From assembly GCF_000327485.1 (NCBI RefSeq), contig NC_019943.1, positions 992,001 through 1,056,000 on the forward strand: a stretch of DNA of 64,000 bases, read 5' to 3'. Source of the stretch: Methanoregula formicica SMSP (lineage in GTDB: Archaea > Halobacteriota > Methanomicrobia > Methanomicrobiales > Methanospirillaceae). The notes beneath the pieces were generated by a model. The model had not been told where the DNA came from. It searched no databases and saw only the letters and a list, made by a program, of their open reading frames with translations. Below, piece after piece: positions 1 to 64,000 of this stretch. Position 1 is the stretch's first letter. The number at the start of each line of letters is the position of its first letter. The position numbers were made by a program, and so were the translations under genes.

Positions 1-51
1 TCCGGGTGAACCCGAAACTGGTTCTGGAACTCGGGGCCCTTGCGGCCTCAC
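1..51 (-). CDS. Possible start of the next operon gene, cut by window edge
   Basis: A GTG at 51-49 overlaps the TGA stop of the TrkA gene (GTGA overlap), and the frame stays open for 17 codons to the window edge. Such overlaps are common between cotranscribed archaeal genes, and TrkA is often followed by the membrane subunit TrkH. The visible residues are Pro/Arg-rich and do not identify a family, so TrkH is only a guess from context. Confidence 0.3.
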   Translation of the reverse strand, partial: MRPQGPRVPEPVSGSPG

Positions 52-716
52 TCCGCTGATTTTTTGAGCTGCTTGTTGAGGAGCCGCAGGCAGTCGTCCT
101 CGGCCTCCTTTTTCGTGAACACGGTAAAGATATCGCCCGGCTGGATCTTCACGTTCCCGCTCGGGATGATCAGCTCGCCCCTGACCCTGCGGATGGCGAT
201 GAAGACAAAGTCTTTCACCTTGAGTTCGCGGATCTCGTGGCCGACAATGGGAGCCCCTGCCTCCGCTACGATCTCGAAGATTGTGCCGCCGGGGATGGAT
301 GCGAGCTGCTGGAGCTGCGGGTTCTGGGTCCAGTAATAGAGGCGGGCTGCCACGAGCTCGTCCGGGTTTTCGCTGATCCGGACCCCGACCTCCTTGAAGA
401 AATCGGAGTGGGAGGGCTGGTTGACGATAGCGACCACGTTGGGGACCCGGAACTTCTTAGCCAGCCAGCAGGTCATCAGGTTGACAGAGTCGTCGCTGGT
501 GGTTGCAATGAGGGCGTCCGCACGGTCGATACCGGCCTCCTCAAGCACGGTCTTGTCCGTTGCATTGCCGGTTACGGCCATCACATCGTAGTGCTCAAGC
601 AGTTCGCTGCACCGGGCCTCGTCCTGGTCGATGACGACGACGGTATGTGCATGCTCCACTGACTGTCTGGCGAGGTTTCTCCCGATCCCGCCAAGCCCCA
701 CGATGACAATATACAT
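48..716 (-). CDS. trkA: TrkA-type regulatory subunit of potassium uptake
   Basis: This 222-residue protein has the two-domain TrkA/KTN plan. An N-terminal Rossmann fold carries GLGGIGRNLA at residues 7-16 (GxGxxG) and the acidic stretch VIDQDE at the end of the second strand, which binds NAD(H) or ATP in this family. A TrkA-C (RCK_C) domain follows from about residue 140. It would sit on the cytoplasmic face of a Trk potassium transporter and gate it. The gene is divergent from rnhB, with 50-60 bases between the starts, and its stop overlaps a possible downstream GTG. Family assignment is firm; the partner channel is not in the window. Confidence 0.9.
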   Translation of the reverse strand: MYIVIVGLGGIGRNLARQSVEHAHTVVVIDQDEARCSELLEHYDVMAVTGNATDKTVLEEAGIDRADALIATTSDDSVNLMTCWLAKKFRVPNVVAIVNQPSHSDFFKEVGVRISENPDELVAARLYYWTQNPQLQQLASIPGGTIFEIVAEAGAPIVGHEIRELKVKDFVFIAIRRVRGELIIPSGNVKIQPGDIFTVFTKKEAEDDCLRLLNKQLKKSAE

Positions 717-738
717 GACTACCGGTTACCATCATCGC

Positions 739-757
739 CATTGAAATATTTTGCGCA
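739..757 (+). promoter_or_regulatory. TATA-like box for rnhB, flanked by an inverted repeat
   Basis: The AT-rich core TTGAAATATTTTGCG lies 20-30 bases before the GTG at 771, the usual distance for a leaderless archaeal transcript. It is bracketed by a 7-base inverted repeat, ACCGGTT at 721-727 and AACCGGT at 760-766. An 18-base match with one mismatch recurs at 9357-9374. Confidence 0.45.
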
Positions 758-770
758 TCAACCGGTTGAT

Positions 771-1412
771 GTGATCTGCGGGGTCGACGAAGCAGGAAAG
801 GGCTCGGTGCTGGGCCCGATGGTGGTGGCGGCAGTTGCCGTGCCGGCGGAAGATGTTCTCGACGACCTCGGGGTGAAAGACTCGAAACTCCTTTCGGCAA
901 AGGAGCGCGAACGGCTCTATTCCCTGATTAAAAAGCGGTGCAAAGTCGCAACCGTCCGGCTTGACGCAAACGAGATCGACGCGATCCGTACCGAGATGAC
1001 CATGAACGCCGCGGTTGCCCGTGCCCATGCGCAGGTCATCCGGAAACTGTCACCAGACTGCGCCTATGTCGATGCCTGCGATGTGAATATCTTCCGGTAC
1101 GCCGAGATGGTCAAAAGCTACCTGGATAACCACTGCGAGATCGTCTCGGAGCACCATGCTGATGAGAAGTTCCCCGTGGTCTCCGCGGCGAGTATCATCG
1201 CCAAGGTCACGCGGGACCGGGCGATTGCCACACTCTCGAAGAAATACGGTGATCTGGGAAGTGGGTACCCCTCCGACCCGGTCACGATCCGGTTCCTCAA
1301 TGACTGGATAGACGAGCACCGGACGCCGCCCCCGATTGCCCGGAAGAGCTGGAAGACGGTTGGTGCGATCCTTGCCCGGAGATCGCAGAAGAGCCTGATG
1401 GATTTCGGGTAA
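771..1412 (+). CDS. rnhB: Ribonuclease HII
   Basis: RNase HII cleaves the RNA strand of RNA-DNA hybrids and single ribonucleotides in DNA. The protein opens with the family signature ICGVDEAGKGSVLGPMVVA, giving the first catalytic Asp-Glu pair at residues 6-7. A central YVDACDV motif and the C-terminal SAASIIAKVTRDRA motif complete the active site. I choose the GTG at 771 (213 residues) over an in-frame TTG at 741: the signature would then start at residue 2 as in most archaeal homologues, and the TATA-like box lies inside the longer reading. Function is near certain; the start is inferred. Confidence 0.92.
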   Translation: MICGVDEAGKGSVLGPMVVAAVAVPAEDVLDDLGVKDSKLLSAKERERLYSLIKKRCKVATVRLDANEIDAIRTEMTMNAAVARAHAQVIRKLSPDCAYVDACDVNIFRYAEMVKSYLDNHCEIVSEHHADEKFPVVSAASIIAKVTRDRAIATLSKKYGDLGSGYPSDPVTIRFLNDWIDEHRTPPPIARKSWKTVGAILARRSQKSLMDFG

Positions 1413-1537
1413 TTGCATTTGACTTTTCTCGGGTCTGATGACCCACGACAAGTCGCAGAGCCTTCGGTTCTTCTCCTGCGTCAGGTCTGCTGACCCTCCG
1501 CATACACAAGCCCTTTATCCTTCCGGAACTGCCTTAT

Positions 1538-2845
1538 ATGATAATGGACTGGCTGCTGGTCGCAGGCGTTATCATCGCTGTGTATGCGATGATCGCTTAT
1601 TACATCAAGACATTCCGGCTCTGGGAAGACCACGTTGTCTTTTACGGTCCGATCCTGGCGATCAAGACGGACCGGGTCGGGTTCTTTGACTGGTTTACCC
1701 GTTATAGCCGGTTCTTCCGGTTCTATGGGACAATCGGGGTTGCGATGGTCATCATTGTCTCGGTGCTGATGACTGTCATGCTTGTCCTCTCGCTCCAGAC
1801 AACGATCGTCCACCAGCCAGAGCCGACTGCGGTCAACGAGATCCGGAATGTTCTCGCAATTCCGGGTGTCAATGAGTTCATCCCCCTCACCATCGCTGTC
1901 CTCTTCGGCCTCATTGTGACGATGGTCGTCCACGAGTTCGGCCACGCCATTCTCTGCCGTATCGAAGGGATCCGTGTGAAATCCATGGGGATTCTCATTC
2001 CGGTTGTTCCCATCGGCGCCTTTGTCGAACCGGACGAAGAGGACCAGGAGAAGACAAAAGGTCTCGCGAAGATGCGGATGTTCGGTGCCGGCATCACCAA
2101 CAATATCGTCCTTGGTATCGCGTGTTTCTCTCTCCTCGTGATCCTGCTTGGGCTTGCTGTCCCGCTCTCGACGCCGCTTATCAGTGGTATCTATCCCGAT
2201 ACCCCTGCGTCTCTCGCAGGTGTCCCGGCAAATTCGGTGATCAAGGAAGTGAACGGCATGAAAATATCCACACGGGACGATGTGGCATCGGTCCTCGATA
2301 CTACCCGGCCCGGGGATACTGCAACGCTGCTTGTCGAGAAGGACGGGATAGCAGCTACCTGTTCGCTGACCCTTTCTGCATGGCCGGCTGCAATCAGCAA
2401 CAAGACCAGTGGCTTCATGGGGGTTTCGTATTACGATGCCAGCCAGCTGAAACGGATCTTTGACAACCTGTTAAGCCCGATTGGATTTCTTGTCCTCCTT
2501 GCCATCCCGATCTGGGTGATCCTCGACCCTGCCACGTACGGCTCGTTCATGATCCTGATGAACGACAGCGCCGGCTCGGTGATGTGGAACACGCCCTTCC
2601 CGCATTTCTGGCTTGTCATCCAGCTCCTCTTCTGGTGCGGCTGGTGGAACCTGGTTGTCGGAACCTTCAATGCCCTCCCGCTGGTGCCGCTCGACGGCGG
2701 GTATATCATGAAGGAGGGTGTTGACCGGATCCTCGACAAAAAAGGACTGCTGAAGTATTCCGGGCACGTGGTTGCGGCTGTCAGTTATGCCATGCTTGTC
2801 GTTATCATCGCGATTTTCCTGCTGCCCAAAATCCTCCATATGTGA
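1538..2845 (+). CDS. Membrane site-2 protease family metalloprotease (M50) with PDZ domain
   Basis: A 435-residue polytopic membrane protein. The zinc-binding HEFGH motif lies near residues 132-136 inside a hydrophobic segment, and the second M50 motif NALPLVPLDGG near 378-388 supplies the Asp ligand. A PDZ-like domain (about 215-285, GIYPDTPASLAGVPANSVI) lies between the two halves, as in archaeal RseP/S2P relatives. Family members cut transmembrane substrates inside the bilayer; the substrate cannot be told here. Three close starts exist (ATGATAATG); the first or third ATG is plausible. Confidence 0.88.
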   Translation: MIMDWLLVAGVIIAVYAMIAYYIKTFRLWEDHVVFYGPILAIKTDRVGFFDWFTRYSRFFRFYGTIGVAMVIIVSVLMTVMLVLSLQTTIVHQPEPTAVNEIRNVLAIPGVNEFIPLTIAVLFGLIVTMVVHEFGHAILCRIEGIRVKSMGILIPVVPIGAFVEPDEEDQEKTKGLAKMRMFGAGITNNIVLGIACFSLLVILLGLAVPLSTPLISGIYPDTPASLAGVPANSVIKEVNGMKISTRDDVASVLDTTRPGDTATLLVEKDGIAATCSLTLSAWPAAISNKTSGFMGVSYYDASQLKRIFDNLLSPIGFLVLLAIPIWVILDPATYGSFMILMNDSAGSVMWNTPFPHFWLVIQLLFWCGWWNLVVGTFNALPLVPLDGGYIMKEGVDRILDKKGLLKYSGHVVAAVSYAMLVVIIAIFLLPKILHM

Positions 2846-2875
2846 AGGAACATCGCGCCCATGGTATAATCCATA

Positions 2876-2889
2876 ATTTTTTTATCATA
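2876..2889 (+). promoter_or_regulatory. TATA-like box for the lipoprotein gene at 2911
   Basis: The run AATTTTTTTATCATA ends about 22-25 bases before the ATG at 2911, which fits a leaderless transcript. Confidence 0.4.
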
Positions 2890-2910
2890 GCAGGGTGCAC
2901 CATCATTTCT

Positions 2911-4146
2911 ATGGATAAATACAGGGATGTTTTCTCTTTACCTTGGATTGTTCTTGTGATCCTTGTTGTGGCAACCTGTCTGATTGCCGGCTGTTCACAA
3001 CCCGGTACAAGCGGGCCGGCAGGTGCGGCAAAAGGCCCGGGCGGTTGCGATTCGGCGGCAAGCTGTGCCGCGTACTGCCAGCAGCACACGACTGAATGCG
3101 ACCAGTTCTGCAGCGCTAATCCGGCAGCCTGCGGCGGGGCCATGGGCGGTGCACCCAGCGGTGCAGCATCCGGCGCCGGTGAGATGGGTGCAGGGACATC
3201 CTGCGCTGACGATGCCATCAAACAGAAGATGGGTGCGGTCATGAGCTCCGCTCTCGTTGACCCGCCCGCACAGGCACGGGGCATCAACTGGATGACCAAG
3301 ACCCTGCCTGCCAGCAACCCCTATGCCGGGACGTATTATGTCATCGGGACGGCGTTCGGCCCCGGTGTTGATGAGACCGGGTGGCAGGGAGAGGGAGCGC
3401 CGCAGTATACTGCCGGGAAGATGTACTGCACGTTCGGGTACTGGGACAGTGTCCCGAAGGGCAAAGGTGCAACTCTTGGGTTGGAGACTCCATCCGCATT
3501 CAGCACGGACAAGTATGACCTGACCATTTTCTGTGCGAATTTCTCTGCCCCATCGCAGGCTGCCATGACCGCGGCCCTCCCGACGCTGACGATGACCGAA
3601 AGCGAGGCGCGTGATTACTTCTACTCCGTCGTTAAGAAAGATTTCCTGAACATTGACGGCAAAACCATGACAAAAGCAGGGAACATGTACCAGCTGATGT
3701 GGAAGGATTCCGATGCCTCTCATGATTATTGGGAAGTCCAGATCGGGCACGGGTACATCAACATCGGGCAGGGCCTGGTCAACTATAAGGAGACCGAATA
3801 TGTGGCGGCACTGAGAGGACAGGATCCCGGCACCCGGTGGACCTACCACGCCTGCCGGCCGTGCATGAACTGCGGCAAGTGGACTGAGACCACCGAGCTG
3901 AACAAGGACTGTACACAGAGTTCCGATTGTATGGGCGGGCTCTCGTGCAGCGGCGGGTATTGTATGGACCCGAAGTCCGTGACCTCATCATCGGCGGCCA
4001 GTATTACCGGGGCTCCTGCTGTTGCGCAGGGAACCGGCGGACCGGGGAATACCGGTGCCCCGGGATCCTCCTGCAGTGCAATTACTGATTGTGCATCCGG
4101 GCTTACCTGCAAGGGCGGAGTCTGCGCTCCTCCGTCAGGCCCATAA
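2911..4146 (+). CDS. Secreted Cys-rich lipoprotein
   Basis: A 411-residue protein with a hydrophobic leader (IVLVILVVATCLIAGC); the lipobox Cys lies near residue 28. The mature part begins with a low-complexity Ala/Gly region holding a Cys cluster (SCAAYCQQ, CDQFC), then a 200-residue domain I do not recognise. It ends with Cys-rich modules (CTQSSDCMGG, CSGGYC, CSAITDCASGLTC, GGVC) resembling the disulphide-rich Dickkopf-type colipase fold found in some secreted proteins. I start at 2911 because the longer frame lacks a TATA box and would bury the leader. It probably sits on the outer face of the membrane; function unknown. Confidence 0.75.
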   Translation: MDKYRDVFSLPWIVLVILVVATCLIAGCSQPGTSGPAGAAKGPGGCDSAASCAAYCQQHTTECDQFCSANPAACGGAMGGAPSGAASGAGEMGAGTSCADDAIKQKMGAVMSSALVDPPAQARGINWMTKTLPASNPYAGTYYVIGTAFGPGVDETGWQGEGAPQYTAGKMYCTFGYWDSVPKGKGATLGLETPSAFSTDKYDLTIFCANFSAPSQAAMTAALPTLTMTESEARDYFYSVVKKDFLNIDGKTMTKAGNMYQLMWKDSDASHDYWEVQIGHGYINIGQGLVNYKETEYVAALRGQDPGTRWTYHACRPCMNCGKWTETTELNKDCTQSSDCMGGLSCSGGYCMDPKSVTSSSAASITGAPAVAQGTGGPGNTGAPGSSCSAITDCASGLTCKGGVCAPPSGP

Positions 4147-4367
4147 TACCCTCTCTCTTTTTTCACTAACATTTTCACTAACAGGGTGTTTAGATTCCCG
4201 GTTTGAACCCGCGATCTACCGGGTGTTTCGGGACATTTGGGAGTGGGACAGAGTTCCGCACAGCCGCCCCCAAGGGCAGCCACAGAGAGTACGAGAATGC
4301 GGAACTGTGGGAGGAGACGATACGGAAGCGGGTTAACGCGGGCAACCGCGGAAAAAAAGTGTAAAAA

Positions 4368-5450
4368 TTATTCTGGTCCTTTCTCCGGTGAGGTGACTTT
4401 CCGCTTGCTCGTGTCCTTGAGTTCGTCTTCGGAAACCTGCGGGATGGCGTCCTGGATCTCCTTCAAGATGGCGTCCACTTCCTCGCGCTTCGGGATATCG
4501 CCAAGGATCGCTTCGTCCATGACCGGCCGGCCGGCAATGTCTGCCGCAGTCTCCTCGGTTGCACCCAGGAACTTTGCTCCCTGCCGGATCAGCTGGGATA
4601 TTTCGAACGGGAAGATGATCTTTGTTGCCTGCCCGTTGGCCATTGTCTTTAACGCGTTGAGCGAGAGGACGGTCATGGCCCGGTTGTCGAGCGGCTGGGA
4701 ACCGACCGAGAGGATGCGGAGGCCCTGTGCTTCACCCTGCGCCTGCAGGATCCGCCCGAGCCGTTCACCTTCGGCCTTGAGCACCCTGCTCTGCCGTTCT
4801 CCTTCCGCTTCCAGGATCATGCTCTGCCGGAGGCCCTCTGCCTTGAGGATAGCGGAGCGCTTCTCCCCGTCCGCCCTGAGGATGGCTGCACGGCGGGCAC
4901 GTTCGGCTGCGGTCTGCTCGGTCATTGCAGTCTTGACCTGCTCGACCGGGTCGACTTCCTTGATCTCGACGCGCTCGACCTTGACACCCCACTGGTCGGT
5001 CTCGCGGTCGAGGATATCGCGGAGCTTGGTGTTGATGACGTCCCGGTTGTAGAGGACCTCGTCGAGTTCCATGTCGCCGATGATGCCACGGAGGCTGGTC
5101 TGGGCAAGGGCAATGGTAGCAATCCGGTAGTTCGATACCTCAAAGAATGCCTTCTCGGGATCGATCACCCGTATGTAGACAATCGCATCGACATTTGTCG
5201 GGGAGTTGTCCTTGGTGATAACTTCCTGGCTCGGGACATCCATCACCTGGGTACGGAGATCGAGCTTATGGACCTCCGAGACAAATGGCACGATCCAGCG
5301 GAAGCCGGGGTTCATCCTTCCGATGTATTGGCCGAGCCGGATCAGGAGGCCCTGTTCGTACGGCTGGATGATAACAACGCCTTTTGCGAAGATCGCGATG
5401 ATGACAAGTACGAGGAATATGACGATCAGTGTTTCAATGAATGATACCAT
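4368..5450 (-). CDS. SPFH/stomatin-like membrane-anchored protein
   Basis: A 360-residue protein with one N-terminal membrane segment (residues 4-27), then an SPFH/prohibitin domain (VVIIQPYEQGLLIRLGQYIG, KLDLRTQVMDVPSQEVITKD). A long charged, Ala-rich helix of repeated R-x-A-x-L-x-A-E-G units (about 185-250) should form a coiled coil. Such proteins oligomerise in the membrane and are thought to organise microdomains or protease complexes. Its ATG lies one base after the stop of the NfeD gene, so the two are cotranscribed, a pairing seen across bacteria and archaea. Confidence 0.9.
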   Translation of the reverse strand: MVSFIETLIVIFLVLVIIAIFAKGVVIIQPYEQGLLIRLGQYIGRMNPGFRWIVPFVSEVHKLDLRTQVMDVPSQEVITKDNSPTNVDAIVYIRVIDPEKAFFEVSNYRIATIALAQTSLRGIIGDMELDEVLYNRDVINTKLRDILDRETDQWGVKVERVEIKEVDPVEQVKTAMTEQTAAERARRAAILRADGEKRSAILKAEGLRQSMILEAEGERQSRVLKAEGERLGRILQAQGEAQGLRILSVGSQPLDNRAMTVLSLNALKTMANGQATKIIFPFEISQLIRQGAKFLGATEETAADIAGRPVMDEAILGDIPKREEVDAILKEIQDAIPQVSEDELKDTSKRKVTSPEKGPE

Positions 5451-5451
5451 G

Positions 5452-5910
5452 TTATGCTACCTCTTCGACGATGATATGGACTCCCTGGGAGTCAATGACT
5501 TTCACGCTCTTTCCGGATGGAATGATCTGCCCGGTTGATTTTGCGCTCCACTCCGTGCTCCCGATCATGACCTTGCCGGAAAGGGAGTCTGGGTCAACGT
5601 CTTTTACAACCCGTCCCTCCCTGCCGATAATCGAGTCGCGGCTGATGGTGGTCGGGCTCTCATCCGTTGTGATGCGGCTGTACATCCAGACCGTGAACGC
5701 TGCGGCCGCAATGGCAACGACAACGCCGATCACGATGCCCCACCCGTTGTTGAAGATATCCATGCCGAGCAGCAGCAGGATCCCGAAGATGATCATGACC
5801 GTTGCCGGCACGGTGGCAAAGAACCCGGGGCTGTGGACCTCCACGAGGAGGAGGACTGCCCCGATCACGATCAGGAGCCAGCCAAGGGCGATTCCTTCCA
5901 GAAGTACCAT
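5452..5910 (-). CDS. NfeD-like membrane protein
   Basis: A 152-residue protein with three hydrophobic segments in the first 80 residues (motif LLVEVHSPGFF between the first two) and a C-terminal OB-fold-like domain (IIGREGRVVKDVDPDSLSGK, then GQIIPSGKSVKVID). This is the short NfeD type that partners stomatin-like proteins. The ATG at 5910 is preferred to one at 5964 because a TATA-like box on the minus strand (CTTTAAAT, about 5934-5943) lies 25-33 bases upstream, and because the residues before it are not membrane-like. Confidence 0.87.
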   Translation of the reverse strand: MVLLEGIALGWLLIVIGAVLLLVEVHSPGFFATVPATVMIIFGILLLLGMDIFNNGWGIVIGVVVAIAAAAFTVWMYSRITTDESPTTISRDSIIGREGRVVKDVDPDSLSGKVMIGSTEWSAKSTGQIIPSGKSVKVIDSQGVHIIVEEVA

Positions 5911-5933
5911 GGTTACTGTTCCGTTGCCGGCGG

Positions 5934-5943
5934 ATTTAAAGTA
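5934..5943 (-). promoter_or_regulatory. TATA-like box for the nfeD-SPFH operon
   Basis: Minus-strand ACTTTAAATC lies 24-33 bases before the ATG at 5910, which suggests a leaderless transcript covering both genes. Confidence 0.4.
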
Positions 5944-6049
5944 TGGGCCGTCATCCTTGGTCAATTATTAAAATTTGTGGTTGAAAAGAAAATTTCTGCC
6001 CCTCTGCTGTGTGAAAGCGCAGATATCTGGTGAAGGAAAGAGGCGTTTT

Positions 6050-6910
6050 TCACATCCGCAGCTTTGCCACTTTCACGCCGACCGGAACCCCCAGCTCGGC
6101 TGCCACCGGACCGCATTTTGCGGCGAGCAGGTAGGCAACAGGCGGAAGATCGTTCATCTCCGAGATGGATTCAAAGTTTGCCATCCCCTTGGCGATGATG
6201 ATCGTGCAGGAGTCGATGGCCTCCTTCAGGTCGCCGGGGATGAGGTCCCGGTTGAATCCGATCTCTGCCCGGTCGCCGCCACCCGATGAGGTGAGATGGT
6301 CAACCATCCTGTCAAGCCCGAGAGCCCGGGCATCTTCGAGCGTTGCATCGTTCAGGAGGGGTGTCTCCTTGACCGCGAGGGTGATGTGTGCGCCCTGCGA
6401 TTTGAGATACCGGATCAGCAGTTTGTCGAAGACGATCTCGCCGCAGTTGTCGGAAAGGTAAACAACCCGCCGGCAGAGGGGGAGGATCTTCTCCGTGTCG
6501 TCAATGTAGAGCTGTTTTTGGATCTCGGTTGTGAAGAACGAATAAAAATCGTCAGTAACCTCATGACCCTTGACTGCATAATCGAAGATGTTCGCGATGA
6601 CTGCCGCGTGGACATGGTCGCGGAAGGTATGCAGGCTTCCCCGCACCTGCCGGCAGACGTCCATTGCCTGCCGGTTGCCGGAGCGCTTGAGTTCATCGAA
6701 CGGATCGTGGCTCCCGAGGAGTTCGTACGCCCTGCGGTGGATCCGGCTTGCGATCTGCGGGTGGGAGAGGGACTGGTTACGGAGTTCCTCCATGACCTGC
6801 CGGCAGGCCCGGACAGTCTCTTCGGTCAGGGGGACATCCGCTCCGCAGAGGGAACACTCCAGGCTGACGCGGGAGAGGAGGCAGTCAGTGCAGGTATCGG
6901 TAATCTTCAT
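6050..6910 (-). CDS. DUF89/ARMT1-like metal-dependent phosphatase family protein
   Basis: A 286-residue protein with the hallmarks of archaeal DUF89: the N-terminal Cys pair of CTDCLLSRVSLEC, then LSDNCGEIVFDKLL, which carries metal-binding Asp and Asn, and the late motif AKGMANFESISE. Family members are damage-control phosphatases acting on phosphorylated metabolites or sugars; the substrate cannot be read from the sequence. The ATG at 6910 gives the standard MKITDTCTDC start; a longer frame to 6949 would run into tRNA-Pro. The gene lies 30 bases downstream of tRNA-Pro on the same strand. Confidence 0.85.
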   Translation of the reverse strand: MKITDTCTDCLLSRVSLECSLCGADVPLTEETVRACRQVMEELRNQSLSHPQIASRIHRRAYELLGSHDPFDELKRSGNRQAMDVCRQVRGSLHTFRDHVHAAVIANIFDYAVKGHEVTDDFYSFFTTEIQKQLYIDDTEKILPLCRRVVYLSDNCGEIVFDKLLIRYLKSQGAHITLAVKETPLLNDATLEDARALGLDRMVDHLTSSGGGDRAEIGFNRDLIPGDLKEAIDSCTIIIAKGMANFESISEMNDLPPVAYLLAAKCGPVAAELGVPVGVKVAKLRM

Positions 6911-6940
6911 GCGGGAAACACCAGAAAAACAACGCGAAAA

Positions 6941-7014
6941 TGGGGCCACTGAGATTTGAACTCAGGTCAGAAGACCCCCAGTCTCCTAGGATGGCCAGGC
7001 TACCCTATGGCCCC
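6941..7014 (-). tRNA. tRNA-Pro (anticodon GGG)
   Basis: The minus strand folds as a full cloverleaf: acceptor GGGGCCA/TGGCCCC, discriminator A, T arm CTGAG-TTCAAAT-CTCAG, and anticodon arm GGAGA-CTGGGGG-TCTTC with U33 and GGG at 34-36. The CCA end is not encoded, as is usual in this group. No intron is seen. Confidence 0.93.
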
Positions 7015-7038
7015 GCTCTCATACTGTTGGATGATATC

Positions 7039-7050
7039 ACTTATCTATGT
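7039..7050 (-). promoter_or_regulatory. TATA-like box for tRNA-Pro
   Basis: Minus-strand ACATAGATAAG lies 27-36 bases upstream of the tRNA 5' end, the expected position for an archaeal tRNA promoter. Confidence 0.35.
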
Positions 7051-7090
7051 TATCGTTCGCAGGTGCGGGAGAAAAGATCTGTGCGGGGGG

Positions 7091-7288
7091 TCAGATCCTG
7101 CTCTTCTTGAACTCCTCGACCCGGCAGATGAGGTTCTCCAGCTCCGTGTCGGTGAGTTTCATCCTGCCGGCGAGGGTGTCGACTTCACGGAGAAGCTGGC
7201 GGATCCGGACGTACATGAGGTAGATGATCATCTGCTGGATCACGATGACCGCGCCAAACAGCACCAGCATGTATCCTTCGTATGTCAC
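7091..7288 (-). CDS. Small membrane-anchored coiled-coil protein downstream of minD
   Basis: A 65-residue protein with one hydrophobic segment (residues 7-25, LVLFGAVIVIQQMIIYLMY) and a charged heptad-like tail (RIRQLLREVDTLAGRMKLTD). The GTG at 7288 follows a purine-rich stretch and lies 12 bases after the MinD stop, so it is probably in the same operon. I do not recognise a family. A membrane-bound helix beside a MinD-type ATPase could be a partner or receptor, but that is inference. Confidence 0.65.
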   Translation of the reverse strand: MTYEGYMLVLFGAVIVIQQMIIYLMYVRIRQLLREVDTLAGRMKLTDTELENLICRVEEFKKSRI

Positions 7289-7300
7289 AGCCTGCCCCCG

Positions 7301-8083
7301 TTACCGGAATACCGCCCGTGCGAGACGGTCCACAAAGCTTTCCTCGCGCCGGTCATCGGCAATCGATTCGTCATAGTCCACACCCGACATATGGGCAGCG
7401 ATCCGCTTGAACGCCTTCGTGGCGGGTGCTGTCGGGTACTTCAGGACGCAGGGCGACTTGTACGCCGCAGCCCTCCGCACGCTTGCGTCCTCGGGTACCA
7501 CGTCAATGACCCGGACACCCAGCACATCCTCCACGCTGTGGGAGCGGATCTCGGTGTGTTCCTCCCCGGCACGGTTGAGGATTGCACCATACACCTGTCC
7601 TCCCATAACCTCGCAGAGGATCTTGGTCTTCAGGGCATCGGCCATGGACGCAAGCTCCGGGTTGACCACGAGGATCACCTGGTCGGCGACCGAGAGCGGG
7701 ACAACACCTTCCTTGGAGATTCCGCTCGGGGCGTCGATAAGAAGGAATTCGCACCGGTCAACGAGCTTGTGCATCACGTCCCGCAGCTTGTCCGGGTCTG
7801 CCTGCTGGAATCCCTGGAGTGAGATCCCGCTCGGGACCACCTTGACTCCTGCAGGCCCCTCATAGATAGCATCCTCGATGTCTGCTTTCCCGGCGAGAAC
7901 TTCGTGGAGTGTTACTGGGACATCGTCCATCCCCAGGATCAGGGCCATGTTTGCCATGCCGATATCCGCATCAAGGATATAGGTCTCCCGTTCCAGCTGG
8001 GCTAGCGATATACCAAGGTTGACCGTCAGCGTGGTCTTCCCGACGCCCCCTTTCCCGGAAGTGATGGTGTAGGCCCGGATCAT
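7301..8083 (-). CDS. minD: MinD/ParA-family positioning ATPase (copy 1)
   Basis: A 260-residue ATPase with the deviant Walker A motif SGKGGVGKTT near residues 8-17, the Walker A' region YILDADIGMANM and the Walker B region FLLIDAPSGIS. The C-terminus (FVDRLARAVFR) reads as a short amphipathic helix like the membrane-targeting tail of MinD. It dimerises on ATP and moves on and off the membrane in family members. The ATG at 8083 is chosen because the signature then starts at the usual distance and a minus-strand TATA (GGATAAATAG, 8125-8116) lies upstream. It closely resembles the copy at 50231-51028. Confidence 0.9.
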   Translation of the reverse strand: MIRAYTITSGKGGVGKTTLTVNLGISLAQLERETYILDADIGMANMALILGMDDVPVTLHEVLAGKADIEDAIYEGPAGVKVVPSGISLQGFQQADPDKLRDVMHKLVDRCEFLLIDAPSGISKEGVVPLSVADQVILVVNPELASMADALKTKILCEVMGGQVYGAILNRAGEEHTEIRSHSVEDVLGVRVIDVVPEDASVRRAAAYKSPCVLKYPTAPATKAFKRIAAHMSGVDYDESIADDRREESFVDRLARAVFR

Positions 8084-8340
8084 TTGAGCACTATTCTGTC
8101 CGGTTGGCAAAAAAGCTATTTATCCCTATGGATTTGCTGTTTTTTCGCAGCGGCTTTCGTCAATGCATTCCGAAAGGTACAAAAACACGGAAAAGAAATC
8201 CGCGATTCCCTGCATGCCCCGTTATCCCTGTTATTTTTCCCAAATCTGCGTAATCACAGAACCAGAAAAAAGAATATGTATTTATGGTTCTATCGGGTAT
8301 TATCAATTACACAGGGTTATGCAGCAGCAGGAGCAGCAGC

Positions 8341-8700
8341 ATGTTGAAAGAGAAGATCTCTGCCTTTATTGAAACGATTCGGTCCATAAACGGGGTCGCA
8401 GCATGTGCCCTTGTCTCCCGTGACGGGATCATTGCCGGAAAGCATTTTGATCGCGACCTGAACGAACCCTGGTTTGGCGCCCTCTCCGCAACGATCCTTG
8501 CATCTGCTGAGTCCGTCGGGAGCATCATCAAGATGAAATCCATGGAGTCCATCACCATCCGCGCCACGGATGCCACGATTGTTGTCATAGGTGCCGGGGA
8601 GAACTTCCTTATCGCAGTCATCCTTACCAGCTCAGCAGATCCGGATGCGATCCATGCTGCGTTGCTCCCTATTGCGAAAAAGATTGGGGAGGCCATGTGA
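8341..8700 (+). CDS. Roadblock/LC7-family protein
   Basis: A 119-residue single-domain protein. The opening helix and strand pattern (SINGVAACALVSRDGIIAGK), a central helix (ALSATILASAESVGSIIK) and a late strand (FLIAVILTSSADPDAIHAAL) match the Roadblock/MglB fold. Such proteins dimerise and regulate small GTPases or ATPases in cell polarity and motility. The ATG at 8341 follows CAGGAGCAGCAGC. The stop shares one base with the ATG of the response regulator (TGATG), so the two are translationally coupled. It is divergent from minD across a 257-base gap. Confidence 0.8.
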   Translation: MLKEKISAFIETIRSINGVAACALVSRDGIIAGKHFDRDLNEPWFGALSATILASAESVGSIIKMKSMESITIRATDATIVVIGAGENFLIAVILTSSADPDAIHAALLPIAKKIGEAM

Positions 8701-9335
8701 TGTTCACGATCCTTGTTGTCGATGACAGCCCGTTTATTGTCGATGTCTTTGTCACTATGCTGGAACGGGGCGGGTACCGAACTGTTGCCGCGTATGGTGG
8801 TGAGGAGTGCATCGAGATCTTAAAGACTGTTACTCCCGATCTCATCCTGCTGGATATCATGATGGAACCCGTCGACGGATGGCAGACCCTCGAACGGATC
8901 AAGGAGAACCCGGCAACAAAGGATATCCCGGTCCTGATGCTCACTGCAAAACAGCTCACCCCGACCGAGGCGCAGGAATACGGGATCTATATTGAAGACT
9001 ATGTCTTAAAACCCATCACCCATCGCGAGCTCTATGATGCGATCGAGCATGTCCTCTCCCGCAGGCAGGCCATCAAGTCCGACATGGACATGGCGCGCCA
9101 GTCGGGGTTCGATACTGAGATCATCTCCGAATATGCCCGGCTCTCAAAAAGCATCGATGTCAACAAACGCCTCATGAAGATTCTCGAAACCACCTACAAC
9201 TTCAATGACTCCAAGGCGCGGGTCAGCGACGAAATCTCCCGTGCGATAAAAAGCATGGAAATGAACATCAAGTTCCAGGAGTCCCGTCTCCAGCAGATCA
9301 AGGGAGAACTGTCCGGGTCTCCTCAACCGAAGTGA
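8700..9335 (+). CDS. Response regulator receiver protein with helical C-terminal extension (copy 1)
   Basis: The N-terminal 120 residues form a CheY-like receiver: acidic pair VVDDSP, the phospho-acceptor Asp in LILLDIMMEPVDGW, the conserved Thr/Lys region VLMLTAKQ and VLKPITH. The last 85 residues are helical and have no DNA-binding or output domain I recognise. They hold IISEYARLSKSIDVNKRL, which is mirrored in the next gene (IIDEYAALRKSIEVDRNL), so this tail is a conserved module. Cotranscribed with the Roadblock gene. The ATG at 8700 is preferred to the GTG at 8697. Confidence 0.88.
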   Translation: MFTILVVDDSPFIVDVFVTMLERGGYRTVAAYGGEECIEILKTVTPDLILLDIMMEPVDGWQTLERIKENPATKDIPVLMLTAKQLTPTEAQEYGIYIEDYVLKPITHRELYDAIEHVLSRRQAIKSDMDMARQSGFDTEIISEYARLSKSIDVNKRLMKILETTYNFNDSKARVSDEISRAIKSMEMNIKFQESRLQQIKGELSGSPQPK

Positions 9336-9336
9336 C

Positions 9337-9394
9337 GGGTGCCGGAGATCCGGTACCATTGAAATATTATGCGGGCATATGTTATCCGGCACCC
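9337..9394 (+). promoter_or_regulatory. TATA-like box bracketed by a 10-base inverted repeat
   Basis: GGGTGCCGGA (9337-9346) and TCCGGCACCC (9385-9394) are a perfect inverted repeat. Between them CCATTGAAATATTATGCG (9357-9374) matches the rnhB promoter region in 17 of 18 positions. It lies between the two response regulator genes and could give copy 2 its own promoter with a leader of about 70-80 bases, or a terminator for copy 1. Confidence 0.4.
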
Positions 9395-9469
9395 GGGATG
9401 CAGGCGGAGACTTACGGCTCTTTATTCCATCCTGCCGCATACCCGCGATGGCAGACGGGAGATTAGGTT

Positions 9470-10105
9470 ATGGACGACACGATCCTGATTGTTGATGACA
9501 GTCCCTATATCGTGGACGGGCTCGTCGCGCTCCTCAAACGGAAAGGATTCAACCCGATAGCCACCCATGGCGGTGATGAAGCCCTTGCGCTCCTTGCCAC
9601 CACAAAACCGGATCTCATCCTCCTCGACATCATGATGGAGCCGATGGACGGCTGGGAGACGCTCGACCGTCTCAAGGCCTCCCCCGGGACGAGGGAGATC
9701 CCCGTGCTCATGTTCTCAGCAAAGAAGATCACTCCCGAAGAGGCACAGCAGCACGCCATCAACATCGAGGACTTTGTCTCAAAACCCGTAAACCCGGCCC
9801 AGCTCCTGGATGCAATCCAGCGGGTCTTCACCCGGAGGAGTGACGTGAAAGCGGAGACAAAGGGCGCAGAAGCGGCCGGCGTTGAGAGCGGGATCATTGA
9901 CGAATATGCTGCACTCCGGAAAAGCATCGAGGTGGACAGGAACCTGCTCTGTGTGCTCAAAAAAGCGTGCGACATGAGTAATGTCGGGCGTGAGGCACCG
10001 GCCGAAGACCTCGCCGCCATCAAAAACCTTGAAGAAAAGATCCTGGCCGACGAAATCCGGCTGAAGGAGCTGAGCGGGAAGATCCCCAATTCACCGGCAG
10101 CCTGA
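9470..10105 (+). CDS. Response regulator receiver protein with helical C-terminal extension (copy 2)
   Basis: A 211-residue paralogue of the preceding gene. It has the same receiver landmarks (IVDDSPYIVDGL, phospho-acceptor in LILLDIMMEPMDGW, VLMFSAKK, FVSKPVNP) and a related helical tail. Length and order agree throughout, which points to tandem duplication. No output domain is visible, so it probably acts by protein contact, with the neighbouring Roadblock/MinD proteins as obvious candidates (inference). Confidence 0.88.
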   Translation: MDDTILIVDDSPYIVDGLVALLKRKGFNPIATHGGDEALALLATTKPDLILLDIMMEPMDGWETLDRLKASPGTREIPVLMFSAKKITPEEAQQHAINIEDFVSKPVNPAQLLDAIQRVFTRRSDVKAETKGAEAAGVESGIIDEYAALRKSIEVDRNLLCVLKKACDMSNVGREAPAEDLAAIKNLEEKILADEIRLKELSGKIPNSPAA

Positions 10106-10167
10106 TGTACGCCTGGTCGCCAGTTCTTTCAGCTGAGATGTAACGAACGTATCAATGATATAGGGAG

Positions 10168-10200
10168 AATATTTAAATAGTTTTTTGGCATTGTTATAAT
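10168..10200 (+). promoter_or_regulatory. TATA-like elements before tRNA-Lys
   Basis: Two AT-rich boxes, ATTTAAATAG at 10171-10180 and GTTATAAT at 10193-10200, precede the tRNA at 10231. The second is at the usual distance (about 31-38 bases) for a short 5' leader. Confidence 0.4.
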
Positions 10201-10230
10201 GCTGTACATCTTGGACTGAACAGTATCCAT

Positions 10231-10304
10231 GGGTTCGTAGCTCAGTTAGGTAGAGCGCCTGGCTTTTAACCAGGTGGTCGGGGGTTCAAATCCCTCCGGG
10301 CCCG
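10231..10304 (+). tRNA. tRNA-Lys (anticodon TTT)
   Basis: A full cloverleaf: acceptor GGGTTCG/CGGGCCC with G-U pairs, D arm GCTC...GAGC, anticodon arm CCTGG-CTTTTAA-CCAGG, T arm GGGGG-TTCAAAT-CCCTC with one G-U pair, discriminator G. The CCA end is not encoded. Confidence 0.94.
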
Positions 10305-10307
10305 TTG

Positions 10308-10330
10308 CCACGAGCAATCGTGGGATTTTT
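10308..10330 (+). terminator. Hairpin terminator after tRNA-Lys
   Basis: CCACGA-GCAA-TCGTGG is a perfect 6-base stem closed by a GNRA tetraloop, followed at once by GATTTTT. It starts four bases after the tRNA and separates it from the RNA polymerase operon. Archaea usually rely on T runs alone, so the stable stem is notable; it might instead be a processing structure. Confidence 0.6.
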
Positions 10331-10380
10331 GCGGTGATGCATCTGAGAGGAAATTTGTTCATCTGTGAGGGGGTTTTTCA

Positions 10381-10632
10381 TTGAGCACCAAACTGAATGT
10401 GTTAGAGCACGTGATGGTGCCGGATCATCAAATCATGAGCGAGGATGAGGTTTCAGAACTCCTTACCCGCTATAACATTACAACCGAACAATTACCGAAA
10501 ATCTATCATGACGATCCTGCAGTCAAAACGATCGGCGCCGAAGCTGATGATGTGATACGGATCATCCGGACGAGCCATACGGCCGGCAGGGCCGAGGCAT
10601 ACCGGCTCGTGATCAGGAAACCGAAGAAGTAA
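10381..10632 (+). CDS. rpoH: RNA polymerase subunit H (Rpb5 C-terminal homologue)
   Basis: An 83-residue subunit of normal archaeal length, with the motif [20 protein letters not shown] and the end [11 protein letters not shown] typical of RpoH. It starts with TTG and has a strong Shine-Dalgarno-like GAGGGGG about seven bases upstream. First gene of the polymerase operon, as in other euryarchaea; the subunit sits at the jaw of the enzyme near downstream DNA. Confidence 0.95.
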
Positions 10633-10636
10633 TCAT

Positions 10637-12211
10637 TTGGGGTTGGTCAGTCTGATTGACAGAAGTATTTTATCGAGGGCATATTTTTCACGGGAGCATG
10701 TTGCGCGCCACCAGCTTGACTCCTTCAACTATTTCTTGAAACACAATCTCCAGAAAGTGGTAAACGAGCAGCGGATCATCGAGACCGACATCGAGAACCG
10801 GGGCAGGAACAATGACCCGGTCTGGGTCGAACTCGGAAACATCGAGGTAAAAAAGCCGCTCGTCCGGGAGGCAGACGGTTCGCAGGGAGAACTCTACCCG
10901 AGCGAGGCCCGTCTCCGCAACCTGACGTATGCGGCACCTATCCAGCTGAGCCTCACCCTGGTCCATGGCGATGACCGGCAGGACCCCATCATCACCACGA
11001 TCGGGCAGCTCCCGATCATGGTCGGGTCGCTTGCCTGCAATCTCTACGGCATGGACGACGCCCAGCGCGTCTCCCACGGCGAGGACGCCTTCGATGCCGG
11101 CGGCTATTTCATTGTGAACGGGACCGAGCGTGTGCTTATGACCTTAGAGGACCTTGCGTCCAACAAGATCATGACCGAGTTCACCGAGCGCTACAATGAG
11201 CGCATCTACGTGGCCAAGGTATTCTCCCAGTTCCGCGGGTATCGCGCGCTGGTGGTCGTTGAACGGAACAAGAAGAACCTTCTCGAGGTCTCTTTCCCGT
11301 CCGTTGCCGGGCACTTAAAGTTCGTGGATCTGATGCGCGCCCTGGGCATGACAAACGACCAGGAGGTCGTCAACGCGGTTTCAAGCGATGAGGATATCCT
11401 GACGTTCATGATGCAAAACCTCGAAGAGAGCGAGTGCGATTCGGTTGACGGCGGCATTATGTACGTGGGCAAGAAGCTTGCCCCGAACCAGACCAAGGAC
11501 TACCAGAGGAAGCGCGCCGAGTTCGTGCTGGACAATTACCTCCTGCCACACCTCAACTACGCTATGCCGGCACACTTAAAGGAGGGCGACGAGGGCTATC
11601 AGGAGGCTGTCCTCTCGGTACGGCTTGCAAAGGCTCACTTCCTCGGGCGCATGGCTGAAGCCTGTTTCGATCTGGTTTTAAACAAGCGCCGGATCGATGA
11701 TAAGGATCACTACTCGAACAAGCGGCTGAAACTTGCCGGTGACCTGATGGAGGATCTCTTCCGTATTTCCCTCAACCGTCTGACGAGAGATATCAAGTAC
11801 CAGCTCGAGCGCGCCAGCATGCGGCACCGCGACCTATCGATCGCAACCGCGGTCCGCGCCGATGTGTTGACCGAGCGCCTCCTCCATCCTCTTGCCACCG
11901 GTAATTGGGTAGGCGGAAGGACCGGTGTCTCCCAGCTCCTTGACCGTGTGGATCACATGGCCGTGCTCTCGCACCTCCGTCGCGTCATCTCGCCGCTCTC
12001 CCGGTCACAGCCCCACTTCGAGGCCCGTGACCTGCACCCGACCCAGTGGGGCCGGATCTGCCCGAGCGAGACACCCGAAGGACCCAATTGTGGTCTGGTG
12101 AAAAACTTTGCCCAGATGGTGGAGATCAGCAAGGGTGTTGACGACGAGGAAGAGATCATGCGCATCCTGCATAACCTTGGCGTCGAGCACATCCGGGGTG
12201 AGGTCCAGTGA
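10637..12211 (+). CDS. rpoB2: RNA polymerase subunit B'' (N-terminal half of Rpb2)
   Basis: A 524-residue protein matching the first half of the second-largest subunit (lobe, protrusion and fork). Landmarks are [16 protein letters not shown] near the start, [14 protein letters not shown] in the middle and [16 protein letters not shown] near the end. Methanogens commonly split the B subunit here. The TTG start at 10637 lies four bases after the rpoH stop. Its stop overlaps the GTG of rpoB1 by four bases, so the two halves are translationally coupled. Confidence 0.95.
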
Positions 12212-14022
12212 AGAAGTCACGTGTATTCGTTGACGGCGCCCTCATCGGCCTTGTCGACGACCCAAAGGCGCTTGTCGCCAATATCCGGAACATGCGCAGG
12301 CAGGGAGCGCTATCGGCAGAAGTCAATGTCTCCCACAAGGAGTATAACGGCGATGTCGTGATCCTGACCGATCGCGGTCGCGCCCGCCGCCCGCTGGTTG
12401 TCTTAAAGAACGGCGAACCGCTCATCACCGAAGACGACCTTTCCCGCCTTGCAAAAAAGGAGATTGACATCGGCTTCTTCGTCCAGCACGGTATGATTGA
12501 GTTCATTGACGCAGAAGAGGAAGAAGACCTTTACATCGCGATGAACCCCGAGAATGCGACGCCTGAGCACACCCACCTGGAGATCGACCCCTCCCTGATC
12601 CTCGGTATCGGTGCAGCCCATGTTCCGTTCCCGGAGCACAACGCAAGTCCCCGTGTCACGATGGGCGCAGGAATGGTCAAGCAGGCGCTTGGCTTCGGCG
12701 CTGCAAACATGAAGCTGCGCCCGGACACCCGGGGCCACCTGCTCCACTACTGCCAGAAACCGCTTACCCATACCCAGACCTCCGAACTGATCGGTTCCGA
12801 CGACCGCCCGGCCGGCCAGAACTTCGTTGTCGCTATCCTTAGTTACGAAGGATACAACATTGAAGATGCGCTCATCTTCAACAAGGCCTCGATCGAGCGC
12901 GGCCTTGGCCGGTCCCACTTCTTCAGGACCTACGAAGGCGAAGAGCGCAGGTATCCCGGCGGCCAGATCGACCGCATCGAGGTGCCCGAAGAGGATGTTG
13001 CAGGCGCCCACGGTGCCGAGTCCTACAAGAACCTTGACGAAGACGGTGTCATCAACCCCGAGACCGTTGTCATGGAAAAGGACGTCCTCATCGGCAAGAC
13101 CTCTCCCCCCCGGTTCCTCGAAGAGCCATCGGGCGAGCTGATCGCGGTCGAGAAGCGGCGCGACACCTCAGTCACGATGCGAAGCAACGAGCACGGTATT
13201 GTCGACACTGTCATCATCACCGAGGGCGAGAACAGTTCCCGGCTCGTGAAAGTGCGTACCCGCGACCTCCGTGTCCCGGAAGTCGGCGACAAGTTCGCGT
13301 CCCGTCACGGGCAGAAGGGCGTTGTCGGCCTGATTACCCCTCAGGAAAATATGCCCTTCACCGAGAGCGGCCTCTCCCCTGATCTCGTCATCAACCCCCA
13401 CGCCATTCCGAGCCGTATGACCATCGGGCACATGCTCGAGATGATCGGCGGTAAGGTCGGGTCGCTCGAAGGCCGGCGCATCAATGCAACCGCGTTCGGT
13501 GGCGAGAGCGAGGCTGACCTCCGCGCATCGTTAAAGAACCTCGGCTTCTCCCACAATGGCCGCGAAGTCATGTACGACGGCATCACCGGCAAGGTCTTCA
13601 AGGCCGACATCTACATCGGTGTCATCTACTACCAGAAACTCTACCACATGGTATCTTCGAAGATGCACGCACGGTCCCGCGGCCCGGTGCAGGTCTTAAC
13701 CCGCCAGCCGACCGAAGGCCGTGCCCGTGAAGGCGGTCTGCGGTTCGGTGAGATGGAGCGCGATGTCATGATCGGCCACGGCGCCGCCATGGCTTTAAAG
13801 GAGCGTCTCCTTGATGAGTCCGACAAGGTGCAGGAATATGTCTGCGCACACTGCGGCATGGTTGCCATGCTCGACCGCAAGCGCAACATGACCCGCTGCC
13901 TTGCCTGCGGCAACGAGACCGACATCTACTCGGTCGAGATGAGTTACGCGTTCAAGCTCCTGCTTGACGAGATGAAGAGCATGGGTATAGCACCCAGACT
14001 GAAGTTACAGGACGTGGTGTAA
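12208..14022 (+). CDS. rpoB1: RNA polymerase subunit B' (C-terminal half of Rpb2)
   Basis: A 604-residue second half of the B subunit. It holds the hybrid-binding and catalytic-face motifs ([32 protein letters not shown]) and ends with a zinc ribbon (CAHCGMVAM...CLACG) and the anchor [13 protein letters not shown]. The start codon GTG overlaps the rpoB2 stop (GTGA). Length and motifs are standard. Confidence 0.95.
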
Positions 14023-14023
14023 C

Positions 14024-17841
<3,818 letters not shown>

Positions 17842-17867
17842 TTGCACAAACCTACGAGGAATTGTAC

Positions 17868-18158
17868 ATGGATTTTAATGCTTCACTCAGAAGAGCAATC
17901 AAGACAGGAACCGTCATCCTTGGCCAGAACAACACCGAGAAATGTATCAAGGAAGGCAAAGCCCAGATGGTCGTCGTTGCCGGTAACTGTCCGGCATCCT
18001 TCAAAGAGAAACTTTCCACGAACGAAAATCTCTTCATCCACACGTTCGAGGGATCGAGCGTTGCGCTCGGCAAGGCTTGCGGTAAGCCGTTCATGGTCAG
18101 CACCCTCGCCATCATCAGCCCGGGCGAGTCGGATATCCTCTCCCTCAAGAGGGCGTAA
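17868..18158 (+). CDS. rpl30e: Ribosomal protein L30e (eL30)
   Basis: A 96-residue member of the L7Ae/L30e RNA-binding fold (FNASLRRAIKTGTVILGQNN, QMVVVAGNCPASFK, GKPFMVSTLAIISPG). The ATG at 17868 is preferred to the TTG at 17862 because GAGG about eight bases upstream is well placed. It sits between rpoA2 and nusA as in other euryarchaeal polymerase operons. Confidence 0.94.
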   Translation: MDFNASLRRAIKTGTVILGQNNTEKCIKEGKAQMVVVAGNCPASFKEKLSTNENLFIHTFEGSSVALGKACGKPFMVSTLAIISPGESDILSLKRA

Positions 18159-18173
18159 CGTCAGGTGCACCCT

Positions 18174-18650
18174 ATGGTCGAAGTAAAACTGACCGAAGAC
18201 TGCATGCGCCTGATCTCCCAGTTCGAGAGCCTGACCGGGGCCGGCAGCCGCGACTGCGTGGTCGACGACCGGAACGCCCGGCTCATCTTTGTCATCAACC
18301 CCGGTGACATGGGTCTTGCAATTGGCAAGAAGGGAGCCTCGATCAAGAAGGCTTCCGAGGTCATGGGAAAGAAGATCGAGGTCGTGGAATACAACAGCAA
18401 TGCCGAGCAGTTTTTGAAGAACTGCTTTTTGCCCGCCCAGGTCACCTCCATCCTCTTCGAGGGCGAGGATGACCAGAAGACCGCAACCGTGGAAGTCCGG
18501 GACGAGGACCGCGGCATTGCAATAGGCAAGGAAGGCAAGAACATCTTCAAGGCGAAAAAGCTCGCCCTGCGCCAGCACAACATCGCCGATGTCCAGATCC
18601 TGCAAAAGCCGATGGACGGACAGGCCGCCGGTGCAGAGGACAGCCTGTAA
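18174..18650 (+). CDS. nusA: NusA-like KH-domain transcription factor
   Basis: A 158-residue protein made mainly of two KH RNA-binding domains. Their GxxG loops are MGLAIGKKGASIKKA and RGIAIGKEGKNIFKA. Archaeal NusA lacks the N-terminal polymerase-binding domain of bacteria, and this length is normal. The ATG at 18174 has AGGTG eight bases upstream; a GTG nine bases earlier overlaps that site and is less likely. Last gene of the rpo operon here, followed by a T-rich stretch. Confidence 0.93.
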   Translation: MVEVKLTEDCMRLISQFESLTGAGSRDCVVDDRNARLIFVINPGDMGLAIGKKGASIKKASEVMGKKIEVVEYNSNAEQFLKNCFLPAQVTSILFEGEDDQKTATVEVRDEDRGIAIGKEGKNIFKAKKLALRQHNIADVQILQKPMDGQAAGAEDSL

Positions 18651-18666
18651 TTCTCTTTTTTCTCTA
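18651..18666 (+). terminator. T-rich terminator after nusA
   Basis: TTCTCTTTTTTCTCT directly follows the nusA stop, with no strong stem before it, as in archaeal intrinsic termination. Confidence 0.45.
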
Positions 18667-18726
18667 TCAATTCACGGCATTCGAATGTGCAGGATTATGC
18701 CTGTACGCAACGTACCAGATCAGTAA

Positions 18727-19428
18727 ATGTTTGTCTTTGCCCATGCATTCCTTGGGGCACTCATAGGCCTTGGATTCTGGAAGCTGGCTGGTGACCGGCG
18801 TGCGCTTCCGCTGTGTATTCTCAGTGCACTCCTGCCCGACCTCCTTAACAAGCCGCTTGCCCTGCTGTTTCCGGGTCTGCTTGGCGCTGGCAGGACCATT
18901 GCACATTCCCTGTTCTTCTTCTCCCTTGTTCTGATTGCAGGTCTCCTCGTGTGGCAGTACCGACATACCCTTCTCGGAATGGCATGTGCATGTGGTATCC
19001 TCTCCCATCAGGTTCTCGATGCCATGTGGAGCGTACCGGCGACCTGGTTCTTCCCGATATGTGGTCCGTTCCCGACATTTATCCTCCCTGATTATCTTGG
19101 CCACTACTTCTGGCTGGAAATCTCCTCGCTCTCCGAGTGGATTTTTGCGTTCGCCAGCCTTGTTATCCTCATCTGCTGGAGTATGGGGAAGCCGGAATTC
19201 CCCACCCCCGTCATGACAAAACAACGGATTGCAGCATTGCAGGTATTCGCGGCCCTCTTTCTCGGGATCATGGGTGTATATCTGATTGTCTTTGGTCCGG
19301 CTGCGGTTCCCCATGCTTTCTTTGCCCCGACATATGATCCGGTAACGGATATCATGGTAGGGATCATGGCCCTGTGCGGTGCGGTTGTCCTCGTGAAATG
19401 GCCTGTGTCGGCCACTGTTCCTGAATGA
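18727..19428 (+). CDS. DUF457/YdjM-like membrane hydrolase family protein
   Basis: A 233-residue protein with about six membrane segments. Short conserved polar patches carry His and Asp (FAHAFLGALIG, ALLPDLLNK, RTIAHSLFFF, ILSHQVLDAM), the pattern of the LexA-regulated, membrane-bound metal-dependent hydrolase family. The substrate is unknown. It stands alone between nusA and tRNA-Arg. Confidence 0.72.
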   Translation: MFVFAHAFLGALIGLGFWKLAGDRRALPLCILSALLPDLLNKPLALLFPGLLGAGRTIAHSLFFFSLVLIAGLLVWQYRHTLLGMACACGILSHQVLDAMWSVPATWFFPICGPFPTFILPDYLGHYFWLEISSLSEWIFAFASLVILICWSMGKPEFPTPVMTKQRIAALQVFAALFLGIMGVYLIVFGPAAVPHAFFAPTYDPVTDIMVGIMALCGAVVLVKWPVSATVPE

Positions 19429-19500
19429 GGCGGAAGACAACCGGGATAAACTATTTCCTGCAGAATACACGAATTGCCTGTATGGCATGAAAAACGGAAG

Positions 19501-19575
19501 CGGGCCTGGGGGGATTCGAACCCCCGGCATCCGGGTTAGAAGCCCGGCGCTATGTCCAGGCTAAGCCACAGGCCC
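19501..19575 (-). tRNA. tRNA-Arg (anticodon TCT)
   Basis: The minus strand folds as a cloverleaf: acceptor GGGCCTG/CAGGCCC, anticodon arm CCGGG-CTTCTAA-CCCGG, T arm GGGGG-TTCGAAT-CCCCC, discriminator G. The CCA end is not encoded and no intron is seen. Confidence 0.94.
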
Positions 19576-19600
19576 GTGTGCCTTCTATTTTCGCGCTCGT

Positions 19601-19613
19601 GGATAATTAATCT
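19601..19613 (-). promoter_or_regulatory. TATA-like box for tRNA-Arg
   Basis: Minus-strand GATTAATTATCC lies about 26-38 bases upstream of the tRNA 5' end. Confidence 0.4.
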
Positions 19614-19668
19614 GTTTCACGCTGGTCCCCTAAACCTTCACGCGGAAAATGCCGCGAGGAGCGCGCCA

Positions 19669-19701
19669 CCGAATAAATTTAATAAAATATATCTTATTCG
19701 G
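19669..19701 (+). promoter_or_regulatory. TATA region enclosed by a perfect 8-base inverted repeat
   Basis: CCGAATAA (19669-19676) and TTATTCGG (19694-19701) flank an all-AT core with AATAAAATATATC. The gene start at 19744 lies 43 bases after the second arm. The arrangement fits a promoter with an overlapping operator, or a hairpin at the 5' end of the transcript. Confidence 0.4.
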
Positions 19702-19743
19702 GTTCCTATCATCTACCCTGATACGATTAGTGGGTGTTTTTCC

Positions 19744-20772
19744 ATGAAGACCATCAGCATAGTACTTAGTCTGCTCGTCTTGGTTCTTATAGTGGTCCCG
19801 GTAGCTGCGGGACCATCAATCAGTTCCATCAGTCCAACGTATGGCTATACCGGAACTCCGACTACTGTTACGATTTCAGGGACAGAACTTGATGTTTCTT
19901 CTGTGGGTGTAAAACTGATGAAAGGCTCAACAAACATCAGCGATATCCCGGTTGGGACTCATACTGCTTCAACGATTGTCTGTACTTTCCCATCAGATTT
20001 GGCAGTGGGAACTTGGAGTCTGATTGTAGTTAATAAGACAGATAATACCGAGTCAAACAAGCTGGTAGATATTTTCATCGAGCGTGAGGCGATTTCGCTG
20101 TCATCAGTATCTCCCGCAAGCGGCCGGACCAACAACGTAAGCACGAAAATCTCGGTTGTCGGTGAGGGGCTTTCCCATATTTCCGGAGTATTTCTTTATA
20201 ATTCAGAGTACTCCAACTCCTCAGCAAAAACCCCAACATACGTATCGGCTACCCGGGTTAACGCTACGTTAGACCTGACCGGAAAGAGCCTGAATACATA
20301 CCAGGTGTGTGTGGTGGATAATTACGGCACACAGAAGTGTGGACTTTCATTTAAGGTAACTTCCGCTGCTGTCGGCAGTATTGAGGTATCCTCATCACCA
20401 TCAGGTGCCACATTTTATCTTGACGGCATAAGCAAGGGTACAACGCCGATAACTATTGACGACCTTGATGCAGGGACCTACAAGATCATGGTGAAAAAAG
20501 ACGGCTATGCCGACTGGATGAGAGCGGTAACGATCAAGGACGGCACAACGGCCTCCTATACAGCAAACCTCGAAGTCAAAACCACCGCGACCACGGCAAC
20601 ACCCACCTCAGCCCCGACCACGATACCGACTTCCATTAAAGTGACACGAAAGCAGACAAGCGCGACACCGACACCCTGGCCGAGCGATACACCGACGCCT
20701 GCATCCCCTCTGGATGTCCTTGTCATTGTCGGCGGCATCGGCCTTGCACTGGTGGCCCTGCGCAGGAAGTAA
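19744..20772 (+). CDS. Secreted surface protein with IPT/TIG-like and PEGA domains
   Basis: A 342-residue protein with a signal peptide (residues 1-21, ending VVPVAAG). Two IPT/TIG-like Ig-fold units follow (ISSISPTYGYTGTPTTVTIS and LSSVSPASGRTNNVSTKISV). Then comes a PEGA repeat (IEVSSSPSGATFYLDGISKG), a Thr/Pro-rich linker and a C-terminal hydrophobic anchor ending in basic residues (LVALRRK). It is probably tethered to the membrane and reaches through the S-layer. The longer frame back to 19552 runs into tRNA-Arg and lacks the signal peptide at its start, so it is rejected. Codons are less GC-biased than in the rpo operon. Confidence 0.8.
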   Translation: MKTISIVLSLLVLVLIVVPVAAGPSISSISPTYGYTGTPTTVTISGTELDVSSVGVKLMKGSTNISDIPVGTHTASTIVCTFPSDLAVGTWSLIVVNKTDNTESNKLVDIFIEREAISLSSVSPASGRTNNVSTKISVVGEGLSHISGVFLYNSEYSNSSAKTPTYVSATRVNATLDLTGKSLNTYQVCVVDNYGTQKCGLSFKVTSAAVGSIEVSSSPSGATFYLDGISKGTTPITIDDLDAGTYKIMVKKDGYADWMRAVTIKDGTTASYTANLEVKTTATTATPTSAPTTIPTSIKVTRKQTSATPTPWPSDTPTPASPLDVLVIVGGIGLALVALRRK

Positions 20773-20780
20773 CGCCCCCC

Positions 20781-20806
20781 GGTTTTTCCTCTCCTTTTTC
20801 TTTTGA
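20781..20806 (+). terminator. T-rich terminator
   Basis: GGTTTTTCCTCTCCTTTTTC starts a few bases after the stop of the surface protein gene and before the convergent DUF473 gene. Confidence 0.4.
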
Positions 20807-20953
20807 AATCTTCGTGTAACCACAAGACGCCCCCAGCAACCCTGCGGGTGCTGCCGATTCTCCCTATCCCCCATACCTCAGTGAGTGGAGGGCCGGGTCG
20901 CCAGTGTGACAGGGAAGTACTGAAAAAAGAGTTACCCGAGGCCGGAGAACCGG

Positions 20954-21355
20954 TCACCCCGCATGGTAGCACGAGGACTTGAGGACTTCGACCTTCGTGG
21001 GCTTCATCAGCCCGTCGCGGTACACGCCTTTGATGACCGAGGTTGCGCAGAACTTTACCTGCACCCTCGCAGAGACGCGCTCCCGCTCCTCATACATGGT
21101 CCCCCCCTGCGAGAACTCCACGACCCGTTTCATGGAGAGGCTTGTCGAGAGGACAAAGACGCAGATCCCCGCGTCACCCGGGGAGAGGTCCTCGACATCG
21201 GTCGAGGTCATGAAGATGTGGGTGTCAGGGCCGGGCTCGACCTCGGCAACCGTGACGATGTTGTGTGTGCTCTGGAGCTCGATCGTCCGCGGCCTCCCCG
21301 ACTTCAGTTCTTTGATGATGTCGGGGGAGATACTGGTTAATGCAGCGCACTTCAT
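20954..21355 (-). CDS. DUF473-like protein
   Basis: A 133-residue protein starting MKCAALTSISPDIIKELKSG, with a mainly beta C-terminal part (ARVQVKFCATSVIKGVYRDG). This matches my memory of DUF473, a small methanogen-associated family of unknown function. It starts six bases after the PAC2-family gene on the same strand and is probably cotranscribed. Confidence 0.65.
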   Translation of the reverse strand: MKCAALTSISPDIIKELKSGRPRTIELQSTHNIVTVAEVEPGPDTHIFMTSTDVEDLSPGDAGICVFVLSTSLSMKRVVEFSQGGTMYEERERVSARVQVKFCATSVIKGVYRDGLMKPTKVEVLKSSCYHAG

Positions 21356-21361
21356 GGCAGG

Positions 21362-22168
21362 TCACCCATACATCGGCAGGTCTTTTTTCGGGCTCGTCTC
21401 CGCGGACTGCTGCACTTCCTCGGCAAGCTTGCCCATGCTCTGCTCGATCTCCACGGCCTGCTCGATCAGCGGCTGGGTCTCCAGGGCGAGGTTGTACATT
21501 TTATTGAGCACTTCAATCGTCGAGGCCGATGCCCGCGGGTCGGGTGCATTGACGGTCTCGCCCAAAAGCCCGATTGCCGGAATTTTCCGCGCCTTGCATT
21601 CGGTGAGAATGCTTGATGCAATCCCCGAGATGCTCCCGATAGGCAGGACGAGGGTGATGTCCTGGATCCGCTCAAGGGCCTGGGGCGTGGTTGCAACCGA
21701 GAAAACCCGCTTTTCCGGCTCGTTTGTCACGATACCGGCGATGGTCAGGACCTCTTTTGGCTTGAACGTCTCCAGCCATTCCATGATGCCGTTTGCGATC
21801 TCGTAGCAGATCGGGGGCGCGATGGGGATGTCGGCAACGATCGCGGCAAGGTTCATGTCGCCGGTATTCTTGGCATAGATGCGGACCGGGTCGTTGATGA
21901 GCCCCTTGTTCATCATCGCGAGCGGCGGGAAATAGCGGGAGTTCATGGAGCCGACCTGCTCGAACTCAAGCTGGTCGACCAGGTACTGGAGCGCAATGGT
22001 CCCGACTAGACCACTTCCTGGGAAGCCCAGCAGGACAGCGCCGTTCTCCGGAAGTGGCTGCGAGATGATATTAAGATCTTTTTTGGAGGCGATTGTGACA
22101 AGATCCGCGTGGACACTGTCCAGCTTTTTTGAGATCCGGTCTCCGAGCTCAGGAGCATCAGCCGTCAT
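21362..22168 (-). CDS. PAC2-family protein (proteasome assembly chaperone type)
   Basis: A 268-residue protein with the archaeal PAC2 landmarks LLGFPGSGLVGTIALQYLVD, RYFPPLAMMNKG and AIGLLGETVNAPDPRAS. Family members resemble the ATP-grasp-related assembly chaperone PbaB/PAC2; substrate and role in this organism are unknown. The ATG at 22168 is preferred to a TTG at 22186. The gene is divergent from the DUF5611-like gene with a shared promoter region of about 35 bases. Confidence 0.85.
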   Translation of the reverse strand: MTADAPELGDRISKKLDSVHADLVTIASKKDLNIISQPLPENGAVLLGFPGSGLVGTIALQYLVDQLEFEQVGSMNSRYFPPLAMMNKGLINDPVRIYAKNTGDMNLAAIVADIPIAPPICYEIANGIMEWLETFKPKEVLTIAGIVTNEPEKRVFSVATTPQALERIQDITLVLPIGSISGIASSILTECKARKIPAIGLLGETVNAPDPRASASTIEVLNKMYNLALETQPLIEQAVEIEQSMGKLAEEVQQSAETSPKKDLPMYG

Positions 22169-22179
22169 TACTTTAACAT

Positions 22180-22202
22180 AGACCAAGTACTAAAAAAGTA
22201 TT
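22180..22202. promoter_or_regulatory. Compact divergent promoter region
   Basis: AAGTACTAAAAAAGTATT is nearly palindromic (TACT...AGTA) and lies between the divergent starts at 22168 and 22203. It leaves little room for two separate TATA/BRE elements, so the two genes probably share control. Confidence 0.3.
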
Positions 22203-22520
22203 ATGCAAGAGTATCCCATCAAGCGCGGGCTCACCAAGGATCTGGAGACGAGGGCCGTTTCAGAACTGAAGAACTGTTTTGGCGTTGCACCGGAAAAGAC
22301 CGGCAAGGGCTACCGGATCGCGTTTGGCGCCCTGAAGCGGCTGGACGTGATCATCGGCGCCGGCGGCAAGACGGTGACCATCGACACCGAATCCGACCTG
22401 AGCGCAACCGATGTCGTCATTATCGATACCAACAAGCGGTTCCGGAAGTTCCTTGACGCGGTCACCGGGTTCTCCACCAAGGAACGGGTCAAGCGGGCCA
22501 AGAGCGCGGCTGAGGGATAG
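22203..22520 (+). CDS. DUF5611-like small protein
   Basis: A 105-residue protein (MQEYPIKRGLTKDLETRAVS, later VVIIDTNKRFRKFLDAVTGF and basic STKERVKRAKSA). This resembles a methanogen family annotated DUF5611. The basic tail could bind nucleic acid, but nothing in the sequence proves it. Confidence 0.65.
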   Translation: MQEYPIKRGLTKDLETRAVSELKNCFGVAPEKTGKGYRIAFGALKRLDVIIGAGGKTVTIDTESDLSATDVVIIDTNKRFRKFLDAVTGFSTKERVKRAKSAAEG

Positions 22521-22590
22521 GGCACCTGCCATAAAGCGGGGTGCGCTGCTGCAGGTCCCTGTGTACCAGCGTCACCCACAATACCTGCAC

Positions 22591-22612
22591 TCTTTTTTTC
22601 CTCTCCTCTTCC
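22591..22612 (+). terminator. T-rich terminator
   Basis: TCTTTTTTTCCTCTCCTCTTC follows the DUF5611-like gene by about 70 bases. Confidence 0.35.
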
Positions 22613-22674
22613 TGCGTGAAAATGTCAGCACTTATCAGCTATGAGTCCCACCATTCTACTACAGGGAACCACCC

Positions 22675-24048
22675 ATGATGCGCGAAGAACGGGCGCCTGA
22701 GACTGCGTCCACCTGTCCTGCCTGTAACTCCCCGGTCAATGCCGGCGACCGTTTCTGCGAGAAATGCGGCGGGAAGATCCCCCCACTCCAGCCCCCGGCC
22801 CAGGCACCGGTCTGCCGTTCCTGCGGAACGCCCCTCCTGCCCAATGCACGCTTCTGCGAGAATTGCGGCGACCCGGTGAAGAAGGCCGACGTCCCTGCCG
22901 CCCCCTCTCCTGCAGGCGCACCGGCAGCCCCGCCCGTTTCCGGGGAGCCGGTCCTCCCGCGGGGGCTAATCGTTACGGAAGAACCGGTCGTTACGGCCAA
23001 TTTTGGAGTACCGGAGGATTCCGGACCGGAGCATGCCCTGGAAGTTGCGGTGAAGGATGGTGCAGGACCGGTCATGGATGAGGAACCCGAGCCGGAACCC
23101 GTTCTAAAACCCAAGCCGGTGGAGGAACTGGCAGAGGAATGGGAAGAAGAACCGGTACAGGAACCGGAAACAGAATTTGAAGAAGAATCGGAAGAAGCAC
23201 CGGAAGAAGCACCGGAAGAAGAACCGGAAAACGAATTTACAGAAGAACCGGCAGAAGAACTTCCCGGTGAGCAAGAAGAAGAACCGGGACACGTAAAGGG
23301 GGAGCCCGGACCTGCCGCAGTCATTCCGGAATCCCGGGTCGGGCCGGTTGATGAACTCCTCCTCGGGCTTGAACCAGAGGAACCGACCGGCCCCAGACCA
23401 GAGAAACGTCCTGCCGGCGCTGCACCGACAATGCCGAAAAAACCAGCCGCGGCCACGGCAACAGCGCCACGAAAGCCCGGCTCTTCGAAAAAGACGTTCC
23501 TGGTCATCGGGCTCATTGCGGCAGTCATCCTGATTGCCATCGCGATTGTTGCCCTTCTGCCGGTGCTGAACGGTCCCGGTGTGTCAGGGACGAATGCACC
23601 CGCCGTGCAGGCAACGCCGGTTGCCACCGCAACACCGTTTGTCACCCCTGAGCCAACGTCTCCCCCTGCACCCGTCGTAACGGAGATTCAATCTCCCGCC
23701 CCGGCAGTTCCCGTTGCAACTCCCGCAGCCACTGAAACACCGGAGCAGGTCGATATCCTGCCCCCCCAGTACACGCTTCACTTTGAAGAGTTCAAAGACG
23801 TTGTGACCGGGGATGTGACAGTAACTGTCACCGGCCCGTCGCGGAACGTTGTAAAAGATATTGAAGTGACGGTATTCCACCCGGACGGGACAACCGATTC
23901 CGACCATCTCCTCCCGTCACAGGGGATGACCGATGTCACCGTAACCGGGACGCGGAGTGCCGAACGGGTCGTGGTGACGGTCCTCTTCTACTCAGGCGAG
24001 CGGTACAAGCTGATCGACCGGACCGTCTCCTTCTCACGGCGGTCCTGA
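22675..24048 (+). CDS. Membrane protein with twin zinc ribbons and a Pro/Glu repeat region
   Basis: A 457-residue protein in five parts. Two N-terminal zinc ribbons (CPACNSPVNAGDRFCEKCG and CRSCGTPLLPNARFCENCG). A linker with a long acidic Pro-Glu-Glu repeat (about 140-210). One membrane segment (about 275-300, FLVIGLIAAVILIAIAIVAL). A Pro/Thr-rich stalk. A C-terminal beta-rich domain of 90 residues (EVTVFHPDGTTDSDH, VVTVLFYSGERY). By the positive-inside rule the ribbons face the cytoplasm and the beta domain faces out. It might link an outer structure to a cytoplasmic partner; no function is known to me. Confidence 0.78.
   Translation: MMREERAPETASTCPACNSPVNAGDRFCEKCGGKIPPLQPPAQAPVCRSCGTPLLPNARFCENCGDPVKKADVPAAPSPAGAPAAPPVSGEPVLPRGLIVTEEPVVTANFGVPEDSGPEHALEVAVKDGAGPVMDEEPEPEPVLKPKPVEELAEEWEEEPVQEPETEFEEESEEAPEEAPEEEPENEFTEEPAEELPGEQEEEPGHVKGEPGPAAVIPESRVGPVDELLLGLEPEEPTGPRPEKRPAGAAPTMPKKPAAATATAPRKPGSSKKTFLVIGLIAAVILIAIAIVALLPVLNGPGVSGTNAPAVQATPVATATPFVTPEPTSPPAPVVTEIQSPAPAVPVATPAATETPEQVDILPPQYTLHFEEFKDVVTGDVTVTVTGPSRNVVKDIEVTVFHPDGTTDSDHLLPSQGMTDVTVTGTRSAERVVVTVLFYSGERYKLIDRTVSFSRRS
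23120..23285 (+). repeat. In-frame GAAGAA/CCGGAA purine-rich repeat
   Basis: Irregular repeats of GAAGAACCGGAA-type units encode a Pro-Glu tract in the zinc-ribbon membrane protein. The strand is almost pure purine plus CC, and its opposite strand encodes Phe-rich nonsense. Copy number is likely to vary by replication slippage. Confidence 0.7.
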
Positions 24049-24079
24049 GGCACCGGGCTCCCATCAGCCACCTCCCTGT

Positions 24080-25348
24080 TCAGTTGCGGCCCCGCATGGC
24101 AAGCCAGAGTGCTCCCGTGGCTGCCGGGAGGAGCGCCCATGCACCGGACGGGGACGCCTTTGTTGTCGTCGGGGTCGGTCGTGCTTCTTCCGGCATCGTG
24201 ACTTCCGGTATCATGGTCGTAGGTAGTGTTGTCGGCTCTGTTGTCTTGGGAACCGGATTGAGCGGGGCGGCGACAAAGATCGTCTCATCAGGGGTCTCGG
24301 ACGCACTGTCATCGTGCAGGGAGAGGCCGTACAGGTAGCGCTGATCGGCAACAACAACTTTTGTCCCGTCGCGGCTCATGGCCAGTGTCCGCGGCTGGAT
24401 GCGGAGGTCGAACTGCTTTTTTGTCTGCTCTTTGCCGTGATGGTCGAGGATGATGACGGCCCCGTCATTCACACCCGCGGCAACTACCACTCCGTTTGCT
24501 GAGGTTCCTACCGCGTTGGGCCACTGGGCGGTCTTGAAGGTCCAGTGAATCTTCCCGTACCGGTCAAGCCCCCGCACTGCGTTGTCCTGGCTGCCGACTA
24601 CGATGAACGAACCGTCCTGGCTGCACGCAACATCGTTGATAGCAGCAGTGGATACGTCCACCTGCCAGTTGAGCTCCCCTTCGGGCGTATGCGAGGAGAG
24701 ACGTCGGCCACCGTACGTGAGGATGGTTGAGCCGTCTGTTGAAATGATAATGTACTCGTCAAGGCTTCCCTCACGCGGGTCGGTCCACAGGGGCGTGAGC
24801 GTGGAGGAGTAGTACCGCAGGCCGTTCTCGGTCGCGGTAACAATCAGGTTGCCGGCAGGTGCAATGGCTAATCGTTTTGCGACCTCGGTCTTGTTCCGGT
24901 GTAAGAGTTCCCCGTTCCGGTTCCAGGTGATCCAGTTCCCCTTCTCGTCGGTCGTGACAACGAACGCAGCTTTTGGGGCCACTGCCACTGCGCGGACTGC
25001 CCCGCCCATGCTCCGCGACCACATCTCCTGGCCGGACCGGTTATAGAGGGTTGCAGTGATACCATCGCTTGTGACCACCCAGTCCCCTTCGGAGCTCATG
25101 GAAGTGATGAACCCGGGCTGGCCTCCCCAGCGCATGCTCCCGTTCCAGTTCCGTACCAGGATCTGGCTTCCCCCGGCAGATACCATGGATGCGTCAGGAG
25201 TCATCGTGACGCCGGAGAAGACACTTTCGGGAAGGTAGGGGGTCTGTTTCCAGTCGATCCCGATGCTCATGGCTGCCGCATTGCCGACAAGGCTTGTCGC
25301 GAGAATGAATAGGGTTGAGAGGACGAGTATCCGAGTGCCCGTGGTCAT
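24080..25348 (-). CDS. Secreted beta-propeller protein with C-terminal anchor
   Basis: A 422-residue protein with a signal peptide (LVLSTLFILATSLVGNAAA). It has repeated blade-like units of about 40 residues with G-D-W-V-(V/I)-T/S and W-x-x-(N/D)-(R)-x-G patterns (GDWVVTSDGITATLYNRSG, GNWITWNRNGELLHRN, GLDRYGKIHWTF), matching PQQ/WD40-like propellers. It ends with a Thr/Pro-rich linker and a hydrophobic tail closing in MRGRN. It is probably exported and membrane-anchored; the ligand is unknown. It is convergent with the zinc-ribbon gene. Confidence 0.8.
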   Translation of the reverse strand: MTTGTRILVLSTLFILATSLVGNAAAMSIGIDWKQTPYLPESVFSGVTMTPDASMVSAGGSQILVRNWNGSMRWGGQPGFITSMSSEGDWVVTSDGITATLYNRSGQEMWSRSMGGAVRAVAVAPKAAFVVTTDEKGNWITWNRNGELLHRNKTEVAKRLAIAPAGNLIVTATENGLRYYSSTLTPLWTDPREGSLDEYIIISTDGSTILTYGGRRLSSHTPEGELNWQVDVSTAAINDVACSQDGSFIVVGSQDNAVRGLDRYGKIHWTFKTAQWPNAVGTSANGVVVAAGVNDGAVIILDHHGKEQTKKQFDLRIQPRTLAMSRDGTKVVVADQRYLYGLSLHDDSASETPDETIFVAAPLNPVPKTTEPTTLPTTMIPEVTMPEEARPTPTTTKASPSGAWALLPAATGALWLAMRGRN

Positions 25349-25441
25349 AATGTATCTGAATGAAACGTATCATCCGCCGGGTTATCATTTGAGTGGAACC
25401 CCGGGGTTATACGAATGAAACGGCGGGTTGGTGAAAAAGAG

Positions 25442-28237
25442 TTATTCGATGATGATCGCCGGCTTGAACGGCAGCGCCGTGAGTGCCTTGACATGGCCGG
25501 CCTCTTCTGCCATGACAACGTGGACCGGCACACCGAACTCATGTTCGAGGAATCCCTTTGCCGCATCGAAGACAGCCTTTTCGTTGATCGGGTCCTGCAC
25601 GAGCGGTGCGACAACGTGCGGGGGCAGGCGGTGGATGAGAGTGGTGCACTGCTTGGTTGTATCGGTGGTCTCCTTGCCGCGTTTCCGCATGGACTCGTCC
25701 TTCATGATCTCCTTGATCACGGTGTTCTTGTCTTCGGCCTTTGCGATCGTTCTGAAGATCTGGTGCTTCCATTCGGGGGCAAGGGCGATCGTGATCGCCT
25801 TGGGCTGCAGCTGGATCAGCTTCACGATAGACTCGATGTCCTCGACCGTCCGGGCCAGGAGTTCCTCGGCAAGCTCGATCTTCGGGCTCACGAGCTTTGC
25901 ATCTGCCACCGGCCACGGGGCAAACGAGATGAGCCCCTCGCCCGCGAGTTCTTTCCAGAGGTGCTCGCCCGTGAACGGGATGAACGGCGCAAGGAGCCGG
26001 ACCCAGACCGAGCAGAGATCGTGGAGCTCGCGACTGCCATCGCAGTCTTTCGGGAGGCGCCGGCGGTACCACTTGAGGTCGGTCTCAATCCCGAAGTATG
26101 CTTCCTGCAGGGCCTGCCGGGTCTGGAAGTTCTCGAGCGCTTCCGTGGTCTTTGCGATGTGCATCTGGAGACGGCTTTTCAGCCACCGGTCGATATCGTG
26201 CGGCTCACCGGCAGCGTCCTTGATCTCCATGACGGTGTTGTAGAACCGCTCGATCTGCTTCTTTGTCGAGAGCACGAGTTCGTTTCTCCAGTCAAAGTCC
26301 TGCCACGGCTCGGCGCTGCCCATCAAAAACATCCGGACGGTGTCGCCGCCAAACTCCTTGACGGCGTCTTCCAGGAGGAAGACATTGCCCTTGGAGCTTG
26401 ACATCTTGGCGCCGTTCAACAGGCCCATGCCGAAGACGACCATGCCCTTTGGCAGCTTGTCCTTCTGCCCGGCAAAGACCGTGCAGTGGTGGAAGAGCTG
26501 GAAGGTGAGGTGGTTGGAGATGAGGTCCTTTGCCGAGAACCGGAAGTCGTAGGGGTACCAGTACAGGAATTCCTTTCGCATCGCGTCGAGCTTCTTCTTC
26601 TCGGGCAAATCTTCGGATTCTTTCCCGAGGAAGATGTAGTCGAAGACCTCGGGGGTGAGGAGCTTTGGCTCGATCTCGCGGATCTTGTGGGCGATCGTAT
26701 AATACGCCATGTACACGGTCGAGTCCGAGAGCGGTTCGATGAGCTGGGCGGGGTCCCAAGGGAACTTTGTGCCAAGGCCGACACGGCGGGTGCAGGCCCA
26801 GTCCTTGAGCCACCAGATGGTGCGGTCGAACTCGGTCCGCACCTCGGTGGGCACGAGTGCCATGGTGTCGAGGTGGTCCTGGACCTCCTGCTTCCATGCC
26901 GGGTCGCCGTACTTTAAGAACCACTGGTCGTGGAGGATCTTTACACGGACGCGGTTGCCGCACCGGCAGACAACCGGTCGCTGGTCGAACTCGTACATCA
27001 CGACCGAGTCGTACTTCTGCTGCATCAGTTCGGCAACTTCCTCGCGGGCAACCCGCACGGGCTTGCCGCCGTACTTATCGAAGAGTTTTCCCTTGGAAAA
27101 TTCGGCGGAGTAGATCTCCTGCGTGAGCGCGTCCATCCGGCTGTCCATCTGATTCTGTATACCGGCCTTCTCGACCGCGTACTGCGCCGGGATTTCCCCG
27201 TAGCCTTCGACCCTGATGAGCGGAATGGGTTTGATCTCCATGTACTGCCCCTTCTGCTGGAGGTCGCGGAGGGCGATGTAATCGAACGGTGCGTGGGCGG
27301 GGACGCTCATCACCATGCCGGATGCCATGTCGGGGTCAACGAACGGCGCCGGCAGGATCGGGACCTCGCCGCAGAGCGGGTGGCTGACCTTTTTGCCAAC
27401 GAGATCGCTTCCCCTGATCTCGCCTGTGACTTCGACCGTGTGGTCCTGGAGGGCAAGTTTCTCGGCTGCCTCTTTCGAGACGATCCATGGCTTTCCGTCG
27501 AGCCTGATCTTCGCGTACGTGACGTCAGGGTTGGCCCAGAGGTTCGTGACGCCGTGGATGGTCTCGGGCCGGAGGGTTGCGCAGGGAATGAACGCATCGC
27601 CGAACCGGAACATGACGAGCGTGAACTTGATCACTTCGGCCTTGTCGCCTTCCAGGAGATCGTGATCGCCAACCGGGTTCTCGTCAACGGTACAGTACCG
27701 GACCGGGTGGGCGCCCTTGATGACATGGCCTGCATCGTACAGGTGCTTCCACTGCCACTCGATAAACTTCGAGTACGTCGGATCCACCGTGATGAACCGG
27801 CGCCGCCAGTCGATCGAGAGGCCGCAGGAAGTCATGACCCGCTGGTACTCGTCCGCGAAGTGCCTGACGATGGTTAAGGGGTCGGTGAACTTGTCGAGGA
27901 TGTTCTGCGGCACGCGGTACAGGTCGCGGTACAGCCGGATGGTCTTCTCATCCTTGTTTGCGATCCGTTTGGAGATGCCCACCACGGGCGCTCCCGTGAC
28001 GTGGAAGGCCATCGGGAAGAGCACCTGCTTTTGCCGCATGCGCCAGAAGCGTGCGACAACGTCCGGCACAATGTATGTCCGGCCGTGCCCCACGTGCATG
28101 GCCCCGCTCGGGTACGGGAAGGCTACGTTCAGGTAATACTTTTCCAGATCTGACGGGTTGGACTCAAAGGCATGGGTCCACATCTCGTGTGCCTCTTCTT
28201 CAAAGGCGGAAAGATTGAACTGGCTCACGTTATGCAC
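25442..28237 (-). CDS. leuS: Leucyl-tRNA synthetase, archaeal type
   Basis: A class I synthetase of 931 residues, normal for the archaeal/eukaryal type. The HIGH motif appears as HVGHGR near residues 49-54 and the KMSKS motif as KMSSSKGN in the second half. The editing (CP1) domain lies between them, and the anticodon-binding helices and LeuRS-specific C-terminal domain end in [10 protein letters not shown]. The frame starts with GTG at 28237; a second GTG at 28228 has AGGTG six bases upstream and gives [12 protein letters not shown], so the true start may be three codons later. It is 13 bases downstream of the PINA gene. Confidence 0.95.
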
Positions 28238-28250
28238 CTGCTCCCGGTGA

Positions 28251-30206
28251 TTATACCGGTCTCAGCTTGATGACTTCGTTGTTCGTGTGGCGCCGGAGCA
28301 TCTCCTGCGCAATGCTTGAATTCTTGGCAAGGTGGATCTCGCCCTGCTCGTTGACGGTGGCGGTGAAGAGGTACTCTTTCCCGGCAAAGACGTCCACGAT
28401 CTTGCCGCTCTCGGACGGGGCAATGATCGTGAGCTGCTTCTTGTCGGTCTGGATCTTTATCCCACCTCCGAGGTTGTACTCCTCCTCGCTCTTTTGTGCC
28501 TGCACCTGCTGGCGTTCGAACTCGGACCGGGGCTTGATGTCGATCCCGATGCCGAGCTTGTTCACGATGGCCGAGACGTTCTTTCCGCCCTTGCCGATGG
28601 CAGCAGGCACGTCCTTGTCATCGATATACACAACGGCTTTTGTGTCGCTCATCATCTGGACGTCCACAAAGCCATCGGTGTAACGCCCGATCTCGCGCTG
28701 GATCTCCTTCTCGGAGAGTTTCCAGCCGGGCCGGTCGTCGCTTTCCTTCCGTGCGGGTTCGGGAGCGGGGGCCGGTTTTGCAACGGGAGCCGGAGCGACC
28801 GGCTGGGCCGCGAACTGGACCGGTGCCGGTGCGGGCTTTGCAGCAGGGGCGTTCCGTCCCGCCATCACCGGCATCACGATGGTCTCGCCATCGTACCGGA
28901 AGATGTCGAGCACGAGTTCGCCCGTCTCGTGGTCAGTGACCGTGGTCACGGGCCGGATATGCACCTCGTCTCCCATGCCCTCGGGGACCTTGATGGTGAA
29001 CCCGACATCGTAGACCCGCGTAATGACACCCTGTTTTACGAATACGATCGTGTTGACGATCTGCGAGAGGACCGAGAAGTCCACGCGGTTACTGAAGCGC
29101 TGGACCGCGTCCTGCACGCCGTTTGCGTGGATGACCCCGATCATGCCGAGGCCCGCAAGACGCATGTCCGCGTAGGTTGCAAAGTCCTCGGTGTTCCGGA
29201 GCTCGTCGAAGATGACGAAGTCGGGCCGGACCAGCATCAGGATGTCGGCCGTTGCCTGCATGGAGCCGTCGAGCATCGTGTACTGCGTGATCTGGTCGGG
29301 CACCTGGAGTTCGCGGGGGGCTTCCATGGTTTTGACGACAAAGCCACTGTCAGAGAGATAGGTCGCAAGGCTCTGGGCGAGTGTGGTCTTGCCGCCACCC
29401 GGAGCGCCGATGATGAGCATGCCCCGCTTCTCGTTCGTGATCCTTTTCGTGATGATGTCGGACTTGGTGTAGTCTTTCAGGGTCACGTCAACGATCGGGC
29501 GGACTGCGGTTATCTCCATGCCGTCCGAGAAGGGCCGCCGTGCAATCGCGATCCGCATGGAGCCGATCTGCACAACCGTGATGCCCCGCTTCTCGATCTC
29601 GATGAAGCCGTCCGGGTCGCGCTTGGCCCGCTCCAGGATCTCCTGCGCGAGCATGCGGAGCTCGTACTCGCTTGTCGGTGCCTCGCGGATCTTCACGAGT
29701 TTCATGTCGTTGATGGAGCCCTTCTTGGCCATCGGGCTGATCCGCTCTTTTAAGAACACCGCGATGGTGTGCTCGTCAAAGAACTGGTCGATGGCAAGCG
29801 GGACGAAGTCCGTCACCTGCGGTTTTAAGTAGATGACGTCGAGCCCCTTGGCCCGGGCAACCTCGGCCTGGACATTGTCGCTCGTGATGAACCGCGCCTT
29901 GTTCTCAATCGCGATGTTCCGGATCATCGCGTCGATCTCGCCACCGCTTGCAAGCTTCACCTGCTCGAGCGAAGGCCGTACACCGGAGAATTTCAGTTCA
30001 ATCGTTTTCTCTTCTGCCAGTTTGCAGAGCGACTGGAGCTCGCCGAGCCCCGAGAACCCGATCTCGCGCCCGTTGTTTGCCTGGGCCTCGAGTTCCGCCA
30101 CCACGGCTTCCGGCACGATTATTGTTGCACCCTTGTATTCACCGGCCTGTATCATCGAAGTGATGCGCCCGTCGATAAGGACGCTCGTATCTGGTACTAA
30201 AATCAT
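28251..30206 (-). CDS. PINA-type ATPase (PIN domain, AAA/PilT-like ATPase, KH domain)
   Basis: A 651-residue protein with a PIN domain at residues 1-125 ([10 protein letters not shown] with the first acidic residues). A PilT/VirB11-like ATPase follows (Walker [15 protein letters not shown] near 260-270, [13 protein letters not shown]). A Pro/Ala-rich linker and a C-terminal KH domain ([18 protein letters not shown] near 535-550) complete it. This is the conserved archaeal PINA architecture; a crenarchaeal member forms hexamers and acts on Holliday junctions. The gene is followed at once by leuS. Domain order is clear; the role here is by homology. Confidence 0.88.
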
Positions 30207-30324
30207 ATGATATCCTCTTGTATGGTCTTCTATGGTATGCTATCATATTCGCATCTGGGACGCGCAGCACGCATCCCGGCTCTTCCTTGCATCCCACACC
30301 TATCGGGGCGGACGCACAGCTATT

Positions 30325-30343
30325 CAACGATGGGACATCGTTG
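30325..30343. repeat. Perfect hairpin, 8-base stem
   Basis: CAACGATG-GGA-CATCGTTG. It lies upstream of the PINA start (minus strand) and of the orphan TATA box. Confidence 0.6.
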
Positions 30344-30369
30344 ATGGTGTACTGTATGTTACCAACAAG

Positions 30370-30379
30370 ATTATATAAG
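30370..30379 (+). promoter_or_regulatory. Strong TATA box without a nearby coding start
   Basis: ATTATATAAG is the best match to an archaeal TATA box in this part of the window. Transcription would start near 30400. The next coding start on this strand is at 30549, which implies a leader of about 150 bases or a small RNA. Confidence 0.5.
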
Positions 30380-30421
30380 TGCGGGATTGTTACGAGAGTG
30401 GTGCAGTGCGGGGCGAGAGAG

Positions 30422-30438
30422 GATTTCCGCAGGAAATC
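30422..30438 (+). ncRNA. Possible small RNA or leader hairpin
   Basis: GATTTCC-GCA-GGAAATC forms a perfect 7-base stem about 20 bases after the predicted start site of the orphan TATA box. No family is recognised, so this is a structural candidate only. Confidence 0.3.
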
Positions 30439-30548
30439 TTCGAGTGGTGAGGAATACTAGATCTATTATAACTCAATTGAAAAATTAGTTAAAAAAAAGA
30501 ATTTTATTTCACAAGCTTATTAACCATAAAAAATTTTAACAACATCAC

Positions 30549-31694
30549 ATGGAAAATAAAAAAACAATTGAAACAAAGGACATTAATAGAGTCCCTCCTA
30601 AAGAAAAGTTGACTCAAAAAAGAAATCCTATTTCTCAATCAATTATCCCAATGTATTCTCTTGAGCGATCCTTAGAGATTGCCAAGGTAATTTGTGATCA
30701 GTTCGCGGCGAAAGGAGGCGAACCTCATTTAATCGCTAAAACTATGAATTTATCTCCTACTAGTAATACTTGGCGGATGTTGACAGGTTCAGCTATTGCT
30801 TATGGAATTACTCAAGGGGGCTATAAGGTACCAGAAATAACGATCACACCTTTAGGCAAATCAATAATTATTCCTACTGAAGATGGGGAAAAAGAAAATG
30901 CCTTAGTGACTGCAGTTCTAAAGCCTAAAATTATCAATGATTTTTTCAAAAAATACGATAAAGCAAAATTACCTACTAAAGATATTGGTAAAAATGTCTT
31001 ATTTTCATTGGGAATTCCGCAAGAACGAACGGAAAATGCATTTGACGTTATTGTAGAAAATGGAAAGTTTTGTGGAATAATTACTGAAACAAAAACAGGA
31101 TACTATATCTCTGTAACTACTAAACCGACCACAAAAAATCATGATGATCACGAATCGTTAAAAGATTCGACTATTCTTGATACAGAAATGGAGGACTCCG
31201 GTGTAGTTCAAGCTGTTCAAAAAATTTCCGAAAAATATAGTCCGGTAAAAACAGAGTGTGTCGAAAAAGTAAAAAATAATCGTGTTTTCATCTCACATGG
31301 GAAAAATAAACAAATTGTTGATCAATTAAAAGAAATCATAAAATTTGGAAAATATGAACCAATTATTAGTGTGGAGCGGGAATCAACATCAAAACCCGTT
31401 CCTGATAAAGTTCTCGATGATATGAGATCTTGTTTTGCTGGTGTAATCATAATCAATAATGAGGGAGAATTAATCGATCAAACTGGCAAGACACATAAAA
31501 AAATTAATGATAATGTATTAATTGAAATAGGAGCCGCCTTAGCCCTGTATGGACGTAATAATATTTTATTGGTTCAAAATGGGATAACACTGCCATCTAA
31601 TTTACAAGGATTATATCGCTGTGAATATGAGGGAGAAGTTCTGGATACAAAAGCTTTGATAAAATTATTAACAACGTTTAATGAGTTTTCATAA
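30549..31694 (+). CDS. TIR-like (Pycsar/CBASS-effector type) domain protein
   Basis: A 381-residue protein. The C-terminal 125 residues (from about 245) match the TIR-like nucleotide-binding family (PF10137 type): opening strand VFISHGKNKQIVDQLKEI, middle VLDDMRSCFAGVIIINN, then INDNVLIEIGAALALYGR with the likely catalytic Glu near 325, then LPSNLQGLYRCEY. Members of this family act as NAD-degrading effectors in some antiphage systems. The N-terminal 200 residues look like one or two winged-helix domains (SLERSLEIAKVICDQFA, TITPLGKSIIIPT), joined by a charged linker. AT-rich codons mark it as acquired. I see no cyclase or kinase partner, so the trigger is unknown. Confidence 0.75.
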   Translation: MENKKTIETKDINRVPPKEKLTQKRNPISQSIIPMYSLERSLEIAKVICDQFAAKGGEPHLIAKTMNLSPTSNTWRMLTGSAIAYGITQGGYKVPEITITPLGKSIIIPTEDGEKENALVTAVLKPKIINDFFKKYDKAKLPTKDIGKNVLFSLGIPQERTENAFDVIVENGKFCGIITETKTGYYISVTTKPTTKNHDDHESLKDSTILDTEMEDSGVVQAVQKISEKYSPVKTECVEKVKNNRVFISHGKNKQIVDQLKEIIKFGKYEPIISVERESTSKPVPDKVLDDMRSCFAGVIIINNEGELIDQTGKTHKKINDNVLIEIGAALALYGRNNILLVQNGITLPSNLQGLYRCEYEGEVLDTKALIKLLTTFNEFS

Positions 31695-31761
31695 TTTCCC
31701 AATCACTTTTTCTGCAATAATCTTTTAAAACAATTTATCTTATAAAAGTCGTACTTTATTT

Positions 31762-32043
31762 GTGATAGATCTCTCAACATTTTTTCTCATGATCACAACT
31801 TGGTATAATCAATCCATCAATAGCCCATATCTCCCATTTTATATCACTTTTATTTTCTGTTTTTATGCGGCAATTTTGTTATTGGAAAAAATGAATTTTG
31901 TAAAAATACTAAATTCAATTTCTGATTGGTTGGATACAGAAGTGGTTCGAAAAGGAAAAATCCGCGTATTTAAATATTTTTTTCCTTGTGTTGTTTTGTA
32001 TAGGATGTTTATTCTCCATCATGATTATTTGGGTTATTACTGA
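31762..32043 (+). CDS. N-terminal part of a split membrane protein (frame 1)
   Basis: This 93-codon frame starts with GTG or a later ATG and has a hydrophobic segment (YLPFYITFIFCFYAAILLLE) followed by a basic amphipathic stretch (WLDTEVVRKGKIRVFKYF). It reaches a T7 run at 31977-31983, after which its own residues look less natural. The next frame continues with a proper membrane segment and the enzyme domain. Removing one T would join both into a single protein of about 370 residues, so this is probably the broken front half of the gene below. Confidence 0.5.
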   Translation: MIDLSTFFLMITTWYNQSINSPYLPFYITFIFCFYAAILLLEKMNFVKILNSISDWLDTEVVRKGKIRVFKYFFPCVVLYRMFILHHDYLGYY

Positions 32044-32851
32044 ACAAAACACAGTCACTGATTCATTGAATGACTATTTTGCAATAAAATATCAGAGTGA
32101 AATCAAGCCTCAAAGCGAAATTGAAATTAATCGCATTGTCAATGAAGCTAAACAAATTTCCAACCTTTCTGAAAGATTCGATAAAATTGCTGAATGGGAG
32201 ACGAAAAATTTTACAGATATCTATTGGCATGGAGTTAGTTTGAAGAGTATGAATCCATATGCCAACACATATTCATATGAATCCAAAGGGAAAATTCGAG
32301 CAACCCGTTCTTCATCTGTCAAAGCCCCTTATGCCGAAGATCCTTACTGGATTACATATTACAAATTTGGTGCATGTGGCGAAGAGTCTGCTCTCTTTGC
32401 AAATGTCTCTAATCGAACAGGCATAGTGTCTCGCCCGATTATTTTAGATCTTGGACATTGGGAATATGGAATTGTGCCGGTGAAAACTGGAAATCATGTT
32501 TTCCTTGAAGTTCAATTGAACAATGATGAATGGTATTTCTATGATCCAACTGTCTATGGTGCAGATCATGTTTTGAATGAAAGCCCCTGCAAAAATAATG
32601 CACCTTGCCAAAACCGTTGGTTCGGGAAACCAGAACAATATAGTTATTTTGCTTCTTGGCAGGTACTTCGAATTTATCGTGGGGATACAGGAGAAGATGT
32701 GAGTGATCGTTACACTCGTTTGTCAGAATCGATCATAAATGCAAAAAGGTTTTTTTCGTCAAAGTACTGTTTGAATGTTGGTATGAAATCCATAAGTCTA
32801 CTGAAACTCAGCAATATACATATTTTTAAGAATAATTCTCATTTTACTTAA
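31988..32851 (+). CDS. Membrane-anchored transglutaminase-like protein (downstream part)
   Basis: A 287-codon frame that opens with a membrane segment (CLFSIMIIWVIT) and continues with a soluble domain. A transglutaminase/papain-like triad can be read in order: Cys near residue 129 (FGACGEESALF), His near 157 (LGHWEYGIV) and Asp near 185 (WYFYDPTVYG), each at the start of a predicted strand or helix as in that superfamily. It overlaps the preceding frame by 56 bases. The natural start is uncertain, since the GTG at 31988 lies inside a likely frameshift joint. It shares the AT-rich composition of the TIR-like gene and may form a pair with it. Confidence 0.6.
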   Translation: MLFCIGCLFSIMIIWVITEQNTVTDSLNDYFAIKYQSEIKPQSEIEINRIVNEAKQISNLSERFDKIAEWETKNFTDIYWHGVSLKSMNPYANTYSYESKGKIRATRSSSVKAPYAEDPYWITYYKFGACGEESALFANVSNRTGIVSRPIILDLGHWEYGIVPVKTGNHVFLEVQLNNDEWYFYDPTVYGADHVLNESPCKNNAPCQNRWFGKPEQYSYFASWQVLRIYRGDTGEDVSDRYTRLSESIINAKRFFSSKYCLNVGMKSISLLKLSNIHIFKNNSHFT

Positions 32852-33254
32852 TCGAATTATCAATTTTAACAGGTATATTGACCATTATCAATCTCTCCAT
32901 CAACCTCTATTCCCACTCCACCTCTTTCCTCCATCCTCAACCCCCCATACCCACCTATTCTTCCCCTATCTGAAATCTAAAAACACTCCTCCCATTGGCT
33001 GCATTTTCCGAAATGTCGAACCCTGAAAGGGTGAGACACGAGAAGACATCAGTCTTCGAGTTCTGCCTGCCCCCCCTCCCCTCTACACCAATCCGGGTCC
33101 CCTGCGGCCTCGGCCTGGCGCTGCCCACACCGCCTCTCCCCTTCACGCTGCCGGTTGATGATAAAGCCCTTACGCATGCGTCAGGAAAACCGGGTGATGA
33201 TTTTGTCTGAAGGATGGAACAGGAGGGAACTGCGAGCTGGCAGGATACCCCTGC
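32852..33254. other. Gene-free stretch with pyrimidine-rich tract
   Basis: The region holds a C/T-rich tract (about 32890-32965), a small hairpin GAAGAC-ATCA-GTCTTC at 33042-33057 and CCCTGAAAGGG nearby. Frames are short and low-complexity; I see no supported gene. Composition returns to GC-rich across it, so it forms the right edge of the island. Confidence 0.6.
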
Positions 33255-33599
33255 TCACGCATTTTCCCGGAGCAGCACCTTCACGGCATCCGCAAGCGGA
33301 GCGAGATCGTGCCTGCTCGTCTCCCAGATGATCGCTGGGCTGATCATGAAATAGCCGTGCACCATCTTGTCCCGCATTCCCGCGAACTCTTTCCAGGGAA
33401 CCTCCGGGTGGCGATCGATAACCTCTTGCGGGATCTTTTTTATGGCCTCCCCGATTACGACAAAATTGAGAATGATTGCCTCGCGGGTTTTCCGGTCAAC
33501 GAGCAGTTGCTCGTATGTCATGTCCTTTGTGTAGGACTGGATCGCAGAGACAGCATCGTCAATGTCCGTAAGGTAGAGTTTCACCTCACGCTTAGACAT
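33255..33599 (-). CDS. hepT: HepT-like HEPN toxin
   Basis: A 114-residue all-helical protein of the HEPN (DUF86) family. The RNase motif R-x4-H-x-Y is present as RDKMVHGYF, including the Tyr that partner MNT antitoxins modify with AMP. Family members cut RNA as dimers. Its ATG overlaps the stop of the nucleotidyltransferase gene by eight bases, the standard layout of HEPN/MNT pairs. Confidence 0.88.
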   Translation of the reverse strand: MSKREVKLYLTDIDDAVSAIQSYTKDMTYEQLLVDRKTREAIILNFVVIGEAIKKIPQEVIDRHPEVPWKEFAGMRDKMVHGYFMISPAIIWETSRHDLAPLADAVKVLLRENA

Positions 33600-33888
33600 A
33601 GATGACCTCGGCGAGTATATCCTGCCGGATCACCGGTTTTAAGGAATCTGAAGTCACCAGATCCACCTGCGTTCCGAGTTTCTCGGAGAGGAAATTTTCA
33701 AGCCGCATGAAGGTGACAAACCCCACCGGCTTTGAGAACTCCACCAGCAGATCGATATCGCTTGTGCCCGTTTGTTCATCGCGGGCAACTGAGCCAAACA
33801 CCCCGATTGTCTTGACCGAATACTCTCTTGCAACATCTCCTTTGAGTTTTTTTAAGGAGGAGAGAATATCCTGCCGGGTGTATCGCAT
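33592..33888 (-). CDS. mntA: MntA-like nucleotidyltransferase antitoxin
   Basis: A 98-residue minimal nucleotidyltransferase. The signature IGVFGSVARDEQTGTSDIDL gives the Gly-Ser and the Asp-x-Asp metal ligands (GSx10DxD). Members neutralise HepT by adding AMP to its active-site Tyr. It is the first gene of the pair; a minus-strand TATA-like AAAATATTTATTAATAG lies about 35-45 bases upstream of the ATG. Confidence 0.9.
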   Translation of the reverse strand: MRYTRQDILSSLKKLKGDVAREYSVKTIGVFGSVARDEQTGTSDIDLLVEFSKPVGFVTFMRLENFLSEKLGTQVDLVTSDSLKPVIRQDILAEVIYV

Positions 33889-34416
33889 GATGGTACCTAT
33901 GTAACAGTGGGTGATGAACTATTAATAAATATTTTACGAGGATGTGTCCGCGAGACCCTCAGGCCCGGCCTTGCCCACACCCCATGTACAAACCCCGGCA
34001 GTTTTACTCAGTGTTCCCAAGATCTCAAACAATACGCGTTTTCCCGCTAATCTGACGATTTTACAGGGATTTATAAAACGGTAATGTACGCTTTCCTTTG
34101 GCCGATTGCCTCTTCCCCTGTCCCTTACCTGTGCCAGGGCGACTTTTGCAAGTCGAAGAACGCGTTTCGCGTTCTTCTCCAGCTCATACTACCCTTAAGG
34201 TAGTATTTCGCTTCTGGAAAGCGCCTAAAGAGACACGTGTTCCGGGCGGGAATTTGACTTATTTCGGTGATATTGGGGTGAAATGGGGGTTTCCGGAAAT
34301 GTGAGACATGGAAAATCGCGAATAAGGCAGAAAAATGGTGGGGGGAGGGGGGATCCGGGGCAGAAATGGGCCCGGATGGGATCACCTCAGTTATGGAGGT
34401 GTGTCCAGCCTCTCAC
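33889..34416. other. Gene-free stretch with clustered hairpins
   Basis: No credible gene is seen. The middle part (34141-34223) is a row of four stem-loops listed separately. The left part carries the promoter of the HEPN/MNT pair. Confidence 0.6.
34141..34223. repeat. Four consecutive hairpins
   Basis: In order: GACTT-TTGC-AAGTC (34141-34154), GAAGAACGCG-TTT-CGCGTTCTTC (34155-34177), ATACTACC-CTTAA-GGTAGTAT (34186-34206) and CGCTT-CTGGA-AAGCG (34209-34223). All stems are perfect and adjacent, leaving almost no unpaired base. This is far more structure than spacer DNA normally shows and suggests a structured RNA or a small mobile palindromic element. Confidence 0.6.
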
Positions 34417-36063
34417 CTACCCCACCGGTATATCAGTTGAGATCCCGGTATCCGTCTTTCCTTCAATACTTTCGGCAACGCCCGGGTTGTTCTGCTTGAA
34501 CACTTTCATCCATGCCTTCATGGCTTCACGGTCATTTGCTGCGAGTGCTGCCTGCACACCGCTGATGTCATAGCCCGACTCGCCGAGTTTCGCGCTGACC
34601 TCTTCGACCGGCATGCGGTCCGGCTTTTCCAGCCCGGACTTCTGCTTGTGCGCCGTTACGTTGCCGTTTTGGATTTTCTCAACGGGTTTCTGTCCGGTCA
34701 CGTTGCCGGCGTTCTGCTTTCCGCCCGGACCCTTCTTTGTTGTATTGCCCTGCAGGCCGGTCTTATTGGTACCTGGCTGCTGGCTCACCAGCTGCTGGGC
34801 CGCAATCCATGCGGACATCTGCGTGCAGTCATAGGATCCCACGCCAAAGAGGAAGTCCGAGGGGACATTCTGCGGGTAGGAGATCTGCTGCGAGTACAGG
34901 TACGCACCGCTGCAGGTGTAGCCGTCGAGATTCCGGAGGGCAGTCATCTTCTGCTTCTGGTCGCTTGTCAGGGTCTGGCCTACTTCTGCGAAGTGCGTTG
35001 CGTACCAGTACGAGATCTCGCCGTCGAGTTCGCCATAGCGTTCTGAGAGGCTTCTGACCGTAGTCTCATCGATCGTCTCTCCACTCAGCGCCTTCCGGAA
35101 CTCGGTTGCGATCGCGGTCCTCGTTGCAACGATCTCGTTCAGGTCCGCACGCTGGAGGTCGACAAGGCCGGTGATTTCGGATCGCTGGGTGTCGGTGAGC
35201 AGCGCGAGGAATGCCTCGCCGGAGTCACCGGTCAGGGTCGTGCTGATGGAATAACCTGCATTGCCCATGGCCGGGCGGTCCTTCATGTAGAACGAGCCGA
35301 AGTAGGTTCCCTGGCGCTCGGGACAGAAGTAGACATCCCTGTCAACCGATCCCGCATACCACGCAAACATCTCGCTTGCATAGGTGCGCATCGCAACCGA
35401 ACTGCCCTGCCCGCTGCTCTTCAGCGCTGCGGAGGCATCGACACCCGGCATGTCGGCCATACCTTTGGTTGCCATCGTGTCAAGGTATGCCCGCTGGCTC
35501 TCGTTCAGGGACCGGATCACACTCGCATAGGTCTTTGCCCGGGCAATGCTGATGCTTGCATCAACATCGTACAGCTGCGCCGAATAGGCTTTGACCGCTG
35601 CCTGATCAAGGCCGCTGCTGCCGGACGGGATATTGCCCTCCAGCTGGGCACGGAACGCGTTCATCAGCGGGTACCGCATCAGGGCGTACTGCGTGGTGAG
35701 CGGTGCCTCGGTTGTTGCAAGCGCAGAAAACTGCGCCCGCTGGTCATCGTTCAGGATATACAATACATTATCCGAGATCCGGGTCACGAAGTCCGTGTTG
35801 TGTCCCATCTGCGTTGCATCATTGTCCCGCAGGTACTGGAAGCCGGCATAGTCGGCAACCTTGCCGGGCGGGATGAATGTGTCGCTGCACGAATCGCCGG
35901 ATAAAAAGGCAAGCGCGTCGAATGCAATCGTTGCCTGCTGCCCGCGGTCGGACAGCGTCTGTTCCATGGTGTACTGCTGGCCTGCTGCACTTGCTGCCCC
36001 CACGGCAAGTGCCATGAGGCAGATTGCGACAGCAAAAAAGCCGGCAATGGTTCCTGTTCTCAT
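34417..36063 (-). CDS. Secreted helical protein with four LTxxQ-like repeats
   Basis: A 548-residue protein with a signal peptide (ending VGAASAA near residue 27). The mature part is helical and carries four motifs of the form L-(T/N)-x-x-Q-(R/K) with a following hydrophobic pattern: LNDDQRAQFSAL (104), LNESQRAYLDTM (186), LTDTQRSEITGL (289) and LTSDQKQKMTAL (375). They resemble the LTxxQ motif of the periplasmic chaperones Spy/CpxP. The last 120 residues are Lys/Gly/Asn-rich with a final helix. A good Shine-Dalgarno (AAAGGAGAT) precedes the ATG. Export is clear; chaperone function is only suggested by the motif. Confidence 0.75.
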   Translation of the reverse strand: MRTGTIAGFFAVAICLMALAVGAASAAGQQYTMEQTLSDRGQQATIAFDALAFLSGDSCSDTFIPPGKVADYAGFQYLRDNDATQMGHNTDFVTRISDNVLYILNDDQRAQFSALATTEAPLTTQYALMRYPLMNAFRAQLEGNIPSGSSGLDQAAVKAYSAQLYDVDASISIARAKTYASVIRSLNESQRAYLDTMATKGMADMPGVDASAALKSSGQGSSVAMRTYASEMFAWYAGSVDRDVYFCPERQGTYFGSFYMKDRPAMGNAGYSISTTLTGDSGEAFLALLTDTQRSEITGLVDLQRADLNEIVATRTAIATEFRKALSGETIDETTVRSLSERYGELDGEISYWYATHFAEVGQTLTSDQKQKMTALRNLDGYTCSGAYLYSQQISYPQNVPSDFLFGVGSYDCTQMSAWIAAQQLVSQQPGTNKTGLQGNTTKKGPGGKQNAGNVTGQKPVEKIQNGNVTAHKQKSGLEKPDRMPVEEVSAKLGESGYDISGVQAALAANDREAMKAWMKVFKQNNPGVAESIEGKTDTGISTDIPVG

Positions 36064-36186
36064 TCTGGTATCTCCTTTCTGGTGTTACCCATGGGTTGTC
36101 AAACGGGTTTATCGGAAAAGGAGATAAGGAAATTCCGGAATCAGGCCCGTATTATACCCAAATTACGCCGTAGTCCGGCCAAAAAA

Positions 36187-36612
36187 TTATTCAAGGCTGA
36201 TCCTGATGAGGATGACCAGCGCTATCGTTGTGCAGAGGTCGGGGATGATCTGGAAGAGGCCGATGTCACCGGTCCGGCCACCAACGAGGCTGATGATGAG
36301 CGGGCAGGAGGTGACCGCGTACATCCCCAGGGCGAAGATGACCGCCATCAGGCCGAGGGTGAAGGAACTCTTCATCCGCCGGTAGATGCCGGCATAGATG
36401 ATAAAGAGCGGGATGATGAGGCCGATGTTGATGAACGAGATCACGGTCTTGAGCTGCTTTGCCTCCTCTTTTGCCGGCTGCTGCTGGGGCGGGTTCTGGG
36501 TTTTGTCGTTGACCGGGTGCGGTGCCTGCACAAAGACCGGTATTGTGAGACTGAGGATTATCAGCAGGATCACCGATATGAGGATGATCCAGATAAGGTT
36601 CTTCTTCTCCAT
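36187..36612 (-). CDS. Four-helix membrane protein coupled to an ArsR regulator
   Basis: A 141-residue protein with an N-terminal membrane segment (LIWIILISVILLIILSLTIP), a short Pro/Gln-rich outer loop, and three further segments (VISFINIGLIIPLFIIYAGI, LGLMAVIFALGMYAV, CTTIALVILIRI). It starts five bases after the ArsR-like gene, so the two form an operon. The family is not known to me. The pairing suggests a membrane sensor or the regulated target of the HTH protein. Confidence 0.7.
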   Translation of the reverse strand: MEKKNLIWIILISVILLIILSLTIPVFVQAPHPVNDKTQNPPQQQPAKEEAKQLKTVISFINIGLIIPLFIIYAGIYRRMKSSFTLGLMAVIFALGMYAVTSCPLIISLVGGRTGDIGLFQIIPDLCTTIALVILIRISLE

Positions 36613-36617
36613 TTCTC

Positions 36618-36917
36618 TTACTCCTCCTGTGCTTCCCCGGGGATATCGACCTGCTTCCAGATCGCAAGGAAGTCATCAAAACTGGTTTTCATCGTCTCCG
36701 ACAGGAAATACATGGTCCCGTAATCCTCACCTGTCGCGGTGATCACGTGGTGTTTTTTCAGGACATCGAGATGGTGGCGGACGGTCTTGTAATCAAGGCC
36801 GGATAGCTGCGTCAGCTGGTTGGCATTGTACGGCCGCTTCTGGAGCGCCATGATGATGCGGGCACGGTTCAGTCCGCCTCTCGACCCGGCGATCAGCCAC
36901 CAGAGTATCTGTTTCAC
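36618..36917 (-). CDS. ArsR-like winged-helix transcription regulator
   Basis: A 99-residue protein with a winged-helix domain: RARIIMALQKRPYNANQLTQ, the recognition helix LDYKTVRHHLDVLKKHHVI, then the wing GEDYGTMYFLSE. No metal-binding Cys pair is seen, so it is not a metal sensor of the classic type. It starts with GTG at 36917. It probably controls its own operon with the membrane protein downstream. Confidence 0.85.
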   Translation of the reverse strand: MKQILWWLIAGSRGGLNRARIIMALQKRPYNANQLTQLSGLDYKTVRHHLDVLKKHHVITATGEDYGTMYFLSETMKTSFDDFLAIWKQVDIPGEAQEE

Positions 36918-37253
36918 GAGGTTTCTCCCATGTCCCGGATAGATATTCTGTAGCAGTGTTTTTGGTTAAAAAGAGATGGTATATGGGAGGATCCGGAGCT
37001 GAAACAGGAGGCCGATATAGATCCTGTTGTCTTAATAAACCTCGTCGTGGGGGCCAAACTTCAACAGTAGCAGTGCTTACCGTAGGCGAGGAACCCATCA
37101 CGATGACAATAAGACCTTCCATGTGCTTTAAAGCAATACAAAAGATCAAATCCGCTTACACCGGGAGCCCTGCCCGGCCGGTGACTCCCGGGGTTTCCAT
37201 TGCCAACAAGAAGAGGGGTTATCGGGGAGCTTCCCCGGTTTGTCTCTCTTCCG
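36918..37253. other. Stretch without a supported gene
   Basis: Both strands have open frames here but with poor codon use, no Shine-Dalgarno site and no recognisable domain. It contains the promoter of the ArsR operon at its left edge. I see nothing further. Confidence 0.5.
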
Positions 37254-37403
37254 TTACAAAAAGTTCATCGGTGCAACTGCCTGCTGGTTCGGCGCCACGG
37301 CCATGAAATAGATCACAAGCGTTGCCAGCAGGGCAACGACTGCAAGGAAGATCATAAACTTTACCAGGTTCCCGACTGCATCACTGGATTTTACGTCACT
37401 CAT
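37254..37403 (-). CDS. Small single-span membrane protein
   Basis: A 49-residue protein with one membrane segment (LVKFMIFLAVVALLATLVIYFMA). The ATG at 37403 has a strong GGAGG nine bases upstream, which supports it over a longer reading from 37442. Function unknown. Confidence 0.65.
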   Translation of the reverse strand: MSDVKSSDAVGNLVKFMIFLAVVALLATLVIYFMAVAPNQQAVAPMNFL

Positions 37404-37556
37404 CACCAAACCTCCATCACACACTCGCGTGATACTCTCCACTTGGATGATGGGACGATAAACCTTGCGTGCGGGAGAGCAACGGTAAGGATCGGAAAAC
37501 CGGTGAAAAGGACCAGGACGGTTTTTCCAACAAAAAGATGCCGGGATAGTCTCCGG

Positions 37557-37886
37557 TTACTTGTGGATGGCAGGCGGATTCTTGAGCACAGGCTCAAAGG
37601 CCTTGTTCATGTCTTTCACGTAACTGGTGTTCGAGAGTCCCAGCAGGTTCATCGTGTCATTGAAGAATCCGATGAGAGCCCGGCTGCAGGCGTTCAGCCA
37701 CTCGACCATCTCCCCCATGGACTCCTGCGAGCCGAGCAGGGCTGTGCCCTTTTCCGGTACTTCGAGGCTCAGGTTCTGCGCATTCCGCAGCAGTTCGTCC
37801 TCGGACAGGTCTGCGGCCTGAACGGGAGAGAGGAAAAAAACAGGTACAACAACAAAAACAATCAGGAGGACAGGGCGGCAGTTCAT
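37557..37886 (-). CDS. Small exported protein
   Basis: A 109-residue protein with a clear signal peptide (VLLIVFVVVPVFFLSPVQAA, cleavage near residue 25) and a short helical mature part (DELLRNAQNLSLEVPEKG, MVEWLNACSRALIGFFND). No family recognised. It lies between two small membrane protein genes on the same strand. Confidence 0.65.
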   Translation of the reverse strand: MNCRPVLLIVFVVVPVFFLSPVQAADLSEDELLRNAQNLSLEVPEKGTALLGSQESMGEMVEWLNACSRALIGFFNDTMNLLGLSNTSYVKDMNKAFEPVLKNPPAIHK

Positions 37887-38059
37887 AGCGGATCACGGAG
37901 GGATTCTGGTAAAACCCAGTCGGCGTGACGGACGAAAAAGATTCTGAAATGCACCAGGGCCGCGGGCAACTGCTGGATCTGGTCCGGCAGGTATTCTCAC
38001 GGAACGGGTGCCGTCCTGCGGGCCGGTCCAGGGTCCTGCCCGTTGACCACAGGAAATTC

Positions 38060-38578
38060 TCACGACGGTTTCTTTGCATCGAAGAGCCGCTCGGCCGGGC
38101 AGCCGATCTCCCGCTGCTTGCAGAACCGGCACGCAAGGTGTCCCCGGACAAAGGCATTGCCCGCAAACCCGAGAAGAAGGAGGACGGTGATGAGGAGAAT
38201 GATTGTCCAGGAGAACTGCCAAACCAGAAGTACGATCCCGGCAATGACGGGAACCAGGAATAAAAGGAAATCCGGGACAAGGTCTTTCCAGCCGATCTTC
38301 AGGTGCGCAAACTTTTCCGGGCTGCCACGCCGGAAGAACAGGGCACTCAACCGTCCTTTGCCAAAGGCACAGGTCTTCCCGAAATAATAACAGTCCCTGC
38401 AATGCCCGCTTACGAGCCGGAACTCGAGTGCAAGCACAAAGAGAAGATACAGGAGAGCCCAGGGGAGGCCGATCCGGGAGAGAAGGAACGCCCCGATGAC
38501 CCAGATCAGGAGCGGCACGAGGTTTGCGACGATTACCGTTGTTGCGGGATAGTTCTCATGGCATGCCGGTTCCTGCAT
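38060..38578 (-). CDS. Membrane protein with two Cys-rich loops
   Basis: A 172-residue protein with about four membrane segments, arranged as two similar halves. Each half ends in a Cys-rich loop: CRDCYYFGKTCAFGKGRLS and CRFCKQREIGCPAERLF. The spacing C-x2-C-x(5-6)-C-P/A-x is shared, so the two loops look duplicated and may bind a metal or cofactor at the membrane. The ATG at 38578 is preferred over an upstream frame with no membrane or domain content. Function unknown. Confidence 0.65.
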   Translation of the reverse strand: MQEPACHENYPATTVIVANLVPLLIWVIGAFLLSRIGLPWALLYLLFVLALEFRLVSGHCRDCYYFGKTCAFGKGRLSALFFRRGSPEKFAHLKIGWKDLVPDFLLFLVPVIAGIVLLVWQFSWTIILLITVLLLLGFAGNAFVRGHLACRFCKQREIGCPAERLFDAKKPS

Positions 38579-38703
38579 ACCGGAAACGGTGTTCCGCGGA
38601 TATGATAAACGCTCCGGAATGTATCCGGGATACCCCTCCGGCCTCCCGGCACTCCAGCCCCCGTTCCGCAACCCTCATGTAGCAGCACCGACAACTCCAA
38701 CAA

Positions 38704-40194
38704 ATGGATAATCCGGCCACCGGCACCGCACCAAAACAGGGCTTCGCCCTCCTCGTCTTCTCCATCTCGCTTGCCATGTTCATGACAAGTCTTGACGGCA
38801 CGATCGTCAACATCGCACTTCCAACCATCTCCGAGTCCTTCAATGTCTCGACCAGCACCGTCAGCTGGGTCGCTACCTCCTACCTGCTTGTCATGGTAGG
38901 CTGCGTGCTGGTCTTTGGGAAAGTTGCCGATACTCTCGGGTACAAGCGGATCTTCCTCTCCGGTTTTGTCATCTTCACCATCGGCTCGTTCCTCTGCGGT
39001 TTCCTTCCGGAGTTCATCGCGGGATTCCCCTCGCTCATCGGGTCGCGGATGTTCCAGGCCATTGGTGCCGCGATGCTCATGTCGGTTGCCGCTGCCATGA
39101 TCTCCACGTTCGTTGCCCCCGACCAGAAGGGCAAGGCGATGAGTATCATCATGATGCTCGCAGCGCTCGGCACGGCGCTCGGCCCCACCATTGGTGGCGT
39201 CCTCACCCAGTACCTGTCATGGCACTGGATCTTCTTCATCAACATCCCGGTCGGCATCGTTGCCATCATGCTCGGCGCAAAAGTAATCCCCGCAAGCTGC
39301 CCGGTGCAGCGCGAGGGAGGATTTGACAAGCCGGGCGCCGTGCTCGCGTTCATCGGCCTTGCGTCGCTTGTTTTCGTGGTTTCGGAAGGTTCGACATTCG
39401 GCTGGACCTCACCGGTCATCATCGGCATGGCCGTGCTCATGGTCGTCTCGCTTGCATGGTTTGTGAAAAACGAGCTCTCCGCCGATGACCCGGTCCTCGA
39501 CATACGGCTCTTCAAAAAGAGGAATTTTGTTATTGCGAACCTGATCCTCATCCTTGTCTTCTTCAGCCTGTCTGGGATCAACTACCTCCTGCCGTTCTAC
39601 CTCGAGTACGTCCACAGCTACGACACCTCAACGGCCGGGCTGATCATGACGTCCCTTTCCTTTGCAATGATGGTTGCCGGTTTAATCTCCGGCGCTACGT
39701 TCAACCGCGTTGGTCCGCGGCGGCTCTGCATCCTTGCAAGTATCCCCCTCATTATCGGCTATTTCCTGATGACAATGCTGCGGACCTACACCTCCACCGG
39801 CTTTGTCATGCTTGCCCTGGCCCTGATCGGGTTCGGACTCGGGTTGATTGTCAGTCCCATCACGACAATGATCATGATGTCGGTCTCCAAGTCAAAGGCT
39901 GGAATGCTCTCAAGCCTGACGAGCCTCGAGCGGAATGGCCCGCAGTCCATCGGGATTGCGACCTATAACGCGCTCCTGATTCTCGGGGTCATGCTGATCG
40001 CGAAGAACTATGATATCACAAAGGACGCACCGGTCAACATCAAACTTGAAGTGCTCTCCGCCGGTTTTGATGTTGCATTCATTCTCTCGCTGATCTTCGG
40101 CATTGTCATCCTCATCCTCTCCCTTGCGGTCAAAGAAGAGATCCACCCGGACTATGCAGCGGAGGCAAAGATCCTGATCAGGAACGTGGAGTAG
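38704..40194 (+). CDS. MFS exporter of the DHA2 (14-span) drug:proton antiporter family
   Basis: A 496-residue polytopic protein. The start ISLAMFMTSLDGTIVNIALP and the motif SWVATSYLLVMVGCVLVFGK are those of EmrB/QacA-type proteins, including the acidic residue in the first segment (motif D1, LDGTIVNIALP) and the motif C region (ALGTALGPTIGGVL). About 14 membrane segments can be counted. Members export drugs or metabolites using the proton gradient. The substrate is unknown, and no adjacent TetR/MarR-type regulator is seen. Confidence 0.9.
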   Translation: MDNPATGTAPKQGFALLVFSISLAMFMTSLDGTIVNIALPTISESFNVSTSTVSWVATSYLLVMVGCVLVFGKVADTLGYKRIFLSGFVIFTIGSFLCGFLPEFIAGFPSLIGSRMFQAIGAAMLMSVAAAMISTFVAPDQKGKAMSIIMMLAALGTALGPTIGGVLTQYLSWHWIFFINIPVGIVAIMLGAKVIPASCPVQREGGFDKPGAVLAFIGLASLVFVVSEGSTFGWTSPVIIGMAVLMVVSLAWFVKNELSADDPVLDIRLFKKRNFVIANLILILVFFSLSGINYLLPFYLEYVHSYDTSTAGLIMTSLSFAMMVAGLISGATFNRVGPRRLCILASIPLIIGYFLMTMLRTYTSTGFVMLALALIGFGLGLIVSPITTMIMMSVSKSKAGMLSSLTSLERNGPQSIGIATYNALLILGVMLIAKNYDITKDAPVNIKLEVLSAGFDVAFILSLIFGIVILILSLAVKEEIHPDYAAEAKILIRNVE

Positions 40195-40332
40195 GGCTGC
40201 CGGAGATTACCGGCAATCTTTTCCCTGTTTCCCCGTGCAACGCGTTTTTTGTGTCTTCCGGCTCCCCCGTACCTTAAGACCCGGGAGCGCCCATTACTGC
40301 CTGATATCCCGGCCCGGCCGGTTGCATTTTCC

Positions 40333-41958
40333 ATGACACCCATCTACCTTTTTGGTCACCGGCAGCCCGACTCGGACAGCACGGCAAGCGTCATCGGTTA
40401 CGCGGAGTTTTTGAACCGCGACTCCCCTGGCCGTGCGGTCCCGGCGCGGTGCGGGGAACTGAACCCGGAATCGAAGTGGATGCTGAAACGGTTCGGCACA
40501 CCGGAACCGGTTCACATTCCGTCAGTCGAACCCCTCCTATCAGACATCACCTATAAGCCGGTCTTCTCGCTCCCGCAGGATGTCCCGACTGTCGATGTTG
40601 CGGCCCTGATGGCAAAGGAGGGAATCCGGAACGTTGTTATTACTGATAGCGCAGGGCGGCCGGTCGGTATGATAGGGGAGCATGCTCTTGCTGGGGCGTA
40701 TCTCGGGAAGATCCATATCTCCGAGCTGACAGTTACGCCGATTCCGGCGGGGACTCTTGCCAGGATCCTGAACGCGGAGGTCCGCGTGGCAGCGCACGAT
40801 ACCCTGGAGGGCCGGGTCTACATCGCGATCGATGCCCTGCACGTCACGCTCGCGAAGATGACGAAGAACGACATCGCAGTGGTCGGGGATGATGAACCCG
40901 CCCAGCTGGCTTTCATCTCGGCAGGTATTGCGTGCCTGATCATTGCAGAAGGCGCTCCCGCGGGAGACCGGGTTCTCTCCGAGGCAAAGAAACGCGGTGT
41001 CACCGTCCTCTCTACCGACCTGGATGCATTCGGAGTCGGCAAGATGATCAACCTCTCGCTGCCGGCCCGCGAGGTGATGGAGACCGAGGTGACGGTCCTT
41101 ACGTTCGACGATACGCTCGCACGGGCGCGGAAGGTGGTCTCATCCTCGAAGTTTCGTGCTGCCTGTGTCGTCACAAAAGAAGGGACACTGGCCGGTGTCC
41201 TGACCCGGACAACCCTGCTTGACGATGTCCGCAGGCCCGTCATCCTCCTTGACCACAACGAGGCATCGCAGGCCGTGGAAGGGATCGGGGAGGCGGAGAT
41301 CGTGGAGATCATCGACCACCACCGGCTCGCGACGATCACGACCTTAAAGCCGATCCGGTTCCTCAACGATCCCGTTGGCTCGACATCAACGATCATCGCA
41401 ATGAAGTTCCGGGACTCCGGCCGACCCCCATCAAAAGCCGTGGCCGGGGTCCTTCTCTGCGGGGTCCTCTCCGACACGCTCGCCCTGCGCATGTCCACCA
41501 CCACAGCGATCGACCGTGATGCCGTGGAATACCTCGCGAAGGTTTCCGGTGAAGACCCGGGTGCACTGGGGATCGAACTACTGGAGCAGGGGATGGACCT
41601 TTCAGGTGTGCCTCTTGCCACCATCCTCTCGCGGGACACCAAGGAGTTCGACCTCTCTGGCCGGAAGGTGATTATCTCGCAGGTGATGGTTCCCTCGTTC
41701 TCGTGGAACACGGGGCGGGCGGTGGAGATCCACCGTGAGCTGCGGACGCTGCAGGACAAGACCGGGGCCGACCTTGTCCTTGCCCTCTTCACGAGCGTCA
41801 TGGATAATGCCAGCGACTGTTATGGTTGTGGGAATGCCGGTCTGCTCACCGCGATCTTTGAACGGCCTCTCCCGGTCCACCTCGATGGCGTGATGTCGCG
41901 GAAGAAGGATTTTCTCCCATGGCTCGGGGAGAAGCTTCGCACGTGTGCAGAGAAATGA
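40333..41958 (+). CDS. ppaC: Family II (DHH) manganese-dependent inorganic pyrophosphatase with CBS/DRTGG insert
   Basis: A 541-residue enzyme that splits pyrophosphate. The N-terminal DHH motif is GHRQPDSDSTASVIGYAEF, with Asp ligands in PDSD. The DHH core appears late (EIVEIIDHHRL), and the C-terminal DHHA2 domain carries the phosphate-binding SRKKDFLPWL. Between them lie CBS motifs (about 75-120 and 250-300, e.g. IRNVVITDSAGRPVGMIG) around a DRTGG-like region (AQLAFISAGIACLIIAEG). In regulated family II enzymes these bind AMP/ATP and control activity. The ATG at 40333 is chosen because the GHR motif then falls at residues 8-10. Confidence 0.92.
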   Translation: MTPIYLFGHRQPDSDSTASVIGYAEFLNRDSPGRAVPARCGELNPESKWMLKRFGTPEPVHIPSVEPLLSDITYKPVFSLPQDVPTVDVAALMAKEGIRNVVITDSAGRPVGMIGEHALAGAYLGKIHISELTVTPIPAGTLARILNAEVRVAAHDTLEGRVYIAIDALHVTLAKMTKNDIAVVGDDEPAQLAFISAGIACLIIAEGAPAGDRVLSEAKKRGVTVLSTDLDAFGVGKMINLSLPAREVMETEVTVLTFDDTLARARKVVSSSKFRAACVVTKEGTLAGVLTRTTLLDDVRRPVILLDHNEASQAVEGIGEAEIVEIIDHHRLATITTLKPIRFLNDPVGSTSTIIAMKFRDSGRPPSKAVAGVLLCGVLSDTLALRMSTTTAIDRDAVEYLAKVSGEDPGALGIELLEQGMDLSGVPLATILSRDTKEFDLSGRKVIISQVMVPSFSWNTGRAVEIHRELRTLQDKTGADLVLALFTSVMDNASDCYGCGNAGLLTAIFERPLPVHLDGVMSRKKDFLPWLGEKLRTCAEK

Positions 41959-42044
41959 TCTCTTCCAAAATAGCTGTCGTGTTGGCCTGTTGTCCTGAAA
42001 CCAATCGTTTTTATTAACTATAAATTTATATTTTCTTTATATTT

Positions 42045-42641
42045 ATGGATCCAATCTCGCTCCTCCTTCTCATGCTCTTCGTTGCCTTTGCCATTGCGGG
42101 ACCGTGGCTGGCGCTTACGGCGATGAGAAAACTGGCAGACCCGGTGCCGGTGTATCTTCCAGTCCTTGTTGCAGTTATCGTCCTGATCATCACCTGCTGG
42201 CTTTCGGTCAGCGGAATGCTGTACAGTGCCGGAGTCCTTGTCGGGACCCTGACCGTCTTTTCCATCATGTTCCTCCTCGTAACCCTTGCAGTTGTCACCC
42301 CATACTGCTGGTTCAGGAAACCGGAGAGAAATGGGGACAGCTGGCTGAGTCTCGCTCTTCTTGCGTTCATCGGAAACTTCCTGACCTATTTTACCATCCT
42401 GGACGGCGTGAGGCCGGACCGGCCGCTTCCGTTCTTCGGTTCGCGGTTTCCTGGTTCTGGGAACCTGCTCGATCTGATCGTATCGGGGTCCGGGCTCGGG
42501 GAGGCGGTCTATTCGGTCCATTTCCCCTGCTACATTGTCCTGATGATGGCAGCGCTCTGGCTTGATGTGCTTTTCATCTCCGCTGTCTACTTCGGGCTGC
42601 TCAGTGTGCTTCCGGTGCCTACGGAGTTACCGAAGAAATAA
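42045..42641 (+). CDS. Hypothetical polytopic membrane protein
   Basis: A 198-residue protein with about five membrane segments (e.g. LLLLMLFVAFAIAGPWLAL, VYLPVLVAVIVLIITCWL, CYIVLMMAALWLDVLFISAV). No family is recognised. A TATA-like TAACTATAAATTTATA lies 15-30 bases before the ATG, so it probably has its own leaderless transcript. Confidence 0.65.
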   Translation: MDPISLLLLMLFVAFAIAGPWLALTAMRKLADPVPVYLPVLVAVIVLIITCWLSVSGMLYSAGVLVGTLTVFSIMFLLVTLAVVTPYCWFRKPERNGDSWLSLALLAFIGNFLTYFTILDGVRPDRPLPFFGSRFPGSGNLLDLIVSGSGLGEAVYSVHFPCYIVLMMAALWLDVLFISAVYFGLLSVLPVPTELPKK

Positions 42642-42844
42642 TACGGCTGTTTGTCGGAAGATTAACAGGAAGTGAAAATTCTTTCATACTCTTACTATTC
42701 ATGATGGAATCCCCGTGCAGAGAGCAGAATGCAACAATGCGAGAGCCCATATCGTGGGAGTTCTCTGCACGACCTGAAAAGATGGGTGCATTTTTCATCT
42801 TTGCAGAGAAACATTCCAGCCGCAATAAAGGAAGTTGGGAAGCT

Positions 42845-43402
42845 ATGACACTGAAGACTCTTGCACTCATGCTTGTCATCGCGGGTATGCTGATTGCCGC
42901 CGGCTGTTCAGCCCCGGCGGCTCTCCCCGCTGCAACCGGCACACCTGCTGGCGAAAAAGTCCTCCCCATGTCGGGAAACGTTACCCTCGGGTCCGGGAAC
43001 AAGACGGTGAATGTCTTCCTCCACAGCATCGAACTCGACGCAAAAGCAGAGAACGAGACCGGCCGGACCGTGACAATCTATGTCGCAGCCGAGAATACCG
43101 GGACGGAACCGGTGATGTTTGTCTGGTTCTCGAAACTGACGGACGCAAACGGGAACTCCTATGGCGGGATCAATGTCTCCCACAAGGGAAGCGGCGCCCG
43201 CACGGCATGGATCACACCCGGGGATACGGAAGCCGCCCGCGATTATATCGACCAGCTGACAAACCAGGACCTTGGTGTCCTCTCCAAGGGTGCGGTGCTG
43301 GACGTGTACTTCTTCGAGAAGTCCGGGCCCGATGGCACAATCGGCGCAGAACCGGATTACCACGTTGCCTGGACCATTGAGCCGGGTGCAATCCTCGGGT
43401 GA
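42845..43402 (+). CDS. Lipoprotein with beta-sandwich (DUF4352-like) domain
   Basis: A 185-residue protein with a signal peptide and lipobox (VIAGMLIAAGCSAP; Cys near residue 20). The mature domain has the strand pattern of an extracellular Ig-like fold (GRTVTIYVAAENTGTEPVMF, KLTDANGNSYGGINVSHKGS). It resembles DUF4352-type domains, but that match is only by eye. The ATG at 42845 places the leader at the start; an upstream reading from 42701 adds residues with no signal. Confidence 0.72.
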   Translation: MTLKTLALMLVIAGMLIAAGCSAPAALPAATGTPAGEKVLPMSGNVTLGSGNKTVNVFLHSIELDAKAENETGRTVTIYVAAENTGTEPVMFVWFSKLTDANGNSYGGINVSHKGSGARTAWITPGDTEAARDYIDQLTNQDLGVLSKGAVLDVYFFEKSGPDGTIGAEPDYHVAWTIEPGAILG

Positions 43403-43623
43403 TCTTGCAAGGGCATGCAGGATCTTCTGTATCGCGGGGTAACAGCCCCAATCTGTTTTTTACTATCCGGTTTTCATCATCGCGACGGGCAGAGTGGATT
43501 TGCAACTCGTACTTCCGCAGTTTTATCCCTTGTATTACCGATCACGAAACGCAGGTGTGACTCGAATGCTTAGCCCATGCCGGCATTCCAGACGCTGTCT
43601 CCCCTGCGGACCCGCGACTGGGA

Positions 43624-44439
43624 TCAGCCTTTCCGCGCAAAGACCATCTCAACACTGTCGAATCGTTCCATCTCGGCGGTCTTCAGCGGGACATAGAGCG
43701 CAAAGAGTGCCGGGGTATCAAGCGTGAGATTCCGGTCAGCCCGGATCTGCGCAACGACAACGCCTTTTGACCGCACATTGAACCCGATCGCGTATTCCGC
43801 CGGGAGGGCGTTCCTGCCAATGATGGTCGCATTGATCAGGACGAAGTTCCATGTGGGGGTGGATATCATTCCGGAACAGGCAGGACCCCCAAGCGTTGCG
43901 GGCTCGATGTAATCGGTGATCCTCCGGCCGGCCTCGACCGTGGTGACATTTGTCACGGCATTGGTCTCAAGGAACCTGAGGATATCTTCTTCAGAATGAG
44001 CAACAAGAGTCCCCTGCCGGCCGGCAATGCCATAATTGGGATCCGTGGCTGCCTCCGGGAAAAACTTCCTCATGCCGCAGTCGGGAAGGTCTGCGTTGAA
44101 GTATTCTTTCTGGAATTGCAGGATAATAATCCGCGGATCGCCGGTTGCGCCATAGGTCGGGACAACCCATGTCGCGGCTGGTGCTGTTGTGGAGGAACCT
44201 TCCGGGCCGGCTGTTGTAACGGCTGCTGTTTCTGCGGGCGGCAGCGTGGGTGCCGAAAGCGTGACCAGAACCGTTGCGGATTCGGTGGTTGCAGCAGGTG
44301 ACGCTGTCGCTGTCGTGACAGGTGCCCCGCCTTCACCGGTTCCGGACAAACAGCCCGCAGACAGGAGGATCGGGACCAGAAGCAGGATAAGGAGCAGGAG
44401 GGGCAATAGTCCGGTACTGCCAACAGCGGGCTTTCGCAT
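43624..44439 (-). CDS. Hypothetical lipoprotein with Thr-rich linker
   Basis: A 271-residue protein with a strong leader (LLPLLLLILLLVPILLSAGC) and lipobox. A Thr/Ala/Pro-rich linker of about 70 residues precedes a conserved-looking domain from about residue 90 with two Cys (LPDCGMRKF, GPACSGMIS) that could form a disulphide. No family recognised. Presumed to be anchored outside the cell. Confidence 0.68.
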   Translation of the reverse strand: MRKPAVGSTGLLPLLLLILLLVPILLSAGCLSGTGEGGAPVTTATASPAATTESATVLVTLSAPTLPPAETAAVTTAGPEGSSTTAPAATWVVPTYGATGDPRIIILQFQKEYFNADLPDCGMRKFFPEAATDPNYGIAGRQGTLVAHSEEDILRFLETNAVTNVTTVEAGRRITDYIEPATLGGPACSGMISTPTWNFVLINATIIGRNALPAEYAIGFNVRSKGVVVAQIRADRNLTLDTPALFALYVPLKTAEMERFDSVEMVFARKG

Positions 44440-44615
44440 GGATCAATGGTAATGCCGGAACCGTGTTAAGCCTGATCCTTTCCGTGCAGCGGCTTTTCAT
44501 CGCACCGTGCCGGCGGTAGTTCCTGCCAGCAAATCCCGCGCAATCGCCAATATCGCGGGGAATCCGACCTAAACGCATTTAAATTAATGCATTTTCAAAA
44601 CGGGCCCTCCCACAT

Positions 44616-44628
44616 GCTTTAATAATAG
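44616..44628 (+). promoter_or_regulatory. TATA-like box for the DUF4013 gene
   Basis: GCTTTAATAATAG lies 52-64 bases before the ATG at 44680. A similar GCTTTAATTT precedes the V4R gene at 48203. A second AT-rich box, CGCATTTAAATTAATGC at 44574-44590, with GCATT/AATGC arms, lies just upstream. Confidence 0.4.
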
Positions 44629-44679
44629 TTCGCCAAAGATAATGGAGCCGGTTTATACGGTAACAGGTGAAACACAACA

Positions 44680-45342
44680 ATGGATTACGCAAACATGCTT
44701 GGCGATTCCTTTGCCTATGCAAAGGACGCCATTGTCGGCAAGTGGAAGCAGTACCTGCTGTTCCTGATCGCAACCCTCCTGCTCACAATCCCCCTGCTGG
44801 GGTACAGCCTGAAGGTCCTCCGCGGTGAGAAGCCGGCACCCGAAGTAGACGGGTGGGGTACCCTGATCGTCGATGGTATCAAGTACGCCATCATCAGTAT
44901 CATCTGGGCACTCCCCAGCATCATCATCGCCATCTTCGTGATCGGGGCCGGCGTTTCAGCCTTCGTCATGAACCCCGCGGCACTGATGGAGATCATCGGC
45001 GGCGTACTCATCGGCATCGTTGTGCTCCTGGTCGTGGCCATCATCACCGGGCTCCTTGCAACGATCGGGATCATCCGGTTCGCCCGGACCGGAAGCATGG
45101 GCGAAGCGTTCAACTTCGGCGCCATTCTCGGTACCATCGGTAAGATCGGGTGGGCCAACTACATCATTGCAATGATTGTCATCATGGTTATCGAACTGAT
45201 CTTTTTCGGCGTTATTGAGTGCCTCAACTTCATCATCAGCCCGTACCTGGGCCTGATCCTCGAGTTCCTGCTCATGGCACCCCTGACGCTCCTGATGTCC
45301 CGCTACTTATGCCAGGTCTACGACTCGGCAGATTCCATGTAA
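44680..45342 (+). CDS. DUF4013 membrane protein
   Basis: A 220-residue polytopic protein of the DUF4013 type common in methanogens. The amphipathic N-terminus (YANMLGDSFAYAKDAIVGKW) leads into the first membrane segment, and about five to six Ile/Val-rich segments follow. The conserved end is SRYLCQVYDSA. GGTGA lies before the ATG. Function unknown. Confidence 0.78.
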   Translation: MDYANMLGDSFAYAKDAIVGKWKQYLLFLIATLLLTIPLLGYSLKVLRGEKPAPEVDGWGTLIVDGIKYAIISIIWALPSIIIAIFVIGAGVSAFVMNPAALMEIIGGVLIGIVVLLVVAIITGLLATIGIIRFARTGSMGEAFNFGAILGTIGKIGWANYIIAMIVIMVIELIFFGVIECLNFIISPYLGLILEFLLMAPLTLLMSRYLCQVYDSADSM

Positions 45343-45360
45343 GGGAATCACATCCCTGAA

Positions 45361-45370
45361 CTCTTTTTTT
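45361..45370 (+). terminator. T run after the DUF4013 gene
   Basis: CTCTTTTTTT lies about 18 bases after the stop codon. Confidence 0.4.
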
Positions 45371-45519
45371 CGCACGCCCGGGTTGTGCCGGGTGCAGGAC
45401 TGGCAGCCGTTACGCTGTGCCTCCGCTATGGTGTTTCGGGTGAAGTGTATTCACGCATCGCACGTATCGCTCCCCTTCGTCTGCGTTGTGATAAACCAGG
45501 GCACCGGATCAGGCTTTGT

Positions 45520-45711
45520 TCAGCAACGGATCAGGTACAGGATCCCGAGATTGACAAAGGCGAGACTGCAGATCAAGAAAAATTTCAGGTAGATCCAGTC
45601 CTCAAAAAACGGGACGGTGAAGACAACCACCAGCAGGACGGCAAGCAGGATAGTGGCTGCGGTAACAATCTTTCCGAAGCGGGATAGATCCTGGTGATGA
45701 CGCCGGGTCAC
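45520..45711 (-). CDS. Small two-span membrane protein
   Basis: A 63-residue frame from a GTG at 45711, with two hydrophobic segments (ILLAVLLVVVFTVPFF and LKFFLICSLAFVNLGILYLI). The hydrophobic pattern is regular and supports a real gene; no family is recognised. Confidence 0.5.
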   Translation of the reverse strand: MTRRHHQDLSRFGKIVTAATILLAVLLVVVFTVPFFEDWIYLKFFLICSLAFVNLGILYLIRC

Positions 45712-45806
45712 AGATTTCGTTTCTGCGCCCGGAACTTATGAGTATTGTGCCGGATGGCTGCCCGGTTTCAAAAAAAATGATGTGCGATGATGGCGGGCAG
45801 GGATTG

Positions 45807-46175
45807 TCAGTGCCCGGGCTTCTTGTAGACTTTCTCGGGGTCGAAGACCTTTGTCCCGACAACATCCCCGTCAAGTGTACGGTAGAAACAGGTGCGGTAT
45901 CCCGTGTGGCAGGCAGCGCCGGTCTGCTCCACCTCGTAGATAAGGCAGTCCTCATCGCAGTCGGCAAGGATGCGGAGCACCTTCTGGAAGTGGCCGCTCT
46001 CTTCGCCCTTTTTCCAGAGCTTTTTCCGGCTACGGCTGTAGTAGTGCGCAAAGCCGGTCTCCTGCGTGAGGCGGACTGCCTCGTTGTTTGCATAGGCCAT
46101 CATCAGGACGTCGCGGCTCTGTGCATCCTGCACGATGACCGGGATCAGCCCGTCGGCAAATTTCAGGGAAAGCAT
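45807..46175 (-). CDS. hisI: Phosphoribosyl-AMP cyclohydrolase
   Basis: HisI opens the purine ring of phosphoribosyl-AMP in histidine synthesis. The 122-residue protein has the family core [33 protein letters not shown] and the metal-binding Asp/Cys region [21 protein letters not shown]. It lacks the HisE pyrophosphohydrolase domain, as usual in archaea. Its ATG comes one base after the prepilin peptidase stop, with GGAGG in the end of that gene, so it is cotranscribed. No other his gene is in the window. Confidence 0.94.
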
Positions 46176-46176
46176 A

Positions 46177-47388
46177 TCAGATTCCTCCGGTGAGTAGTCT
46201 CATCAGGGCATAGAGGAAGTCGCCGAAGATGACTGCGGTGACAAACCCTGCCGTGATGGGGATGATGAACGGGACGGCATAGGAGATCCAGACCGTCCCG
46301 GCCTTCTTATACATGGCAAGTTCGTGCGTAAATTCCTGCGGGTGCTCGCGGAGATCCTTCGTATAGACCCGGCCTTCTCCTTTATACATCCGCTTCACGG
46401 CATCGAAAAATCCGATGAATTTCCGGGTGAGCTTCCCGTCCTTCTCTTCAAAGTCCTCCATGACAAACCCCCACTCCTTCTGGATCTCGTCCCCTTTTAC
46501 CGGGAACCCGAAGAAGAGGTACATGAGGGGTGCCCTGTTGCCCCGCAGAATGTTGACAAGGAAGATGCCCACAGGTGCAGCGAGGTTCAGGATGAGGGCG
46601 TTGATCAGCACCGAGAAGGCCAGAAAGCCGAGCGGGGAGTTTCCAAGGAGCGGGGTGAACGGGAAGAGCGGGACACAGAGCGCGATGAAGATGAGTGCCC
46701 AGGCGTCTGCCCCGCCAAAGAGGTGCATCCGGCCAAAGATGTAAAAGACCCCGGTAAATAGGGTGATGAGCAGCAGGGCGATGGCTGATGACCCCCAGCC
46801 GCCAGTGCCAACGAGCATCGTTGCCGAAACAATGGCAAAGATGAGGATGATAAGAACGAAATACCAGCGGCCGAGCATCTCGCTCATGTCCGGCCCGCGG
46901 GGCACCTGTCCTCTCTTTCCCTTCCGGCGGGGCTCTGGCCATCCTTTGTATTCCCGCCAGGTGACGTACCCGAGGATCCCGGCGAACATCGCGTACCAGG
47001 GCAGGATCAGGACGGAAACGGACGGTGTGAGAACGAACCAGGAGAGGGCCGGGAGCACAAGGACCGGAACAAAATACCAGAAGATCTTCTCATTTGCATA
47101 ATAGCCTGCCAGGCCGCGGGAGTCCGTGCGTCCCCGGTTGTCGAGGTAGTCTGCGTACAGAAAGCTTGTAACAAGGGCAAGGTAGCCTGCAAGAAGGCTC
47201 GCGTTAGCGGTTTTCTGCCAGAGGAGCGCAGCCGTGCAGGCAACGCCGATGGCAAGCATGGGAAGCCAGGTGATGAACGGCACGCGACGGTTTTGGATGT
47301 CAAGCAGGGATGCATAGATCAAAGTGGCGAGGACGGCGACAGCCGAGACTACCATCGGCAGGAAGAACTCCATAATCCGTTGTACCAT
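46177..47388 (-). CDS. Archaeal type IV prepilin peptidase (A24 family)
   Basis: A 403-residue membrane protease. The first catalytic Asp lies in [11 protein letters not shown] (residues about 28-38) and the second in [11 protein letters not shown], the archaeal form of GxGD. About eight membrane segments are seen. A long soluble C-terminal region (about 270-360) includes [20 protein letters not shown]. It would cut the signal peptides of archaellins or pilins on the cytoplasmic side. It is larger than FlaK/PibD of crenarchaea. The pilus ATPase and membrane genes lie 6 kb away, so it may serve that machine. Confidence 0.82.
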
Positions 47389-47521
47389 CGTTTTTTAGAC
47401 CACTTATGCATAGCGATGAGGCCGGGTACCTATATCTGCCCGGGTCGCCTAACCGTACAAAAGAACCGGTGATGGATGCCAGAATACCCGGGACATCCCC
47501 TCTGCCGGCAGGTGAACGTGC

Positions 47522-48133
47522 ATGAAAGTCCGGCAGATGATCGATACCATTCTCTTGGAAGCGCGGGAGCGGGGGATGTCCCCTCTCCCCGGAATCTTCC
47601 CTATGGCCGAAGGTAGCGGGTTTTTCGGGCTTGCCGTTGCCCGCGGTGACGGGGCCATCGGCTGCCTCGCGTTTGTCCGCGGGGAACCGGAGGGTGCGAT
47701 CTTCTCTGACGAGAATGGTGACCTCTTCGGGGACAAGGCCGTGATCCTGGTGACACGGATGGACCAGTTCACGCTGTACGAGGTGAAGCCGGATATTGCC
47801 GAAGCGCTTGTCATGGGCTGCCGGGTCTTCGATGCAACCCGTCTCAGGCAGGGCCTCAGCGAGGCGATCCCCGAGATCGGGGTGAAGAGTGAAGGCGTGG
47901 GCAAGCTCACGGTGGTCCTTATGAAAAACCATGAGCCGCAGCAGGGAGTCCGCCTCTCTATCCGGAAAGACGGCAGGGTCCTGGGGAGTGATTTCACGGA
48001 CGGTACCGGGAGCGCCGGGTTCCGCCTCATGCATGGCGATTACGAGTGCATCGTGCAGGACAGGAGCCAGCAGATAAGGGTATTTACTCTTCACTTCAGG
48101 GAAAATAACCAGAAGATCCTTATCGAACTTTAA
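47522..48133 (+). CDS. Hypothetical protein with possible PATAN-like sensor domain
   Basis: A 203-residue soluble protein. The first half has the pattern of a sensor fold (IGCLAFVRGEPEGAIFSDENG, then GDKAVILVTR) that resembles PATAN/DUF4388 domains, which often accompany Roadblock and response regulator proteins; this is a weak match by eye. The second half is beta-rich (VRLSIRKDGRVLGSDFTDGT, AGFRLMHGDYECIV), like a carboxypeptidase-regulatory-type domain. First gene of the signalling region that runs to 57.9 kb. Confidence 0.65.
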   Translation: MKVRQMIDTILLEARERGMSPLPGIFPMAEGSGFFGLAVARGDGAIGCLAFVRGEPEGAIFSDENGDLFGDKAVILVTRMDQFTLYEVKPDIAEALVMGCRVFDATRLRQGLSEAIPEIGVKSEGVGKLTVVLMKNHEPQQGVRLSIRKDGRVLGSDFTDGTGSAGFRLMHGDYECIVQDRSQQIRVFTLHFRENNQKILIEL

Positions 48134-48202
48134 CCTTTGGCACATAACGCAATCAAAATATTTCCAAATCAGGCTTTTTTTCCCTATCGGACGTTTCGAA
48201 AT

Positions 48203-48212
48203 GCTTTAATTT
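48203..48212 (+). promoter_or_regulatory. TATA-like box for the V4R gene
   Basis: GCTTTAATTT lies 23-32 bases before the ATG at 48235, the classic leaderless distance. Confidence 0.45.
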
Positions 48213-48234
48213 TTAGTGACCGAACACTATCACC

Positions 48235-49341
48235 ATGAAGATCGGGCGTGAAGATTTCGAGGCGCTGATGAAGGGCGAGAAGACGATCGCCCCGTATGTC
48301 GAGCTCGATCCCGCTGCCGGGATTTATTCGGTTTTCGGTGTCCGGACTGCCGGCAATCCCAATTATCTTGTGCGGGCCATCTACGAGATGTACGAGGCCA
48401 GCCTGAACCGGAAACTCGCGGTCAAGGCGGTCCGGAAACTCTTCCGTTCGGTAGGCCAGGGCTCCGTGGGCCTTGCCAGTCTCCTGAAAAAACAGGGCAT
48501 GGAACTTACCACGGCACAGTTTGTGATGCTGGTGTTTACTCTCCAGCACCAGCAGGGATGGGGCGCACCGTTAGAGCTCGTGGAGGCAGGTGAGAAACGG
48601 ATCGTGCTCCGGACAAAACAGACCTTTGAGTCCGAGGTCTTAAAGGACTGGAACATGCCGGTCTGCGGGATCCACCAGGGCTGGATCGAGGGGGTGCTCA
48701 AAGCCGTGACCGGCAAGACCTGGTTCTGTCTGGAGAAGAGCTGCCATGCACAAGGAAACCCGTACTGCGAATTTGTCTGCGACCAGGTGGAGCCCAGCTG
48801 GAAGTTCAAGGCCGAGGCTGTTGTGAAGGGTGAGTCGGCTATCACCGAGTTCATCGATCACAAGCCCCTGCAGGGAACGATCCAGCTCATCGATGAACCG
48901 GTTGTCATGATGCCCCGGTTCATCTTCACGTCGATGACACAGTCGCTCAAAAAGACGATGGGGGAGGCGCCGGCAAACGGGGTGAACTACCGGGCTTACA
49001 TGGACATGGGGAAGGAGAACGTAGAGCACTACAAGAAGATGGGGATCACGAACCCGAAGACACTCTCTGACATGGCCTTTGCTTTTTATGCGCAGATGGG
49101 CTGGTTCAGGCTTGTCAGCGAAGAGTGGGACGAAGCGAGCAAGACCAAGACGATCACCCTCTCCCACACCGTGGAGTCGGAATCCTTTGGCGCCACCGGC
49201 AAAAACGTCTGTTTCTGCACGGCAGGCCTTCTTGCCGGTATCATCGAGGGAGCGTTTGGGATTAAGGTACAGGCAAAGGAGATCAGGTGCAAGTCTAAAG
49301 GTGACGACCATTGCGTCTTTTCCATCACGAACCGATCCTAA
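48235..49341 (+). CDS. Tandem V4R-domain protein
   Basis: A 368-residue soluble protein. The V4R signature (helical lead, Gly-rich strand, then Glu-x2-Cys-x-(A/S)-x-G-x3-Cys) appears twice: near residues 150-185 (GIHQGWIEGVLKAVTG, LEKSCHAQGNPYCEFVC) and near 325-365 (CTAGLLAGIIEGAFGIKV, EIRCKSKGDDHCVFSI). V4R domains bind small hydrophobic ligands or metal through the Cys pair and often sense signals. The first 80 residues are extra (YSVFGVRTAGNPNYLVRAIY) and of unknown fold. It is followed by a REC-PAS regulator on the same strand. Confidence 0.8.
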   Translation: MKIGREDFEALMKGEKTIAPYVELDPAAGIYSVFGVRTAGNPNYLVRAIYEMYEASLNRKLAVKAVRKLFRSVGQGSVGLASLLKKQGMELTTAQFVMLVFTLQHQQGWGAPLELVEAGEKRIVLRTKQTFESEVLKDWNMPVCGIHQGWIEGVLKAVTGKTWFCLEKSCHAQGNPYCEFVCDQVEPSWKFKAEAVVKGESAITEFIDHKPLQGTIQLIDEPVVMMPRFIFTSMTQSLKKTMGEAPANGVNYRAYMDMGKENVEHYKKMGITNPKTLSDMAFAFYAQMGWFRLVSEEWDEASKTKTITLSHTVESESFGATGKNVCFCTAGLLAGIIEGAFGIKVQAKEIRCKSKGDDHCVFSITNRS

Positions 49342-49393
49342 TCCGCCTGTTTAATAACATCTCCCAAAAAACCTATTAAACCTCAGACACATT

Positions 49394-50194
49394 ATGCCGC
49401 CGCAAGCCTCCCGGATCCTCATTGTCGAGGACGATGAGATCATCCGGAACCTCATCAGTACCATGCTCCAGAGAAAGGAGTACGTCATCGCCGGAGAGAC
49501 ATCATCGGGCGAAGAAGCGATCATCATGGCGGCTGAACTCCTGCCCGATCTTGTACTGATGGACATCACCCTTGCCGGGAAGATGGATGGTGTCACGGCT
49601 GCGCGGTTTATCTTCCAGCTCTTCCAGGTACCGGTTGTCTTCCTGACAGCTCACTGCGACGATACGCTGATCGAACGCGCAAAGGGCGCCCAGCCGCTCG
49701 GTTACATCCTCAAACCGTTTACGGATAAGGAACTCATCTCGAACGTGGGGCTTGCGCTGTACAACCATGGGATCCGGAAAAAGTTCCTGGACATGTATCC
49801 CGTAGGGAACCCGAAGACGATCCTTGCTGCGCATGACCTTGTCATGATCCTCGACCTGACTGGACGGGTCGTCTTTTACAATCCATACACCCTGCGGGTC
49901 CTCGGCCTCCTTCCGGGCGATATCCTGATGCACCACTGGCGCGACACCATGCGGCTCCTGAACGAGTCGTCACGAAAGGAGATCCCCGACCCGGTGCCGG
50001 AGGTTGTCAGCCAGATGGTGGTCATCATGCGGGAGACGAATACGCTGCTCCTGACAAAGCACGGGGAGCTCAAAAGCGTTATTGCAACCGTCCGCCCCGT
50101 CAAGGACGACAAACACGAGATGCTCGGCGTCTTCGTTTACGCAAAAGAGAAGCCGCCAGAGCAGATCCGCATCAAGCCGATGGGATCGCGGTAA
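49394..50194 (+). CDS. Response regulator with receiver and PAS domains
   Basis: A 266-residue protein. Residues 6-125 are a receiver (ILIVEDDEIIRNLISTML, phospho-acceptor in LVLMDITLAGKMDG, VVFLTAHCDD, GYILKPFTDKEL). Residues 145-260 fit a PAS domain (LVMILDLTGRVVFYNPYTLR, VRPVKDDKHEMLGVFVYAKE). There is no histidine kinase or DNA-binding domain, so output is probably by protein contact. It may act with the V4R protein upstream and the convergent MinD. Confidence 0.86.
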   Translation: MPPQASRILIVEDDEIIRNLISTMLQRKEYVIAGETSSGEEAIIMAAELLPDLVLMDITLAGKMDGVTAARFIFQLFQVPVVFLTAHCDDTLIERAKGAQPLGYILKPFTDKELISNVGLALYNHGIRKKFLDMYPVGNPKTILAAHDLVMILDLTGRVVFYNPYTLRVLGLLPGDILMHHWRDTMRLLNESSRKEIPDPVPEVVSQMVVIMRETNTLLLTKHGELKSVIATVRPVKDDKHEMLGVFVYAKEKPPEQIRIKPMGSR

Positions 50195-50230
50195 TCCGCT
50201 CGAAGAATACAATCTGATTACTAGGCCCGG

Positions 50231-51028
50231 TTACTGTTTTTCTTTTCTTTTGAAGAGCACCCGGGTGAACCGGTCAACGAACCCTTCCTTTGCAGCCGGG
50301 GACGCTTTCTCCTCGGCCATTTCCACCCCGGCAAGATCTGCGGCAATCCGTTTGATGGCAAGCGATGCCGGGGAGGACGGGTACTTGATGACGATCGGGA
50401 CTTTTGCCGAGGACGCCCGGCGGGTATTGGAGTCCTCGGGGATGATCCCGATCACCGGGACGCCAAGGACTTTCTCCATCTTCTTCGTGATGACATCGGT
50501 CTTCTCCTGGTCGACGCGGTTGATGATGCACCCGAGGACATGCCCCCCGACAACCTCGGTGAGGATCTTGGTTTTGAGGGCATCGACAATGGAGGAGAGC
50601 TCGGGGTTGACAACCAGAATCACTTCGTCAGCCACGGCCAGGGGGACGACACCGTCCCTGCTGATGCCGGCCGGTGCATCGATTAAGAGGAACTCGAACT
50701 TTTTTACCAGTTCTCCCATAACGTCGCGTATCTTCTCCGGGTCAGCCTGCTGGAATCCCTGGAGGGAGATGCCGCTTGGGATGACCTTTAAGCCGGCGGG
50801 GCCGCTGTATGTGGCATCACTCACCACCGCGGTCCCGGCAAGGACCTCGTGGAGGGTCACGGGAACGTCCTGCATGCCAAGGATGAGCCCGACATTGGCC
50901 ATCCCGATGTCGGCGTCCATCAGGCAGGTCTCCTTCCCGAGCTGGGCGAGCATGGTACCGAGGTTGACGGATACAGTGGTCTTTCCTGTCCCGCCTTTGC
51001 CGGAAGCGATTGTATAGACCTTGACCAT
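50231..51028 (-). CDS. minD: MinD/ParA-family positioning ATPase (copy 2)
   Basis: A 265-residue ATPase with KGGTGKTT in the deviant Walker A motif, LMDADIGMANVG and FLLIDAPAGIS. It is closely related to copy 1 along its whole length, including the unusual run VTLHEVLAGTA and SGISLQGFQQADP. The tail FVDRFTRVLFKRKEK is a basic amphipathic helix suited to membrane binding. It follows the small membrane protein gene on the same strand after a 70-base gap. Confidence 0.9.
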   Translation of the reverse strand: MVKVYTIASGKGGTGKTTVSVNLGTMLAQLGKETCLMDADIGMANVGLILGMQDVPVTLHEVLAGTAVVSDATYSGPAGLKVIPSGISLQGFQQADPEKIRDVMGELVKKFEFLLIDAPAGISRDGVVPLAVADEVILVVNPELSSIVDALKTKILTEVVGGHVLGCIINRVDQEKTDVITKKMEKVLGVPVIGIIPEDSNTRRASSAKVPIVIKYPSSPASLAIKRIAADLAGVEMAEEKASPAAKEGFVDRFTRVLFKRKEKQ

Positions 51029-51098
51029 AAGGAACCTGACGTGACTGGATACGATCGGTAATCTGTGGAAATCTTACCGGATTCCGCTTATATTCGTG

Positions 51099-51614
51099 TT
51101 ATATCCACCGGTTTAAAATCTCTTGGGTGTCCTTCCTGATGGAACGGATCACGTCTCTTTTCAGCGGACGATCCGGACGGATGACGCCGGTCAGGCTTGT
51201 GCCCTGGTGGGTGAGGGAAAAGAGCGTGACGCCACCTTCCTCCGGTATCCCGTCCGGCGGGACTATTCCACCATACTGGGCAGCATCCTCCGTTGCCGTG
51301 GGGTTCCCGCTCGTGGAGAAGACAAGGCCGTCGGTGGTTGCAAGAGTGAACCCGGCAAGGGAGTACTTCTCTGCCAGCGCCCGGGTGCTGTCAGTAATGT
51401 CGGTCCTGCCATCGACCACGCTTACTGCCGCCGGCATGGGAGGTGTTGCGGGGGACGGGGGTTGCCTTGGGACTGGTGGCCGGATGCGGGGTGTCACGGG
51501 CCGAGCCGCGGGCTGGTAATCGAATCTCCTGCTACGGGCGGCCTCCTTCCCGGTCGCAGGTGTCCTGCCTGCCCGGGACCTGGACCAGAGGTACACGATG
51601 GTCACGATGATCAC
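51099..51614 (-). CDS. Membrane-anchored degenerate Roadblock-like protein
   Basis: A 171-residue frame that begins in the middle of a membrane segment (IIVTIVYLW). A Pro/Arg-rich linker follows, then a domain of 100 residues resembling Roadblock/LC7 (ALAEKYSLAGFTLATTDGLV, GVTLFSLTHQGTSLTGVI). The first standard start codon is the GTG at 51614, but the frame continues upstream through the rest of the membrane segment to an ATT at 51677 with GGAG ten bases before it. The real start may be that ATT, giving 192 residues. It follows the 228-residue protein gene on the same strand. Confidence 0.65.
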   Translation of the reverse strand: MIIVTIVYLWSRSRAGRTPATGKEAARSRRFDYQPAARPVTPRIRPPVPRQPPSPATPPMPAAVSVVDGRTDITDSTRALAEKYSLAGFTLATTDGLVFSTSGNPTATEDAAQYGGIVPPDGIPEEGGVTLFSLTHQGTSLTGVIRPDRPLKRDVIRSIRKDTQEILNRWI

Positions 51615-51697
51615 AATGATGATGATACCGGCTCCGAGATAAAGAAGGAAATCCGGTGCGGGAAAGGCAGGGGTAATGGGGGATCAACTCCGTTGGT

Positions 51698-52384
51698 TCA
51701 GCGTTCGAGCAGGTGGTCGAGGTCGAGATGTTTCACGAGCGTCTTGCACTCGCTCCGGATCCTTGAAGTGACAAGGTCGAGGTCCATGGAGTCCAGGGCA
51801 TCGATCTCGCTCTCAAGGTCTTCATGCTCTGCAGTTGTATCCGCAATAGATATTCTCGTTTCGGGTGTTTTTGGGGGCAGGTGGGCTGCGACACGGGGAG
51901 CATCCTGCGTATGCCCGCTATCCTGCTTAGGTACCGGCACACCCCTCGTGATCAGGACACGCCCGCCGGACCGGGATGATGCAGGTGCAGTGGGAGCGGC
52001 AGAGCGCACAGGAGGGATGGTGCGGGCCGGAGCGGTACCGCGGGCAGACTGGCTGCGGCCGGTATCCGGAGCCGGCTCGGTCAGGACAATGCATGACGGG
52101 TTGAATTCCAGGGCGAGCCTGACCTGCGTCTCGTCCAGTGTCGAAATAATAACATCCACGGCATCCCGTGCAGACTGTTGCATCTCCCATATTGCAGCAT
52201 CGCCGGCCTGCCCGTGGAACTTGGCAAGGATACACGCCCCGTTCCGGAAAACAAAAGAACCGGTTGCCGGCCCGGCAACAATGCCACAGGTGCCGGTAAA
52301 CCGGGTATCTTCGAATTCGGCAAGGAGGTCCTGCAGGACGACCTTCTTCCGGATTTCCCGGAACGTGCCTCTCGGGAGCTGCAT
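51698..52384 (-). CDS. Hypothetical protein with PATAN/DUF2226-like N-terminal domain
   Basis: A 228-residue protein. The first 100 residues (LPRGTFREIRKKVVLQDLLA, TGSFVFRNGACILAKFHGQA, GDAAIWEMQQ) show the pattern 'reading of a small sensor fold with F-x-x-G-x-(I/V)-(L)-A' seen in PATAN/DUF4388 domains; archaeal members may carry the name DUF2226. A Pro/Arg/Ser-rich linker and an acidic helical tail (EHEDLESEIDALDSMDLDLV) follow. It sits in one minus-strand group with the Roadblock-like and MinD genes. Confidence 0.65.
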   Translation of the reverse strand: MQLPRGTFREIRKKVVLQDLLAEFEDTRFTGTCGIVAGPATGSFVFRNGACILAKFHGQAGDAAIWEMQQSARDAVDVIISTLDETQVRLALEFNPSCIVLTEPAPDTGRSQSARGTAPARTIPPVRSAAPTAPASSRSGGRVLITRGVPVPKQDSGHTQDAPRVAAHLPPKTPETRISIADTTAEHEDLESEIDALDSMDLDLVTSRIRSECKTLVKHLDLDHLLER

Positions 52385-52589
52385 TGAGTAGTGGTACGAG
52401 ATATCCCGCTATATAGTTTCTTTTTGGGCGTCTGGATGAGGTATCGCAAGATTACCGGAAATAATCCCGGTATCCTCCGGTTTTAATAAAATGGAGGCGT
52501 TATGGATGCAAAATGTCCCCGGTCATGAACGAACTGGCCTGAAATCTGGTGTATTTTACCCATCCAGCCGTTTGATTCAGCGATCGCAA

Positions 52590-52604
52590 AAGGCCAATAT
52601 TTTA
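52590..52604 (+). promoter_or_regulatory. TATA-like region for the Roadblock operon
   Basis: CAATATTTTAATAG lies about 43-56 bases before the ATG at 52647. TTTATATC at 52629-52636 is closer but inside the probable leader. Confidence 0.3.
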
Positions 52605-52646
52605 ATAGAAAAAGAGCAAGAAAGATTCATTTATATCTGGTGAACC

Positions 52647-52994
52647 ATGCTGAAGCCATTGCTGGAGGAATTTTTAAAGGTTGAGGGCGTATCAGCGGCA
52701 GTTGTAGTGGGACGGGACGGTTTTGTTATCGAGAGCGCGGTCTCGGGAAAGGTAGATATTGAGGCTTTGGGGGCCATGGCCTCAACGGGTCTTGGCACAT
52801 CGGAGGCAATGGGGAATACCCTCGGCAAGGGGGAACTCTCCCAGATGCTTGTCGAGTGTGAGAAGGGGCCGATCCTCATCTCCCCACTCTCCCCCGATGA
52901 ACTCATCGCCCTTGTCGCTGACACCACGGCCAATATCGGCAGGATCCGGTACGAACTGAAGAAGAACAAGGAACGCATTGTTGCAGCACTCTGA
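52647..52994 (+). CDS. Roadblock/LC7-family protein
   Basis: A 115-residue single-domain protein. It opens with FLKVEGVSAAVVVGRDGFVI, the classic first helix and strand, followed by DIEALGAMASTGLGTSEAMG and the central strand ILISPLSPDELIALVADTTA, then the last helix. It is a better match to MglB/Roadblock than the copy at 8341. Members dimerise and act on a Ras-like GTPase; no such GTPase gene is in the window. It lies 17 bases before a second Roadblock gene. Confidence 0.88.
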   Translation: MLKPLLEEFLKVEGVSAAVVVGRDGFVIESAVSGKVDIEALGAMASTGLGTSEAMGNTLGKGELSQMLVECEKGPILISPLSPDELIALVADTTANIGRIRYELKKNKERIVAAL

Positions 52995-53011
52995 AAATTC
53001 ACACATTTTTT

Positions 53012-53446
53012 ATGGAATTTCCTGCAGGAACCGACCGGGAGATCATGAAGAGTCCACGCGATGAAGGGGCCGGACGCGGTCTCCGGCTGCCTGATCAAGT
53101 ACAGCTCCTGAAGATCCGGAACCAACCCGGCGTGATTGCCGTGTCAGCGTTCTTCGAAGGTTTTCCGGTGCAGTCGGTCGGTGATGAGGATTTCGAGCAC
53201 GTTGCAGCACTTGCCGAGGACTTTATGAGGGCAGGGGCAAAGGTCTCCTGCGAGCTGGGAATTGGCAACGTCGACCAGCTAATCCTTGAAACCTCCCAGA
53301 ACAAGTGCATCATCGCCCCGTGTGGGGACCTCTCGCTCTGCGTTCTTACCCGATCGGATGCGCAGCTCGGGCTGATCCGGGTACTGCTACGGGGTATCCA
53401 GAAGGAATTGGATGTTTTCGGGGGGCGGGATCATTCATCCTCCTGA
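53012..53446 (+). CDS. Roadblock/LC7-like protein (second in tandem)
   Basis: A 144-residue protein with a 30-residue N-terminal extension and a domain that follows the Roadblock pattern (LKIRNQPGVIAVSAFFEGFP, FEHVAALAEDFMRAGAKVSC, LILETSQNKCIIAPCGDLSL). It is divergent from, but ordered like, the preceding gene. The two may form a heterodimer, as Roadblock pairs do elsewhere; this is inference. Confidence 0.78.
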   Translation: MEFPAGTDREIMKSPRDEGAGRGLRLPDQVQLLKIRNQPGVIAVSAFFEGFPVQSVGDEDFEHVAALAEDFMRAGAKVSCELGIGNVDQLILETSQNKCIIAPCGDLSLCVLTRSDAQLGLIRVLLRGIQKELDVFGGRDHSSS

Positions 53447-53595
53447 AAACATTTGTCAAGAGGATATGCACCTTCCGGTGGTGTGCCTCTCCTTTGCAGA
53501 GAGTATACATAGAGCCGGGTGCAGAGTATCTTGTACCAGGGTGGCGCTGACGGGGCAGCGGAGTTGTATAGGAAACGCTGAGATGGAGATCCGCT

Positions 53596-55905
53596 ATGGC
53601 TGACAAAGATGGCGAACCTCTTGATGATGTCGAGGGGCTGCTCACCAGGATCGGGACCATGAAAAAGGAGGCCCCTCCTGCGGGAGGGAAGGAAGGCGAG
53701 GCAACGAAAAGTCCGGCCGGCACACCTGCCGAACCACCCGCCACCTCCGGTGGCGATTTCTCCCTCCTCATGAAGAAGCTGGGAATGGGGGAGACGCGCG
53801 AGAAGGATCCCGGCCCGGCATCCTCACCATCCCCGGCCCCCCCGGCAGAACCGCAGGAGGACCAGCAGGCACCCGCGATAGTAACCCTTGACGACCTGCT
53901 GGAAGCAGAGGAGCCGCCCGCCACCGCCGCTGAAGAAGTCACTTCCGCCGCAGAAACGGCAGTCGAGATTATCGACGAGGATCCGCGGGGATCACTTTGG
54001 AAGAAGAAGCCAAAGCCCACGGTTACCGCAGATCCTGCCCCGCAGCCCCCAAAAGAGGCGGGAACAGATGCCGAAGAGAAGATCATCTCCGTGGACCAGA
54101 TCACCGACCTCTCCGGCCTGATCCTCCCGAAGAGCGCAACATTCGAGGTCGAAGAGCTCAAGCTCCACAGCCGCGTCAGCGCCTATGATGGGCAGTCGAT
54201 CGGCAGCCTTCCGGATGAATTTGACGAGATCTGGAAGAAGGAACTCTTCAAGGCCGGGTTCAAGGACCTGGATCTCGGGGATGTTGTTGCTGCCGGAGAG
54301 ACAAAGGCCCCGCCGGCAGCAAAGAAGTTCAGCATCGCGGGTCTCTTTGCCGCTATCCGTACCGAGGAGGAAGAGTACGATGCCAAAAAACACGGCCCGC
54401 TCGTGGATCTCTTCTTCACGCCCCGCCCCGGTATCGAGGAGATCGAGCTCTACCCGGTCAACGAACCGTATGCGTACGTCCGGATCATCTACGACCATGC
54501 TACCCACGAATATACCTATAACGTCATTGAGCCTGTATTAGCAGAACAGGAGAATGATCTCTTAAAGGAAGTCAAGGAACGCCTGTTTGAGACCCTTGAC
54601 ATCAACACCAAGGACATCACCCGCGACGAGGCCCGCTTGAAACTTCGGGAGGCGACAAACGATGTCCTCCAGGACTACGGCATACGGCTCACCCCCGTGC
54701 AGAAAGAGAAGCTGCACTACAACATGCACAAGGATTTCCTCGGCGACGGCCTCATCGACCCGGTCATGCACGACAAGTACATCGAGGATATCTCGTGCGA
54801 CGGTGTGCACACCCCGATCTTCGCGTTCCATTCCAGCTACGAATCGATGAAGACCACGCTGGCCTACCACACTGCCGAGGACCTGGACTCGTTCGTCACA
54901 AAACTTGCACAGCGTGCCGGGAAGTACATCTCCATAGCAGAACCGATCCTCGACGCCACCATGCAGGACGGTTCCCGTATCCAGATGACCCTCGGGACGG
55001 AAGTGACTGCCCACGGTTCCACGTTCACCATCCGTAAGTTCAAGGACGAACCGATCACGCCGACAGACCTGATCGAGTGGCACACCTTTGCCCCGCTCTC
55101 GATTGCGTACATCTGGCTTGCCGTGGAGAACGGGAAGTCGGCCATCTTTGCCGGAGGGACAGCATCCGGGAAGACCACGGCCCTGAACGCCATCTCGCTC
55201 TTCATCCCCCCCATGGCCAAGATCGTCTCGCTCGAGGATACCCGCGAAGTGAAACTCCCGCACCCGAACTGGATCCCGAGCGTGACCCGCGACTCCTTCG
55301 ACACGGCAGGACGGGGGGAGATCAACATGTACGAGCTCCTCCGTGCGGCCATGCGGCAGCGGCCCGAGTACATCATCGTGGGAGAAGTCCGTGGCAAGGA
55401 ATGCCAGACTCTCTTCCAGGCCATGAGCACGGGCCATGTCACCTACTCCACCACCCACGCGGACTCGGTGGCGAGCGTTGTGCACCGTATCGAGAACCCG
55501 CCCATGGACGTGCCGCGGAACATGCTCTCGGCACTGGACTTTATCTGCGTGCAGGTCCAGGCCCGGGTCGGCGGCAAACGTATCCGGCGGAACAAGCAGA
55601 TCGTTGAGATTCTCGACATCGACCCGCGGACAAACGAGCTGATCACAAACGAGGTCTTCAAGTGGCGGTCGGCGACAGACGAGCATACCTACTCCGGCAA
55701 GTCCTACCTGCTTGAAGAGATCATGGAGGCGAAGGGCTGGGATGAGGGGAGGATGCGGGAAGAGCTCAAGCGGAGGCAGGAAGTTCTCGAATGGATGCGC
55801 ATCAAGAAGATCCGCCACTATAGGGATGTGGCAAAGACCCTCATCTCTTACCACCGCGACCCGGAGACCGTTATTGAGAAAGTGAGGAAGGACCTCTATG
55901 AATAG
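53596..55905 (+). CDS. Archaeal type IV pilus assembly ATPase (ArlI/GspE2-like)
   Basis: A 769-residue secretion ATPase. Walker A lies near 518-528 (AGGTASGKTTALN), the Asp box near 545-560 (KIVSLEDTREVKLPH), and the Walker B/His region follows (YIIVGEVRGKE, STTHADSVASVVHRIE). The first 180 residues are a disordered acidic and Pro-rich extension, and 180-400 form the N-terminal domain of the archaeal type. It powers pilin extraction and filament assembly from the cytoplasm. The ATG at 53596 has GGAG nearby. Its stop overlaps the next gene by eight bases. Confidence 0.88.
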   Translation: MADKDGEPLDDVEGLLTRIGTMKKEAPPAGGKEGEATKSPAGTPAEPPATSGGDFSLLMKKLGMGETREKDPGPASSPSPAPPAEPQEDQQAPAIVTLDDLLEAEEPPATAAEEVTSAAETAVEIIDEDPRGSLWKKKPKPTVTADPAPQPPKEAGTDAEEKIISVDQITDLSGLILPKSATFEVEELKLHSRVSAYDGQSIGSLPDEFDEIWKKELFKAGFKDLDLGDVVAAGETKAPPAAKKFSIAGLFAAIRTEEEEYDAKKHGPLVDLFFTPRPGIEEIELYPVNEPYAYVRIIYDHATHEYTYNVIEPVLAEQENDLLKEVKERLFETLDINTKDITRDEARLKLREATNDVLQDYGIRLTPVQKEKLHYNMHKDFLGDGLIDPVMHDKYIEDISCDGVHTPIFAFHSSYESMKTTLAYHTAEDLDSFVTKLAQRAGKYISIAEPILDATMQDGSRIQMTLGTEVTAHGSTFTIRKFKDEPITPTDLIEWHTFAPLSIAYIWLAVENGKSAIFAGGTASGKTTALNAISLFIPPMAKIVSLEDTREVKLPHPNWIPSVTRDSFDTAGRGEINMYELLRAAMRQRPEYIIVGEVRGKECQTLFQAMSTGHVTYSTTHADSVASVVHRIENPPMDVPRNMLSALDFICVQVQARVGGKRIRRNKQIVEILDIDPRTNELITNEVFKWRSATDEHTYSGKSYLLEEIMEAKGWDEGRMREELKRRQEVLEWMRIKKIRHYRDVAKTLISYHRDPETVIEKVRKDLYE

Positions 55906-56821
55906 TTACGAGCGGTTCTGCTTCAACCTCATCGGCAACCGGATGAAGGCCAAGCGGAACGACTATGCCCAGCTGAAAAACGACCTGATCTCGGCCCGGT
56001 TCAAGACACCGTTCGAGGTCTATCTCTCCACCGCTGTTATCAGTGCCATTCTCGTCGGGTTCTGCATGGCGGCCGTCATCGGCCTCATCACCTGGCTCCT
56101 GCGGCTTCCGAACCTGATCCAGTACAAGGGCGCAGTCCCGGGTTTTGTCCTCGTCCTCTCGCAACACAGCCTTGTCATCGGGACCATTGTCATCACCATC
56201 TTCTCGCTTCTGGTCTTTGGCGGCCTCACGTTTGCGGCATTCCTGATGTACCCCGGCATCGAAGCGGGCAACCGGCAGCGCAAGATCGATGCGAGCCTCC
56301 CGTACGCGATCAACTACGTGACGTCAATGTCGACAGCAGGCATCACCCCGGCCGAAGTCTTCCGGCTGCTCGGGGACAGCCCCATCTATGGCGAGAGTTC
56401 GGTCGAAGCCCGGTATGTTGCCCGGGAGATCGATATCTTCGGGAGAGACTTAATCGATGCCCTGCGCCTCGTATCGGCAAGCACGCCCAGCAAGCGCATG
56501 AAGGAGTTCCTGCAGGGCGCGATGGCGAGCATATCGAGCGGGGGGAACCTGACAGATTATTTCCGGACCAAGGCGGACCAGTACGCCCTTGAGAACCGGC
56601 AGACCCAGAAGCAGTTCCTCGATTTCCTGGCATTGATCGCCGAGTCGTACGTCACCGCAATGGTTGCAGGGACACTCTTTTTGATCATCCTCCAGTCCAT
56701 TATGTCCGTACTATCGGGTGACAACAGGCCGATGTTCCTCTATGCCATTGTCTATATCATGATACCGTTTGGCAGCCTGGCATTTGTCGTCATGATCAGC
56801 ACAATGACACCGGAGACCTGA
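55898..56821 (+). CDS. Pilus platform membrane protein, TadC/ArlJ family (first)
   Basis: A 307-residue protein with about four membrane segments flanking a cytoplasmic helical T2SSF domain (YAINYVTSMSTAGITPAEVF, MKEFLQGAMASISSGGNLTD). It would form the inner-membrane platform on which the ATPase acts. The ATG overlaps the ATPase stop by eight bases, and the stop is two bases before the next gene, so all three are one operon. Confidence 0.86.
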   Translation: MNSYERFCFNLIGNRMKAKRNDYAQLKNDLISARFKTPFEVYLSTAVISAILVGFCMAAVIGLITWLLRLPNLIQYKGAVPGFVLVLSQHSLVIGTIVITIFSLLVFGGLTFAAFLMYPGIEAGNRQRKIDASLPYAINYVTSMSTAGITPAEVFRLLGDSPIYGESSVEARYVAREIDIFGRDLIDALRLVSASTPSKRMKEFLQGAMASISSGGNLTDYFRTKADQYALENRQTQKQFLDFLALIAESYVTAMVAGTLFLIILQSIMSVLSGDNRPMFLYAIVYIMIPFGSLAFVVMISTMTPET

Positions 56822-56823
56822 CC

Positions 56824-57858
56824 ATGGATATCAGGGAGATGTTCGAAAAGATGCCCGGCAGGGCAAAAGATCGCCCGTCACCGGGAAGTGCAGACCTGAA
56901 CGCCATCGAAGAGGAGCAGCTCAGCCAGATCGCGGTACGGCTCGAGAAGGAGCGGCAGAGCCGCACCGGGCTGGGTAAATTCCTCAAGCACCCCCTCCAG
57001 GTACTGACAGAGAGGCCGGAGAACATCCTCATTGTCTGCATCCCCGTTTCGCTCTTGGTCTTCTTCGGCGGGTTCATCTTCATGGTGCAGAACTACGGGA
57101 TGAATGTACTCTTTACCGCCACCTCGGTTGACGACTTCCTGATGTTTGCGGTCCTGATCGCGATCGTGCCCGTCGCACTCCTCGACTTAAAGGAACAGAT
57201 GCGGGTGAAGAACCTGGAAAACGCCCTGCCGAACTTCTTCCGCGACCTTGCCGGCATGAACGATTCCGGTATGACGCTGCCAAACGCCGTCCACCTGGTG
57301 GCCGCTTCGGAGTATGGCACCCTCACGCCACATATCCGGAAACTGGACAACGAGATGTCGTGGGGAGTCGGGTTCGTTGAAGCCCTGTACCGGTTCGGCA
57401 AAGGGTTGGGAACGGGGCTTGCCGACCGGAGCGTGGATCTGATCGCAAAGGCGAGCAAGGCCGGCGGGGATGTCAGCGAGGTGTTAAGGGCTGCCGCAAA
57501 GGATACGTTCGAGGTGGTGAACCTCCAGCAGGAGCGTGCCAACAACATGATGATCTATGTCATCATCGTTCTCGTGGCATTTGCCGTCTTCCTCTTTGTC
57601 ATCGCGATCCTTGTGTCCTCGTTCCTCTCGACCATGGCAACGGCCGGGGCAACCGCCGCGGAATCCGGGGCTTCCGGGTTTGGGGCAAAGATCGATATCT
57701 TCGTATACAAGCGCCTCTTCTCCCATGCGGCAATGATGCAGGGATTTTTCTCGGGCCTTGTTGCCGGCCAGATGGGCGAGGGCCGGATCATCGGCGGCCT
57801 GAAGTACTCGGCCATCATGCTCCTGATCGCGTGGGTCACGTTCAGGTTCTTTATCTGA
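56824..57858 (+). CDS. Pilus platform membrane protein, TadC/ArlJ family (second)
   Basis: A 344-residue protein with the same overall plan as its neighbour: a cytoplasmic N-terminal helix region, two membrane segments (ILIVCIPVSLLVFFGGFIFM and FAVLIAIVPVALLDL), a T2SSF domain (FFRDLAGMNDSGMTLPNAVH, VGFVEALYRFGKGLG) and two or more C-terminal segments. Two platform proteins for one ATPase is the arrangement of the archaeal Tad/Epd-type pili. No pilin gene follows within the window. Confidence 0.86.
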   Translation: MDIREMFEKMPGRAKDRPSPGSADLNAIEEEQLSQIAVRLEKERQSRTGLGKFLKHPLQVLTERPENILIVCIPVSLLVFFGGFIFMVQNYGMNVLFTATSVDDFLMFAVLIAIVPVALLDLKEQMRVKNLENALPNFFRDLAGMNDSGMTLPNAVHLVAASEYGTLTPHIRKLDNEMSWGVGFVEALYRFGKGLGTGLADRSVDLIAKASKAGGDVSEVLRAAAKDTFEVVNLQQERANNMMIYVIIVLVAFAVFLFVIAILVSSFLSTMATAGATAAESGASGFGAKIDIFVYKRLFSHAAMMQGFFSGLVAGQMGEGRIIGGLKYSAIMLLIAWVTFRFFI

Positions 57859-57869
57859 TCTTTTTTTTG
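57859..57869 (+). terminator. T run after the pilus operon
   Basis: TCTTTTTTTTG directly follows the last stop codon, with a typical archaeal U-tract. Confidence 0.5.
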
Positions 57870-57939
57870 CTCCGGCAGAAGATGTTGTCCGCTCTTTTGG
57901 TTCTTGTCTTGTTGCATTGAAAAAAATGAAAAAAGAGAA

Positions 57940-58245
57940 TCAAGAGATATTTTCCAAGTTGAAACCCTTGAGGGAGAGGAGTTCCTTGACCCTGTCCCGG
58001 TGGTTGCCCTGCAACTCAATGGAGTTGCCCTTGACGGTCCCGCCACAGGCAAGTTTCCCTTTCAGGAACTTTGAAAGGTCTTCGAGATCGATATCCGTCG
58101 GATCAAGTCCTTCAATGACGGTCACTTCTTTCCCGTACCGGCGTTTGTTGACTTTGACATTGATCCTCTGCTGTTCTTTTGCTACCTCCTCACAAATACA
58201 TAATTCCTTAGGTAGACCACACGTCGGGCAAATCCCACCAATCAT
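57940..58245 (-). CDS. Translation initiation factor 1 (SUI1 family)
   Basis: A 101-residue aIF1, which checks start-codon pairing on the small ribosomal subunit. The zinc-ribbon-like head [13 protein letters not shown] is typical for archaeal aIF1, and the SUI1 core is [13 protein letters not shown] with [13 protein letters not shown] and [17 protein letters not shown]-like ATAATAAATAAAG (minus strand, 58263-58275) lies about 20-30 bases upstream of the ATG. Confidence 0.95.
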
Positions 58246-58262
58246 TAGTCAGTATTTTTACG

Positions 58263-58275
58263 TTTCTCTTTATTT
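58263..58275 (-). promoter_or_regulatory. TATA-like box for aIF1
   Basis: Minus-strand ATAATAAATAAAG lies 18-30 bases before the ATG at 58245. Confidence 0.45.
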
Positions 58276-58436
58276 ATTATTTGGCATTTATCAGGGCAAA
58301 AACGTCCAATATGCTACCCAACATCACGAGTCAGCAAGGATCTGGCTTTTTTTGGCTGCGGCTTCCCTCCCTGTTCCGGACCCGCAGGAACGATGAGCAC
58401 CTGTTATTAAGATCCCTGCAGACATTATACGAGAGC

Positions 58437-59897
58437 ATGTCGCTGTTTGTGGTGGGTACAGCGTCCCACGTAGGAAAGAGCGTCACGGTGGCCGCTATCT
58501 GCCGCTGCCTTGTCCGGCGGGGGATAACGGTTGCCCCGTTCAAGTCACAGAACATGAGCCTGAACTCCTATGTGACCCCTTTGGGCGGCGAGATCGGGAT
58601 GGCCCAGGCCATGCAGGCGTTTGCTGCACGGGTGACCCCCCACACCGACATGAACCCGGTGCTCTTAAAACCCAAAGGTGACTGTATCTCCCAGGTGGTT
58701 CTTCATGGCCGGCCATACAAGGATGTCCCGATAACTGATTATTACCGCGAGACGCCACAGCTGCTGGAAGAGGCGGTCTCTTCCTATAAACGCCTGAAAG
58801 AGGAGTATGGTGAGGTGGTGGTCGAGGGAGCCGGTGGGGCAGCCGAAGTGAACCTCTATAACCGGGACATTGCCAATACGCTCCTTGCCGAGCGGCTCCG
58901 CATCCCCGTCATCCTCGTCGCCGACATTGAGCGCGGAGGCGTGTTTGCCCAGGTCTATGGGACGATCCAGCTCCTTCCGGATACGGTCAGGCCACTGGTA
59001 AAAGGGGTGATCATCAACAAGTTTCGCGGGGATTCATCGATATTCGAGCCGGGGATCCGGAAGATCGAGGAACTCTGCAGGGTGCCGGTGCTGGGCGTTG
59101 TCCCGTACATCTCCCTTCACCTGCCAAGCGAAGACTCGCTCTCGATAGGCGACAAGAAGGTGATGCGGAATGGTGTCCGGATCGCGGTCATCCGCCTGCC
59201 GAGGATCGCAAACTTCACGGACTTCGAGCTGCTGGAACAGTATTCCTCTGTGGAGTATGTGGATCCGGGGAGATCCCTGGTTGGGTTTGACTGTGTGATC
59301 GTCCCGGGGACAAAGAATACCATCGAGGACCTCCGTTCGCTGAAAGCCGCGGGAATGGACAAGGAATTATACCGGGTTCGTGAACAGGGAGTCCCCATCA
59401 TTGGGATCTGCGGCGGATACCAGATGCTTGGCACGCACCTGGTCGATGCCGGGTTCGAGTCAGCAGCCGGGACCTATGATGGTCTCGGACTTCTTGACTG
59501 CATCACGCACTTCACCTCGTATGACAAGAACACGACGCAGGTGACCCGCACGGCACATTCCGTTCCTCCCATCCTTTCGGCCATGGGGACCGTGACAGGG
59601 TACGAGATCCACATGGGGGTTACGAAATCCGGCAGCAGCCAGGAAGCATTCGGGGGTGACGGGAGGGTGAGCGATGACGGGCTGGTCTTTGGCACCTACA
59701 TGCACGGGCTCTTCCAGAACCCGTCTGCGGCAAACGCCCTGCTTTCATTCCTGCACGAAAAGAGAGGGATACCGTTTGAACCGATCCCGGAATCGGCAGG
59801 CGACCCGTACGATGCACTCGCGGACCACTTCGAGCAGCATGTGGACATGGAGCGGATTGTGGCGCTCCTTGGGTGCTCCAGAGGGGATTTCAGCTGA
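58437..59897 (+). CDS. cobQ: Cobyric acid synthase
   Basis: CobQ amidates four side chains of adenosylcobyrinate a,c-diamide in cobalamin synthesis. The 486-residue protein has a BioD-like ATPase half ([32 protein letters not shown]) and a glutaminase half with the catalytic Cys in [12 protein letters not shown] and the His in [10 protein letters not shown]. The ATG at 58437 matches the family start; the open frame upstream adds 52 residues with no homology. The methanogen needs corrinoids for methyl transfer. Its 3' end overlaps the convergent Cys-rich gene by eight bases. Confidence 0.94.
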
Positions 59898-60156
59898 TAA
59901 TATTCGTGATGCTGTGGAATCCCTCACCCTTGCGGTCAGCGCATCTCACGGCATCGGCTTTGGTGTAATCCACCTGTTCGGTGACCCGGCACTTCATGCA
60001 GTACGCCAGCGATGGCGATTTGACGAATGTGTTGCCCACCCGGAACTCGCGGCAGTGGATGCAGAACCCGCAGTTCTCCAGCGGTTGCTTCTTTTCCGGA
60101 AGGCACTGGACCCTCCCTTTTGTTGCCGGTAACAACCGGTACTCTTCATCAGCCAT
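59890..60156 (-). CDS. Small Cys-rich, possibly zinc-binding protein
   Basis: An 88-residue protein with Cys at several paired spacings: a single Cys in GRVQCLPEK, CGFCIHCREF, YCMKCRVT and VRCADRK. C-x2-C-x2-C and C-x2-C suggest a zinc ribbon. It overlaps the end of cobQ tail to tail by eight bases. Family not recognised. It stands alone and divergent from the sugar nucleotide synthase gene. Confidence 0.6.
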   Translation of the reverse strand: MADEEYRLLPATKGRVQCLPEKKQPLENCGFCIHCREFRVGNTFVKSPSLAYCMKCRVTEQVDYTKADAVRCADRKGEGFHSITNIIS

Positions 60157-60266
60157 GGATACACCGTCAGTGTTTACAATCTATTCCCCGCCATGGCATA
60201 TAAAAATGGAGAACGGAACAGGAAAGCATCAGCCTTAAACCATTCCGGAACGAAACCTGTTGTACC

Positions 60267-61445
60267 ATGAAGGTGTGTATCATGTGCGGAGGGGAAGGCA
60301 CCCGTCTTCGCCCTCTCACATTCGAACGGCCGAAGCCCTGTATCCCCATCGTCAACCGCCCCTCCATCCAGCACCTTGTTGCACACCTGACAAACCTGGG
60401 TTTTCGTGAAGTGGTCCTGACCCTCGGGTACATGGGGGAGGCGATCGAGGAGGCTCTGGGTGATGGGTCGCTTTTCGGTGCCGAGATCACGTACGTCCAC
60501 GAGAAGACCAAGCTTGGGACTGCCGGCAGCGTCAAAAACGCCCAGGAATATCTTAATGGTCAGGACTTCCTCATTGTTGGCGGCGACCATGTCACGGATT
60601 TGAACGTGCTCGAGTTCTACCGGGCCCACCAGAAAGAGAAGGCAACGGTGAGCATCGGGCTCATCTCCATCGATGACCCGGGGGAGTACGGTATTGCGGA
60701 GATCGATGCCAGCTACGAGATAAAGCGCTTCAAGGAGAAGCCCGGGCCGGGAGAAATCTTCAGCAACCTCGCGAGCACCGGTATGTATGTCTGCAGCCCC
60801 GAGATCTTTGATTACATCCCCGCGGGTGTCAAGTACGACTTTGCCCGGGACCTCTTTCCCCGGCTGATGGAAGAGAACAAATCCCTAAAGGGGTGGCTGG
60901 CACGGGGGAACTGGACCGATGTCGGGAGCCCGCACTCCCTTCGGCATGCAGAGCGCTGGAAGCTCCAGGGTATCGACTTCACTGATATCATCGGCGACCT
61001 CTCCATGCACGGGGCACAGGTGCAGGGCCCCGTCCACCTCGGCGGGTCCATCACGCTTGGAAAGAACACCCGGGTGATCGGCCCGGTGGCCATCGGTACG
61101 GGGACGACGATTGGTGATAATGTCCTGATCGGGCCGTATACCACGATCGGCGAGAAGTGCATTATCCGGAACAACGCCAAGATCTTCTCGTCATCACTCT
61201 ATAATCGGGTCATCGTGGGTGCAAACAGCACGGTCTCCGGCAGTATCATGGACAATGATACGCATATCGGAGATCACTGCAGCATCGAGAACGATACCGT
61301 GATCGGCCCCCGGGTCGTCCTCCGGAATAAGGTCATCGTGCACTCCAAGACCCGCCTCTGGCCCGAGGTTGTTGTGCCCGAAGGAACGGTTGTAAAAGAG
61401 CACGTGCTCAACGAGAAATACGACTTGCGGTGCAATGGGTCGTAA
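60267..61445 (+). CDS. Nucleotidyltransferase-family NDP-sugar synthase with left-handed beta-helix
   Basis: A 392-residue protein. The N-terminal Rossmann-like domain has the nucleotide loop GGEGTRLRPLTFERPKP and the sugar site region LIVGGDHVTDLN with the metal Asp. The C-terminal part (about 245-375) is made of hexapeptide repeats (VIGPVAIGTGTTIGDNVLIG, TTIGEKCIIRNNAK), forming a left-handed beta-helix. This plan matches archaeal glucose-1-phosphate thymidylyl- or mannose-1-phosphate guanylyltransferases; the exact sugar is not clear. It would feed surface glycan or N-glycosylation. Confidence 0.88.
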   Translation: MKVCIMCGGEGTRLRPLTFERPKPCIPIVNRPSIQHLVAHLTNLGFREVVLTLGYMGEAIEEALGDGSLFGAEITYVHEKTKLGTAGSVKNAQEYLNGQDFLIVGGDHVTDLNVLEFYRAHQKEKATVSIGLISIDDPGEYGIAEIDASYEIKRFKEKPGPGEIFSNLASTGMYVCSPEIFDYIPAGVKYDFARDLFPRLMEENKSLKGWLARGNWTDVGSPHSLRHAERWKLQGIDFTDIIGDLSMHGAQVQGPVHLGGSITLGKNTRVIGPVAIGTGTTIGDNVLIGPYTTIGEKCIIRNNAKIFSSSLYNRVIVGANSTVSGSIMDNDTHIGDHCSIENDTVIGPRVVLRNKVIVHSKTRLWPEVVVPEGTVVKEHVLNEKYDLRCNGS

Positions 61446-61498
61446 TATCAATAAATTTCTTATTCGATTTTTCGATACCAGTCTTTCTTCACAAATGA

Positions 61499-61546
61499 AC
61501 AGGTCATCAGACCTGTGAGTGGTGAAACGTGATTTCAGTCACGTTT
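61499..61546. terminator. Two hairpins between convergent genes
   Basis: ACAGGTC-ATCA-GACCTGT (61499-61516) and AAACGTGA-TTTCAG-TCACGTTT (61525-61546) are perfect stems. The second overlaps the stop codon of the minus-strand CBS-ParB gene at 61535-61537. They probably end transcription from one or both sides, though no long T run follows. Confidence 0.45.
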
Positions 61547-62320
61547 AACCATGCGGTGCGTGATTGCGACAAGCGGGTGCCGTGCATAGTCGAGCACCTG
61601 TACATCGTCAAGAGTCTTCAGGTTCATGGCCTGTGCGGTGCGTTCGAGACCAAGCTCGATATCGTCTTTGATATCGATGATATATGAATCGAGGGCGGTT
61701 ATCCCGAGTTTCTTCGCGGCAACAGCCCGGTGGTGACCGTCAACGAGGATTGTCCTGCCCGGACGGCGGACCACGATGATAGGTTCGGCAAGCCCCTTAC
61801 GGATCTCGTACATCCGACCTTCCAGTTCGTCCTCATACACCTTGGACTGGGTAGGCAGGAGGTCCTTGACCGGGAGTGTCCCGCGGTCAAGCGTCGGATC
61901 CACGTTGTAAAGCTTCTTGAGCGTGGACATAAAATTGAAGACTTTTTCCGGGGAGACATGCTCGATCTGGGAGCGGATCACATCGGAGTTGGAGATGATC
62001 CCAAGCAGGTTATTCCTCTCATCTACAACAGGAAGTTTCTGGATCCCACTGCGGAAGATGACCCGGGCAGCATCGTTGATATCCATATCCGGGTCGGCGA
62101 CAATGAGGTTCTTGGACATAACCTGCTCAACGGGTGTATCTGCCTGGGTAAACAAAAGGTCTCGGGCTGATATATACCCGATGACCCGGGTACCGTCAAC
62201 AACCGGAAAACCGTCATGGTTCGTCTTCTGGATCTTATCGATGACGTCTTGTGCGGCCCCTTTTGAGTCCACGCTGATGACGTCGTAGGTCATGTAGTCC
62301 CTGACCTTTTTCTTGTCCAT
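61535..62320 (-). CDS. CBS-pair protein fused to a ParB-like domain
   Basis: A 261-residue protein. Residues 8-120 contain two CBS motifs (VRDYMTYDVISVDSKGAAQD, FPVVDGTRVIGYISARDLL; VEQVMSKNLIVADPDMDIND, LPVVDERNNLLGIISNSDVI), which bind adenosyl ligands. From about residue 160 a ParB-like nuclease/CTPase motif follows (RKGLAEPIIVVRRPGRTILV, then DGHHRAVAAKKLG). The ATG at 62320 is preferred to a GTG one codon earlier. Archaeal proteins of this architecture have been linked to transcription control, but the role here is open. Confidence 0.82.
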   Translation of the reverse strand: MDKKKVRDYMTYDVISVDSKGAAQDVIDKIQKTNHDGFPVVDGTRVIGYISARDLLFTQADTPVEQVMSKNLIVADPDMDINDAARVIFRSGIQKLPVVDERNNLLGIISNSDVIRSQIEHVSPEKVFNFMSTLKKLYNVDPTLDRGTLPVKDLLPTQSKVYEDELEGRMYEIRKGLAEPIIVVRRPGRTILVDGHHRAVAAKKLGITALDSYIIDIKDDIELGLERTAQAMNLKTLDDVQVLDYARHPLVAITHRMVKRD

Positions 62321-62407
62321 CACTACAGCTTTACAGCGCCCGGCATTTTAACACATCGGTAAAAAAGGGCAAAGAATGAGAGGGGTGATGTTCCTTTCTT
62401 TGTATGT

Positions 62408-62881
62408 TCATTCGATTGCGATCCGGGATTTCTTTGCATCTTTTGTCTTTTTTAAGGTCACCTCAAGTACGCCGTTCCGGAAACTCGCCCGTGCGTCCTT
62501 GTCCGTTACGTCCGTCGGCAGCGCGACAATCCTTCTCATCGAGCCGGACATCCGCTCCCGCATGTAGAAACCCTTGCCTTTCTCCTCGCGCTCATCGCTC
62601 CTCTCGCAGGAGATCTCAATTGCCCGGGGATTAACCAGCTGCAGCGATACGGCTTCCTTGTCAACACCCGGGAGGTCTGCGACAACGATCACGTCATTGT
62701 CATGTTCGCGGACGTCTACGCGGAACTCCCCGCGGATCGCGGGAAGCATCCGGTCGCTCATCCCTCCTGCGGGAAGGAGCCTGCCTCTTTCAGACATCTG
62801 ACGGAACAGGCTGTCAATTTCCTCCCGCATCTCGTCCATCTCATGCCAGATGGAGTCGATTGGATACCTTCTCCATACCAT
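62408..62881 (-). CDS. hsp20: Small heat shock protein (Hsp20/alpha-crystallin)
   Basis: A 157-residue chaperone. The alpha-crystallin domain runs from about residue 48 (FRVDVREHDNDVIVVADLPG) to 145, with the conserved ASFRNGVLEVTLKK near the end and a short I-x-I-like tail (SRIAIE). The GGAGG at 62889-62893 sits seven bases before the ATG at 62881, which decides this start over 62887 and 62944. It prevents aggregation of unfolded proteins, usually as large oligomers. Confidence 0.93.
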   Translation of the reverse strand: MVWRRYPIDSIWHEMDEMREEIDSLFRQMSERGRLLPAGGMSDRMLPAIRGEFRVDVREHDNDVIVVADLPGVDKEAVSLQLVNPRAIEISCERSDEREEKGKGFYMRERMSGSMRRIVALPTDVTDKDARASFRNGVLEVTLKKTKDAKKSRIAIE

Positions 62882-62977
62882 GGTCATGCCTCCTTTGTTC
62901 CCCTGCTTCTGGTTTGGGGATAACTCAAAGTTATTATTTATCATTAATAAATATTGCTGTCATTCCAACCGGTTCGG

Positions 62978-62990
62978 AATAGTTTATACT
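62978..62990 (+). promoter_or_regulatory. TATA-like box for the FKBP-like gene
   Basis: TAGTTTATACTG lies about 35-47 bases before the ATG at 63025, and GGAGG (63011-63015) gives a good ribosome site. Confidence 0.4.
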
Positions 62991-63024
62991 GTGCAGTTGC
63001 GATGTAGTAAGGAGGATTAGTTTT

Positions 63025-63717
63025 ATGGGAGAAAAGAAACGGAAAGAGGCAACCGTGAAGACCTGGAAGAAGATGCTCTATGTCGCGGTTGCCATACTTT
63101 TTGTCGTTGTCATGGTGGTCTCCACCCTGGGAATGAACTGGATCTCCGGTATTGCGCCGGTCAAAGCAGGGGATGCGGTACAGGTCGATTACACCATCTA
63201 TGACTCCACCGGGAGGCCGTTCCTGACAACAGACCAGCAGGTATACAAGGAACAGGTAGCCAAGGGGGCCTCGCTCCTCTTTGCACAGCGGCTCACCCTG
63301 ACCGCCAACCAGTCCTACCGTCAGGCTCTCTTCCCGATACTGGTGTACTCCCCCATGAATGGCGGGAGTTACCAGGAGTTCGCCCTGTACAACCCCGAGT
63401 ATGCTGCCATCAGCAATGCGGTTGTCGGTATGAAGGCCAATGAGAAGAAGAAGGTCATTTTACCAACGTCCGGCACCATGACCACGCTCCTTTCCCCTGA
63501 AGACTTGGAGAAAACCCAGATCGACATAAAGTCCCTGGAAGCCGGTGACTCGCTGCTCCTTGGCGTATCGGAAAACCCTGAGTCAATGGCAGGAAACACT
63601 TCAGTAGTCTCGTACGTCCGGCTCGCCCAGGTTGTCCGGGTCTCCGATGCCGGGGTTGTCGTGGATTTCGGCTACCCGTCCGCCGATATCACCGTAGTCC
63701 AGTTCTCCCACCAGTAA
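63025..63717 (+). CDS. Membrane-anchored FKBP-like protein
   Basis: A 230-residue protein with a basic N-terminus, one membrane segment (residues 17-37, LYVAVAILFVVVMVVSTLGM) and an outer domain. Its strand order (VKAGDAVQVDYTIYDSTGRP, NAVVGMKANEKKKVILPTSG, VVRVSDAGVVVDFGY) follows archaeal FKBP/SlyD-type prolyl isomerases with an insert. Key aromatic active-site residues are hard to place, so it may be a chaperone rather than an isomerase. GGAGG lies nine bases before the ATG. Confidence 0.7.
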   Translation: MGEKKRKEATVKTWKKMLYVAVAILFVVVMVVSTLGMNWISGIAPVKAGDAVQVDYTIYDSTGRPFLTTDQQVYKEQVAKGASLLFAQRLTLTANQSYRQALFPILVYSPMNGGSYQEFALYNPEYAAISNAVVGMKANEKKKVILPTSGTMTTLLSPEDLEKTQIDIKSLEAGDSLLLGVSENPESMAGNTSVVSYVRLAQVVRVSDAGVVVDFGYPSADITVVQFSHQ

Positions 63718-64000
63718 ATATCTCCCTTTTTTAGCGGTTAGTTCCCGCTATCGTGCATGCGGCATTTGCAGAGTGAGCAGGCGCGTTTTTCTATGGCGGA
63801 GGGATGCATCAGGATAATGGAAATACTTCTCCGGCAATTCCCTCAAGGGATAGAAGGGATTGGAAACCTCCCTGAATGCTATAAAATCAAAAAACAAAAG
63901 CAGTCCCTAGGGGATCCCAGGCAGTGGAACCATCCCCTTGTAGCGATGGAATCTGTCCGTTTCCTTGCGAAACGATCAAACGCGGGTACCGTACATCCTC
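63718..64000 (+). other. Window-end stretch with a weak open frame
   Basis: No gene is well supported. A frame from the ATG at 63757 (or 63793) stays open for 82 (or 69) codons to the window edge, but its codon use is unlike the neighbours and no Shine-Dalgarno site is seen. The rest is spacer; a short T run (TTTTTTA, 63727-63733) follows the FKBP-like gene. Confidence 0.3.

Follow-up and report, generated by a model that had tools for sequence, protein, structure and literature searches.

A hairpin cluster in Methanoregula formicica is probably one copy of a mobile double-hairpin element of the Methanomicrobiales

What are four perfect hairpins doing, one beside the other, between genes of the archaeon Methanoregula formicica SMSP? 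The window (the whole stretch of DNA analysed, 64,000 nucleotides) carries them at 34141–34223, where an earlier note had placed them, and their stems can be read directly from the sequence (Table 1). The description of the hairpins as almost without spacers is roughly right, with gaps of 0, 8 and 2 nt, and the surrounding DNA is gene-free as claimed: a 528-bp gap separates open reading frames (ORFs) at 33592–33888 and 34417–36063, both on the minus strand, and the two short overlapping ORFs called within it look spurious. The 10-bp stem was also recovered by a repeat search, with 100% complementarity and a loop of 3 nt. Folded as RNA, the 101 nt at 34135–34235 reach −37.4 kcal/mol on the plus strand and −41.4 kcal/mol on the minus strand (z of −4.1 and −4.8), and 0 of 200 shuffles were as low on either strand; folded as DNA, the z values are −5.1 and −5.3, respectively. 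Nowhere else in the window are perfect hairpins so densely clustered: the site scores 46, against 44 for the runner-up real cluster and maxima of 34–42 in 10 block shuffles. Hairpin density at the site by itself is only a modest excess over chance.

Table 1 Hairpins, double-hairpin units and flanking features of the window
Feature	Position	Strand	Basis or remark
Hairpin a, stem GACTT/AAGTC	34141–34154	+ (reading)	Read directly
Hairpin b, stem GAAGAACGCG/CGCGTTCTTC	34155–34177	+ (reading)	Read directly and repeat search
Hairpin c, stem ATACTACC/GGTAGTAT	34186–34206	+ (reading)	Read directly
Hairpin d, stem CGCTT/AAGCG	34209–34223	+ (reading)	Read directly
Double-hairpin unit, whole R1 match	34151–34213	− (folding GA strand)	37.7 bits, E 7.3e-9 in 64 kb
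H1, GAAGAACGCG-AAA-CGCGTTCTTC	34155–34177	−	GA on both sides: 34178–34179 and 34153–34154 (TC on +)
H2, ATACTACC-TTAAG-GGTAGTAT	34186–34206	−	GA on one side (34184–34185, TC on +); GA plus an extra A on the other (34207–34209)
Short outer helix of H2, GC/GC	34182–34183 with 34210–34211	−	Sequence and analogy with other units
GACTT-TTGC-AAGTC hairpin	34141–34154		Abuts H1; outside conserved unit
CGCTT-CTGGA-AAGCG hairpin	34209–34223		Overlaps H2 bracket and right flank; outside conserved unit
Right flank of the unit	34214–34378	+	Ends match a second own-genome locus
Second unit, GTC-GA-ACCCT-GAA-AGGGT-GA-GACAC-GA-GAAGAC-ATCA-GTCTTC-GA	33014–33061	+	R1 20.9 bits, E 4.6e-4 in 64 kb
Lone GA/GA-bracketed hairpin ACAGGTC-ATCA-GACCTGT, possible fragment	61499–61516	+	Bracket scan; no R1 match

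The longest stem belongs to a dispersed repeat. When the 161-nt site region was compared with its own genome (2.82 Mb, one contig), most partial matches covered this hairpin, and the genome-wide stem search that the earlier note had proposed recovered 18 copies of the pattern TCGAAGAACGC-N0-6-GCGTTCTTC, with 0 in a reversed-pattern control. Of 60 genomes searched, 7 (the own one among them) contain the pattern, and these all belong to the same genus; in named genomes, 54 of the 80 loci listed, from 98 stretches in all, belong to Methanoregula or other Methanomicrobiales. Five of the 26 loci outside the Methanomicrobiales were viewed, and these bacterial look-alikes resemble terminators or other palindromes. 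In Lachnospiraceae UBA7050 (three loci, L052, L057 and L067), a GAAGAACGC/GCGTTCTTC hairpin stands beside a second hairpin, in some cases followed by T runs, a terminator-like arrangement. A looser pattern, TCGAAGA-N6-24-TCTTC, gave 155 matches compared with 4 in the reversed control, with many different inner stems among the matches listed. The earlier note had reasoned that stems differing from one another could not be a simple repeat. That reasoning misled: the longest stem is itself repeated, and the family repeats an architecture in which stem sequences change while pairing is kept.

The architecture, first proposed from arrays aligned by eye, reads n4-GA-[H2]-GA-n4'-GA-[H1, GAAG..CTTC]-GA on the purine-rich strand (the minus strand at the window site; hereafter the GA strand). 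The unit thus comprises two hairpins, each bracketed by GA/GA, and a short third helix formed by n4 and n4'. A scan that assumed no H1 sequence, over 464 kb of the own genome (20 evenly spaced stretches plus the window), found GA/GA or TC/TC flanks on 15 of 61 maximal perfect hairpins of at least 8 bp, compared with 1 of 25 in a Markov control. The order of the hairpins is polar: a hairpin of at least 5 bp ends within 10 nt 5' of H1 on the GA strand in 119 of 172 loci and on the other side in 36 of 172, at a spacing of 6–7 nt between H2 and H1 in 107 of the 119, in a set of loci mostly fetched as holders of H1 and therefore not a genome-wide rate. The GA/GA bracket was not asked for in these upstream partners, and 91 of the 119 have it. 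The outer helix, likewise not selected for, reaches at least 3 bp in 76 of 83 distinct units (shuffled mean 33.9, maximum 44 in 2,000). Loops of the GNA, GNNA or NTCA type close 99 of 155 H1 and 90 of 119 H2 hairpins on the GA strand, compared with 1 and 2, respectively, on the opposite strand and 13 of 112 unbracketed control hairpins. The commonest loop, ATCA, is to our knowledge not in any loop class known as specially stable. The pairing tests on H1 and H2 begin from hairpins picked for pairing; the bracket, the outer helix and the loops alone are independent of this selection. Full-text searches, with thin coverage of subscription journals, found no published description of such units in these archaea.

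The covariation analysis in relatives suggested by the earlier note bears out pairing that is maintained as the stems change. The 161 perfect H1 hairpins have 46 different 5' arms. A covariance model (R1) built from 12 units gave 220 matches in 1.24 Mb. When the 150 best of these are aligned to R1, 97.7% of cells are paired and 476 carry changes on both sides, compared with 123 when shuffled; this covariation leans towards structure, because fitting to the model shaped the alignment and the seeds had been picked for their perfect stems. Orthologous loci give direct examples: CAGGTC/GACCTG in one species corresponds to CCAGTC/GACTGG in another (L186 and L123), and GATGTGC-GTCA-GCACATC to GAAGTGC-GAA-GCACTTC (L183 and L058), with pairing kept in both cases. 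The latter unit lies, in two species and with different stems, in a spacer flanked by a tRNA gene and a 5S-like rRNA gene (genes identified by eye).

Within this grammar, hairpins b and c of the window are H1 and H2 of one unit on the minus strand. The window copy departs from the consensus by an extra A (an H2 bracket of GAA/GA as read from the sequence, one base off GA/GA), a 5-nt loop and an outer helix of 2 bp, shorter than usual. Fifty-three nucleotides of it (34153–34205) match a Methanoregula-group locus (L100) at 90.6%, a match that spans nearly the unit limits alone, the flanks of the two loci being unrelated. On the right, the flank ends at 34214–34242 and 34305–34377 match own-genome positions 1879502–1879530 and 1879592–1879664; the match begins one base past the end of the unit, and the locus at 1879502 is without the unit. 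No match was found between the left flanks of these two loci. By eye comparison only, CGACTTTTGC in the hairpin at 34141–34154 resembles the empty junction of the host repeat described below, GCCGACTTTTGCGC. The second unit of the window was independently recovered by the GA/GA bracket scan; a third R1 match, at 1451–1502 on the minus strand (17.1 bits, E 0.0056), with some of its pairs broken, is not claimed as a unit. The orthologous site of the window copy was not found: no full relative of the adjoining 548-aa gene turned up among 39 genomes of the genus, in which the search returned one 41-aa match (E 7e-4), and the DNA flanking the copy gave short matches only in 40 genomes. Lack of conservation and of a second copy in the genome, which the earlier note would have counted against its observation, is contradicted by the further copies and their conservation.

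The GA strand appears to be the strand that folds, judging from mismatch types, loop types and folding energies. H1 hairpins with one or two mismatches have G.T in 15 cases versus A.C in 4, and G.A or A.G in 22 versus C.T in 2; the corresponding H2 counts are 8 G.T, 4 A.C, 4 G.A and 1 T.C. When each strand is folded by itself, the GA strand has the greater stability in 90 of 90 units with DNA parameters and in 85 of 90 with RNA parameters (from a set of 91, one unit with an N being left out). The GNA triloops, and those GNNA tetraloops whose third base is a pyrimidine, fit stable DNA loops. For the folding form, single-stranded DNA is tentatively preferred to RNA, since the units are not tied on either strand to the direction of genes and the own genome yielded no reverse transcriptase of the RVT_1 family (PF00078).

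The units are mostly intergenic and have no orientation preference. With gene positions from a simple purpose-made caller, which covers 73% of the sample and misses genes, 7 of 137 distinct H1 lie inside predicted ORFs, 25 are at locus edges and 105 could be classified by the direction of the upstream and downstream genes on the GA strand (++ 27, −− 27, +− 31, −+ 20). Copy number differs sharply between close relatives. With R1, the own genome (G000) has at least 55 units, and 45 of 100 genomes of the order (own included) have a match, nine of them with at least 40 units (G000, G002, G014, G019, G029, G031, G061, G072 and G083). No unit was found in 11 of 39 genomes of the same genus, including the closed genomes G011 and G021, under strict filters that lose weak matches. 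In a tree of 30 genus members built from one gene, with 5 high-copy genomes among them, at least three changes of the high-copy label are needed. Among 246 genomes of the phylum 14 match, and all those with two or more matches belong to the Methanomicrobiales; outside the order, five phylum genomes have one match each (E 2e-6 to 9e-4).

Presence and absence at corresponding positions point to movement. The own genome and G031 share a collinear 120-kb block at about 90% identity, in which a 167-bp gap with a double hairpin in the own genome faces one of 13 bp in G031, a difference of about 154 bp, including the unit; the comparison took in about 200 kb of each of two stretches. A segment of about 196 nt with a unit, including an identical run of 145 nt, lies in non-orthologous gaps and in opposite orientation in two species. 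The host repeat around this copy contains the unit at three more own or G031 loci and is without it in G031 (contig C32, near 34,416–34,565) and in G018, a genome with a single, weak R1 match (E 0.0041). The junction is clean, reading ..GCCGACTT/TTGCGC.. where empty and ..GCCGACTC-[unit]-TTGCGC.. where filled, and a target-site duplication, as in a MITE of a DNA transposon, was not clearly seen at the one filled/empty junction compared. This pair could instead record loss of the unit by hairpin-mediated deletion. In a comparison by eye of four orthologous loci, elements are shared at most of them, which makes much of the spread old.

Neighbouring copies were considered as parts of a larger inverted unit, since a first count gave an exact 8-nt overlap in 9 of 29 facing pairs; that count came from a hand list of 166 of the 220 R1 matches, from which duplicates, truncated hits and matches with E above about 4.5e-4 had been removed without a strict rule. 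A systematic recount on H1 alone gave 18 convergent, 26 tandem and 15 divergent pairs, with a gap of 0 in 5 of the 18 convergent pairs. All arrangements being common, there is no single larger unit. Tandem arrays with a unit every 68–80 bp, whose H1 is TCGAAGACCTTCGGTCTTCTC or TCGAAGATGCTTCGCATCTTCTC, occur in a Methanomicrobiales relative (G088; L197 and L198).

The enzymes that move comparable repeats were sought in the same genomes. The Y1/RAYT/IS200-type transposase domain (PF01797) is present in 15 of 100 genomes searched, with 0 in the own genome and 0 in all nine genomes with at least 40 units, which rejects a REP/RAYT system. SINE-like retroposition by an RVT_1 enzyme was rejected on the absence of PF00078 from the own genome; among the nine high-copy genomes only G083 has this domain, once. 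Intrinsic terminators do not agree with the missing orientation preference of the units. Strings of CTGATGA that recall a hammerhead ribozyme are, by eye, merely loop plus stem, and the GA/GA brackets are without the 3-nt bulge of an L7Ae-type kink-turn.

Of the readings offered by the earlier note (a structured non-coding RNA, a replication or recombination site, or a degenerate palindromic mobile element), the palindromic mobile element comes closest; 'degenerate' is the part that fails, as the unit is ordered and has many relatives. We consider it probable that a non-autonomous mobile double-hairpin element, dispersed in the Methanomicrobiales and under selection on its fold and not on its sequence, has one of its copies at this site. 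It is a real, ordered and probably mobile repeat, of which the earlier reader saw one copy; its many copies with a common grammar, the covarying stems, the patchy distribution and the presence or absence between near species are shown by the data above.

The covarying stems, the wobble-type mismatches on one strand, some GNRA loops and the copy in the tRNA/5S-like spacer would also suit a transcribed GA strand, with the double hairpin acting in the transcript as a structured non-coding RNA or as a processing or terminator signal. Against such a role, the 105 classified H1 are not linked to the direction of genes; there is no Rfam match in the window at gathering score, nor any at E ≤ 1 in 21.6 kb of arrays, and the units are nearly absent from several close relatives. 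We regard a role in RNA as unlikely, and the gene-linked form raised by the earlier note is disfavoured by the lack of orientation preference and of an Rfam match. Another explanation is a fixed protein-binding or nucleoid site on the chromosome, amplified and maintained under selection, with no invader. BIMEs bind gyrase or IHF, and an intergenic, structured sequence in tens of copies with compensatory changes at orthologous places would be in keeping with such a site; numbers that range from at least 55 to 0 within one genus, and at least three changes of label across 30 genomes on the one-gene tree, are not, and we hold this explanation to be rather less likely still.

The lowest probability goes to the hairpins being a mutational by-product, made and perfected by quasi-palindrome correction and fork slippage with neither recognition nor selection. 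These processes would account for perfect stems, for tandem duplications (L188 compared with L105) and for the head-to-head copies that abut in the convergent pairs. They leave unexplained the fixed GA/GA brackets, the one-sided loop classes and the unselected outer helix, as well as the recurrence of the window unit at unrelated loci in other species, and we think them an improbable cause.

For the mobile double-hairpin element, recognition of the fold in single-stranded form and mobility in trans can be proposed. The GA-rich strand, when single-stranded, would fold into two hairpins, each closed mostly by a G..A-type loop, and the GA/GA flanks would form sheared G.A pairs. A host or mobile-element activity might then recognise the fold, not the sequence, and copy the module or move it, both to intergenic DNA and into copies already present, which would yield mosaic arrays. 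The stronger version, in which the single-stranded DNA fold is itself the unit of selection and is recognised and moved by something other than a Y1 transposase or a reverse transcriptase, is tentative, and we rate it as doubtful.

Bacterial REP/BIME elements offer one comparison. They are intergenic palindromic units in mixed orientations, clustered and numbering tens to hundreds per genome; they depend on RAYT (Y1) transposases, and REP elements have a conserved tetranucleotide foot of the GTAG type. The archaeal units are likewise an intergenic, palindromic, multicopy repeat, but they occur without PF01797 in the own genome and in the nine genomes with at least 40 units, their stems vary in sequence and their conserved flank is GA/GA. 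The double-hairpin or repetitive hairpin-forming elements in the mitochondria of fungi, algae and sponges are short, intergenic, multicopy and optional between close relatives, and are not known to have an enzyme or a function (PMC2800124, PMC7218506). Two adjacent hairpins per unit and presence or absence between close relatives are shared features. The archaeal units differ in residing on the chromosome of the Methanoregula group, not in an organelle, and in their GA/GA brackets, polar H2-then-H1 order and outer helix, a comparison in which the mitochondrial sequences are represented by description only. The element may work like both groups by analogy, and membership of either is not claimed.

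If this interpretation holds, GA-bracketed double hairpins whose stems are free to change while pairing is kept would mark a structure-specific mobilisation system, so far undescribed. Short hairpin elements were known before in mitochondria and bacteria; here the family is archaeal, reaches high copy number and follows an explicit structural grammar. A family without a Y1 enzyme makes it testable whether fold alone, not sequence, can be the recognition feature of a mobile element, and as the order includes closed genomes with and without the element, the enzyme can be sought by comparison.

Another repeated, intergenic and structure-forming family is described from the same archaeal order, the recurrent G-quadruplex repeats of Methanomicrobiaceae (PMC8044849). 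With a G-run motif and a C-rich partner, these differ in sequence and structure from the units described here, and no double hairpin is named in the passages on them. A G-run tract, TGGTGGGGGGAGGGGGG, at 34334–34352 and a C-run tract at 33070–33083 each lie near a hairpin unit of the window, and they may be related to those repeats.

The genes beside the site are of some interest in themselves. A low-GC island at 30–33 kb (31–41% GC) encodes a CAP12/Pycsar-type TIR protein at 30549–31694 (+; PF10137, E 8e-25), with a weak transglutaminase-like neighbour at 31988–32851 (+); the TIR gene looks like an imported defence gene. Adjoining the hairpins, the minus-strand genes at 33255–33599 and 33592–33888 encode a HepT-like RNase and an MNT-type nucleotidyltransferase, a HEPN/MNT toxin–antitoxin pair, and the 548-aa product of the minus-strand gene at 34417–36063 is an LTXXQ-motif protein.
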